Below are positions 1 to 39,846 of a stretch of DNA of 39,846 nt, in pieces; position 1 is the stretch's first letter, and each line of letters begins with the position of its first letter. The position numbers were made by a program, and so were the translations under genes. The stretch spans positions 1 through 39,846 of IMG/VR virus record IMGVR_UViG_3300042305_001747; one strand, given 5' to 3'. Below the pieces are notes generated by a model that searched no databases, had not been told where the DNA came from, and saw nothing but the letters and a program-made list of their open reading frames with translations. This DNA is from a virus.

Positions 1-2198
1 CAAGAACACCTTCGGTTACACCTTCTGTCACTCCATCCATTACACCAACTAGTTCTGTTACACCATCTGTTACACCTTCGGTCACTCCATCTGTAACACC
101 TTCTGTCACTCCATCCATTACACCAACTAGTTCTGTAACACCTTCGGTGACTCCATCAAGAACACCTTCGGTCACACCTTCTGTCACTCCATCCATTACA
201 CCAACTAGTTCTGTAACACCATCTGTCACTCCATCATTAACACCGACACCTAGCTGTTTACCTTGTTATTTTTATTTAATTGAAGGAACAGGTTTTAATG
301 AGGTTTTTTACACCCAGTGTGATGGCACTTCATCTGGACTTAGTGTATATAATGGTTCGAGTGATACAATATGTGCCAGACCCAATACAATCACATTTCA
401 AAGTCCATCACCAGCACCAAATGTAACACAACAATCACAATGCGGAAACCAATGTTCACCACCAGCACCATCACCCCAACAATCACCTTCATCAACACCA
501 TCTGTCACACCATCAAGAACACCTTCAGTAACACCTTCTTTAACACCAACTAGTTCTTTAACACCTTCGGTGACTCCATCAGTTACACCATCCGTTACTC
601 CATCAAGGACACCTTCGTTAACACCAACTAGTTCTTTAACACCTTCGGTGACACCATCAAGGACACCTTCGTTAACACCAACTAGTTCTTTAACACCATC
701 AAGGACACCTTCGTTAACACCAACTAGTTCTTTAACACCATCAAGAACACCATCTTTAACACCAACATCAACACCGACACCTAGTTGTTCATTGTGTTAT
801 GAATATGAAATAAATCATGTTGGGATTGGTGGTGCGGAATATCAATTAACTGGATGCAATGGAACTGTTTTTAATTTAACTGTTCAAGGTAACGAGAATG
901 TACAAACAGTTTGTGTTAGAGAAAATAGCATAATAAAAATTTCAGGGGTACAAGGTACAATAACACCTGTATTTAATTGTGGTAACTCTTGTGCACAAAC
1001 AAGCCCAACACCAACAAGGACGGTATCAAGAACACCATCTGTCACACCATCTTTAACACCAACTAGTTCTTTAACACCATCAAGAACACCATCTTTAACA
1101 CCAACTAGTTCTTTAACACCATCAAGAACACCATCTTTAACACCAACTAGTTCTTTAACACCATCAAGAACACCATCTTTAACACCAACTAGTTCTTTAA
1201 CACCATCAAGAACACCATCTTTAACACCAACTAGTTCTTTAACACCATCGGTAACTCCATCAAGAACACCATCTTTAACACCCACTAGGTCTTTAACACC
1301 AACACCAACATCAACATGTCCTGGTGTTCAAGCTAACTGTTATGGTTATTCATTGGATAATACGGGTGGTTCAAGTCAACAATGTTGGGAATGGTATGAT
1401 TGCGATGGTACCTTCCAAAACTACTGCATTCCTGCTTTTGGTAGTTACTATATCTCTTGTGCTAGAGCGGGTTCCGTTAACAGAACGTCAGGTCCTGTTG
1501 GTCCGTTCCCTGGAGAAGATTTGGAACCATGTGGCACATATTGTGCACCAGCATCACCATCAGTTACACCATCAAGAACACCATCAGTTACACCATCAAG
1601 AACACCATCAGTTACACCATCACCAACACCATCTGTTACACGAACTGTGACACCAACACCATCAAGAACACCATCTTTAACACCAACACCAACACCGACA
1701 CCAACACCAACACCATCAATTGCGGGTTGTGTATGTAAACTTTATGAAATAGATAGTTTAACCAATAGTTCAACAGTACAAGTAAAATCTTGTTGTGACG
1801 ATACATTCTATTCAACAAGTGACTCAAATTATTGGAAACATTCTGGTAATTTTATAAGTGTTTGTTCTTGTGAAGACAACGTAACAGTAACAGGTGGTGG
1901 TAGTGCAAACTTAATAAGTGATTGTAATACCGATTGTAGTTGTTATGAAATATATGTTGCACAAGAGGACATTGATGCCAGTATAGGTGACCCAATAGTA
2001 CACTACCAATGTTGCGATGGTTCGTTTGCCACAGAAACATATTCAGCATCTGCTGGTCAATATTTTTTATGTGCTCAACACGTATTTCACTTAATGTTTA
2101 TTAAGGGTACCACATATTATTTTCCAACCGCTAGTACCTTTACCGACACCGGCCAAAATGTTGGTTGTACCTGTACAAGTTGTGGGAACGGATGTTGA
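1..2198 (+). CDS. Mucin-like Thr-Pro-Ser repeat virion-surface protein (5' partial)
   Basis: The reading frame is open from base 3, so the true start lies left of the window; the first in-window GTG is only another repeat codon. The visible 731 residues alternate long linkers built from [12 protein letters not shown] and TPTSS units with cysteine-rich modules of about 65-75 residues. The modules start near bases 253, 784, 1318, 1726 and 1935. Each resembles C-x2-C-Y-x-Y, then C-x-G-T/S, then a VC, then a final C-x3-C. The last two are fused without a linker and end in CTSCGNGC. This looks like beads on extended rods, as in phage fibres or head decorations. Two downstream genes share the plan. 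No enzymatic motif is visible. The virion-surface role is inferred from composition and context; the specific function is unknown. Confidence 0.75.
484..780 (+). repeat. Irregular TPS-coding tandem repeat block
   Basis: The block encodes [17 protein letters not shown] units. ACTAGT hexamers fall at 549, 627, 681 and 723, spaced 78, 54 and 42 bases apart, so copies have expanded and contracted in whole codons. It links the first and second visible cysteine modules. A similar block occupies about 3-252 at the window edge. Confidence 0.85.
1049..1249 (+). repeat. Near-perfect 42-bp tandem repeat within the TPS linker
   Basis: Five ACTAGT hexamers at 1062, 1104, 1146, 1188 and 1230 are exactly 42 bases apart. 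Each unit encodes 14 residues of the type [14 protein letters not shown]. The copies are almost identical in DNA, unlike the flanking block, which points to recent expansion by slippage or recombination. Confidence 0.92.
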
Positions 2199-2214
2199 TA
2201 AATAAAAAATAAAC

Positions 2215-2223
2215 TATTTATTA
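2215..2223 (+). promoter_or_regulatory. TATTTATTA motif before TPS gene 2
   Basis: A one-base variant of the recurring TATTTATAA motif. It ends three bases before the ATG at 2227. It could be a late promoter giving a near-leaderless mRNA, or an AU-rich translation signal. Confidence 0.4.
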
Positions 2224-2226
2224 GAA

Positions 2227-2985
2227 ATGTCTTGTACAAACGATTTAATAACCCCAAAAGGAACATTAATATATTTTAATTCAGGTTCAATATATACGAA
2301 TTGTGATGTATATACCGGATTAACATCAACAAGTGTTACAGGTATCACAAGTTGTACAGGAATGACAACAGGTAATGTTTGTGATTTGCAAGGTATCGAC
2401 GCGAATTTAATGGAAATTTACATAAGATTGGATTGTGATGGTTGTTGCGATAAAACGTATAAAGTTAATTTGGATGAGTGTTTATGTTATTCAGGTGTAA
2501 CACCAACACCAACGTCTTCTATAACACCATCTATAACACCAACCACCACACCATCTATCACACCAACGTCTTCTATAACACCAACCACCACACCATCTAT
2601 CACACCAACGTCTTCTATAACACCATCTATAACACCAACCACCACACCATCTATAACATTAACGCCATCTCTTACACCATCGCAATCGTACAATAGTTTA
2701 GGTTTATTCTTTAGTATCGCTGCGAGTAGTACTGCAGGATGTGCGCTCTTTACAGGTGGAACGTCAGCAAATACAGAATATTTTACATTTGGGGTTAGTG
2801 CTGTTGATTTTTATACAAACCCTGTTGGAAAATCAGTATATGTTAACTCACCACCATTTGGTTTTGGATTACTTGGAACAGGATATATTGTTACATCAAA
2901 TGGATGTCGATATGAACTTATATCGGGTGTTGTTCAAAATATACAAACATGTTCACCAGGAGGAAGTTGTGCTTCACCAATTTAA
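2227..2985 (+). CDS. TPS-repeat virion-surface protein with flanking Cys-rich domains
   Basis: The product is 252 residues. Residues 1-90 form a Cys-rich domain containing CDVYTGLT, LDCDGCCDK and ECLCY. A linker at about residues 92-150 consists of TPS/TPTSS/TPTT repeats. The C-terminal domain of about 100 residues (from SYNSLGLFF to CSPGGSC) has paired cysteines. The N-terminal domain shares the YTGLT...CDG...C-x-C-Y pattern with the product at 3365-4198, which suggests homology. No signal peptide or catalytic motif is seen. The gene lies 29 bases after the larger TPS gene and is probably co-transcribed or expressed from the motif at 2215. A role as an accessory fibre or capsid decoration is inferred from context. 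Confidence 0.75.
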   Translation: MSCTNDLITPKGTLIYFNSGSIYTNCDVYTGLTSTSVTGITSCTGMTTGNVCDLQGIDANLMEIYIRLDCDGCCDKTYKVNLDECLCYSGVTPTPTSSITPSITPTTTPSITPTSSITPTTTPSITPTSSITPSITPTTTPSITLTPSLTPSQSYNSLGLFFSIAASSTAGCALFTGGTSANTEYFTFGVSAVDFYTNPVGKSVYVNSPPFGFGLLGTGYIVTSNGCRYELISGVVQNIQTCSPGGSCASPI

Positions 2986-2998
2986 CTAAAAAAATATC

Positions 2999-3337
2999 AT
3001 GGGACTAAATATTAAAATATTAAACATTGTTTATGAAACCACATATTCATTGAGATATAAATCTGGTGACCACCCATATCCCGAAAACAATAATTCAACT
3101 TTTACTCTTTATGGTACGGGATTAACAAATTCAAGTGTAACACTTACAGGATTAAGTTTTGACACACAATATTGGATAAAAATGACCGATGACTCATCAG
3201 GTAGATATATCATAAAAAATATTTATACACATGATAGCAAAGTGTATCCGTGTTATGACACAATCTGTTTTGATGTTGTGGTTCTTTGTGTGAGTCCGTC
3301 ACCTACACCTACACCTACACCATCTATAATACCATAA
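2999..3337 (+). CDS. Small beta-sandwich (FN3-like) protein with short TPTP tail
   Basis: The product is 112 residues. A stretch of the form VTLTGLSFDTQYWIKMTD resembles the E-F strand region of fibronectin type III domains (L-x-G-L-x-x-x-T-x-Y). It is followed by a CYDTICFDV segment and a short tail, [14 protein letters not shown], after which translation stops. It lies between two longer TPS-repeat genes and has the same order of beta domain, cysteines and proline-threonine tail. It may be a shortened relative whose repeat and C-terminal module were lost, or a small decoration protein. The FN3 assignment rests on pattern only. Confidence 0.65.
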   Translation: MGLNIKILNIVYETTYSLRYKSGDHPYPENNNSTFTLYGTGLTNSSVTLTGLSFDTQYWIKMTDDSSGRYIIKNIYTHDSKVYPCYDTICFDVVVLCVSPSPTPTPTPSIIP

Positions 3338-3352
3338 ATCGATATCGTTTTG

Positions 3353-3361
3353 TATTTATAA
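3353..3361 (+). promoter_or_regulatory. TATTTATAA motif before TPS gene 3
   Basis: Exact TATTTATAA ending three bases before the ATG at 3365, in a short intergenic space. It belongs to the directional motif set described in the findings. Confidence 0.5.
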
Positions 3362-3364
3362 AAA

Positions 3365-4198
3365 ATGTATAGTCAATATCAAATAACAATAAATAATTTT
3401 ACGGGACAAACACCTTGTAACGGTTATTATGTATATACTGGATTAACAACAAATATTAATAATGCTGGTTTTATAAATGAAATCACAACTCTAATACCAA
3501 TTGTTAATGGATATGTATTTACAATTGAATTATTAAGTTCAATTTCAAAAATATATTTATTTATTGAACACTGTGATGGACATGTTAATTCAGTTCCAAG
3601 TACCACACCTAAATTACAAGGTGGGTATCAAATTGTATCAGTTAATTTAACATGTAGTGATTGTTATGGAATACCATCAACTACACCTTCCGCAACACTA
3701 CAAACAACTCCATCAACTACACCTTCCGCAACACCACAAGCAACTCCATCAACTACACCTTCCGCAACTCCATCAACTACACCTTCCGCAACACCACAAG
3801 CAACCCCATCACCAACACCATCTATTACCCCATCGATAACACTTTCATTAACACCATCTGTTACCCCATCACTAACACCATCTGTTACACCAACTAATTC
3901 CTTAACACCATCTGTTACACCTTCTATTACCCCATCATTAACATCTTCTCCAACACCTTCTTTAACACCAACCCCTTCCACAAGTGAAATTTGTTGTAAA
4001 ACTTGGAGACTTACCGATTCAGGTGCTCACTATATATTTAATTGGATTGATTGTAATAATGTTTCACAGACTTGGTTCGCAGAAGGAACACCAGTATCAC
4101 CAATATCAAATGATGTTTGTGCGTGTCAAACTCCTTATATAAATACCCCACCCCCAAGCGGTTGGTCTGTTACTCTATTAAGCAATACTTGTCCATAG
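3365..4198 (+). CDS. TPS-repeat virion-surface protein 3
   Basis: The product is 277 residues. Residues 1-100 are a beta-rich domain with [14 protein letters not shown] and TCSDCYG, matching the N-terminal domain of the 2227 gene in pattern. Residues about 103-210 are a long linker that begins with [11 protein letters not shown]-type units and changes to [13 protein letters not shown]. The C-terminal module of about 65 residues ([10 protein letters not shown]...CNNVSQTW...VCACQ...SNTCP) matches the module repeated in the 1-2198 protein. The linker thus has two repeat flavours, suggesting assembly from pieces. It is probably a virion-surface fibre or decoration protein. Confidence 0.75.
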
Positions 4199-4221
4199 TA
4201 ATCGTGAAATTAATTTTTTAA

Positions 4222-4230
4222 TATTTATAA
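4222..4230 (+). promoter_or_regulatory. TATTTATAA motif before the large tail-like gene
   Basis: Exact TATTTATAA ending nine bases before the ATG at 4240, the only clear signal in this 41-base intergenic space. Confidence 0.5.
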
Positions 4231-4239
4231 TAAAAATAT

Positions 4240-6402
4240 ATGAGTTTTCTAAGTAATAATAATTCGGAATTCTTATCCGTTCGAATAACACAAAAAGGAA
4301 GAAATTCAATTGCAAAAGGAAATTTTAATATTTCATATTTTCAAATTGGTGATTCTGAATTTGACTATACCGTACCTTTTAATACACTAACGGGATTAAA
4401 TAACTCACCTTTTCAATCGGTATTTTCACCTTTAGACAAAGAAGGTGGAGTAAAGTATCCATATAAAATTGATGGAACCTCAACTTCAACAACATATGGT
4501 GTTCCTATTGAATCATCAACAACAGACACTTTAAGAAACGTAATGGGTCCTGCTGGATTTGTTTCACAATATTTAGAATATGATGATGTTGAATGTGTTG
4601 GAACAAGTATCGAATGCACAACACAACAAATTTCATTATCTGGATTAACGGGTGATAATAGTGTTGTTGTTCCTACCGGTACGAGTTTTAATGATTGTGA
4701 ATTTATTACAATTGTTTTTGATGGATTTAACGCCACTGACCCCAACTATCCAATTATTACTGGAGATAGTGCAAGTTTAATTTATAAAATAACAGGGATA
4801 ACAGGAAATACACTTTATATAGATAGGTCAACGCCAAATTTTAGTGGATGCACGGGTCCTGCACAAGTTATCTGTAATAAATGTGAAAATGAATACCCAA
4901 TTACAGTTCAATACAACCCAAATTGTAGACCGGAAGAAATAGACCCATCACAACAATTAAATCCGTGGACAATGAATGTTGTTTGGGGAACAAAACCTAT
5001 CGGTTTTGATGTGAATGGTACGGACGAAAATTTGACAGGTTTTACATCAAATAAACATATATCAACCAAACAATTTTTGGGGTACACCACCTCTAGTGGT
5101 CAAACGTTTACAAACCTGACAGGTGGAACAATAACTAATCCAACGTCGTTTAAAAACTCATTTAATGAAGAAATTGAGGTAACACCCGAAGAACAAAGAT
5201 GTGTCGCTGTTATTCATTATTCAGAATTAGGCGATTTAAAAAACGACCCCGAAAGATTTTTTAAATACGACGATTACATCAGTACAAACAATACTGAGTC
5301 CGATTCTTTATTGGAAGATTCATTGGGTAATAGTGTTACTGATTTAGAATATTTTGAAGTATATATCCCATTTATTCAATACCATAGAAACACAGGAACA
5401 ACTGTGGGTGGTTTATTTACAATGGATACCGTTGATTATTATGTATCATCTAAAATTAATGCGAATCAAAAAGTTAAATTTAGATATTTGGTAGATGAAT
5501 TTGCAAATAAAGTTGGTAAAATTTTTGTAAACAATAAGGTGATTATTATTGACGACCAAGAATTGATTGCTGTTATGGATTACAAATCCAATAGAAAATA
5601 CACATTACCCGCACCAAAGATTAATTTACTCCCATCTAGTTTAAGTGTTGCGGAATCGTTTTATACTGGTGGAACAGAGCAGATTGTATGGGTTACTTAC
5701 ATGTTTAGTAATTCACAGGACACTCAATTAAATTCATTACCGTGCAATTACTATGTGAAGTTAAATTTAGAATCAGACACCGATAATTCATGTAAAACAT
5801 TATACAGTACGGTTAGCAATTTGTATGTAAAATTCGATAATAATTCATTCCCTTTTATGTTTACAGGAACAACGTGTAATGCGAAGAATGGTTTAATTGC
5901 CGATAATTTTTACATATTAATACAAATAACAAACTTAGATGAATATCCGGTACCAAATCAATGGTTATCAATTAATATGACATCATACATACCCAACCAC
6001 ACTTCGGGAAACACAATAAATCCAACAAACATGGAAAATTATTCTTTTGAAATTACAAAAGATTTGTATGATAATTATTCAACTTTATTTGATTTAGAAT
6101 CGTATCTTGGTCCAATACCAAATGAACCATCAACCGACCCACAATTTGGTGACGAACAACCATTTCCCGGTAGTATAAAATTAGTAAGAGCGACCGATAT
6201 TGAAAAAATGAATTTCTTGGTCAATTTACCATCAACTCAATTTAACACAACTCAAAATCCGACATACACAAATGGTCAAGATAAAAGAATAACTGAGATT
6301 GCATTATTAAACGAAAACAAAGAAGTTTTGGTTATTGGTAAAACCGCAAATCCCGTAAAAAGAAGCGGAACACAAGTTTTTGGAATTAAAATAGATTTTT
6401 AA
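4240..6402 (+). CDS. Large structural protein, probable tail-fibre or baseplate component
   Basis: The product is 720 residues. The N terminus (RITQKGRNSIAKGNFNISYF, then QIGDSEFDY) resembles the start of phage tail-collar fibre proteins (DUF3751-like: a lysine/arginine-glycine segment followed by an I/V-GD motif). The rest is rich in beta-forming residues, Asn and Thr, with no TPS repeat and no catalytic motif. Scattered cysteines (CVGTSIEC, CTGPAQVICNKC) suggest local disulphide or metal sites. The C terminus (ITEIALLNENKEVLVIGKTA) also resembles the end of collar-fibre N-terminal domains. It closes the structural block. The class is fairly likely; the exact virion position is unknown. Confidence 0.6.
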   Translation: MSFLSNNNSEFLSVRITQKGRNSIAKGNFNISYFQIGDSEFDYTVPFNTLTGLNNSPFQSVFSPLDKEGGVKYPYKIDGTSTSTTYGVPIESSTTDTLRNVMGPAGFVSQYLEYDDVECVGTSIECTTQQISLSGLTGDNSVVVPTGTSFNDCEFITIVFDGFNATDPNYPIITGDSASLIYKITGITGNTLYIDRSTPNFSGCTGPAQVICNKCENEYPITVQYNPNCRPEEIDPSQQLNPWTMNVVWGTKPIGFDVNGTDENLTGFTSNKHISTKQFLGYTTSSGQTFTNLTGGTITNPTSFKNSFNEEIEVTPEEQRCVAVIHYSELGDLKNDPERFFKYDDYISTNNTESDSLLEDSLGNSVTDLEYFEVYIPFIQYHRNTGTTVGGLFTMDTVDYYVSSKINANQKVKFRYLVDEFANKVGKIFVNNKVIIIDDQELIAVMDYKSNRKYTLPAPKINLLPSSLSVAESFYTGGTEQIVWVTYMFSNSQDTQLNSLPCNYYVKLNLESDTDNSCKTLYSTVSNLYVKFDNNSFPFMFTGTTCNAKNGLIADNFYILIQITNLDEYPVPNQWLSINMTSYIPNHTSGNTINPTNMENYSFEITKDLYDNYSTLFDLESYLGPIPNEPSTDPQFGDEQPFPGSIKLVRATDIEKMNFLVNLPSTQFNTTQNPTYTNGQDKRITEIALLNENKEVLVIGKTANPVKRSGTQVFGIKIDF

Positions 6403-6424
6403 TTATTTACAATTAATCAAAAGT

Positions 6425-6448
6425 TTCATATATATGTTAATATATGAA
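6425..6448 (+). promoter_or_regulatory. AT-rich hairpin covering the resolvase start codon
   Basis: TTCATATAT (6425-6433) and ATATATGAA (6440-6448) are perfect inverted repeats around a 6-base loop. The ATG at 6444 lies in the right arm, so folding would hide the start. It is made only of A-T and few G-C pairs and is therefore weak; it may equally be a protein-binding palindrome. Confidence 0.35.
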
Positions 6449-7049
6449 CAATAAATTTAAAAATTCACCCAAAATTTTGGGTTTGGACATAAGTACAAAA
6501 ACCGTTGGGTTTGCATTATTTGATTTAAATAATTCTAAACTATTGGAATTAACGCATTTTTCACCAAAAATCAAACCACAACCAGAAGATAAAATTGAAG
6601 AGTTAATAAAAAAAGCGGACGCATTTAAAAAACACTTGGAAAATTATAAAGATATTGGTATCACTAGAGTTGTTATTGAAGAACCCCTTTTGAATTCAAA
6701 CAATATCTATACCGTTGGAACTTTAATTAGATACAACACAATGATTTTAAAATCATGTTATGATATTTTAAATATTGTTCCCACTTTTATATCAACATAT
6801 AACGCAAGAAAATACGCATTTCCATCTTTAATTGGAAAAAATGAAAAGGGTAAAAGTGTTTTATTTGGTGGGTTACCAAAAAATATTGATAAAAAACACT
6901 TGGTGTGGGAGAATGTAAATTCTGTTTGTCCCGAAGTTAAATGGATTTACAATAAAACAGGTGAATTAAAAAAAGAAAACTACGACATGTCTGATGCTGC
7001 AACCGCGGTTATTGGTTATGTCAATATGCAAAAATCAATTGTTGAATAA
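6444..7049 (+). CDS. RuvC-like Holliday junction resolvase / RNase H-fold nuclease
   Basis: The product is 201 residues. The N-terminal strand ILGLDISTKTVGFALFD carries the first acidic residue of the RNase H/RuvC fold. VVIEEPLL near residue 76 gives the second (Glu), and YDMSDAATAVIGY near residue 183 gives the C-terminal Asp. This matches the acidic active site of RuvC-type enzymes. Such phage proteins resolve branched replication and recombination intermediates before packaging. It heads a run of DNA-processing genes (primase, nuclease, gp47/gp46 homologues), which fits this role. The ATG chosen is the first in frame after the preceding gene. Confidence 0.75.
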   Translation: MNNKFKNSPKILGLDISTKTVGFALFDLNNSKLLELTHFSPKIKPQPEDKIEELIKKADAFKKHLENYKDIGITRVVIEEPLLNSNNIYTVGTLIRYNTMILKSCYDILNIVPTFISTYNARKYAFPSLIGKNEKGKSVLFGGLPKNIDKKHLVWENVNSVCPEVKWIYNKTGELKKENYDMSDAATAVIGYVNMQKSIVE

Positions 7050-7054
7050 TTTTT

Positions 7055-7085
7055 TTTGTTTTTCATTGTTTTTTTTGTATATTAT
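7055..7085 (+). promoter_or_regulatory. Bacteroidota-type promoter upstream of hairpin leader
   Basis: TTTG at 7055-7058, a 19-base spacer, and TATATTAT at 7078-7085 match the -33/-7 pattern of Bacteroidota vegetative promoters. Transcription would begin near 7091-7093, immediately before two hairpins and the primase gene. Confidence 0.6.
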
Positions 7086-7091
7086 GAAACA

Positions 7092-7165
7092 TAATAAGTG
7101 TTAAAGATAAATATATCTTAACACAAGGTGGGTGGTTTTTGGTGGAAACCCCCACCTTTTATTTT
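7092..7165 (+). ncRNA. Putative short structured RNA / attenuator leader
   Basis: The predicted transcript start is followed by two adjacent hairpins. The first is GTGTTAAAGATA / TATCTTAACAC (7098-7124, one bulge, 4-base loop). The second is the GC-rich terminator-like hairpin at 7125-7158. The product would be about 70 bases and almost fully structured, with no start codon for a plausible peptide. It could be a free small RNA or an attenuated leader for the primase operon. This rests on sequence pairing only; no family is recognised. Confidence 0.4.
7125..7165 (+). terminator. Strong intrinsic terminator-like hairpin before the primase gene
   Basis: AAGGTGGG-T-GGTTT (7125-7138) pairs with AAACCCCCACCTT (7146-7158) over 13 base pairs with one bulged T and a 7-base loop, followed by a T-rich stretch. 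It is the most GC-rich hairpin seen in the window. It sits after a promoter and before the primase ATG at 7200, so readthrough or a second start is needed for primase expression from this promoter. Confidence 0.7.
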
Positions 7166-7199
7166 TGGTTTTTCAATTTTTTTTCCTTATACTTTATTT

Positions 7200-8138
7200 A
7201 TGTCAAGTAAAAACTCTGAATATAAACCAATCGTCGATATTTTAATAGATATATTTGGAAACTATGACACGCACAATGATTATCGACATCAAATTTCATT
7301 TGATTGTCCGGTATGTTCTCATGAGATTAAGGGTCTGGATAATGGTGATGGTAAAGGTAATTTAGAAATTAACTACAAAAAAAACGTATTTAAATGTTGG
7401 TCTTGCGGTGATACTCACGATACACATGGTTCAATATATAAGTTGATAAAAAAATACGGTAACCAAAAACACCTAAAAAGATACGAATTATTGATGCCTG
7501 AAGAAGTCGAAGTTTTAGTTAAACCAAAAAAAGAAATAATATTACCAAAAGAGTTTATTTCAATGTATGGTCTAAGTGATGCATTTAAAAAAACACATTA
7601 TTATAGGGAATCAATTGGATATTTAAGAAATAGAAACATTACCGATGATATAATTAAAAAATTTAATATTGGTTTTGCATATGAAGGATTATACTCAAAT
7701 AGAATAATTATACCTTCATATGACCAAAGAAAAAAATTGAATTATTTTATTGCTCGTTCTTATTTACCAAGAACAAAAATGAAATACCTTAACCCATCAG
7801 TAGAAAAAGAAACCATTATTTTTAATGAATCTTTGATTGATTGGACCAAAAAAATATATTTAGTTGAAGGTGTTTTTGATTCTATTTTTTTAAACAATGC
7901 GGTACCATTGTTAGGTAAACATTTACCCGAATCTTTATTTAAAAAGATATATGATTTAGGTTGTGAAGTAACGATTATCTTAGATGGTGATGCTTGGGAC
8001 AATACTGAAAATTTATATCACAAAATGAATTGTGGAAAATTATTCGGTAAAATAAATGTTGTTAAATTACCAAAAGATAAAGACATTGCGGACTTACAGG
8101 GTAATTTAACTGAATATAAAGAATTTAAATTAGATTAA
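7200..8138 (+). CDS. DnaG-type DNA primase (CHC2 zinc finger + TOPRIM)
   Basis: The product is 312 residues. It synthesises RNA primers for lagging-strand replication. The zinc-binding domain shows CPVC near residue 34 and CWSC near residue 70. The TOPRIM domain shows YLVEGVFDS (conserved Glu) and IILDGDAW (Asp-x-Asp). The length is close to T4 gp61. An upstream in-frame GTG at 7128 would add 24 residues encoded by the terminator hairpin, so the ATG at 7200 was preferred. It ends directly against the next ATG at 8139, implying co-translation with the nuclease gene. No helicase domain is fused, so a separate helicase is expected elsewhere in the genome. Confidence 0.85.
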   Translation: MSSKNSEYKPIVDILIDIFGNYDTHNDYRHQISFDCPVCSHEIKGLDNGDGKGNLEINYKKNVFKCWSCGDTHDTHGSIYKLIKKYGNQKHLKRYELLMPEEVEVLVKPKKEIILPKEFISMYGLSDAFKKTHYYRESIGYLRNRNITDDIIKKFNIGFAYEGLYSNRIIIPSYDQRKKLNYFIARSYLPRTKMKYLNPSVEKETIIFNESLIDWTKKIYLVEGVFDSIFLNNAVPLLGKHLPESLFKKIYDLGCEVTIILDGDAWDNTENLYHKMNCGKLFGKINVVKLPKDKDIADLQGNLTEYKEFKLD

Positions 8139-8996
8139 ATGGAATTAAAAAAAATAGCACATGAAGTGCGAGAAATTATTGAAAAAAGAAAAGACAAACT
8201 TGAATTGAGTTTTATTGAAGATGAGCACATTTACTTCATGAAAGATATGAATGGAGTAATCAGAAATGATTATCCATCGGTATCTAAAGTAATTAAAAAT
8301 TTTTATGTGCCTTTTGATTCTGAATCAAAGGCATTAGAAATGTCTAATGGTAATAAAGAAAAAGCGAAAAAACTTTTAAACGAATGGGAAAAAGCGGGGA
8401 CCAATGCTACTAGTATGGGTAGTAGGGCACATTATTTTTTAGAATCTGAATTAGTTGGTCAATATGGTAACTATAAAAATGTGAGAGAACCGATATTTGA
8501 TTGTGATGATGAATCCATTGATAGAAGTAATAGTATGATTGTTGGAGGAAAAGAGTATATTGATTTAATGCATGAGAGGGGTGCCGTACTTTTAGATACT
8601 GAAATGGTATTAGGTGACCCCGAATTAGGTTATGTCGGACAACCTGATAAGGTATGGTTAATACCAAATAAAAATAAGAACTCATATGGTTTTGTAATCA
8701 CAGACTGGAAAACAAATCAAGAAAGAAAATTTCAAATTCAACATTACACAAAAAAAATGTTACCCCCTTTTGAACTTTACTATGATACCGCTTTAACGCA
8801 TTATTTTATACAATTACCCTTATATGGTAAATTACTTTTAAAAATGTTGGAAAATACTAAATTTAAAGATATTAAATTGTATGGATGTGTTGTTGTTCAT
8901 TTAAAAGACAATAAAACATTTACAGAATACAAAGTACCTCAAGAAATAACCGAAACCATTTTGAACATAAACATTAAAAATTATTTAAAAGATTAA
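8139..8996 (+). CDS. PD-(D/E)XK superfamily nuclease (RecB/Cas4-like)
   Basis: The product is 285 residues. The core motif is visible as LDTEMVL, then GYVGQPDKVWLI (the Asp of GxxD), then FVITDWKTN (the D-x-K motif), as in RecB-family and phage exonucleases. An upstream MGSRAHYFLE segment resembles the conserved G-x-x-x-H of the family's first helix. A role in trimming or resecting DNA ends fits its position between primase and the gp47/gp46 homologues. No Fe-S cysteine cluster is evident, which argues against true Cas4. Substrate polarity cannot be told from the sequence. Confidence 0.75.
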   Translation: MELKKIAHEVREIIEKRKDKLELSFIEDEHIYFMKDMNGVIRNDYPSVSKVIKNFYVPFDSESKALEMSNGNKEKAKKLLNEWEKAGTNATSMGSRAHYFLESELVGQYGNYKNVREPIFDCDDESIDRSNSMIVGGKEYIDLMHERGAVLLDTEMVLGDPELGYVGQPDKVWLIPNKNKNSYGFVITDWKTNQERKFQIQHYTKKMLPPFELYYDTALTHYFIQLPLYGKLLLKMLENTKFKDIKLYGCVVVHLKDNKTFTEYKVPQEITETILNINIKNYLKD

Positions 8997-9005
8997 AAAA
9001 AAATT

Positions 9006-9812
9006 ATGATTAAACGTATTGTACATTTATCTGACTTACATATTCGAACATATCTCTACCATGATATGTATAGAAGACAATTTAAATTGTTTTTAAAAAA
9101 TGTAAAAAATGCCTTATCTGACTGTAGTATAGAAGAAGTTCGAGTTGTAATTACAGGGGATATTGCTCACCAAAAAATTAACATCTCTAATGAACAGATG
9201 ATGTTAACTTCTTGGTTTTTAAGTGAAATAACAAAAAAAATAGGTAAGGTTGTTTTGATTCCTGGTAATCATGATTTTTTAGAGAACAACACCAATAGAT
9301 TAGATAGTATAACACCCGTTGTTGAACTTATGAACAATCCAAATATCACATATTACAAGGATAATGGTGTTTATGAAGATGAAAATATAAATTGGGTTGT
9401 TTATTCGTTATATCAACATAACCAAAGACCTGAATATAAAAAAGAATCAGATAAGTTTTATGTTGGGTTATTTCATGGACCTATTCAGGGTCTATCAACT
9501 GATTTAGGGTTTGAATTCGAAAACGCGTATTCACCATTAAATTTTGTAGATTTAGATTTATTGCTTTGTGGTGACATACATAAACGTCAAATCTTTAAAT
9601 TAACAAATGGGGGAAATGCGGTAATGATTGGTTCAATGATACAACAAAATTTCGGAGAAACCGTAAATTACCACGGATATGGTATTTATGATTTTGAAAC
9701 AAAAAAATATGAAACTTTTGATATTGAAAATGAACAACCTTTTTTACATTTCTCAATATCTGATATTTCTGATATAGAAAAAAATGGAGAAATTTTACTT
9801 AACATTAGATAG
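9006..9812 (+). CDS. SbcD/Mre11/T4 gp47-like nuclease subunit
   Basis: The product is 268 residues. The metallophosphoesterase motifs appear in order: HLSDLHIR (D-x-H), VITGDIAH (GD), LIPGNHDF (GNHD), LFHGPIQG and LLCGDIHK (GD-x-H). These coordinate two metal ions in Mre11-type nucleases. It is shorter than most SbcD proteins, like T4 gp47. It should pair with the SbcC/gp46-like ATPase at 11049 to process double-strand ends for recombination-dependent replication. In T4 the two genes are nearly adjacent; here three small genes intervene. The 3' end overlaps the next gene by 29 bases. Confidence 0.85.
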   Translation: MIKRIVHLSDLHIRTYLYHDMYRRQFKLFLKNVKNALSDCSIEEVRVVITGDIAHQKINISNEQMMLTSWFLSEITKKIGKVVLIPGNHDFLENNTNRLDSITPVVELMNNPNITYYKDNGVYEDENINWVVYSLYQHNQRPEYKKESDKFYVGLFHGPIQGLSTDLGFEFENAYSPLNFVDLDLLLCGDIHKRQIFKLTNGGNAVMIGSMIQQNFGETVNYHGYGIYDFETKKYETFDIENEQPFLHFSISDISDIEKNGEILLNIR

Positions 9813-10161
9813 TGAATTCATAAGATATTGTGAATTAAACAATATTGATGACATTGAAAAATTCGCGATTAACACATTTAAAAATGGTTTCAATATTATT
9901 AAATATGGTAATATTCCAACCGGTGTTTTAAATGAAAAAATCGTTGAAAAAGAAGTGGTTAGAGAAGTAATTATTGAAAAACCAATAGAAATAATTAAAG
10001 AAGTTTCAACTGAAATTAGTAATGAAGAAATCATGAAATTGCAAGAAGAAAATGAAAGATTAAGAAACGAGTTAGAAACCATAACAAAATCGTTAGAATC
10101 TTTAGGAAGAAAAGGTAAGTACATGAAAGACAGTAATCTTTCTTCTTTGTATGAAGAATGA
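9784..10161 (+). CDS. Coiled-coil protein of unknown function
   Basis: The product is 125 residues. The first 60 residues look globular (ELNNIDDIEKFAINTFKNGF). From about residue 64 it is rich in Glu/Lys/Ile with repeating EKEVVREVIIEKPIEIIKEV, then a leucine-heptad coiled coil (LQEENERLRNELETITKSL). No enzyme motif is seen. It overlaps the gp47-like gene by 29 bases, so it is translated from the same message and may act with the recombination proteins; that link is inferred only from position. Confidence 0.65.
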   Translation: MEKFYLTLDSEFIRYCELNNIDDIEKFAINTFKNGFNIIKYGNIPTGVLNEKIVEKEVVREVIIEKPIEIIKEVSTEISNEEIMKLQEENERLRNELETITKSLESLGRKGKYMKDSNLSSLYEE

Positions 10162-10193
10162 TTTGATTTTTGTTACTTTATTGATTATATTTT
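10162..10193 (+). promoter_or_regulatory. Bacteroidota-type promoter
   Basis: TTTG at 10162-10165, a 20-base spacer, and TATATTTT at 10186-10193, lying 14 bases before the ATG at 10208. It would separate the membrane-protein/gp46 transcript from the upstream operon. Confidence 0.5.
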
Positions 10194-10207
10194 AAATAAA
10201 AAGTAAT

Positions 10208-10555
10208 ATGATAGATTTTATAATTTTTTGGGCGTTTGCTACTTACGGTATGACCACTATTTTAGTTTATGGTTCTATTTTTAATAAACCAAGAAATTTT
10301 ATTAAGAGATGGTCAGAAAATCAATACGCACCTTTTCAATATGTGGGTAAATTCATGCACGATTTAATAAGTTGTATGCTTTGTACATCAACATGGGTTG
10401 GATTTTTCTTTTCAATTAGTTTAGGTGGATTAAGTTGTTACATTGTTAATATATCGTCACCATACTCCATATTTTTCGATGGAATGTTTACCGCGGGAAT
10501 TGTTTGGGCAATAAATGGTATTGTTGAATTTTTTGAAGAAAGTAGAATAAAATAA
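10208..10555 (+). CDS. Small multi-spanning membrane protein, DUF1360-like
   Basis: The product is 115 residues with three hydrophobic segments (about residues 3-23, 60-82 and 88-108). The motif LISCMLCTSTWVGFF resembles the C-x2-C-x-x-x-W-x-G signature of DUF1360 membrane proteins found in phages and bacteria. No function is established for this group. It has its own promoter-like sequence just upstream. An inner-membrane location is expected. Confidence 0.6.
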   Translation: MIDFIIFWAFATYGMTTILVYGSIFNKPRNFIKRWSENQYAPFQYVGKFMHDLISCMLCTSTWVGFFFSISLGGLSCYIVNISSPYSIFFDGMFTAGIVWAINGIVEFFEESRIK

Positions 10556-10572
10556 AAGATAAAAAATATGAA

Positions 10573-11061
10573 ATGTTTAAAGGTAGTTATGACGATACTG
10601 AAGTCAGAGAATTTAGTAAAAAATTTTTAAAAGAGGTTTTTAATTTTAGTTTAATTGACCATCCCAACAATAAAGCAATAGATTTAATAATGGAGAACAA
10701 TTATACTTTTGGTGTAGAATTGGAAAGGGGAGGTTGGTATGGTGATTTATGGAAAAGTAGATATTCACTTATAAGTGGTTACGAATTTAGAACAATTAAT
10801 ATACCGATTAGAAAGTTAAAATATTGGTATAATATTACAAATGATAATATATTACCAAATAAACTTGAAAATTGGTTTATTAGAACAAATAAAAATTTTA
10901 CTCAAGTCATATTAATTAAACCTGACACTATAAAAGACTATAACAAAATTATTTTTACAGAAATTAGACCAGGTAATACTAATCAAATTGAAAAATTTAT
11001 GTCATTTAAAATGGAACATGTTGAAACTTATAACTTAAAAAAAAATAAATGGACAAAATAA
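10573..11061 (+). CDS. Conserved-looking hypothetical protein, possible nuclease fold
   Basis: The product is 162 residues with no recognised family. The segment AIDLIMENNYTFGVELERGG followed by FRTINIPIRKL has the alternating strand pattern and spaced acidic residues of some restriction-endonuclease-like folds (D...E-x-E), but a clear E-x-K is missing, so this is weak. It ends 13 bases inside the start of the gp46-like gene, implying translational coupling to it. The ATG at 10573 is chosen because an ATG five bases earlier is in another frame. Confidence 0.55.
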   Translation: MFKGSYDDTEVREFSKKFLKEVFNFSLIDHPNNKAIDLIMENNYTFGVELERGGWYGDLWKSRYSLISGYEFRTINIPIRKLKYWYNITNDNILPNKLENWFIRTNKNFTQVILIKPDTIKDYNKIIFTEIRPGNTNQIEKFMSFKMEHVETYNLKKNKWTK

Positions 11062-13415
11062 AAGAAAAATCGACAAGCTATGTTAACCCTTACATTAAAG
11101 TAACATGGCAAGATACTCATGAAAATTTTACATCAGAAAAAATTAATCGTGTAAAATCATATTTTCAAAAAAAATACAACACAAGGTATGTACAAATCAT
11201 AACCAAAGTGATAACCAATGAAGATAATTCAAAGTTAGCATCATTGGATATTTCTGAAAGTATATCAGATTTAAATTATCAAAAAATCTTGATGACTGAT
11301 TTCATTAAAGAAAACGGTATACAAGTTTCTATAGATAAACTAAATAGTTTAGACAATAAAGTAAACGAAGAGTTTATAAAGAAAAATGGTGATAAAATTA
11401 AATACAACAAATGGTATATAAAGAAAGTCGAATTTTCAAATTTCCTATCATTTGGTAGTCAAAATGTTATTGATTTTACTGAACTACCCGGTATAACTGT
11501 TGTTGAATCATCACCAAAAAATTTTGGGGGTAAATCCACTGCAACAGTTGATTTGTTATTATTTTTATTTTTTAACAAAACAACAAAAACAAAAACAAAT
11601 TCTGAAATTTTTAATAGATTTACAGATAATGATGATTTAAGTGTTAAGGGTTACATTACCATTGATAATGATGATTATGTCATAGAAAGAACTGCAGTTA
11701 GAAAGAAAACAAAGTCTGGTGAATATAACGTTTCAAGTAAATTGGAATTTTTCAAAATCAAAGAAAATGGTGAAATTGAAAATTTAACGGGCGAACAAAG
11801 AAGAGAAACTGAAGACTTTATCACAAAAGCAATTGGTTCTGAAGAAGATTTCTTGTCCACCATATTAACAACCGGAAATAATTTAGAAGAACTGATTGAA
11901 TCTAAACCTACTGCAAGAGGCATAATCTTAACTAAATTTTTAGGTTTAGAAATATTAAAGGATAAGGAAGAAATATGTAAATTAATTCAAAGTGAGTGGA
12001 GTAAAAAATTAATATCAAATACCTACAATATTTCTGAGTTGGAGTCCACAAACGAAAGTCTTAAAGAAAACCTTGAAACCAACAAAGAAGAGATTAAAAA
12101 ATTAGATAAAGAAATCAAATTAAATCAATCTACTTTAGTAAGTGTTCAATCAAAAAGAGATATTTGTTTATCTAAAAAGAATAATGATGTTGACCAAGAA
12201 TTGATAAAAACAAATGTAGACCAACTAAATTCAGATGTTCTTAAATTAAAAAAATTAAGTAAATCTTTGTTGGACCAAGCAAATGAAGTTTCAGTTATTG
12301 AACCATCAGAATATTACCATGAGGATGAACATCAATTATTAAAAGATGAGATGGAAGGTATTAAAATTGAAGGTGGCATTAATAAAAATACTATAGAAAG
12401 AAACGAATCATTAATTAAACAATTAGAAGAAGGTCAAATTTGTCCAACATGTAATAGGGCTTTAGAAGATGTTGACCATAGTGATGAAATTAATAAATTA
12501 AAAGAATTGGTTGCATCAATTAAAGAAATCCAAATCGAGTCACGTAATAAGTATATTGAATTAAATGAGAAAGAAAAAAAGTGTGCCGATTTGAAAAAAC
12601 AATTTGATGAGTATGAAAAAAATAAATTGAAAAAGGCCAGATATGAATTAGAATACCAACAAAAAGAATTGGAAATTAATTCTATACAATTAAAAATAAA
12701 TAATTACGAGAAGAATAAACAAAAACTTATTGAGAACCAAGAATTGGACGCGGAGTCATTTAATCTTAATACACAAATTGAAAGTTTAACTGCCACTATT
12801 AGATATCAATCATCTACCATTGAAAGATTAAACACTCAAAATGAAAATATCTTAAGTAAGATAGAAACCAATGATGGTTTAATTAAAAAAATAAAAATTG
12901 AGAACGATACACAAGCGATTTTTAAAACATATTTAACCGTTTTTGGTAAAAATGGGATATCAAAAATAATACTAAAAAATATGGTACCACTAATAAATCA
13001 AGAATTATATCGACTTTTAGTTGATAGTTCCCACTTTATTTTAGAGTTAAATATCAATGAAAAAAATGAAGTTGAATTTATTATGATTGATACGGAAACA
13101 AGAGTAATTAAACCATTAAATTCTGGTTCAGGATATGAAAGAACGATTTCTTCGTTGGCATTAAGAAGTGTATTAACTAAAATATCTTCATTACCTAAAC
13201 CAAATATAGTGGTAATGGATGAAGTATTTGGTAAAATTGCCGATGAAAATTTAGATATGGTCGGTGAATTTTTCAAAAAAATTAAAGATTATTTTGAACA
13301 CATATTTGTAATATCGCATAACCCGTTGATTAGAAACTGGTCAGACAATTTAGTTATGATAAAAAAGGAAGAGAATATTAGTTCAATTGATTATGTGACA
13401 CCTAAAATTTCTTAA
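11049..13415 (+). CDS. SbcC/Rad50/T4 gp46-like ATPase with N-terminal extension
   Basis: The product is 788 residues. The ABC-ATPase core starts near residue 123 (VEFSNFLSFGSQ). Walker A is SPKNFGGKST near 155-164, Walker B and the catalytic Glu lie in IVVMDEVFG near 718-726, and the signature is NSGSGYERT near 690. Long coiled coils flank a zinc hook, CPTC, near residue 463. It forms the end-processing recombination complex with the gp47-like product. Two oddities stand out: about 120 residues precede the ATPase, absent from T4 gp46, and the first Gly of Walker A is replaced by Ser. GKST itself is intact, so activity is expected. Confidence 0.88.
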   Translation: MDKIKEKSTSYVNPYIKVTWQDTHENFTSEKINRVKSYFQKKYNTRYVQIITKVITNEDNSKLASLDISESISDLNYQKILMTDFIKENGIQVSIDKLNSLDNKVNEEFIKKNGDKIKYNKWYIKKVEFSNFLSFGSQNVIDFTELPGITVVESSPKNFGGKSTATVDLLLFLFFNKTTKTKTNSEIFNRFTDNDDLSVKGYITIDNDDYVIERTAVRKKTKSGEYNVSSKLEFFKIKENGEIENLTGEQRRETEDFITKAIGSEEDFLSTILTTGNNLEELIESKPTARGIILTKFLGLEILKDKEEICKLIQSEWSKKLISNTYNISELESTNESLKENLETNKEEIKKLDKEIKLNQSTLVSVQSKRDICLSKKNNDVDQELIKTNVDQLNSDVLKLKKLSKSLLDQANEVSVIEPSEYYHEDEHQLLKDEMEGIKIEGGINKNTIERNESLIKQLEEGQICPTCNRALEDVDHSDEINKLKELVASIKEIQIESRNKYIELNEKEKKCADLKKQFDEYEKNKLKKARYELEYQQKELEINSIQLKINNYEKNKQKLIENQELDAESFNLNTQIESLTATIRYQSSTIERLNTQNENILSKIETNDGLIKKIKIENDTQAIFKTYLTVFGKNGISKIILKNMVPLINQELYRLLVDSSHFILELNINEKNEVEFIMIDTETRVIKPLNSGSGYERTISSLALRSVLTKISSLPKPNIVVMDEVFGKIADENLDMVGEFFKKIKDYFEHIFVISHNPLIRNWSDNLVMIKKEENISSIDYVTPKIS

Positions 13416-13439
13416 ATTAATAATTTTTTCGTATCTTTA
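13408..13439 (+). promoter_or_regulatory. Bacteroidota-type promoter before clpP-like gene
   Basis: TTTC at 13408-13411, a 20-base spacer, and TATCTTTA at 13432-13439, ending 13 bases before the ATG at 13453. The -33 element is imperfect. It resembles the site before the sigma-factor gene (CGTATATTTAC). Confidence 0.45.
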
Positions 13440-13452
13440 CAAAAAAAACAAT

Positions 13453-14124
13453 ATGGACAGTAAACAATATCGTGATTTTGGTCTTTTTGCCAAAGACAAA
13501 GGAGTAAGTGGAATGGGGTTACATTATTATGGAAAACAGATTGAAGATAGTCTTACCCCCTATATTTTAGAGGAAAGACAAATGAACATTACCGTAATGG
13601 ATGTCTTTTCAAGATTAATGATGGAAAGGATAATATGGGTAGCGGGTCCTGTTAATGATAATATGTCGACCGTTGTTCAGGCTCAATTAATGTTTTTGGA
13701 TAGTTTAGATAGTACTGACATAACCATGCACATTGATAGTCCCGGTGGTTCTGTTAAATCGGGGTTATCCATGGTGGATGTTATGGAGTATATACATTCT
13801 GATATTAGGACAGTCAACACTGGTATGGCGGCATCTATGGGTTCAATTCTATTAGGTGCGGGCACAAAAGGTAAAAGATGTTCTTTGAGATTCTCAAGAA
13901 CAATGTTACACCAATCTTCTGGTGGTTTTGAAGGTAATATCCTAGACGCAAAAATAAACATGATTGAGTGGGAAAAACTTAATAAAATTCTTTTTGAACT
14001 ATTGGGTGAATATTGTAATAAACCCGCTGAACAGGTGATGAAAGATGCTGAGAGAGATATGTGGTTATCATCGTCAGACGCATTGAATTATGGTATTATT
14101 GATGAAGTAATTCGAAAAAAATAA
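13453..14124 (+). CDS. ClpP-like serine protease
   Basis: The product is 223 residues. The ClpP fold is clear: PVNDNMSTVVQAQLMFLDS, HIDSPGGSVKSGLSM, then the catalytic Ser in GMAASMGS (about residue 128), His in MLHQSSGG (about 153) and Asp in DAERDMW (about 202), followed by ALNYGIIDEV. The whole triad is present. In phages ClpP-like proteins often serve as prohead maturation proteases, but here no capsid gene is adjacent, and association with a host Clp ATPase is the alternative. It has its own promoter-like sequence. Family certain; role uncertain. Confidence 0.88.
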   Translation: MDSKQYRDFGLFAKDKGVSGMGLHYYGKQIEDSLTPYILEERQMNITVMDVFSRLMMERIIWVAGPVNDNMSTVVQAQLMFLDSLDSTDITMHIDSPGGSVKSGLSMVDVMEYIHSDIRTVNTGMAASMGSILLGAGTKGKRCSLRFSRTMLHQSSGGFEGNILDAKINMIEWEKLNKILFELLGEYCNKPAEQVMKDAERDMWLSSSDALNYGIIDEVIRKK

Positions 14125-14132
14125 CATTATAG

Positions 14133-14141
14133 TATTTATAA
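14133..14141 (+). promoter_or_regulatory. TATTTATAA motif before the spanin-like pair
   Basis: Exact TATTTATAA ending two bases before the ATG at 14144. If it is a promoter -10 element, transcription would begin inside the gene, so either the mRNA is leaderless or the motif acts in translation. Confidence 0.45.
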
Positions 14142-14143
14142 TT

Positions 14144-14503
14144 ATGGACACTATTATTAATTTTTTTAAAAAAGAATATAAATCAGTTATAGGTTTTTCT
14201 TTTATTCTTTATGTTTTTTATTGGATTACATTTGTATTAACACCAACAATTGAAATGTCAGAAGATGAAAAACAAAAAATAGATTCTTTAAATATTTTAA
14301 TTAAAGAAATGTATGCTGAACAAGAAAAATTAGATGATAAAATTGATAATATAAATAACGAAATTAAAGACGTTGATAATAGTATCGATAAAATAAAAGG
14401 ACAAAAAATAATAATAAAAGAAACATATCATGAAAAAATTAATCGCGCTTCTAATTTTACTGAACCTGAGCTTGACAGCTTTTTCTCAGACAGATACAAA
14501 TAA
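14144..14503 (+). CDS. Membrane-anchored coiled-coil protein, possible inner-membrane spanin
   Basis: The product is 119 residues. An N-terminal transmembrane segment (about residues 15-34) is followed by a charged coiled coil rich in Asp, Lys and Ile (about 38-90). This is the topology of Rz-type i-spanins, which span the periplasm during lysis. The next gene starts inside it, overlapping by 74 bases in another frame, as Rz1 does with Rz. No sequence family is recognised, so the lysis role is inferred from topology and gene overlap alone. Confidence 0.55.
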   Translation: MDTIINFFKKEYKSVIGFSFILYVFYWITFVLTPTIEMSEDEKQKIDSLNILIKEMYAEQEKLDDKIDNINNEIKDVDNSIDKIKGQKIIIKETYHEKINRASNFTEPELDSFFSDRYK

Positions 14504-14846
14504 ACAACAAGAACCGGTAAAGTGTTTACCGATTTCCGTATTTAAAAATATATCTAAAGACCTCTTAAAGGGTGATTCTGCAATGGCAGAATTGACTCTT
14601 TGCAATGAACAAACTATTAAGTTAGAAGAAAAGATTTCATTAAAAGATAGTGTAATTTTCACAATGCAAGAGAAAGAAAAAAATTACAAAAAAATTATTC
14701 TTGCCCATGAAGAAAAGTTCAATGTCCTTGAACAGTACACAAAATCTGTTGAAATGAAACTTAAAAAAGAAAAGTTAAAAGGTAAGTTCAAAAGTTTTAT
14801 AGGTGGAGGTTTAATTTTAGTTTTATCAGGACTACTAATACTCTAA
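14430..14846 (+). CDS. Secreted coiled-coil protein with C-terminal membrane anchor, spanin partner candidate
   Basis: The product is 138 residues. A Sec signal peptide (MKKLIALLILLNLSLTAFSQ) ends in AFS-Q, typical of Bacteroidota type I cleavage. The middle is a charged coiled coil (KLEEKISLKDSVIFTMQEK onward), and the C terminus has a hydrophobic anchor (FIGGGLILVLSGLLIL). No lipobox cysteine is present, so it is not a classical Rz1 lipoprotein. The 74-base overlap with the upstream gene suggests that the two products work together in the envelope. Confidence 0.55.
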   Translation: MKKLIALLILLNLSLTAFSQTDTNKQQEPVKCLPISVFKNISKDLLKGDSAMAELTLCNEQTIKLEEKISLKDSVIFTMQEKEKNYKKIILAHEEKFNVLEQYTKSVEMKLKKEKLKGKFKSFIGGGLILVLSGLLIL

Positions 14847-14854
14847 AATAAGAC

Positions 14855-15316
14855 ATGAAAACATTTTTATTGTTTTTATACCCAAATTTTGAAACTCACG
14901 AAGAAATTGAATTTTTTTGTTTAGAGGTTTTCGCGTCAAGTCCTTTAATTGATAAAGTAAGATTCGTTATAGAAGATTCATCAAAAAGTATAATAATTAT
15001 TTTTGAATCCAAATCTGCTAGGAAAGAACTTTCGGAAGAACTACAAAACATAATTTCAATGGAGGATATAAAGTTTTATTTTCTTTTTGATAGGGAAAGT
15101 ATACACAGCGCAAATATACCTATTGAACTAAAAGATTTTATTTTTAAACCCAATCCTGAACATTCTTCAATAAAGTTAGAATATAATAAAGAAAAGAACG
15201 AAGAAAAGTCTGTTGATTTTATGGATTTAGATTCCATTTTGGAAAAAATTGACCAATATGGACTGGAAAGCCTTAGTGAGGATGAAAAAAAATTCTTAGA
15301 TGAGTTTCAAAATTGA
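14855..15316 (+). CDS. Hypothetical protein with C-terminal LDxILEKI...SLSEDEKKFL motif
   Basis: The product is 153 residues. The first 100 residues look like an alpha/beta domain with no known motif. The last 30 residues (LDSILEKIDQYGLESLSEDE, then KKFL) closely resemble the helical tail of many Bacteroidota rhomboid proteases and related proteins (L-D-K-I-x-x-x-G-x-x-S-L-x-x-x-E-x-x-F-L). This is another host-lineage hint. It lies just before the sigma-factor promoter. The function is unknown. Confidence 0.55.
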   Translation: MKTFLLFLYPNFETHEEIEFFCLEVFASSPLIDKVRFVIEDSSKSIIIIFESKSARKELSEELQNIISMEDIKFYFLFDRESIHSANIPIELKDFIFKPNPEHSSIKLEYNKEKNEEKSVDFMDLDSILEKIDQYGLESLSEDEKKFLDEFQN

Positions 15317-15335
15317 ACTTTTCTTCGTATATTTA
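15305..15335 (+). promoter_or_regulatory. Bacteroidota-type promoter of the sigma-factor gene
   Basis: TTTC at 15305-15308, a 19-base spacer, and TATATTTA at 15328-15335, 25 bases before the ATG at 15361. The site overlaps the end of the previous gene. Confidence 0.5.
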
Positions 15336-15360
15336 CAACTTATACCTAAAGAACATACGC

Positions 15361-16170
15361 ATGACTAAACTGATTTTAATTAATACCGAAGAAATCCAAA
15401 ACTACATCAAAGACATTAGAAAAATTAAGGTTATATCCCATGAGAGACAAAATGTAATATTTAAAAGGTTATCAGATAAATCAATTAATAAAACTGAAAG
15501 ACAATCACTATTAAATGAACTTGTGGTTGGTAATTTAAGATTCGTAATTAGTGTGGCTAAGTCTTACCAAAATAATGGTATGGAATTAATCGATTTAATA
15601 TCCGAAGGTAATTTGGGTTTAATTAAGGCGGCAGAAAGGTTCGACCCAAATAGTGGGTATCGTTTTATATCCTACGCTGTTTGGTGGATTAAACAATCCA
15701 TTATGTCGTCTTTAAATGAGAATTCTAGAATGATAAGGTTACCATCAAATATCATTCAAGACAATAATAAGAAAAAAAAGAACGAAACGTTCACAGAAAC
15801 CCAATTTTTTATAAATTATGACGAAAGTGATGGTGAGGTTATTTTACCACATTGTGTCAATTTACACAATGAAATAAATGAAGATGGTGAACAACTTTTA
15901 GACACAATACCGAATCCAAATGCGGAAAATCCAGAGGACATTCTGAATACCCCCGAAGAAATTAAGAAAAGAGTTTCAATTATGTTGTCTGTTTTAGATG
16001 ATAGAGAAAAAGTAATCATTGAAAAATCATACGGATTAAATGGGGTCGAAATGAATTTGGAAGATTTAGGGGAAGAATTTGGATGTACAAAAGAAAGAAT
16101 CAGACAATTAAGAGATAAGGCACTTAAAAAATTAAGAAACGATAGTTACGGACTATTAAACTATTTATAA
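15361..16170 (+). CDS. RpoD-like sigma-70 family factor
   Basis: The product is 269 residues. Region 2 is complete: ELVVGNLRFVISVAKSYQNN, ELIDLISEGNLGLIKAAERF and YRFISYAVWWIKQSI (2.3-2.4). Region 3 begins at RMIRLP. Region 4 holds LEDLGEEFGCTKERIRQLRD, the helix-turn-helix that reads the -33/-35 element. The large acidic region 1 is short, as in Bacteroidota factors. An in-frame ATG at 15313 would add 16 residues but overlaps the promoter, so 15361 was chosen. It should bind host RNA polymerase and redirect it, perhaps to the TATTTATAA-marked genes; that target is a hypothesis. Confidence 0.9.
   Translation: MTKLILINTEEIQNYIKDIRKIKVISHERQNVIFKRLSDKSINKTERQSLLNELVVGNLRFVISVAKSYQNNGMELIDLISEGNLGLIKAAERFDPNSGYRFISYAVWWIKQSIMSSLNENSRMIRLPSNIIQDNNKKKKNETFTETQFFINYDESDGEVILPHCVNLHNEINEDGEQLLDTIPNPNAENPEDILNTPEEIKKRVSIMLSVLDDREKVIIEKSYGLNGVEMNLEDLGEEFGCTKERIRQLRDKALKKLRNDSYGLLNYL
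16162..16170 (+). promoter_or_regulatory. TATTTATAA motif overlapping the sigma gene stop
   Basis: Exact TATTTATAA whose last three bases are the sigma-factor stop codon. It ends 11 bases before the ATG at 16182. Confidence 0.4.
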
Positions 16171-16181
16171 AAAAATAAAAT

Positions 16182-16469
16182 ATGAAACACTTTATTGAAA
16201 AAAACTTTATTGTTATTATAGCAGTATTAACTCTTCTAACTTTTTTAAAAAGTTGCGGAGATGGTAGAGAATTATCAAAAATAAGAAAAGAAATAGAAAC
16301 AATTAAAGATTCGACTTATACAAAAGAAGAACTTAATGTTCGATTAAAAATTGAAGGATTGAAATCCGAAAAAAGGATGATTCAATCCACGGATAGAAAA
16401 ATTTTAGATGTAAATCGTCAAACACAAATAGATGAAGAAATAAATAGATTAGAAAACAGTATTAAATGA
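16182..16469 (+). CDS. Small membrane-anchored coiled-coil protein
   Basis: The product is 95 residues. A hydrophobic segment at about residues 9-24 is followed by SCGDG and then a charged helical coiled coil (ELSKIRKEIETIKDS... to the end). The Cys after the hydrophobic stretch could be a lipidation site, but the lipobox (FLKSC) has a Lys at -2 and is poor, so a membrane anchor is more likely. It overlaps the next gene by four bases (ATGA). It may be a further envelope or lysis protein. Confidence 0.55.
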   Translation: MKHFIEKNFIVIIAVLTLLTFLKSCGDGRELSKIRKEIETIKDSTYTKEELNVRLKIEGLKSEKRMIQSTDRKILDVNRQTQIDEEINRLENSIK

Positions 16470-17530
16470 ATAATTGGTTTAAAAAAAATTATAAAACAGT
16501 AATAATATTAGCGTTTCTTATTCCAATTATAACCGTTGCAATTGTTTCAATTTCTCACGTCACAAAATGGTACGGAATATCTAACCCATTAACTTGGGCG
16601 ATTTATTTATCAATAGGAATTGAAATTGCAGCGTTGTCTGCACTCGCAGCGATTTCTGCAAATATGGGGAAAAAAGTTTATTTCCCATTTGGAATTGTAA
16701 CATTAGTTCAATTCATAGGTAATGTTTATTTTGCCTATTCATACATTGACATACAAAGTCCCGCTTTTATTTCTTGGGTCGAACTTTTTTCTCCTTTATT
16801 AGAGTTAATTGGTGTTGAATCTAACGATTATGTTGGACACAAAAGATTTTTAGCATTTTTTGCTGGTGGTATGTTACCAATAATATCTCTGTCTTTTTTA
16901 CACATGTTAGTTAAATTTGTACAAGAAGAAAGAGAAAATGAACATAATAGTCTTTTAATAAATGCACCAATCGACAATGGGTCCGTTGTAGAAGAAACAC
17001 TTGTAGTGGAGGAACCCGTTGTAGAAGAGACACCAGTAATTGAAGAAACACTTGTAGTGGAGGAACCTATAGTTGAACCTGTTGTAGAAGAAGTACCTGT
17101 AGTCGAACCAGTTGTAGAGGAATCACCTGTAGTGGAGGAACCTGTTGTAGAAGAGACACCAGTAATTGAAGAAACACCTGTAGTGGAGGAACCCATATTT
17201 GAACCCGTTGTAGAAGAAGTACCTGTAGTTGAAGAACCTGTTGTAGAAGAGACACCAGTAATTGAAGAAACACCTGTAGTGGAGGAACCCATATTTGAAC
17301 CCGTTGTAGAAGAAGTACCTGTTGTAGAAGAGACACCAGTAATTGAAGAAACACCTGTGGTGGAAGAACCTATAGTCGAACCAGTTGTAGAAGAGGCACC
17401 AGTAATTGAAGAAACACTTGTGGTAGAAGAACCTATAGTCGAACCATTTGTAGAGGAAGTACCTGTGGTGGAGGAACCCGTTGTAGAAGAAATTCCCATT
17501 GAAAATAATGAGGAAGAAAAAAAAAACTAG
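16466..17530 (+). CDS. Membrane protein with Val-Glu-Pro repeat tail
   Basis: The product is 354 residues. Four hydrophobic segments lie in residues 10-155 (for example IILAFLIPIITVAIVSI and FLAFFAGGMLPIISLSFL). The rest, from about residue 170, is a strongly acidic repeat of units such as VVEEPVVEETPVIEETP and EPIVEPVVEEVP, likely an extended rod. The frame ends at TAG right after a run of ten A. The -1 frame continues for 53 further codons that look coding, so the natural product is probably longer (separate entry). Its function is unknown; it may be a membrane anchor with a periplasmic or cytoplasmic spacer arm. Confidence 0.7.
   Translation: MNNWFKKNYKTVIILAFLIPIITVAIVSISHVTKWYGISNPLTWAIYLSIGIEIAALSALAAISANMGKKVYFPFGIVTLVQFIGNVYFAYSYIDIQSPAFISWVELFSPLLELIGVESNDYVGHKRFLAFFAGGMLPIISLSFLHMLVKFVQEERENEHNSLLINAPIDNGSVVEETLVVEEPVVEETPVIEETLVVEEPIVEPVVEEVPVVEPVVEESPVVEEPVVEETPVIEETPVVEEPIFEPVVEEVPVVEEPVVEETPVIEETPVVEEPIFEPVVEEVPVVEETPVIEETPVVEEPIVEPVVEEAPVIEETLVVEEPIVEPFVEEVPVVEEPVVEEIPIENNEEEKKN
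16981..17490 (+). repeat. VEEP-coding imperfect tandem repeats
   Basis: Blocks such as GTAGTGGAGGAACC, GTTGTAGAAGAGACACC and AGTAATTGAAGAAACACC recur in shuffled order throughout, all in the same reading frame. The repeat keeps the opposite strand open too, producing a spurious reverse ORF. Confidence 0.85.
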
Positions 17531-17688
17531 AAGAATTAGACAACCAAATAGCGGAGGAATTATTGGGAAATTATGGTTTGGAGAATGGACAAGAAATAAA
17601 TAACAATACAGAAAATGGTGAATCTTCTGTTGTGACTAAAAAATTAACTAGAAATGTTGGAAATACACAACGTAGAAGGTTTAGATGA
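17517..17688 (+). other. Candidate -1 frameshift site and 53-codon extension
   Basis: Ten A (17517-17526) give the heptamer A-AAA-AAA in the zero frame, followed by AAC and the TAG stop at 17528-17530. Slipping back one base at this site reads AAA CTA GAA and continues through LEELDNQIAEELLGNYGLEN to RRRFR and TGA at 17686-17688. The composition is coding-like, and the extension runs into the next gene's start, leaving no gap. It is either programmed frameshifting of the dnaX type, a length-variable homopolymer switch, or a sequencing error in the A run. Confidence 0.55.
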
Positions 17689-18262
17689 TAAGAAACTAAA
17701 TATTGTTCGTAGAAAAACAAAAAAAACACAAATTTTACTATACGATACTGGTAGAAGAAGTGATGATTTTATTAGTAAAATAAAATATAGAAATTTGGGG
17801 AAATACGATGAGATTCCCCATTACATGGTCACAAAAATTGGTACGATATACCAATTTTACGATACCAAATTTTATTCAAAAACATTTGGGGATTCTATAA
17901 TAGATAAGCAATTTATAAAAATTGCAATTGAAAATTTGGGATGGTTGACTAAAAACACTATAACCGGATTTTTAAACAATTGGATTGGTGACCCGTATAG
18001 GTCAGAACCTTTTATAAAAAATTGGAGAAACCATTATTATTGGGACAGATATATCGATGAACAACTTATAACAACAGCAAAATTGTGTGAATTTTTATGT
18101 GAATTACATGATATCCCCAAAAAAATAGTACCATCTCAAGGTTATATTGAAAATGTTGTTAATTTTAATGGTGTCTCATGTAAATCCAATTTTTCAAATA
18201 TTTATACAGATATAAACCCATCATTTAATTTTAGACTATTTTTTAATCATGAACAACAATAA
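17654..18262 (+). CDS. Amidase_2-like protein with zinc ligands apparently lost
   Basis: The product is 202 residues. It follows the pattern of N-acetylmuramoyl-L-alanine amidase (T7 lysozyme/PGRP type): IPHYMVTKIGTIYQFYD matches the H-Y-x-I-x-x-x-G-x-I-Y-Q strand, IKIAIENLGWL the G-I-x-L-x-N-x-G strand, YIDEQLITTAKLCEFLCELH the helix, and TDINPSFNFRLF the D-P-G-P-x-F end. The usual metal-binding His near the start is replaced (LLYDTGR), and the distal His is replaced (VPSQGYI). It may therefore bind peptidoglycan without cleaving it, or be structural. The fold assignment is by pattern only. Confidence 0.55.
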   Translation: MLEIHNVEGLDDKKLNIVRRKTKKTQILLYDTGRRSDDFISKIKYRNLGKYDEIPHYMVTKIGTIYQFYDTKFYSKTFGDSIIDKQFIKIAIENLGWLTKNTITGFLNNWIGDPYRSEPFIKNWRNHYYWDRYIDEQLITTAKLCEFLCELHDIPKKIVPSQGYIENVVNFNGVSCKSNFSNIYTDINPSFNFRLFFNHEQQ

Positions 18263-18773
18263 AAAAAACGGATACGATGAAATAAAGACAATGTTAAACA
18301 CATTAAGAAATCTTAATGAATCGAAACATTTTACGAAACCGTTAATTAATGAGCAAAAAGAAAATATTGATTCTGACACCAATATTGATAAAGAACAATT
18401 CGATAATATTGAAATAGTTAATGATGTTGAAGTTAAATTACTTTCAACGGACCAAGAAGATGTTAAATTAAAAGAAGCGGATAAAACATCAATAAGTCAA
18501 ATCATAGACTTATTTAGACAACAAGTTTCACAAATAGCCGATTTAGACCCTGGTTTTACTGTTACTGAAAATCAAGTAAGACTTGATGGTGTTTTAACTG
18601 AAACCGAAATAAATTTTGTATTAATTGCTGGTAATGAAAGTGGGTTATATATTAACAGTGATATGTTGGAAATTGATGAGGAAACAAATAGTATGTTAGA
18701 AAAATTATTTAAATTTAAAACAACATTTGTTACATCAATGGAACCATTAATAAAAGATAGAATGTCGTACTAA
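18249..18773 (+). CDS. Hypothetical acidic protein
   Basis: The product is 174 residues with no recognised family. The N-terminal 80 residues are low-complexity and Asn/Asp/Lys rich; the C-terminal part (SQIIDLFRQQVSQIADLDPG to the end) looks like a small alpha/beta domain. It overlaps the amidase-like gene by 14 bases and the next gene by one base. The run of four overlapping genes 17654-20163 suggests one operon, possibly for head or tail assembly. Confidence 0.6.
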   Translation: MNNNKKNGYDEIKTMLNTLRNLNESKHFTKPLINEQKENIDSDTNIDKEQFDNIEIVNDVEVKLLSTDQEDVKLKEADKTSISQIIDLFRQQVSQIADLDPGFTVTENQVRLDGVLTETEINFVLIAGNESGLYINSDMLEIDEETNSMLEKLFKFKTTFVTSMEPLIKDRMSY

Positions 18774-19012
18774 TGCCTCTAACTAACTCCGATATAAAAG
18801 AAATTGAAAAAATCACCAGAAAAGAAATGAAAGATTTTCTGGAATCCACACAGGCACATACTATTGTCACAAAAATAATACAAAAAGAGATTGGGACGAA
18901 AGATATTGACGATAAGATTGTCGATTTATCTTCTAAAGTGGTTGTAGAATTGTTTAAAACATTATGGCAACGTAAGTCTTTTTGGGAACAACCAATAAAA
19001 AATGTTAAGTAA
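18773..19012 (+). CDS. Small helical hypothetical protein
   Basis: The product is 79 residues, predicted largely alpha-helical (DIKEIEKITRKEMKDFLEST, then VVELFKTLWQRKSFW). It starts on the last base of the previous stop (TAATG) and ends on the first base of the next ATG, so translation is tightly coupled. No known motif. Its size and placement fit a small head- or tail-assembly accessory protein, but this is only context. Confidence 0.6.
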   Translation: MPLTNSDIKEIEKITRKEMKDFLESTQAHTIVTKIIQKEIGTKDIDDKIVDLSSKVVVELFKTLWQRKSFWEQPIKNVK

Positions 19013-20163
19013 TGGAAAATAAAAAAAGACCAAATATTAGTGGTGAAATGGATGAATTTCAAAGATTGTCTCAAGAATTAAGTAGAGACGAAAATATTGA
19101 AATTTCGGTAGAAGACATTGTTAAATCTTTTGAAAACGCTGAAGAAAAGACATTGACCAAAGATATTTGGAAAAAACTAGAGAACACTGAATCAAATGAA
19201 ATCGAAAAGGGGGACATGGATTCGGTTATTAAAGTTGCCAAAAAATATAATAAAACTAATCCAAAAAAACTTGCACAATCTCTAAAGTCAGGGGATTATT
19301 CAAGACCATTAATATTAAAATTGGGGGATAGATATATTTTAGTTGCGGGAAACACTAGACTATGCACATCTGCAGCTTTAGGAATAGAACCTAAAGTTTT
19401 TATAGGTAAAATTAATATGGATGGTGAACTAAATGAAAAATGGTCTGAAAAAATGGGAAATAAAACATATTCTAAAGAGGAAATATCGAAACTTATAAAT
19501 CAAGCACATAAAGGAATTACCAGAACTAAAGGAAAAGAATACGCTCCAACGTCACACGAAATCCAAAAATGGATTGACAACCATCTTTCAAAAGAAGAGG
19601 ATGTTTCTGAGAAATGGAGTCAAAAGTACAAAGATTCAATAGACTGTAATAATCCAAAAGGATTTAGTCAAAAGGCACATTGTCAAGGTAAATTAAAGAG
19701 AGATACGAAAGAATCTATGGGTGCGGACTCATCGGGTTCTTTTGAGGCACCTTTAAAAAACGCACCAATAGTAAAAAGAAAAATAAATAAAATACATAAT
19801 TTTGAATCTGATTTGGATGAGGCAACTGATTCGAGTTCTTCTGGACAATATGACGTTTCTTTTAGTTCAGGTAGGTCAAATCCATTGAAAATAAATGGAC
19901 CTGATAGCATAAAAACAAGTAGAGCCGTTAAAGATAAAAATTTTCCAAAATACGGAGGACCAGGTGGTGTATTCGTAAAAGTAAAAGAAAAATGTAAGAA
20001 ATACCCCTATTGTAATCAAGGTGACATAAAATCACTTGAATTTTTTGAAAAAGAAGGATTGGTTGAATCGGCTAAAAATGTATCGAATAAAACAGGAATT
20101 CCATATAAAATTGTTGAAAAATTGATACTAAACGAAATTAAAGAATATTTATTAAGTAAATGA
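19012..20163 (+). CDS. ParB/sulfiredoxin-fold domain protein with Cys/His-rich segments
   Basis: The product is 383 residues. Residues about 65-142 match a ParB-type nuclease/NTPase fold: RPLILKLGDRYILVAGNTRL followed by CTSAALGIEPKVFIG, equivalent to the G-x-x-R-L-x-A-A-x-x-L-G motif. A later segment, SIDCNNPKGFSQKAHCQG, has spaced Cys/His that could bind metal, and CKKYPYCNQG is a second pair. The C terminus is helical (NKTGIPYKIVEKLILNEIKEYL). The gene overlaps both neighbours. ParB-like domains occur in partition proteins and in nucleic-acid enzymes; which applies here is unknown. Confidence 0.65.
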   Translation: MENKKRPNISGEMDEFQRLSQELSRDENIEISVEDIVKSFENAEEKTLTKDIWKKLENTESNEIEKGDMDSVIKVAKKYNKTNPKKLAQSLKSGDYSRPLILKLGDRYILVAGNTRLCTSAALGIEPKVFIGKINMDGELNEKWSEKMGNKTYSKEEISKLINQAHKGITRTKGKEYAPTSHEIQKWIDNHLSKEEDVSEKWSQKYKDSIDCNNPKGFSQKAHCQGKLKRDTKESMGADSSGSFEAPLKNAPIVKRKINKIHNFESDLDEATDSSSSGQYDVSFSSGRSNPLKINGPDSIKTSRAVKDKNFPKYGGPGGVFVKVKEKCKKYPYCNQGDIKSLEFFEKEGLVESAKNVSNKTGIPYKIVEKLILNEIKEYLLSK

Positions 20164-21446
20164 AAAAGGATTTATTAAATATCATAGAAGAATCATTAAT
20201 TAATGAGGTTAAAAAAACCATAATTAAGGAATCTAAGGACCAAAAAGAATATTATCACATTATGTGTGAAGGGGAACCCATTGACACTTTCGAATCAGAG
20301 GAAATTGCGATGAAACACTTAGATATCTATAAGAAAAATCATCCCGAAAAAGAATTCATAATTGAAAAATCAAATTATAAATCACCATCTGAATTAATTG
20401 ATAAATTAGATAAGATGAGTGAAGAATTAGAAGAAAATAAAATAGAAAAACCAATGAAAAAAGTTAAAGTATCTAGTTTAGCGGAAGCCATTATGATGGC
20501 GAAAAATAAAAACCAAAAACATATTAAGGTGAATGGGGAATCCTATGATGTAAACGAAATGTGGAAATCATTAGAGGAAGAAGAAACCGATGTTGAGGAA
20601 TCTAACGCCTTTGTTTTAGCTGCTGATGCCGCTAGAGATGCTGGCAAAAAAGAGTTTGAATTTCCTAAAGGTAGTGGTAAAATGCACAAAGTTACTTTAA
20701 CAAAAGACATTGAAACCAAAGAGGGTAAAATGGGTCAGTGTAGTGAATGTGGAGGTATGATGAACGAAGAAGGCACGTGTAATGAATGTGGTACTGGAAA
20801 TATGAACGAAACCAAAAAAATAAAATTAAGATTAACTGAGAATGAGTTAATTTCATTAATCTCTAAAATGGTGGAGAGTTCAAAAAAAATGATGAAAGAA
20901 TCAGTGCCAGGGTTAGAGGTAACAAAGAAAGCCCAATCAGGTTCAAAGAAAGAAAATGAAAGTAATTTAAAAGATGTTGAACAAAAATTAAAAAAGGCAT
21001 CGTCTTTTGATGGTAACGACAATCCTGAATTTCCTAAACAAATTGGAAAAGGTGAAAAAATGACAATAAAAACAACTGAAGAACAAGATGAAATAATTGC
21101 TGACACTAGAGGTGGGACAATGATTGATTTGGATTATGATTTCGAACCTTCAGAAAATTTTAAAAAAAGATTAAAAATGGCATTAGAAGGTGATACTAAA
21201 ATGGGTAATTCTCATGAGGCCGCTAATGTGGTAAAAAAAGATACAGGTGAAAACCTGTTAAAATCTTCAAATAGAAAGAAAGAAAAGGCATCCAAAAACG
21301 CTGAAATTAGTTGGGGTCATAGTTGGAAAACACCGGAAAAAGTTGTTGTTGTAAAAGAATCTAAAAAAGATAATAAACAAACCATAATCGAAGAAGAAAT
21401 TAAAAGAATGAAAACAATTTTGGGATATAATGAATCAACCCAATAA
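20160..21446 (+). CDS. Hypothetical charged protein with zinc-ribbon motif, scaffold-like
   Basis: The product is 428 residues, highly charged and mainly helical. A short zinc-ribbon-like motif, CSECGGMMNEEGTCNECG, lies near residues 197-214. The C-terminal EEEIKRMKTILGYNES is a helix of a kind often found at the ends of phage head-assembly proteins. A repeat-like segment (KSSNRKKEKASKNAEISWGH) lies near residue 375. It overlaps the ParB-like gene by four bases. Charge, helicity and operon position fit a scaffold or head-vertex accessory protein, but no family is recognised. Confidence 0.6.
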   Translation: MKKDLLNIIEESLINEVKKTIIKESKDQKEYYHIMCEGEPIDTFESEEIAMKHLDIYKKNHPEKEFIIEKSNYKSPSELIDKLDKMSEELEENKIEKPMKKVKVSSLAEAIMMAKNKNQKHIKVNGESYDVNEMWKSLEEEETDVEESNAFVLAADAARDAGKKEFEFPKGSGKMHKVTLTKDIETKEGKMGQCSECGGMMNEEGTCNECGTGNMNETKKIKLRLTENELISLISKMVESSKKMMKESVPGLEVTKKAQSGSKKENESNLKDVEQKLKKASSFDGNDNPEFPKQIGKGEKMTIKTTEEQDEIIADTRGGTMIDLDYDFEPSENFKKRLKMALEGDTKMGNSHEAANVVKKDTGENLLKSSNRKKEKASKNAEISWGHSWKTPEKVVVVKESKKDNKQTIIEEEIKRMKTILGYNESTQ

Positions 21447-21497
21447 TTAATATTAATCTTTATTTTCTATTCTTTTTTATTATTATATGAATATGTT

Positions 21498-21953
21498 ATG
21501 GAAAATAAAGAAAATCAACTTGAATTAGATTCAACAGATAGATACAAACATCAAATAGATATTTGGTATAGAACATATAATATTAATCGAGATAAAATTG
21601 TATTGTTTTCTGATTTCCTTTCGTCTTTACATAACTTAGTTGAATCAACTTTTTTAGGTGAAGATGTTTTATACGATGAAGTAGACCAAAGAACCCATTT
21701 TAATTGGTGCTGGAAAAAAATAATATCTGATTTTGAAAAAGAAAAAATTTTCTTTAAAGAAAATGGTTCTCATTACGAATATTTTTGGAATTTCTTTTTT
21801 GAAGCCTTTTACATCAATAAATTAGACGATAAAGAAACCAAAGTATTTGAATACTTTCATAAATTATTTGATTTTACGTATAAAAAATCTAGGTCAGAAT
21901 TAGATATTTTAACAGAAGTTTATAAATTATTGGACCAAAACTTGAAAAAGTAA
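21498..21953 (+). CDS. Hypothetical aromatic-rich helical protein
   Basis: The product is 151 residues, soluble, helical and unusually rich in Phe, Tyr and Trp (THFNWCWKKIISDFEKE; HYEYFWNFFFEAFYI). No known motif. It follows a 51-base AT-rich gap and precedes the H1-like gene and its promoter. The function is unknown. Confidence 0.6.
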   Translation: MENKENQLELDSTDRYKHQIDIWYRTYNINRDKIVLFSDFLSSLHNLVESTFLGEDVLYDEVDQRTHFNWCWKKIISDFEKEKIFFKENGSHYEYFWNFFFEAFYINKLDDKETKVFEYFHKLFDFTYKKSRSELDILTEVYKLLDQNLKK

Positions 21954-21971
21954 TTTTTTTCCGTATATTAT
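21942..21971 (+). promoter_or_regulatory. Bacteroidota-type promoter of the H1-like gene
   Basis: TTG at 21942-21944, a 19-base spacer, and TATATTAT at 21964-21971, 15 bases before the ATG at 21987. It overlaps the end of the previous gene. Confidence 0.5.
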
Positions 21972-21986
21972 ATACAAAAACGGAAA

Positions 21987-22169
21987 ATGGAAACACTAAA
22001 AATAATTAAAGACTTAGTGGAGAAACTATCTATTGACTCTACTAAAGTTTTTGAAAAGGGAAATAGAAGTGCGTCGGTCAGGGCCAGAAAATATGCACAA
22101 GAAATCAGAGAAATAATGCCTAAATTCAGGAAAGAAATTTTAAACGAAATTAAGAAAAATGATAATTAA
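21987..22169 (+). CDS. Histone H1-like (Hc1-type) DNA-binding protein
   Basis: The product is 60 residues, basic. The segment DSTKVFEKGNRSASVRARKY followed by AQEIREIMPKFRKEI matches the Bacteroidota histone H1-like family, whose members read F-x-E-K-G-N-x-x-A-x-x-R-x-R-K-x-x-Q-E-x-K. The family binds and condenses DNA in the host. A phage copy could compact phage DNA or remodel the host nucleoid. It has its own host-type promoter and overlaps the following gene by 11 bases. The match is by motif memory, not a search, but the pattern is distinctive. Confidence 0.8.
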   Translation: METLKIIKDLVEKLSIDSTKVFEKGNRSASVRARKYAQEIREIMPKFRKEILNEIKKNDN

Positions 22170-22350
22170 TATCTCAATATTTCTTTCTGTTTTAAGTATA
22201 ATTTACTTACTAAGGTTTCTTTTTGAATTTTGCATAAAGTTTTTTTCTGAGGAACCCACTATCATAAAAATCTCAAAAACGGATGTTGTTTTTTTATATT
22301 TATCGATTTCATATTTAATAACCTTTATAATTGTTTGGCCAAATGTTTGA
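22159..22350 (+). CDS. Small two-helix membrane protein
   Basis: The product is 63 residues with two transmembrane segments (about 4-26 and 42-61) separated by a charged loop containing KISKTD. It overlaps both the H1-like gene and the following gene, so it is translated from the H1 transcript. Small phage membrane proteins of this kind can be holins or superinfection-exclusion factors; nothing here decides. Confidence 0.55.
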   Translation: MIINISIFLSVLSIIYLLRFLFEFCIKFFSEEPTIIKISKTDVVFLYLSISYLITFIIVWPNV

Positions 22351-22798
22351 TAGTATAAGATTTTTAAGACCATATTTTTTCTCTTTAAGAGAAATCGAAA
22401 ATAATGTTAGTTTGGATATAAAACTACCCGTTACATGGAAATTTGAAACAATTATATCGCAATATAAATCGGTAAAATACAAAGTTCAAGATAAGAATGA
22501 AAAATTTAATTTGGTATCGATTATAAGTAATGCGACCGCTGATGGATATGAAATAGCATTTTCTTGTGCAAACGAAATAATTACAGTTAATAAAGAGAAT
22601 GAAGAAAAACAAAAACTTTTGCAATCAAAAATAAAAGAACTTGAAATTTTATTTCAGCACCAATCTTTGGAAAAATTAAGAGACTTATCATTTATAGAAA
22701 ATGCAAGACAAGAGAATACAACAGGGATTAGAATGGTTGATGAAGGAAGTGGAGAAGGACAATTTGGAAATCAAGACGATAAAGAATCAGATGATTGA
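22343..22798 (+). CDS. Hypothetical protein
   Basis: The product is 151 residues. The ATG at 22343 (ATGTTTGA, overlapping the previous stop) was chosen over an in-frame TTG at 22331. The first half is beta-rich, the second helical (ENEEKQKLLQSKIKELEILF), and the tail acidic (GSGEGQFGNQDDKESDD). No known motif is seen. Confidence 0.55.
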   Translation: MFDSIRFLRPYFFSLREIENNVSLDIKLPVTWKFETIISQYKSVKYKVQDKNEKFNLVSIISNATADGYEIAFSCANEIITVNKENEEKQKLLQSKIKELEILFQHQSLEKLRDLSFIENARQENTTGIRMVDEGSGEGQFGNQDDKESDD

Positions 22799-22907
22799 CG
22801 AAATAAAAAAAATAGATAAAACAAAAATGTTTACCCCAAAACAAAAAAATAAAATTGGTTTTTGGGAAAAAATATCAATAATACTTGGTTATGGAAAAAA
22901 AAGGTGA
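22791..22907 (+). CDS. Very small basic protein ending ILGYGKKR
   Basis: The product is 38 residues. It starts at an ATG overlapping the previous stop (ATGATTGA). The C-terminal half (KIGFWEKISIILGYGKKR) is an amphipathic helix with a basic end. An in-frame upstream ATG at 22701 would place most of the extra coding inside the previous gene and is less likely. The next gene's ATG at 22891 lies within it, continuing the chain of overlaps that supports its reality. Confidence 0.5.
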   Translation: MIDEIKKIDKTKMFTPKQKNKIGFWEKISIILGYGKKR

Positions 22908-23124
22908 ATTACTAAACCAAATAGCAATAATATCGGATTTAATTGAAAAGATGAATTTAAAAAAAATCTCATCTACAATTGTTTTTGAATTGGAGAATGA
23001 TGTTTTTGAATCTACTTTCAAATACGTTAATAAGTTACAACAAAACAATATGATTAAACCCAATAAAACATTCACAATTAAAATTGGTGAAGTTGATATC
23101 ATCTTTAATAAGAGTAGTGTCTAA
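22891..23124 (+). CDS. Hypothetical small protein
   Basis: The product is 77 residues with an N-terminal helix (EKKGELLNQIAIISDLIEKM) and a beta-rich C terminus. The ATG at 22891 is preferred over a TTG at 22885. Its last 20 bases overlap the end of the convergent gene on the other strand. No family is recognised. Confidence 0.5.
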   Translation: MEKKGELLNQIAIISDLIEKMNLKKISSTIVFELENDVFESTFKYVNKLQQNNMIKPNKTFTIKIGEVDIIFNKSSV

Positions 23125-23743
23125 ATAGTTCTCTTCTCTTATATCCCTTTTCTTCTAAAATTTTATATAGATTTTTTCTTTGAATTGTTGTGATATCTCG
23201 AACAAAAATAAAGTTTGTTTTCTTTTTTTTCAAAACATCTTCTCTTATTAGTTCAAATAATCTTGATGCATCTTTTATATTTTTATTTCCAAATAAAAAT
23301 ATTTCATCGTCAATTTGCACAAATACTTTGTTATTTAAAGTGAAAATTTGACCGATACCGTTCATTGATAATATTTGTTCTAAAACTTCGTGATATCTAA
23401 TCCTCGATTTTTTTTGAAAATCATATATTAATTCCTCTTTCCAATAAGGTATTATTTCTTTAATTCTATATTTTTCATTCTCTATTTTAGCCTCAACCAA
23501 TCTTCCTAAACTATCTCTAACATACGTATTTTTTGCCCACCTATTGTTCGTAAAAATTAATGCCAATTCAAATATGGCATCTTGATTTCTTTTTGTTATC
23601 TGTAGCTGTACAAATCTGGGTTTTCTTTCTGTTTTATATTCATACCAATGTTCATAGATAGTTGTCCTTTTCATAGAACGACTAAAAATTTTTATTCTTT
23701 TTTTGTTACAAAATAAAACAATGAAATATTTTCCTTTTTTCAT
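23105..23743 (-). CDS. Hypothetical protein
   Basis: The product is 212 residues. It is basic, mixed alpha/beta, with no hydrophobic segment and no motif I recognise. Segments such as PRFVQLQITKRNQDAIFELA and NFIFVRDITTIQRKNLYKIL could form a nucleic-acid-binding or polymerase-accessory fold, but this is not supported by a signature. The start ATG overlaps the stop of the small membrane-protein gene upstream (ATGA), so the two are co-translated. Confidence 0.6.
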   Translation of the reverse strand: MKKGKYFIVLFCNKKRIKIFSRSMKRTTIYEHWYEYKTERKPRFVQLQITKRNQDAIFELALIFTNNRWAKNTYVRDSLGRLVEAKIENEKYRIKEIIPYWKEELIYDFQKKSRIRYHEVLEQILSMNGIGQIFTLNNKVFVQIDDEIFLFGNKNIKDASRLFELIREDVLKKKKTNFIFVRDITTIQRKNLYKILEEKGYKRRELFRHYSY

Positions 23744-23904
23744 ATGAATAGTTTAATTAAAGAAAAAAAACCATATATACCAAACATACTCCATACTACT
23801 ATAAATATTTTTACAACATTTTCCATTTTATTTGTGGCATGGTTTACACTACCAATGGTTACTGGTGATGATTGTTTTTTCTTTTTACACGATTGACATG
23901 ACAT
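23740..23904 (-). CDS. Small Cys-rich, membrane-anchored protein (54 residues)
   Basis: The N terminus MSCQSCKKKKQ has a C-x2-C pair next to four Lys. The C terminus has one transmembrane segment (VKIFIVVWSMFGIYGFFSLI). The stop TGA overlaps the next gene's ATG (ATGA), strong evidence that it is translated. The layout resembles the small Cys-Lys N terminus of the 32431-32619 product (MAGCGCKKN). The function is unknown. Confidence 0.6.
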   Translation of the reverse strand: MSCQSCKKKKQSSPVTIGSVNHATNKMENVVKIFIVVWSMFGIYGFFSLIKLFI

Positions 23905-23950
23905 AATGTTAATAATTTACACATTAAATAAGTATTTATCAATTAACTAT

Positions 23951-23981
23951 TTTGATTTATGTTTTTTTTTGGTTATATTTT
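23951..23981 (+). promoter_or_regulatory. Bacteroidota-type promoter of the Dam-like gene
   Basis: TTTG at 23951-23954, a 19-base spacer, and TATATTTT at 23974-23981, 18 bases before the ATG at 24000. It lies in the divergent gap between the minus-strand pair and the methylase. The gap 23905-23999 holds no gene. Confidence 0.6.
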
Positions 23982-23999
23982 ATCTACAATTAATCGATA

Positions 24000-24890
24000 A
24001 TGATAAGTTATATTGGAGGAAAGGCCAGAATCGGTAAATGGATTGTACCATATATACCAAATGATATAGAAACATACGTAGAGGGTTTCTCGGGTATGTT
24101 CTGGGTGTTTTTTAACATGGACTTGGATAAGTATCCAAATTTAAAAACGGTCGTTTATAACGACTATAATAGGTTAAATGCAAATCTATTTAAATGTTCA
24201 AAACAATATGATAAACTATGGGAAGAATTATCTAAATACCCATGCCAACAATTAGGTGTTGAAGATACTCCTCCTGAATATGAAAACATGTTTAATGAGT
24301 ACCAAAAAGAGGTTTTTAATAGTGATTTGGTGATTGGAGAAGAACCGAATTTTGAAATTGCTGCAAAATATGTTTATGTTTTAACTCAAGTTTTTTCTGG
24401 TTCAAAACCGGAAACATCAAAATATACGGACTATAAAGGTAAATATAGGTGTAAGGTTTTGATTTTTATGGACAAGTTAAAACACCCAAAATATAGAGAA
24501 CATCTTGACAGAATAACTTTTATCGAAAATCAAGATTTTGAAACTGTAATAGAAAAATACGACTCACCAACAACATATTTTTACATGGACCCACCGTATT
24601 GGAAAACTGAGAACTATTATTCAAATCATGTTTTTACAAGAAAAGACCACTTTAGGTTATCAAAGTCTTTATCTAATATCTCAGGTAAATTTAGTTTGTC
24701 GTATTATGAATTTGAAGACTTACATCTTTGGTACCCAACAGATGGTACCGCAATAAACTCAAAAGGACAAATGTTACTTTTCCAACCAATTAAATATAGA
24801 TGGGAACAACAAACATTTAAAAAAGCGGCAGCGGCTAAAAAAGATGGTACTCAAAATGACGGTGTTGAATTACTTATTATGAATTATTAG
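24000..24890 (+). CDS. D12-class (Dam-type) DNA N6-adenine methyltransferase
   Basis: The product is 296 residues. MISYIGGKARIGKWIVPYIP is the N-terminal SAM-binding motif of the D12 class (F/Y-x-G-x-K). VVYNDYNRLNANLF corresponds to the N-D-x-N motif, and TYFYMDPPYW is the catalytic DPPY. All key residues are intact. Phage Dam-type enzymes protect DNA from restriction or change packaging and expression signals. No restriction partner is seen nearby, so it is an orphan methylase. It has a clear host-type promoter. Confidence 0.88.
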   Translation: MISYIGGKARIGKWIVPYIPNDIETYVEGFSGMFWVFFNMDLDKYPNLKTVVYNDYNRLNANLFKCSKQYDKLWEELSKYPCQQLGVEDTPPEYENMFNEYQKEVFNSDLVIGEEPNFEIAAKYVYVLTQVFSGSKPETSKYTDYKGKYRCKVLIFMDKLKHPKYREHLDRITFIENQDFETVIEKYDSPTTYFYMDPPYWKTENYYSNHVFTRKDHFRLSKSLSNISGKFSLSYYEFEDLHLWYPTDGTAINSKGQMLLFQPIKYRWEQQTFKKAAAAKKDGTQNDGVELLIMNY

Positions 24891-24892
24891 TA

Positions 24893-25186
24893 ATGAATTT
24901 CTCTAATGAAGTATTAATCTACATACAAACACTAAAAAATTTCTTTAATACAAATGAAGAAGCAAAAGTGTATTTTTTGTCTAATTTAAATGAAAATGAA
25001 TTTTTTGACGCGATAATGAAAACTGCACAAAATAATTTTGAAAAAAATGGTGAACCAAATTTAACAGTGGAGCAGTTTGAGTTTTTAAGAAAATTATTGG
25101 TTACATTTAATAAATTAGAGGAAGAAAATCAAGAAAACTTCATATTTGATTTTAAATCAAAAAACTTTAAATTTTACTACAAATAA
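24893..25186 (+). CDS. Hypothetical acidic helical protein
   Basis: The product is 97 residues, rich in Asn, Glu and Phe, probably all-helical. It follows the methylase by two bases. The frame stops at TAA (25184-25186) but stays open for a further 30 codons of coding-like sequence (PTLLVDIYNIDEELTKVDN within it), so an extended or truncated form is possible. No known motif. Confidence 0.5.
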   Translation: MNFSNEVLIYIQTLKNFFNTNEEAKVYFLSNLNENEFFDAIMKTAQNNFEKNGEPNLTVEQFEFLRKLLVTFNKLEEENQENFIFDFKSKNFKFYYK

Positions 25187-25218
25187 AAAATAGTTGACAA
25201 ACCAACTTTACTTGTGGA

Positions 25219-25227
25219 TATTTATAA
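25219..25227 (+). promoter_or_regulatory. TATTTATAA motif upstream of thioredoxin
   Basis: Exact TATTTATAA, here 64 bases before the ATG at 25292, with TTGACA at 25194-25199 a 19-base spacer upstream. It is the only copy far enough from its gene to allow a normal leader. Confidence 0.4.
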
Positions 25228-25291
25228 CATTGACGAGGAATTAACAAAAGTAGATAATAAACAAAAAATTAAATTTTAAAAAAAACAAAAA

Positions 25292-25597
25292 ATGATTACA
25301 GTAACAGTAGACGAATTAAATGAAATGAAAAAAAATGGAGAAAAAGTACTTGTCGACTTTTTCGCCTCTTGGTGTGGACCATGTAAAATGTTATTACCAA
25401 GATTAACTGAAATGGAAACTGATTTTCCAAATGTTAAATTTGTTAAAATAGATGTTGACCAAAACAGAGAAGGTTCAATTGACTACGGAATTCGTGGTGT
25501 ACCAACCGTTCTAATTTTTAACGGTACAGAAGAACTATCGAGAACTAGTGGTGTAAGGCCCGACCAATTTTATAAAGAAATTTTAAACACCCTTTAA
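25292..25597 (+). CDS. Thioredoxin
   Basis: The product is 101 residues. FFASWCGPCKM carries the classical W-C-G-P-C redox site, and GIRGVPTVLIFNG has the conserved cis-Pro. The length is that of a complete thioredoxin with no signal peptide, so it acts in the cytoplasm. It probably supplies electrons to ribonucleotide reductase or another reductase. A glutaredoxin-like gene starts two bases after its stop, forming a redox pair. Confidence 0.92.
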   Translation: MITVTVDELNEMKKNGEKVLVDFFASWCGPCKMLLPRLTEMETDFPNVKFVKIDVDQNREGSIDYGIRGVPTVLIFNGTEELSRTSGVRPDQFYKEILNTL

Positions 25598-25598
25598 A

Positions 25599-25892
25599 AT
25601 GGCAAATCAAGTATTACTTTTTACATTAAACGGATGTGGGCATTGTAAAACTCTAAAAGAAAGATTAAACAAAGAATCCTTACCATTCACCGAAGTTGAA
25701 GTTGGTAAAAATCAAGAATTATGGAATAAAATTGTTGAACAAACAAAAAATCAATTTTTACCAGCATTCTATATCAAACAAGAAGGGACTAATAAAGGCC
25801 CATTTTTCTGTCCTGAAAAAGATTTCAAAAGTGATGATGAGGCGGTTAATATTATCAAAGGGTATATGGTAAAAAAAGAATTGGGTAATTAA
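25599..25892 (+). CDS. Glutaredoxin-like protein (CGHC)
   Basis: The product is 97 residues. LLFTLNGCGHCKTLKERLNK has a CGHC redox motif after the first strand, and FLPAFYI supplies the cis-Pro region. The fold is glutaredoxin/thioredoxin. CGHC is the motif of protein disulphide isomerases rather than the CPYC of glutaredoxin, so it may be more oxidising; without a signal peptide it remains cytoplasmic. A small palindrome (TTTTACATTGTAAAA, 25902-25916) lies past its stop. Confidence 0.8.
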   Translation: MANQVLLFTLNGCGHCKTLKERLNKESLPFTEVEVGKNQELWNKIVEQTKNQFLPAFYIKQEGTNKGPFFCPEKDFKSDDEAVNIIKGYMVKKELGN

Positions 25893-25903
25893 CTTTTCCC
25901 CTT

Positions 25904-26638
25904 TTACATTGTAAAATCATCTTTACCTAATCTTGATTTAGCGCCAAGTTGGTTAATAAACCATCCTTTATATTGACCATATACTCCTGAGAAGTGACAT
26001 GGTCCTAAGACACCAATCATTTTTTCAAAAATGTATCTATCACAATCTTTTGTTTGTGGTGATGGATACCATATATTATTATCAACAAACGCACTTCTAC
26101 TAAATGAAACCTGAGAGCCATCAACCCTACACGATGGAGAAATTGGTTCCCTATAATGATTTAATGATGATGTATTAAAACTTTTATCTGAGGGTTCTTC
26201 TACAGATTCACGATAAGTCTCAACCTCAGGATTAAAAAATTTAACATGAGAGTAACACCATGATTTATCTGAATTTTCATTGTAAAACTTATTTAAGTTG
26301 GTTAGATAATCAGGAAACAACGCATCATCATCACACATAACAATAACGTAATTCGCGTCACTTTCTTGAATTGCTCGATTCATATATGCACCATGAATAC
26401 TACCACCTTGTCTTTTTTTATCTTCTGCGGTGTTGTTAATATAATAAAAAGTAAATTTATCAATGATTGAGGAGCAAACCTCTCTAACCACCTCTTCACC
26501 TTTATTAATTGACCCATCATCAATGAACCTAACTTCAAAATTTTTATAATTCAATTCCATAATCGAATTAAGGGCGTTTAAAACAATTTTTGGTCGTTCA
26601 TAATAAACCAATATGATTAAAAATTTATTCGTTTTCAT
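25904..26638 (-). CDS. GT-A family 2 glycosyltransferase
   Basis: The product is 244 residues. FLIILVYYERPKIVLNALNS is the first strand of GT2 folds; NFEVRFIDDGS and VIVMCDDDALFPDYL give the nucleotide- and metal-binding Asp residues (D-x-D type). The start at 26638 (MKTNKFL) was chosen because the longer frame would read deep into the SDR gene; it overlaps that gene's end by 14 bases. It is the last gene of the minus-strand glycan operon. Donor and acceptor sugars cannot be told. Confidence 0.8.
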   Translation of the reverse strand: MKTNKFLIILVYYERPKIVLNALNSIMELNYKNFEVRFIDDGSINKGEEVVREVCSSIIDKFTFYYINNTAEDKKRQGGSIHGAYMNRAIQESDANYVIVMCDDDALFPDYLTNLNKFYNENSDKSWCYSHVKFFNPEVETYRESVEEPSDKSFNTSSLNHYREPISPSCRVDGSQVSFSRSAFVDNNIWYPSPQTKDCDRYIFEKMIGVLGPCHFSGVYGQYKGWFINQLGAKSRLGKDDFTM

Positions 26639-27269
26639 ATGCACCAGTAATAGATAAATTAGTTCCGTTAATATATTCGGTTTCAATGATTGTCGACACT
26701 AAGTTTGACATTTCACTAACCATACCAAGTCTTTTAAGAGGTATCATTTTTAAAACATTTGATAATACTTCTTGAGGTACTTTTTCCGTTAAGCCACCAT
26801 CAAAATACCCTAATTGAATTGAGTTTGATGTGATTCCGTATTTAGAATTTTCTAACGAATATGTTCTGATTAGATTATCACAAAAAGACTTAGATGCCGA
26901 ATATATTCCTGTACCTCTAATTGGGTTTTTAGATAAGACCGATGAAATGTAAATCACCCTACCAAATTTTTTTTCTCTCATTTTTTCAGTAGAATGTCTT
27001 AATACATTTAAGAAACCAAAAATATTTACACCAACCTGTTCCGTAACCATTTCATTTGTTTGTTTATGAATTAACCCATCGTAGTTTTTGACCGATAGGT
27101 AAATAATAATATCAAAATCAATAGACTCCAAAAATTTTTTAACCCTAACTTCATCAGTCACATCGCATGTTTTCGAACCGATAGATATACATTCATATCT
27201 TTCACTAAGATATTCTTGCAATTTAGAACCTAAACCTCCGGTTCCACCAAATAATAAGATTTTTTTCAT
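26625..27269 (-). CDS. Short-chain dehydrogenase/reductase
   Basis: The product is 214 residues. ILLFGGTGGLGSKL is the NAD(P)-binding glycine motif, VIYISSVLSK holds the catalytic Ser, and GIYSASKSFCD is the Y-x3-K site. It is a classical SDR at nearly full length. Its place among glycosyltransferases suggests reduction or epimerisation of a sugar or acyl group for the same glycan. It ends one base before the preceding PhyH-like gene. Confidence 0.85.
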   Translation of the reverse strand: MKKILLFGGTGGLGSKLQEYLSERYECISIGSKTCDVTDEVRVKKFLESIDFDIIIYLSVKNYDGLIHKQTNEMVTEQVGVNIFGFLNVLRHSTEKMREKKFGRVIYISSVLSKNPIRGTGIYSASKSFCDNLIRTYSLENSKYGITSNSIQLGYFDGGLTEKVPQEVLSNVLKMIPLKRLGMVSEMSNLVSTIIETEYINGTNLSITGAYENE

Positions 27270-28151
27270 TTATTTATTGTGTTTATATTCTCTTATGTTT
27301 TTTTCTGTAATGTTCTTTTTTGAAAATTCACCTTTCCATGCTTCTGAAAACATTGGTGAATAGTACACATCACAATCGTCATAGTAATAATGAGTTACCT
27401 GTGAGTAACGAGTACTATTCGGGTCTCTAATAACGTCGCCACCATGAATTAAATTTGATACCCATAAAAGTGCTTGACCTTTTTTACAAATTAAAGGTTT
27501 AACTTCCAATTTTTGAACATCAACTAATTGTCTAATAAATTCTTCATATTCTGAATAACTATCGAATTGTTTACCATACTCAGGAACTTTAATTTTTAGG
27601 TCGTAAAAATCAAATATTGGTAGCTTATGTGAACCCGGTACATAGAGTAATGAACCGTTTTGGTCCGTCATATCTTCTAATGCAACCCAAACCGCCGTTA
27701 ACCATCTATGTGGCATGGAATCAAAATGTATTAAATCACTATGTAGTGGTTGATTTGAACCATAATTAAAGGTTATTGTTTGAAATGGGTACGGTTCTCT
27801 CTTATAAAATAACCTAAGAATATCCATAACAATAGGATTTAAAGAAAGAGATTGTAACATTTCACTTTCTTTCCAACCTTCAAATATTCTTTTACCTTTA
27901 GAATAATGATACCCATCCGCTTGGGTAACCACTGTATCTTGTTCATTTAATCTATCAATTTCTTTTTTAAAGTTATCTATTTGTTCATCGGTCAAACCCA
28001 AATCTAAAACGATATAACCATCTCGGTTAAGTTTATACGCTAATTCTTTTTGTTCTTCGGTTAAATCCTGATGTTTAATTAATTCATTAAAAAATGGGGA
28101 TTCAAACCACGGCCAATTCATCGCCTCGGAATCTTGTTTATAATTTTTCAT
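27270..28151 (-). CDS. PhyH-like Fe(II)/2-oxoglutarate dioxygenase
   Basis: The product is 293 residues. QPLHSDLIHFDS supplies the H-x-D of the metal-binding facial triad, and NLIHGGDVIRDPNSTRYSQV the distal His and the Arg/Ser that bind 2-oxoglutarate. GSLLYVPGSHKLP is a hallmark of the phytanoyl-CoA dioxygenase family. Such enzymes hydroxylate lipids, amino acids or sugars. Within this cassette a hydroxylation of a glycan or its acyl group is likely, but the substrate is not evident. Confidence 0.85.
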   Translation of the reverse strand: MKNYKQDSEAMNWPWFESPFFNELIKHQDLTEEQKELAYKLNRDGYIVLDLGLTDEQIDNFKKEIDRLNEQDTVVTQADGYHYSKGKRIFEGWKESEMLQSLSLNPIVMDILRLFYKREPYPFQTITFNYGSNQPLHSDLIHFDSMPHRWLTAVWVALEDMTDQNGSLLYVPGSHKLPIFDFYDLKIKVPEYGKQFDSYSEYEEFIRQLVDVQKLEVKPLICKKGQALLWVSNLIHGGDVIRDPNSTRYSQVTHYYYDDCDVYYSPMFSEAWKGEFSKKNITEKNIREYKHNK

Positions 28152-28153
28152 TT

Positions 28154-28912
28154 TTAAAAACCTACTTTATAAATTATTTCTAATTCTTCGTTATTTTTTA
28201 CATAATTATTTTTTTGACCTGCATGAGATTGGAAATTTAAACAATATGGAGAATATGACGGGTGATTTTTAATTTCCATACCTAACCTAACAAATCTATT
28301 AGTAAAATCAATTTCATATTTTTCAAGTTTATCATATCCATCATTTAAACTTGATGTCATATTTAAAAAATTTTTAATTTCATCAATCGACCTTGATTGT
28401 AAAAATTTATTAGTTGAAGTTAATCCACAACCACCACCAGAGTGTTTCGGGTGAAATGAAATTGACATTGGAGCCAATGAAACAAATCCTAAATTATCAT
28501 CACTATCTAAAAAGTCAATGAAATCTTTCATATATTCGTTCTTATAAACTAAAACATCGTCTTCACAAAAAAACCAATAATCATAGTCGTTTTTGTATTT
28601 TAAAAACATATCATAATAACCTCCAAAAGAACCTCCTTTATTGTCTCTACTCTCCACAATAATTTTACCGTTTTTTGTTTCAACATTGTGATATGAATTT
28701 AATATATTGTTACTTTCAATATTGTTGCAATTATTGTTAACAATAATAACATCTGTCGGTACACCATTTTCAATATTGAGTTCGTTTTCAATCATTAGTT
28801 TTAAAAACTCAATTACGTTTTGTGGTGTATTGTAAACCGACCTTCTGTTACCAAAATATGTGCAAATAATCTTTGCACATGTTTTATTTTTGTTTGATGA
28901 AATTTGGGTCAT
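28154..28912 (-). CDS. GT-A-like glycosyltransferase
   Basis: The product is 252 residues. DVIIVNNNCNN, IIVESRDNKGGSFGGYYDMF and YWFFCEDDVLVYKNEYM match the pattern of GT-A glycosyltransferases (second strand, donor contact and the D-x-D-like EDD motif). HPSYSPYCLNFQSH near the end may carry a second metal or acceptor contact. It overlaps the acetyltransferase gene by 29 bases. The family fit is by motif only; the sugar is unknown. Confidence 0.65.
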   Translation of the reverse strand: MTQISSNKNKTCAKIICTYFGNRRSVYNTPQNVIEFLKLMIENELNIENGVPTDVIIVNNNCNNIESNNILNSYHNVETKNGKIIVESRDNKGGSFGGYYDMFLKYKNDYDYWFFCEDDVLVYKNEYMKDFIDFLDSDDNLGFVSLAPMSISFHPKHSGGGCGLTSTNKFLQSRSIDEIKNFLNMTSSLNDGYDKLEKYEIDFTNRFVRLGMEIKNHPSYSPYCLNFQSHAGQKNNYVKNNEELEIIYKVGF

Positions 28913-29450
28913 TTGATAATTTAATTACGTTTTCCTTATTTCTGGATTTATGAAATTTTAAAGGATTACCAATATACACCGACCATTCGTTTAATTCCGA
29001 TTTTGAATAAACAAAACTACTGGCACCAATTGTACAACCTTCAGGGAAAGTTACACCTGGTAAAACAACAACGTCTGAGGCGATTCCCGAATAATTTTCA
29101 AATTTGATATCACCCCTAAAGATTTTATTGTTACCCCAAAATTCATTTACGGGTCCAAAATCACCACTGTAATCTTCGGATGCGCAAAATAACTTTGAAC
29201 CATAACCAATAAAATTCCATTTTCCTAGTGTTATTTTATGTTGTGTACCACCACCTAAAACAGCATGTGAACATATCTGAGCATATTCCCCAACTTCTAA
29301 TGCGGTGGTTATTAAACAAAATGGGTCTATTCTTACATTATCACCCAAATAAACATTTTTTGGATTTGTGAATATTACATTGTGACCAATAAAGACATTA
29401 CTACCACAATAACCCAAATCCTTTTTTATTTCTTCATTCCATCCAACCAT
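28884..29450 (-). CDS. Hexapeptide-repeat O/N-acyltransferase
   Basis: The product is 188 residues. Repeating V/I-x-x-G-x-x units (NVFIGHNVIF, VYLGDNVRID, VVVLPGVTFPEGCTIGASSF) form a left-handed beta-helix as in WbbJ/NeuD/maltose acetyltransferases. CSHAVLGGGTQHKITLG includes the likely active-site His. It would acetylate a sugar, plausibly the amino group made by the DegT aminotransferase encoded just upstream, which is a standard pairing in N-acetylated deoxy-amino-sugar pathways. Confidence 0.82.
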   Translation of the reverse strand: MVGWNEEIKKDLGYCGSNVFIGHNVIFTNPKNVYLGDNVRIDPFCLITTALEVGEYAQICSHAVLGGGTQHKITLGKWNFIGYGSKLFCASEDYSGDFGPVNEFWGNNKIFRGDIKFENYSGIASDVVVLPGVTFPEGCTIGASSFVYSKSELNEWSVYIGNPLKFHKSRNKENVIKLSNDPNFIKQK

Positions 29451-29462
29451 ATCATTACTATT

Positions 29463-30611
29463 TTACCATCCCTTTTTAATACAATCCACAATATATTCTC
29501 TTTGTTCTTCGGTAACCCACCAACCAACAGGTATAGAAACCACTTTACCGATTATTTTATCTAACGTTGGTAATGGAGAATTATAATTTTGCACACAACT
29601 ATGTTTATCATTTCTTTCATGTACTTGAGATACGACTATATTACATTCTTTCATCCATCTATAAAATCCTTCCCTATTTTCAACTAACATACTATAAATC
29701 CAAAATGCAGATTCGTGACCCTCATGTCTTGTTAATGTTGTTAACCCATTAATATTATTTAAATTTTCATCATAAAATTTCGCGTTAGATTGGTGGGTGT
29801 CAACTATATTTTTTACATGTTTTAGATTTTCAATACCAACCGTTGCACAAACATCATTCATATGGAATTTAAACCCCCATTCTTGAATATCGGCTTCACA
29901 CCTAAAATCTTTTCTATTAGAGTTTCTATCAATACCATACCATCTTAATAACTTCGCTCTTTCATAAAGTTCTTTGTGAGGTAGTAATAATAAACCACCA
30001 TCAATTGAGGTTATGTGTTTAATTGCTTGCAAACTATACATCACCATATTTCCATGGTTACCCAAACGTTTTCCTTTATACTTTGAACCGAATGAATGTG
30101 CCCCATCTTCAATAACCGCCGGTTTAAAACCATATAATTCAAAACATCTATTTTGAATTTCTTTGATTTTATCCAAATCATTTGGATACCCACCCCAATG
30201 GACTAACATGATTATTTTAGTTTTGGGTGATAATTTTCTCATTAAATCATCTAAATCTATATTTAAAGTAGATGGGTCAATATCTACCCATTTTATTTTC
30301 AAATTATTAGCTAAAGTTGGAAAATTTGAAGCAGTACAGGTTAACGATGTTGATAAAACTTCATCACCATTTTCAAGACCCGGCCATTTATCTGTTTTGT
30401 TTTTTAATAAGTGTAAGGCCAAATGTAGACCACTGGTACCTGAGTTTAACGTTACCACGTAATCTCTATCAAAGTAATTTTTTAAGTCGTTTTCAAATTT
30501 TTCAACTTTTTCACCTTGACCTATATACCCACTATTTAGTACTTTTGTAACTTCAGATGAAGCGGTTTCTGACATAAACACTTTAAATAGTTGAATCATT
30601 TCTTTTTGCAT
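29463..30611 (-). CDS. DegT/DnrJ/EryC1/StrS-family aminotransferase
   Basis: The product is 382 residues, the normal family length. GYIGQGEKVEKFENDL and VVTLNSGTSGLHLALHLL are typical N-terminal motifs. IEDGAHSFGSKYKG contains the PLP-contacting Asp, and YSLQAIKHITSIDGGLLL the Lys that binds PLP. Members aminate nucleotide-linked keto-sugars (for example perosamine or bacillosamine type). No sugar nucleotidyltransferase or 4,6-dehydratase is present in the window, so the phage would depend on host intermediates or on genes outside it. Confidence 0.9.
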   Translation of the reverse strand: MQKEMIQLFKVFMSETASSEVTKVLNSGYIGQGEKVEKFENDLKNYFDRDYVVTLNSGTSGLHLALHLLKNKTDKWPGLENGDEVLSTSLTCTASNFPTLANNLKIKWVDIDPSTLNIDLDDLMRKLSPKTKIIMLVHWGGYPNDLDKIKEIQNRCFELYGFKPAVIEDGAHSFGSKYKGKRLGNHGNMVMYSLQAIKHITSIDGGLLLLPHKELYERAKLLRWYGIDRNSNRKDFRCEADIQEWGFKFHMNDVCATVGIENLKHVKNIVDTHQSNAKFYDENLNNINGLTTLTRHEGHESAFWIYSMLVENREGFYRWMKECNIVVSQVHERNDKHSCVQNYNSPLPTLDKIIGKVVSIPVGWWVTEEQREYIVDCIKKGW

Positions 30612-30616
30612 ATTTT

Positions 30617-32125
30617 TTAATTTAAAATAACAATATTTTTTATTTTTTTCAAGTTTTGTTTTATAAAAGGTTCTAACCTTTCTTTGAAATCACTTGACAT
30701 CTTTTTATTTTTTTCTTCATGGTCATTTCTTGATTGTGATTCGTAGTGGTATGCCACTGATTTACCAGATATAAAATTTTTATAACCAAAAATTTCACAT
30801 TTTAAATTTAATTCAACATCTTCAAAACATTCAATATAATTTTCATTAAACATGTCACATTTTTCAAATACTTTTTTATGAATCATCATAAAACCTCCAG
30901 TATTACCAATTACGTTTTTTGTGTTTGTTGTATAATTGTAATAAGAATTAAAACCATGGTGAGTTATCCTAACATTATTTATTTTCTCTAATCCAATTAA
31001 AACACCATCATGTTGAACAGTATTGTCTCCGAAATGAAGTCTGGCACCAACAGTACCAACATTTTTATTTTCTTTAAAAATCAACAACATGTTATAAATC
31101 ACGTTGTTTAATAATTTAATATCGTTATTACAAAATAAAAGGAATTCATAATTATTTGAAATGTAATTTTTCACAACGTCATTATTAATCTTTGCAAAAT
31201 TGTAGTAATCATATTCAATTAGTTTTATATCACCTAATGTTAAAATATTTTCTTTTATCCATTTTTTTTCATCATCAGTTGAACCTGTGTCAGCAATGAA
31301 TATGGTAAATAGGGTAGAATTACAATGGTCATAAAATGATTTTATACAATCGTGCAACATCTCAACTTTTCCTTTGGTTGGGATAATTACAGCAACTTTT
31401 CCAATGTTTTTTAATGGTTTTTCTTTGACATTTTCAACATAAATTTTTTCAGGTTTCAAATCTAATGGTAGTTTATTTCCCCATTTTTGTAAAAATCTTT
31501 CTTTAGATTCAAAAAATTCTTGGTTTGGTTGACCAACTGATTGGTGAGTAATTTCAAATGAAGATGTAACACCAATTTTAACACCGTCTAAATAATTCGG
31601 TAAACAAAACGAATGGTCATAAAAATGAAATTTACCAATTGTTTCATCAAAAGAATGTTTGATTTTTGTTTTATTAAATGATATAAATAAACCATCAATT
31701 GTAACAACGGGAATTAATTCGGGCAATTTAGTTGAATATCGACTTAACCATTTTTTTTGACCTTCTGGTTGATGGTAAACTTGTCCAACCATTGTTTGTT
31801 GCATACGTTCCCAATAAACACCGGATTCAGGAAAATAACAAGAGCCAGCTTTACCTATAATACCATAATCACTGTTTGATTCAAAATCTTTAAGTATTTT
31901 TACACCCCACCCTGTTTCTAGTTTAATATCATTGTGGACACATACAATGATTTCATATTTAGACTCACTAATTCCTCTGTTATAAATTTCTGCAAGTGAA
32001 TATTGGTTAAAATTTTCGTATTCAAGAATTTCAAAATTTTTAATACCAATAGTTTTTGTTAAATGGTCTTTAAAAGTTTTATTATAGTTCGTGTCTTTGT
32101 GTGTTGAGTAGATTATTGTTATCAT
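30617..32125 (-). CDS. Bifunctional-looking two-domain GT2 glycosyltransferase
   Basis: The product is 502 residues with two GT-A-like halves. The first (residues 1-220) has ITIIYSTHKD and IIVCVHNDIKLETGW. The second (from about 240) has VAVIIPTKGKVEMLHDCIKS, FIADTGSTDD and LLFCNNDIKLLNN, then FMMIHKKVFEKCDMFNENYI and CFEDVELNLKCEIFGYK, the acceptor and ED motifs. Two active sites could add alternating or successive sugars. It is the first gene of the minus-strand operon and has a TATATTTG box just upstream. Confidence 0.82.
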   Translation of the reverse strand: MITIIYSTHKDTNYNKTFKDHLTKTIGIKNFEILEYENFNQYSLAEIYNRGISESKYEIIVCVHNDIKLETGWGVKILKDFESNSDYGIIGKAGSCYFPESGVYWERMQQTMVGQVYHQPEGQKKWLSRYSTKLPELIPVVTIDGLFISFNKTKIKHSFDETIGKFHFYDHSFCLPNYLDGVKIGVTSSFEITHQSVGQPNQEFFESKERFLQKWGNKLPLDLKPEKIYVENVKEKPLKNIGKVAVIIPTKGKVEMLHDCIKSFYDHCNSTLFTIFIADTGSTDDEKKWIKENILTLGDIKLIEYDYYNFAKINNDVVKNYISNNYEFLLFCNNDIKLLNNVIYNMLLIFKENKNVGTVGARLHFGDNTVQHDGVLIGLEKINNVRITHHGFNSYYNYTTNTKNVIGNTGGFMMIHKKVFEKCDMFNENYIECFEDVELNLKCEIFGYKNFISGKSVAYHYESQSRNDHEEKNKKMSSDFKERLEPFIKQNLKKIKNIVILN

Positions 32126-32139
32126 AATTTTTTTTTTAA

Positions 32140-32147
32140 CAAATATA
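32140..32147 (-). promoter_or_regulatory. Candidate -7 box of the glycan operon
   Basis: TATATTTG on the minus strand, an exact Bacteroidota -7 consensus, 14 bases before the ATG of the two-domain glycosyltransferase. No good TTTG was found at the -33 position, so readthrough from the upstream minus-strand genes may also feed the operon. Confidence 0.45.
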
Positions 32148-32158
32148 CAGAATAAAAT

Positions 32159-32359
32159 TTAAAATTTAGAACCTTTGGTTACCAACTCATTGTGGTTATC
32201 AATTTCCTTTTTAAATTCTTCTTTATTGATGTATAAATCGAGGGCCCTATTTACCAATTTTTGGAAATTTATTCTAGCACCCATACTTTTTGCTTTAAAT
32301 CTATCATAAATGTCGTCAATCACAATGACGCTAGTTAATTTTGTTTGATATTTTGGCAT
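32159..32359 (-). CDS. Ribbon-helix-helix (Arc/MetJ-type) DNA-binding protein
   Basis: The product is 66 residues. KLTSVIVIDDIYDRFKAKSM followed by INFQKLVNRALDLYI has the RHH layout: a short beta-strand with alternating residues, helix, turn (GARIN), helix. Such dimers bind tandem short operator repeats. Three perfect 8-bp repeats lie directly upstream, so autoregulation is plausible. Its position just upstream of the glycan operon suggests it may control that operon too, but this is inference. Confidence 0.72.
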   Translation of the reverse strand: MPKYQTKLTSVIVIDDIYDRFKAKSMGARINFQKLVNRALDLYINKEEFKKEIDNHNELVTKGSKF

Positions 32360-32361
32360 GA

Positions 32362-32385
32362 TTATATATTTATATATTTATATAT
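32362..32385 (-). promoter_or_regulatory. Three tandem 8-bp TTATATAT repeats, candidate RHH operator
   Basis: TTATATAT occurs three times head to tail at 32362-32369, 32370-32377 and 32378-32385, directly before the RHH gene's ATG. Tandem 8-bp boxes are how MetJ-type RHH dimers bind DNA. The AT richness of the region lowers the weight of the repeat. Confidence 0.45.
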
Positions 32386-32400
32386 ATATTTTTAATAATT

Positions 32401-32433
32401 AAAAAAAAATTACACTTTTATGTGCAATTTTTA
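32401..32433 (-). terminator. Intrinsic terminator after the Cys-rich small gene
   Basis: ATTACAC and GTGCAAT pair around TTTTAT with one mismatch, extended by an A run on one side and a T run on the other, so it ends in U-rich sequence in the minus direction. It overlaps the stop of the 32431-32619 gene and would separate it from the RHH gene. Confidence 0.6.
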
Positions 32434-32619
32434 TTGAGGAGTCTGTTCTTCGTTTGACTCATTAGTTAATTCTTCAATCTTATCAATGATTTCATTGATT
32501 TGTTTGTCCATTACTGTTATTTCTTGAGGAGAACTATTTGTAGTTCCTTCTGTTAATTGTACAGTGATTGTTTGATTGTTAACTGCTTGATTGTTTTTTT
32601 TACATCCGCATCCGGCCAT
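32431..32619 (-). CDS. Small protein with N-terminal CGC motif
   Basis: The product is 62 residues. The N terminus MAGCGCKKNNQ has two Cys next to Lys; the rest is Thr/Glu/Asn rich with a short helix (DKQINEIIDKIEELTNES). No membrane segment is present. It resembles other small phage proteins only in size and composition. It is preceded by the TATTTATAA motif and followed by a terminator, so it is probably a single-gene transcript. Confidence 0.65.
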   Translation of the reverse strand: MAGCGCKKNNQAVNNQTITVQLTEGTTNSSPQEITVMDKQINEIIDKIEELTNESNEEQTPQ

Positions 32620-32632
32620 AATTAGTGTTTTT

Positions 32633-32641
32633 TTATAAATA
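32633..32641 (-). promoter_or_regulatory. TATTTATAA motif (minus strand) before the CGC protein
   Basis: Exact TATTTATAA on the minus strand, 13 bases before the ATG at 32619. It shows that the motif follows gene direction rather than genome strand. Confidence 0.5.
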
Positions 32642-32673
32642 TTTGGTTTATTGAAAATAATTTACTATATTTT
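32642..32673 (+). promoter_or_regulatory. Bacteroidota-type promoter of the DPPF methylase
   Basis: TTTG at 32642-32645, a 20-base spacer, and TATATTTT at 32666-32673, 35 bases before the ATG at 32709. It is divergent from the preceding minus-strand motif. Confidence 0.5.
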
Positions 32674-32708
32674 TGATGAAAAAATATTAAAATACAAACA
32701 AAAAGTAA

Positions 32709-33362
32709 ATGGAAAAAGATTTTAAAATCGTAAAAAGTGTCCAACATTCAAACTATGAGGCGATAAAAAACATCATGGAACTCTATGGTATAGAGAGATT
32801 TGACTTAGATTGCACCTACTCAAAAGGTAATTTTTGGAAAAATTTACCTGAACCATTACATAAAACCGACTTGTATCCGCATTATGAACATGTTATTGAG
32901 GCGAATTCTGAAAATTTACCATTCGAAGATGGTTCGATGAAAAGTATTATGTACGACCCGCCTTTTGTTATTGCGGGAAAAACATTTAAAGAAAACAGAC
33001 CCGGAAGTTCGATTATTGCAAAAAGATTTGAAGGTTATACCACATATAAGGAATTACAAGAAAATTATTACAATACATTAAAAGAATTATATAGAATTTG
33101 TCAAAAAGATGGATTTTTGGTTATGAAATGTCAAGATACCGTGTCAGGGGGTAAACAACACTTTAGTCACGTAATGATAATGAATATGGCGTTTAAGCTT
33201 GGATTTTATCCATTAGATATGTTTGTTTTAATAAATAATGTAAGACTTAATAGTTTTGGTACAAAATGGACAAAACAAGAACATTGTCGAAAATACCACA
33301 GTTATTTTTGGGTATTCAAAAAAATTAAACCAAAAGTTAATTATGATTTTATTGGGTTTTGA
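32709..33362 (+). CDS. DNA methyltransferase with DPPF motif
   Basis: The product is 217 residues. SIMYDPPFVI is motif IV of N6-adenine/N4-cytosine methylases, and FDLDCTYSKG, NLPFEDGS and YRICQKDGFLVMKCQ match the surrounding SAM-fold strands. YHSYFWVFKK ends the domain. It is small and carries no clear target-recognition domain, so specificity is uncertain. It is unrelated in sequence to the Dam-type gene at 24000, giving the phage two orphan methylases. Its 3' end overlaps the convergent DUF192 gene by 22 bases. Confidence 0.78.
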   Translation: MEKDFKIVKSVQHSNYEAIKNIMELYGIERFDLDCTYSKGNFWKNLPEPLHKTDLYPHYEHVIEANSENLPFEDGSMKSIMYDPPFVIAGKTFKENRPGSSIIAKRFEGYTTYKELQENYYNTLKELYRICQKDGFLVMKCQDTVSGGKQHFSHVMIMNMAFKLGFYPLDMFVLINNVRLNSFGTKWTKQEHCRKYHSYFWVFKKIKPKVNYDFIGF

Positions 33363-33712
33363 GGTGAACCCAAATACATATTAACCTTGTCTCCAACCTT
33401 CATACCTGAACACGTTCCCGATGGAAATTCAATTACATGGTCACCAATACCCGAATATCTTTTTGGGTTCATTTCGTTTCGACCAGCGGGTTCACAATTT
33501 AGGTGAATTTTACTGATTCGACCATTTAATATAAAAACAATATCCAAATTAATAAGACAATTTTTCATCCAAAATGAATGATGACCAATTTTACCCATAT
33601 TAAAAACCATACACCCATCTAAATGGTCTCTACCCATCATACCTCTTTGAATTTCTTCTGGTGTTGACAGATATTCCGCAGAATACTTTTGGTTATTAAT
33701 TATTACTGACAT
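33341..33712 (-). CDS. DUF192 family protein
   Basis: The product is 123 residues. SFWMKNCLINLDIVFI and GRISKIHLNCEP are the core signature of DUF192 (F-W-M-x-N-T-L-I-P-L-D-I-x-F), followed by VIEFPSGTCSGMKVGDKVNM. Bacterial members usually have a signal peptide; this one lacks it, so it is cytoplasmic or virion-bound. The biochemical role of the family is not established. The TATTTATAA motif lies four bases upstream of the start. Confidence 0.85.
   Translation of the reverse strand: MSVIINNQKYSAEYLSTPEEIQRGMMGRDHLDGCMVFNMGKIGHHSFWMKNCLINLDIVFILNGRISKIHLNCEPAGRNEMNPKRYSGIGDHVIEFPSGTCSGMKVGDKVNMYLGSPQNPIKS
33352..33373. terminator. Hairpin between convergent overlapping genes
   Basis: TTGGGTT (33352-33358) and AACCCAA (33367-33373) are perfect inverted repeats with an 8-base loop. 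They lie where the methylase and DUF192 genes overlap tail to tail. The flanking T tract is weak on both sides, so termination may be inefficient. Confidence 0.45.
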
Positions 33713-33716
33713 TTTT

Positions 33717-33725
33717 TTATAAATA
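33717..33725 (-). promoter_or_regulatory. TATTTATAA motif (minus strand) before the DUF192 gene
   Basis: Exact TATTTATAA on the minus strand, ending four bases before the ATG at 33712. Confidence 0.5.
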
Positions 33726-33757
33726 TTTGTTTATCTCATTATTTTTTTTTATATTTT
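33726..33757 (+). promoter_or_regulatory. Bacteroidota-type promoter, possibly leaderless
   Basis: TTTG at 33726-33729, a 20-base spacer, and TATATTTT at 33750-33757, only four bases before the ATG at 33762. If used, the transcript would start at or near the start codon. Confidence 0.45.
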
Positions 33758-33761
33758 AGAT

Positions 33762-34007
33762 ATGAGACCTATTTTTGACGGAAACTTTAATTTTGAAAAT
33801 CACATTGAGTTGGAATATGTTTTGGATAATTTAAATCCAAAAATAGCAATTAACATACTAGAATTAGGAATAGAACAGGGACTAAGGGAAGGTATATATG
33901 ATTTGACCGAAGTTCATTGTTTATATAAATCACTTAGATTTTTAAAAAATTATGAAGATAAGAATAATAATTTATTCAATGATAATAATGATGGGGATAA
34001 TAACTAA
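33762..34007 (+). CDS. Hypothetical small protein
   Basis: The product is 81 residues, helical (IELEYVLDNLNPKIAINILE, then CLYKSLRFLKNY), with an Asn/Asp-rich tail. It is the first of a chain of overlapping small genes leading to glutamine synthetase. No known family. Confidence 0.55.
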   Translation: MRPIFDGNFNFENHIELEYVLDNLNPKIAINILELGIEQGLREGIYDLTEVHCLYKSLRFLKNYEDKNNNLFNDNNDGDNN

Positions 34008-34119
34008 ATTATTTGTTGATACAACATACATATTTAATCATTATTTTTTGAATGGAATGATTTTCATGTCTTTAGTAAACATTTTATTAGAATATTTAAT
34101 TAATAGAAAAAATGGGTAA
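33988..34119 (+). CDS. Very small hydrophobic protein (43 residues)
   Basis: ATG at 33988 or 33991, stop TAA at 34117-34119. The sequence YFLNGMIFMSLVNILLEYLI is a likely membrane helix. It overlaps the end of the previous gene by 20 bases and the start of the next by eight, which fills an otherwise empty 104-base gap and argues that it is translated. No family is recognised. Confidence 0.5.
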   Translation: MMGIITKLFVDTTYIFNHYFLNGMIFMSLVNILLEYLINRKNG

Positions 34120-34336
34120 AATAGAAACTAAAAAATATTTATACGATTTTTTTATTCTTAAAAAGAAACATTTTTGGTTTTTAATACCGACCCCAATTCT
34201 TTATTACAATAAAGAAACGTTTTTTGAAACCGGTGTATATACACCATCATTTGGGTTTACATTTAGGTTTTTAAATATTATGATTGGAATACAAATTCAA
34301 AAAAACTTATATATTAAAAATGAAAACAAAAATTGA
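34112..34336 (+). CDS. Hypothetical aromatic-rich small protein
   Basis: The product is 74 residues, rich in Phe, Tyr and Lys, possibly membrane-associated (HFWFLIPTPILYYN). It overlaps the glutamine-synthetase start by 17 bases, implying coupled translation. No known motif. Confidence 0.5.
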   Translation: MGKIETKKYLYDFFILKKKHFWFLIPTPILYYNKETFFETGVYTPSFGFTFRFLNIMIGIQIQKNLYIKNENKN

Positions 34337-35435
34337 ATACGTATGGTTAGATGGATATATATCTGAACCTAATTTAAGAAGTAAAATAAAAATAATCGAT
34401 TACGCCAATCCATCAAGAATAACATTGGGGGATATACCTAATTGGGGGTTTGACGGCAGTTCAACAAAACAAGCTGAAGGTAATTTTTCTGACTGTTATC
34501 TTAAACCAATCAAATTATATCGTTCGGATAATAATGAATCAGACACGATTTACGTATTATGTGAAGTTTTGGATGGAGACAATAATACACATGACTCAAA
34601 TACTCGAGCATTAATTGGAGATGAAGATATTGATTTTTGGGTGGGTTTCGAACAGGAGTACTTTATCAGAAAAGGTCATAATCAAAACATTTTAGGATTT
34701 AACGGTCCAATCATTGACCCACAAGGAAAATACTATTGTGGTGTTGGTGGACAAATGCATGGAAGACATCTAAGTGATGAACATTTGGATATGTGTCTAA
34801 AATATGGAATCAATATTGAAGGAACAAACGCAGAGGTTGCTATTGGTCAATGGGAATACCAAATATTTGGTAAGGGAAAAATATCAACATCAGATGACTT
34901 ATGGATGTCTCGATATTTTCTTTATAAATTGGCCGAAAAATATGGATACCAAATTGATTTACATCCAAAACCTATTCAAACTGGTGAGTGGAATGGTTCA
35001 GGTTTACATACAAATTTTTCAAATAAAAAAATGAGAGAAGTTGGCGGAGAAGAATATTTTAACTCAATTTTTAAATCTTTTTCAAGTAGAACAAAAGAAC
35101 ACATTGATGCATATGGTTCCGATAATCATTTAAGGTTAACCGGAAAGTATGAAACACAATCGATTGACAGGTTTAGTTGGGGGTTTTCTGATAGGGGAGC
35201 GTCTATTAGGGTACCTAAAATGGTATCTGAAAATTGGACGGGGTATTTGGAAGACAGGAGACCGGCTTCACATGCCGACCCATATAGAATTGTTAAAGTT
35301 ATTTCAGATACGTTAAAATTTGCGGATGAATTATATAAAACGTTATATATGATGTATTACGAATCAGATGTTATTAAAAATGATTATGGTACATTAACAA
35401 AAGATGAACTTCTTAATGATTTCAAACAAGACTAA
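34320..35435 (+). CDS. Glutamine synthetase, type II (GSII)
   Basis: The product is 371 residues, normal for GSII. It makes glutamine from glutamate, ammonia and ATP. All catalytic segments are present: EYVWLDG, WGFDGSSTKQAEG, GFEQEYF, NAEVAIGQWEYQIFG, GEWNGSGLHTNFS, SDRGASIRVP and YLEDRRPASHADPY. The ATG at 34320 (MKTKIEYVW) is used; a longer frame from 34284 lies mostly inside the previous gene. GSII is the form common in eukaryotes and some bacteria, and its presence in a phage is unusual. It may sustain nitrogen supply for nucleotide synthesis or modify another phage substrate. Confidence 0.93.
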   Translation: MKTKIEYVWLDGYISEPNLRSKIKIIDYANPSRITLGDIPNWGFDGSSTKQAEGNFSDCYLKPIKLYRSDNNESDTIYVLCEVLDGDNNTHDSNTRALIGDEDIDFWVGFEQEYFIRKGHNQNILGFNGPIIDPQGKYYCGVGGQMHGRHLSDEHLDMCLKYGINIEGTNAEVAIGQWEYQIFGKGKISTSDDLWMSRYFLYKLAEKYGYQIDLHPKPIQTGEWNGSGLHTNFSNKKMREVGGEEYFNSIFKSFSSRTKEHIDAYGSDNHLRLTGKYETQSIDRFSWGFSDRGASIRVPKMVSENWTGYLEDRRPASHADPYRIVKVISDTLKFADELYKTLYMMYYESDVIKNDYGTLTKDELLNDFKQD

Positions 35436-35677
35436 TGTTTATACATATAACACCCGACGAACTCGAGGATGAATTTAAAAATTCTTGGAAAAGTGGATTG
35501 TTAACAAACGCTCACATTGATTACGCTACCAATGCGATTCATTGTTTATTTATGAATAGACAAGAAGTTATTGTTTTTAAATTCGATAAATATGGATTTA
35601 TAAACGATAATCGATGTAACAAATATTCTCTCTCTTCAGGTTCCGCTGGAATAACCATTAAAATAGAAAAAACATGA
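35435..35677 (+). CDS. Hypothetical small protein
   Basis: The product is 80 residues, soluble and alpha/beta (HITPDELEDEFKNSWKSGLL, EVIVFKFDKYGF). It starts on the last base of the GS stop (TAATG) and overlaps the next small gene by four bases. No known motif. Confidence 0.55.
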   Translation: MFIHITPDELEDEFKNSWKSGLLTNAHIDYATNAIHCLFMNRQEVIVFKFDKYGFINDNRCNKYSLSSGSAGITIKIEKT

Positions 35678-35844
35678 TACATCAAGAAATTTTAGACACA
35701 TTTGTATTTGAAACAATGAATGGTCAGTTCGGTGTTTGCAACCCAACAGAATTCGACCAAATTATTGGTTATTACAGTACAAAAATTGAAGCCGAAAACG
35801 CTTTAAAAGAATATGTAACTCGAGAACAGATTGTTTTTGAATAA
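35674..35844 (+). CDS. Small hypothetical protein (56 residues)
   Basis: ATG at 35674 overlaps the previous stop (ATGA); TAA at 35842 is one base before the next ATG. The sequence DTFVFETMNGQFGV, then YSTKIEAENALKEYV, is soluble and well composed, so it is a real short gene. No known family. Confidence 0.6.
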   Translation: MIHQEILDTFVFETMNGQFGVCNPTEFDQIIGYYSTKIEAENALKEYVTREQIVFE

Positions 35845-35845
35845 T

Positions 35846-36211
35846 ATGAGTAGAATATTCTTAATCGATATTGATGGTACCATCTGTGATGATATCAGTA
35901 ATGAGAATAGTCACCTTTATCCAAATGCAAAACCTATGGTTGGTGCTCAAAACATCATCAATAAATGGTACGATGAAGGAAATATCATTACTTTCTTTAC
36001 CGCTCGTGAATCCAAAGACAGGACAATCACCGAAAATTGGTTAGATACACACGGATTCAAATATCATGGTTTGATTATGGACAAACCTCGTATTCAAGAT
36101 GGTCAAGAATACGTGTGGATTGATAATAGAAAAGTTAGAGCAATAACTTATCTTGGTACTTGGTCTGAGTTAACAGAAGTAGACGCTAAAATTCAAATGT
36201 TTAAAAAATGA
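35846..36211 (+). CDS. HAD-superfamily phosphatase
   Basis: The product is 121 residues. IFLIDIDGTICDD is HAD motif I (D-x-D-G-T), ITFFTARES motif II (Thr/Ser), and KPRIQDGQEYVWIDNRK motif III/IV. It resembles small phage nucleotide or polynucleotide phosphatases. An upstream TTG at 35831 would add five residues; the ATG is preferred because it follows the previous stop directly. It sits near thyA and GS, fitting a role in nucleotide metabolism. Confidence 0.8.
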   Translation: MSRIFLIDIDGTICDDISNENSHLYPNAKPMVGAQNIINKWYDEGNIITFFTARESKDRTITENWLDTHGFKYHGLIMDKPRIQDGQEYVWIDNRKVRAITYLGTWSELTEVDAKIQMFKK

Positions 36212-36390
36212 ATATACGTTTAATAACAAAAATGAAAGAGATACAGACTTTTTATAGAGAGATAGGAAGTTATTGTTACGAATTGTACACGTTGATGTGT
36301 GCATTCGCATTAAAAGAAAATATACCTTACGGTCTAGATATTCATCTGAAACTCATGGATGTAGTAGAAGGAGAATATGTGGGAATTTGA
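36208..36390 (+). CDS. Small helical hypothetical protein
   Basis: The product is 60 residues. It overlaps the HAD gene by four bases (ATGA). Probably all-helical (EIQTFYREIGSYCYELYTLM). A promoter for the next transcript overlaps its 3' end. No known family. Confidence 0.5.
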   Translation: MNIRLITKMKEIQTFYREIGSYCYELYTLMCAFALKENIPYGLDIHLKLMDVVEGEYVGI

Positions 36391-36416
36391 TTTTTTTTGA
36401 ATTTTTGTTATATTTG
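36386..36416 (+). promoter_or_regulatory. Consensus Bacteroidota promoter
   Basis: TTTG at 36386-36389, a 19-base spacer, and TATATTTG at 36409-36416 form the best match to the Bacteroidota consensus in the window. It precedes the gene at 36445 by 28 bases and probably drives the cluster through the thymidylate synthase 5' part. Confidence 0.7.
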
Positions 36417-36444
36417 TATTAAACCGAAAATTATTAAAAAAGTT

Positions 36445-36690
36445 ATGAACAACGAGATGAATAACGAAGGACCAAAAACATTTGTTATTAATGATTTTAA
36501 AGCATTTCTTGAACATCTATCATTTTGGCATAACAAATCAGATGATGAGTGTATCGAATTAGCAACAAATGAATATGGTTTAGACGCCGAACAAGCATTG
36601 ATGAACATGTTCGAAAGAGATTTTGTTACTGATATGAATAATAATATAATTGAAGAACTTAAAAATTTAAGAGACAATGAGGATGAATAA
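36445..36690 (+). CDS. Hypothetical small protein (MNNEMNNEG start)
   Basis: The product is 81 residues, acidic and helical (SFWHNKSDDECIELATNEYG, EQALMNMFERDF). The ATG at 36445 lies just after the predicted promoter. Its first bases (GAACAACGAGATGAATAA) recur at the start of the 37330 gene, showing that a shared start segment was copied. No known function. Confidence 0.6.
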   Translation: MNNEMNNEGPKTFVINDFKAFLEHLSFWHNKSDDECIELATNEYGLDAEQALMNMFERDFVTDMNNNIIEELKNLRDNEDE

Positions 36691-37174
36691 ACAACAACAA
36701 GAATTATTGGATGAGGCTTACGAGAATTACACGAAAACTTTGGTAGGTTCTATTACTTTCTCGGAAAGAGAAAAAAATTTCAAATCAAATGGGGTTGAAT
36801 TTAACTCAGGTTATCCAAATTATACCCACTATACACAAGAAGAATTCATCAATAAATGTAAAACTGAGGATGCACTATCCTTAAAGTGGAGAGAAGAATA
36901 TAGAAACCTCCAATATGGCTCCAAAGAAGAAATAGAACACTTAAGTAAACATTATACACCCGATACAGAGTTCTCCCAAAGGTGGGGGTTGAAGATTGAG
37001 GAACGAGAGTTGAATTTGGAAGAAAGAGCAAAATGGTTACAAGATAATAAAGGATACGACTTATTGGTTGGTAATTTAGACCACGACCATATAAGAGAAG
37101 TTGTTGAAGAAGAAGCACCAACCAAACTAATCACAATAACATACAACGATAAAACAATAGAAAGTTATGGATAA
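36677..37174 (+). CDS. Paralogous small protein A (FINKCKT ... PTKLITITYNDK family)
   Basis: The product is 165 residues (or 163 from 36683). It opens with MNKQQQELLDEAYENY, has EEFINKCKT, RWGLKIEERELNLEERAKW and ends APTKLITITYNDKTIESYG. The gene at 37330 shares all four segments, so the two are duplicates. The EEFINKCKT segment also resembles a helix in phage thymidylate synthase (EEFIDKIKT). Function unknown; the conserved C terminus suggests a shared partner. Confidence 0.65.
   Translation: MRMNKQQQELLDEAYENYTKTLVGSITFSEREKNFKSNGVEFNSGYPNYTHYTQEEFINKCKTEDALSLKWREEYRNLQYGSKEEIEHLSKHYTPDTEFSQRWGLKIEERELNLEERAKWLQDNKGYDLLVGNLDHDHIREVVEEEAPTKLITITYNDKTIESYG
37118..37169 (+). repeat. Gene-junction repeat, copy 1
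   Basis: A 52-base segment that matches 37639-37690 with two mismatches. It encodes the end PTKLITITYNDK-x-IESY and holds the next gene's ATG in GAAAGTTATG. A shorter third copy (19 bases) is at 38518-38536. Confidence 0.85.
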
Positions 37175-37349
37175 GTTAGAATTGAATATATCACCTGAAT
37201 ATTCAGGTTGGATAGCAGATTTATTGGTCAGAGGTCTAATGGAACATGAGACAAGTTACGGTGATATGATACCAGTCCCCGATGAAGTGGTTAGTTTTAT
37301 CAAAGAATTCTATGAAAATAAACACGAAAATGAACAACGAGATGAATAA
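37167..37349 (+). CDS. Hypothetical small protein
   Basis: The product is 60 residues (ELNISPEYSGWIADLLVRGL, then a helical acidic tail). It starts inside the end of paralogue A and overlaps paralogue B's start by 20 bases. No known motif. Confidence 0.55.
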   Translation: MDKLELNISPEYSGWIADLLVRGLMEHETSYGDMIPVPDEVVSFIKEFYENKHENEQRDE

Positions 37350-37713
37350 AGAACAACAAGAATTATTGGATGATGCGTATAATGATTATTGTAGTTCTTT
37401 TAGTGATTCTATTATAGAACCAAACACAAAAGAATTGTTCATCGAGAAATGTAAACATAATGTAGAGTACTCCATAAGGTGGGGATTAAAGATTGAAGAA
37501 CGAGAGTTGAGTTTGGAAGAGAGGTATGGGTTATCAAGAGTAAATGGGATATCCCCCAAATACTCATTTGAAATAGAGGATGGTAAACCAACCCCAAATA
37601 AGATGAGTGAAAGTGAGTGGTATGATAATCACAACATTCCAACCAAACTAATCACAATAACATACAACGATAAAAGGATAGAAAGTTATGAAGGGAATAT
37701 TAACAAGGAATGA
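37330..37713 (+). CDS. Paralogous small protein B
   Basis: The product is 127 residues. MNKEQQELLDDAYNDY, FIEKCKH, RWGLKIEERELSLEER and PTKLITITYNDKRIESY match paralogue A, with the middle shortened. Starts at 37330 and 37342 are both possible; an ATG at 37282 would lie within the previous gene. Close DNA identity at both ends and divergence in the middle show a duplication followed by change of the central part. Confidence 0.6.
   Translation: MNNEMNKEQQELLDDAYNDYCSSFSDSIIEPNTKELFIEKCKHNVEYSIRWGLKIEERELSLEERYGLSRVNGISPKYSFEIEDGKPTPNKMSESEWYDNHNIPTKLITITYNDKRIESYEGNINKE
37639..37690 (+). repeat. Gene-junction repeat, copy 2
   Basis: Matches 37118-37169 with two mismatches and, like copy 1, contains the next gene's start codon. 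Confidence 0.85.
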
Positions 37714-38263
37714 AGATGGTATTTGGATGGTAAAATGGTCTGATTTACATTCATTTGGTCACGGAACGCATTGGTCTTATACAGAACTATCTAATGATAG
37801 TAATTCAATCAAGTACATTAAAGATGGTGAAATTAAATATAACGTACTTAAAGAAGGTTTGGAAGTTGATTTCGAAATTATAACATCAGGATACGATAGG
37901 GTAAACTTTACACCAAATAATTCAGCTAAACTTATATTCCCAGAAGTTGATATTTTTGAAAAAGAAGGTTATATTAAAGAGTATGTTAAAGAAGGTGGTG
38001 TCCTATGGTCAATATACAAAATATCAACTATTAGTGATGGTGGTACAATTATGTTAATAAGACCACCACAAAGTAAATTAAACCCAATTTATATTCATAA
38101 AGATTATTGGACATTACATGATGGTTATCCAACAACGGATGAAAATCTAATAACTAATACAAATGAACAATATTACATAATAGATAGGTTACAAAAATAT
38201 AAAAGAGATTGTGAATTTAATTTACGACAAATTAAAGATATTATAGAAAAAATAAAGCTATGA
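37688..38263 (+). CDS. Hypothetical protein with N-terminal beta domain
   Basis: The product is 191 residues. The first 75 residues (MVKWSDLHSFGHGTHWSYTE, GLEVDFEIITSGYDR) form a small beta domain; the middle is variable, and the C terminus is helical (DRLQKYKRDCEFNLRQIKDI). It starts inside junction repeat copy 2. I do not know its function. Confidence 0.6.
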   Translation: MKGILTRNEDGIWMVKWSDLHSFGHGTHWSYTELSNDSNSIKYIKDGEIKYNVLKEGLEVDFEIITSGYDRVNFTPNNSAKLIFPEVDIFEKEGYIKEYVKEGGVLWSIYKISTISDGGTIMLIRPPQSKLNPIYIHKDYWTLHDGYPTTDENLITNTNEQYYIIDRLQKYKRDCEFNLRQIKDIIEKIKL

Positions 38264-38550
38264 ATAAAGAAATTGACATAACACTAGTGGATAAAATAGT
38301 CGCTGATACAAGGAGAGTTTGTGAGATACGATTTGATTGTATGGTGACAATGCATGATGTTGCATATAAGAAATACAAGGGAATGTGGGGACAAGAAAAA
38401 CAATCCAAAACACCTCAATGGTTTAAAGCCAATCATATTCTAACATTAGAAACGGTTAAACATGCCGACCCATACGAGTTGGGAATGAGAATTAAAGAAA
38501 TGTTTCATCAATTAGAAAAAACAATAGAAAGTTATGAACAACCTAGATAA
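38260..38550 (+). CDS. Hypothetical helical protein
   Basis: The product is 96 residues. Helical, with [20 protein letters not shown] and Trp-rich [18 protein letters not shown]. It ends [12 protein letters not shown], sharing TIESY with paralogues A and B through the third copy of the junction repeat. It overlaps the thymidylate synthase start by 17 bases. Confidence 0.55.
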
Positions 38551-38854
38551 ACAATACCAAGCACTCCTACAAGACATACTTGATAATGGAGTAGAAAAGA
38601 AAGACAGAACAGGTACGGGGACTCTATCAGTATTCGGTAGACAAATCCGTCATTCTATGAAAGATGGTTTCCCACTTTTAACTACCAAAAAAATGTATTT
38701 CAAAGGAATTGTAACTGAATTGTTATGGTTCTTGCGAGGTGATACATCAATAGAATATCTTTTAGAAAACGATTGCAATATCTGGACAGGAGACGCTTAT
38801 CAATCTTACTTGAAAGAATGTGAAAAATTAAAAAAAGATGATGAAAAAATGTAA
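38534..38854 (+). CDS. thyA: Thymidylate synthase, N-terminal fragment (split gene)
   Basis: The product is 106 residues. [20 protein letters not shown] is the folate/dUMP-binding start with the catalytic-loop Arg, [20 protein letters not shown] and [10 protein letters not shown] follow, and the fragment ends at [20 protein letters not shown] plus a short tail. A full ThyA is over 260 residues, and the catalytic Cys lies in the missing part. The C-terminal part reappears at 39602 after a homing endonuclease gene. The two pieces probably assemble into one enzyme that makes dTMP from dUMP. Confidence 0.9.
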
Positions 38855-38872
38855 TTTTTATATCCATCACCA

Positions 38873-38881
38873 TATTTATAA
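38873..38881 (+). promoter_or_regulatory. TATTTATAA motif before the homing endonuclease
   Basis: Exact TATTTATAA, 11 bases before the ATG at 38893. The inserted element therefore carries the phage's own expression signal, or was inserted next to one. Confidence 0.5.
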
Positions 38882-38892
38882 TAAAAAAGAAT

Positions 38893-39615
38893 ATGGAAAC
38901 AAAATACTATTTGTATATTAAAACAAGTCCAATTGGTTTAAAATATCTTGGTAAAACAACTAAAAATCCTTTCACCTACTTAGGTAGTGGTAAAATTTGG
39001 AAACAACATATTAAAAAACATAATTTAACTATTAACGATATTAAAACAGAAGTTGTGTTCGAAACAAATGATGTTAATAAATTAATTGAAAAAGGTTTGG
39101 AATTAAGTGCGTTATACAATGTTGTTAAATCAAAAGAGTGGGCTAATTTAAGAGAAGAGGCTGGTGATGGTGGTGATACTAGTAATTTTATTAATTTTAC
39201 AAACCCAGTTTTTCACAATTCAGAAAGAAGTAAACATCTAAATGAGTGGTTAAAAAATGTGAGTGAAGATGAAATGAAACAAATTTTAAGAGAAAGGATT
39301 GCAAAAGTTGATTTTAATGAGAGGGATAAAAAAACAAAAGAAAATACAGATTGGGAAAGTTGGAGGGAATCTATTAAAAATAGAAAAACTGACTATACCA
39401 AATTCTTAGGTAAGGTTCACGAAAAAAATAAAAAACCAGTGCTACAATTTGATTTAGATGATAATTTTATACAAGAATTTGATAGTGCATCGTCAGCGGC
39501 TAAATCGTTAGGTTGTAGTAATGGTGGTAATATAACAAATTGTTGTAAAAGTAGATGTAAATCTACTTTAGGATTTAAATGGAAATATAAAAACATAGAA
39601 AATGAAAGCAAATAA
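38893..39615 (+). CDS. GIY-YIG-type homing endonuclease with NUMOD1 tail
   Basis: The product is 240 residues. The N terminus [20 protein letters not shown], followed by YLGSGKIW, fits the divergent GIY-YIG nuclease group common in phages. The middle is basic and helical. The C-terminal [20 protein letters not shown], then [19 protein letters not shown] and FKWKY, matches the NUMOD1 DNA-binding motif. It is inserted between the two parts of thyA, with no room for a group I intron core outside the ORF. Its stop overlaps the start codon of the thyA C-terminal part. Confidence 0.85.
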
Positions 39616-39846
39616 AAATGATTTACACGAAAGTGGTCGTCCACTCTCACAAGAAGAATTCATCGACAAAATCAAAACAGATGATGAGTTTGCTAAGAAG
39701 TGGGGTGAATTAGGACCAATTTATGGTAAACAGTGGAGAGAATGGAAAACCGAAGTTGCTATTCCAACAACATTAAAAATTGATGATGGTGATGATATTG
39801 AACCCTTATATGTAAAAGGAACACAGTATATTGACCAAATCCAAAA
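39602..39846 (+). CDS. thyA: Thymidylate synthase, C-terminal fragment (split gene, 3' partial)
   Basis: The visible 81 residues begin with a new ATG ([20 protein letters not shown]) and continue through [20 protein letters not shown] and IYGKQWREW, which is the G-P-x-Y-G-x-Q-W-R motif of ThyA, to QYIDQIQ (start of the conserved D-Q-I segment). The frame runs off the window before the catalytic Cys. The start overlaps the endonuclease stop by 14 bases, so translation can be coupled. The break lies in a variable surface loop of ThyA, which favours function as a two-piece enzyme. Confidence 0.88.

Follow-up and report, generated by a model that had tools for sequence, protein, structure and literature searches.

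The DNA analyzed here, referred to as the window, is a stretch of 39,846 nucleotides that makes up an uncultured virus record from IMG/VR (IMGVR_UViG_3300042305_001747). It carries a gene for a RuvC-like Holliday junction resolvase followed on the same strand by a gene for a DnaG-type DNA primase, and the short interval between the two contains a pair of abutting hairpins with a U-tract behind the second, as well as two putative -7 promoter boxes, one ahead of the hairpins and the other just ahead of the primase start codon (Table 1).

Table 1. Positions in the window of the predicted small RNA, its parts and the neighboring genes
Feature	Position	Strand	Basis
RuvC-like Holliday junction resolvase, upstream gene	6444-7049	+	phrog_159, E 4e-07
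Putative -7 box TATATTAT of the small RNA, TAnnTTTG-like	7078-7085	+	Sequence; published flavobacterial box position; relatives
Predicted small RNA: short 5' leader, two hairpins, U-tract; about 70-75 nt	7090-7166	+	Fold; covariation in relatives; covariance model
Hairpin 1, 11 bp, variable stem	7098-7124	+	Fold z -4.7; pairing and covariation within the window's clade
Hairpin 2, intrinsic terminator stem	7125-7158	+	Fold; terminator scan; double-sided changes in the main clade
Loop motif at the top of the terminator hairpin, UGGUGG in the window	7140-7145	+	Two alignments; 48 distinct sequences
Terminator U-tract TTTTATTTTT	7157-7166	+	Sequence; T-tracts in relatives
Putative primase -7 box TATACTTT, at -12 from the ATG	7188-7195	+	Conserved position in 43 sequences
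DnaG-type DNA primase, constant downstream neighbor of the RNA	7200-8138	+	phrog_47, E 5.6e-41; Pfam DNAG_N

In the predicted fold, the stem of hairpin 1 is interrupted by one bulge and closed by a loop at 7110-7113, while hairpin 2 forms 15 bp in the minimum-energy structure, with a single bulged U at 7133, and runs directly into the U-tract. Both hairpins lie, by sequence and by fold, exactly where a preliminary description of this DNA had placed them. The segment 7092-7170 folds with an energy of -28.9 kcal/mol, compared to -15.7 +/- 3.0 kcal/mol for dinucleotide shuffles of the same segment (z -4.35), and none of the 200 shuffles folded as well; taken singly, hairpin 1 gives a z of -4.7 and hairpin 2 a z of -2.5. 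Hairpin 2 has the makeup of an intrinsic (Rho-independent) terminator, namely a GC-containing stem with a U-tract directly after it, and it came out at the top of the list in a terminator scan of the first half of the window. The fold and this rank both bear out the earlier claim that hairpin 2 is a strong terminator.

Relatives of the locus were collected by scanning IMG/VR with the primase, which brought in 17 and then 80 loci on contigs of up to 288 kb and, with the window counted in, gave 48 distinct primase-upstream sequences. The layout upstream of primase is near-universal in this set: a -7-like box, hairpin 1, hairpin 2, a T-tract, a second -7-like box and then the ATG. Cultured phages are distant as judged by primase, the best being Flavobacterium phage immuto at 34.6% identity, and no close DNA relative of the window was found among phage records. 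Members of the main clade begin with a conserved 5' segment, GGACGGGAC, followed by a hairpin 1 that is often GAAA-capped, a linker, GUUUGGUUGGU, a hairpin 2 capped by UGGUGU, and a run of 8-9 T residues. The window belongs to a second clade that is without the 5' segment and the linker and that has the same two hairpins and loop. The two clades are linked by locus L070, which combines a GAAA-capped hairpin 1 of the main-clade type with a hairpin 2 of the second-clade type. At one other locus, L069, decay of the element has left just a plain terminator that lacks the UGGUG loop.

A covariance model built from the main clade, with the window held out, recovers members of the second clade at the correct place. 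The best match of the window to this model is at 7090-7163, with a score of 16.8 bits and an E value of 0.22 that is weak on its own. A pattern scan that made no use of primase gave 78 model hits (a few of them on contigs that are copies of loci already found through primase), and a primase homolog starts 28-69 bases downstream in 77 of the 78. The lone exception is L120, where an aminotransferase-like gene (12187-13700) with its own promoter-like box has been inserted between the element and primase; despite the insertion, primase keeps its own TATATTTT box. Upstream, the neighbor varies among relatives: the RuvC-like gene directly precedes the element in the window and in L011, and another gene intervenes in L001 and in the L002 group. 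Whole-length searches of 18 records gave a single clear copy (E below 1e-4) in 14, of which one has a second, marginal match as well; record G001 has a marginal match only. Bacterial and archaeal genomes gave 46 pattern hits, the likeliest of which, including those on Prevotella and Bacteroidia contigs, produced no match to the covariance model; the other hits, mostly in other phyla, were taken as chance.

The preliminary description had proposed covariance analysis in related phages as a check, and the outcome is strongly positive both for the main clade and for the window's own clade. In an alignment of 35 rows, 91.2% of the cells at paired positions form standard pairs, and changes on both sides occur in 17 of the 22 pairs, amounting to 204 cells versus 72 in shuffles. 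The covariation score of this alignment is 0.737, compared to 0.12-0.262 when the 3' partners are slid out of register. The helix of hairpin 2 by itself has double-sided changes at 9 of its 10 pairs in the main clade. Within the window's clade, 94% of the hairpin 1 cells are paired, with a covariation of 0.498 versus at most 0.136 in the slid controls; for hairpin 2 of this clade, MAFFT shifts the 3' arm by one position, and the compensatory changes were read by eye. G-U pairs are frequent, accounting for 32 of 35 and 26 of 31 cells at two pair positions, which fits an RNA of the + strand rather than a DNA hairpin. The structure is thus kept through compensatory changes, as expected of a stand-alone small RNA gene. 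Judged from these sequence comparisons, the loci share a demonstrated conserved RNA structure on the + strand, with a conserved loop and a fixed site before primase.

In the sequences compared, no part of the predicted RNA is as conserved as its terminator loop, an unusual feature. Every row of the 35-row alignment has UGGUGU, with both stems variable, as do 45 of the 48 distinct primase-anchored sequences; the exceptions are the window itself (UGGUGG), L038 (CGGUGU) and L069, where the element is lost. Loop conservation was taken only from the primase-anchored sequences, because the pattern used in the primase-independent scan itself demanded GTGGTGT. The first five bases of the loop are predicted to be unpaired in nearly all of the elements, and the UGGUGG of the window is partly paired in its predicted fold. 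Some 95 terminator-like hairpins found elsewhere in six related phage records have GAAA, TTTT, TTAA and similar loops, and among the terminator-like hairpins of these records UGGUG loops occur at the element site only, arguing that UGGUGU is no general terminator feature in these phages. The sequence UUGGU also fits the YUNR U-turn known from the loops of antisense RNAs.

The promoter called host-type in the preliminary description needs to be recast. A promoter scan listed no E. coli-type TTGACA/TATAAT site that stands out at this location, and only a Bacteroidetes-type box makes a promoter here plausible: TATATTAT matches the TAnnTTTG box of Bacteroidetes and Flavobacterium in part (4 of 6). 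The flavobacterial box sits at -12 to -5 (PMC9723704), and the same geometry predicts a start near 7090 in the window, close to the 7092 given earlier. A TAnnTT(T/A) box also precedes the conserved 5' segment in 33 main-clade sequences, its first base being in most cases 13-16 bases ahead of that segment. The 5' end of the small RNA is predicted to be near AGGACGGGAC, and if the host reads these boxes as flavobacterial -7 boxes are read, we infer that the RNA would start at its conserved 5' segment. The second -7-like box lies directly 3' of the terminator, and in 26 of 43 sequences its first base is at -12 relative to the primase ATG. Because of this spacing, primase probably has its own promoter, with an mRNA start at or beside the ATG, that is, a leaderless or near-leaderless message.

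Several further observations concern other features of this phage group. A TATATTT-type box is found about 12-14 bases before the ATG of several genes (window 7188-7200, and also in G014 and G015), which suggests that leaderless mRNAs occur in the group. The window encodes a sigma-70-type factor (15361-16170; Pfam Sigma70_r2 and r4, phrog_351) with reciprocal-best-hit orthologs in six related records, and this phage-encoded factor may be what reads the -7-like boxes. A ClpP-like head maturation protease (13453-14124) likewise has reciprocal-best-hit orthologs in six related records. In much of the main clade (L083, L041, L045, L092), a GGCAACTAAT box is found 35 bases upstream of the -7 box. 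It was rejected as a regulator site: G014 has only one match with this context, and the box often overlaps the end of RuvC and is absent from the window's clade.

The preliminary description offered two readings of the hairpins, a small RNA of about 70 bases or an attenuator of the replication operon. Of these, the small RNA has become the better supported through the covariance results, and the attenuator has been weakened. An attenuator or leader would act in cis, with a protein or RNA on the UGGUGU loop or on hairpin 1 deciding read-through into primase, and the close spacing to primase in 77 of the 78 hits, the single clear copy per record and the constancy of primase while the upstream gene changes could all be understood in this way. 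We nonetheless regard it as rather unlikely, because the second -7-like box stands between the terminator and the ATG at a near-fixed distance and because no competing fold is apparent. When the 3' arm of hairpin 2 is kept from pairing, each of the 35 folded elements loses 12-20 kcal/mol, and a mutually exclusive antiterminator fold was found in none of them. The inserted gene of L120, with its own box, also argues against read-through from the element into primase, which has retained its separate box there. At the other extreme, the element might be a terminator that does no more than insulate one transcription unit from the next, the promoter-like box ahead of it being a stray one. Hairpin 2 is indeed a strong terminator, and in Flavobacterium phage immuto, an isolated distant relative, a plain terminator is all that precedes primase. 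Such a terminator would however leave unexplained hairpin 1 and its covariation, along with the conserved 5' segment and linker of the main clade, and the conserved loop is missing from other terminators of the same phages; we consider this explanation improbable.

A further alternative is an RNA that binds protein or takes part in replication, either with its loop or hairpins bound by a phage or host protein or as a transcript that primes replication or forms an R-loop at an origin next to primase. The constant site next to primase would suit this role, and hairpins that bind protein also typically combine a conserved loop with a variable stem. However, no candidate protein is known, six related records have no consistent GC-skew extreme at the element, and the G-U rich stems argue against an origin hairpin at the DNA level, so that we view this explanation as unlikely.

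The explanation that we prefer, and to which we assign about an even chance on the sequence evidence, is a stand-alone, intrinsically terminated and probably regulatory small RNA of roughly 70-75 nt that acts in trans through its terminator loop, with primase separately promoted. The element would be a small gene of its own, consisting of a Bacteroidetes-like promoter and two abutting hairpins, the second of which is the terminator, and primase would be transcribed from the second promoter, probably without a leader. We infer transcription from both promoters, termination, and action in trans via the loop. The RNA itself would be the functional product, with the near-invariant single-stranded UGGUG(U) loop as its working site and the stems as a scaffold, since stem sequence drifts freely while pairing stays. 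A scaffold with an exposed conserved loop, together with a predicted promoter and a terminator of its own, is what one expects of a trans-acting small RNA. The loop would start base pairing with another RNA at a C-rich stretch whose core is ACACCA, probably in a host RNA met during infection; a host RNA or a protein is a possible partner. Counting against action in trans is the tight linkage to primase, which could point to a role in cis. The UGGUGG of the window, with its partial pairing in the predicted fold, also speaks against the preferred explanation. In a more speculative version, which we think has little chance of being correct, the element represents a widespread phage RNA family whose terminator doubles as an effector: the UGGUGU loop, joined in the main clade by the GGU-rich linker, would capture a universal host RNA feature as the phage takes over a Bacteroidetes-like host when replication sets in. 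That feature might be the CCA end of tRNAs (C-A-C-C-A pairs with UGGUG) or some other abundant RNA.

Searches of the phages themselves gave no sign of a target. Among 1175 predicted phage genes from seven records, the start regions contain ACACCA 19 times, versus a mean of 17.75 for permuted 6-mers; in the same start regions it recurs in no orthologous family above permuted controls, and no cis-encoded complementary target of the RNA was found. Some primases begin with ATGAACACC, only in part of one clade. Genes for Thr-Pro repeat proteins, in which ACACCAA is abundant (up to 332 copies per strand of a record), were considered as targets and rejected because codon choice explains the motif; in G015, the observed count was 639 versus 627 expected from the marginals. 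Long proteins of this type are encoded in the window at 147-2198, 2227-2985 and 3365-4198, all three with phrog_15511 matches, and G015 (L289-L290) contains at about 29023-43089 a single ORF of about 4689 amino acids with 901 Thr-Pro dipeptides.

Several known RNAs resemble the phage element in part. Yfr1 and similar short bacterial small RNAs consist of two hairpins around an invariant single-stranded motif. The phage element shares with them the short length, a predicted promoter of its own, a second hairpin that is the terminator, an invariant unpaired motif and variable stems, but its invariant motif is the terminator loop rather than the linker, and it is phage-borne, tied to primase and unrelated in sequence. 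C4-type and other phage antisense RNAs are small structured RNAs that act through loop pairing, the same kind of mechanism as proposed here, although the present element has neither an Rfam match nor a cis-encoded complementary target. In the T-box antiterminator, a UGGN bulge pairs with the NCCA end of tRNA, and the exposed UGGU of the phage element could similarly pair with a tRNA 3' ACCA end; the phage element is however without a specifier stem, a T-box antiterminator or an Rfam match, and its motif is in a terminator loop. Against Rfam release 15, the window had no match at the gathering threshold and seven relatives had none at E values up to 1, and other comparisons of relatives gave sub-threshold matches only. 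One resemblance of this kind was to NsiR1 (RF02399): a few members have a CCCCAG/CUGGGG terminator stem and a U-tract that are like its 3' half, but the best score of 28.7 bits is below the gathering score of 39, and the loop and 5' part do not match.

No published description of this RNA family was found in the literature searched, coverage of which was partial. The element is a new RNA family, not in Rfam, and belongs to a kind that is already known, the phage small RNA. Descriptions of conserved small RNAs from lytic phages are few, and the searches turned up none from the uncultured group studied here. A structured RNA that is kept beside primase, with stems that drift and a loop that is nearly frozen, suggests an important function in infection, and the six bases of the loop offer a testable site for that function.
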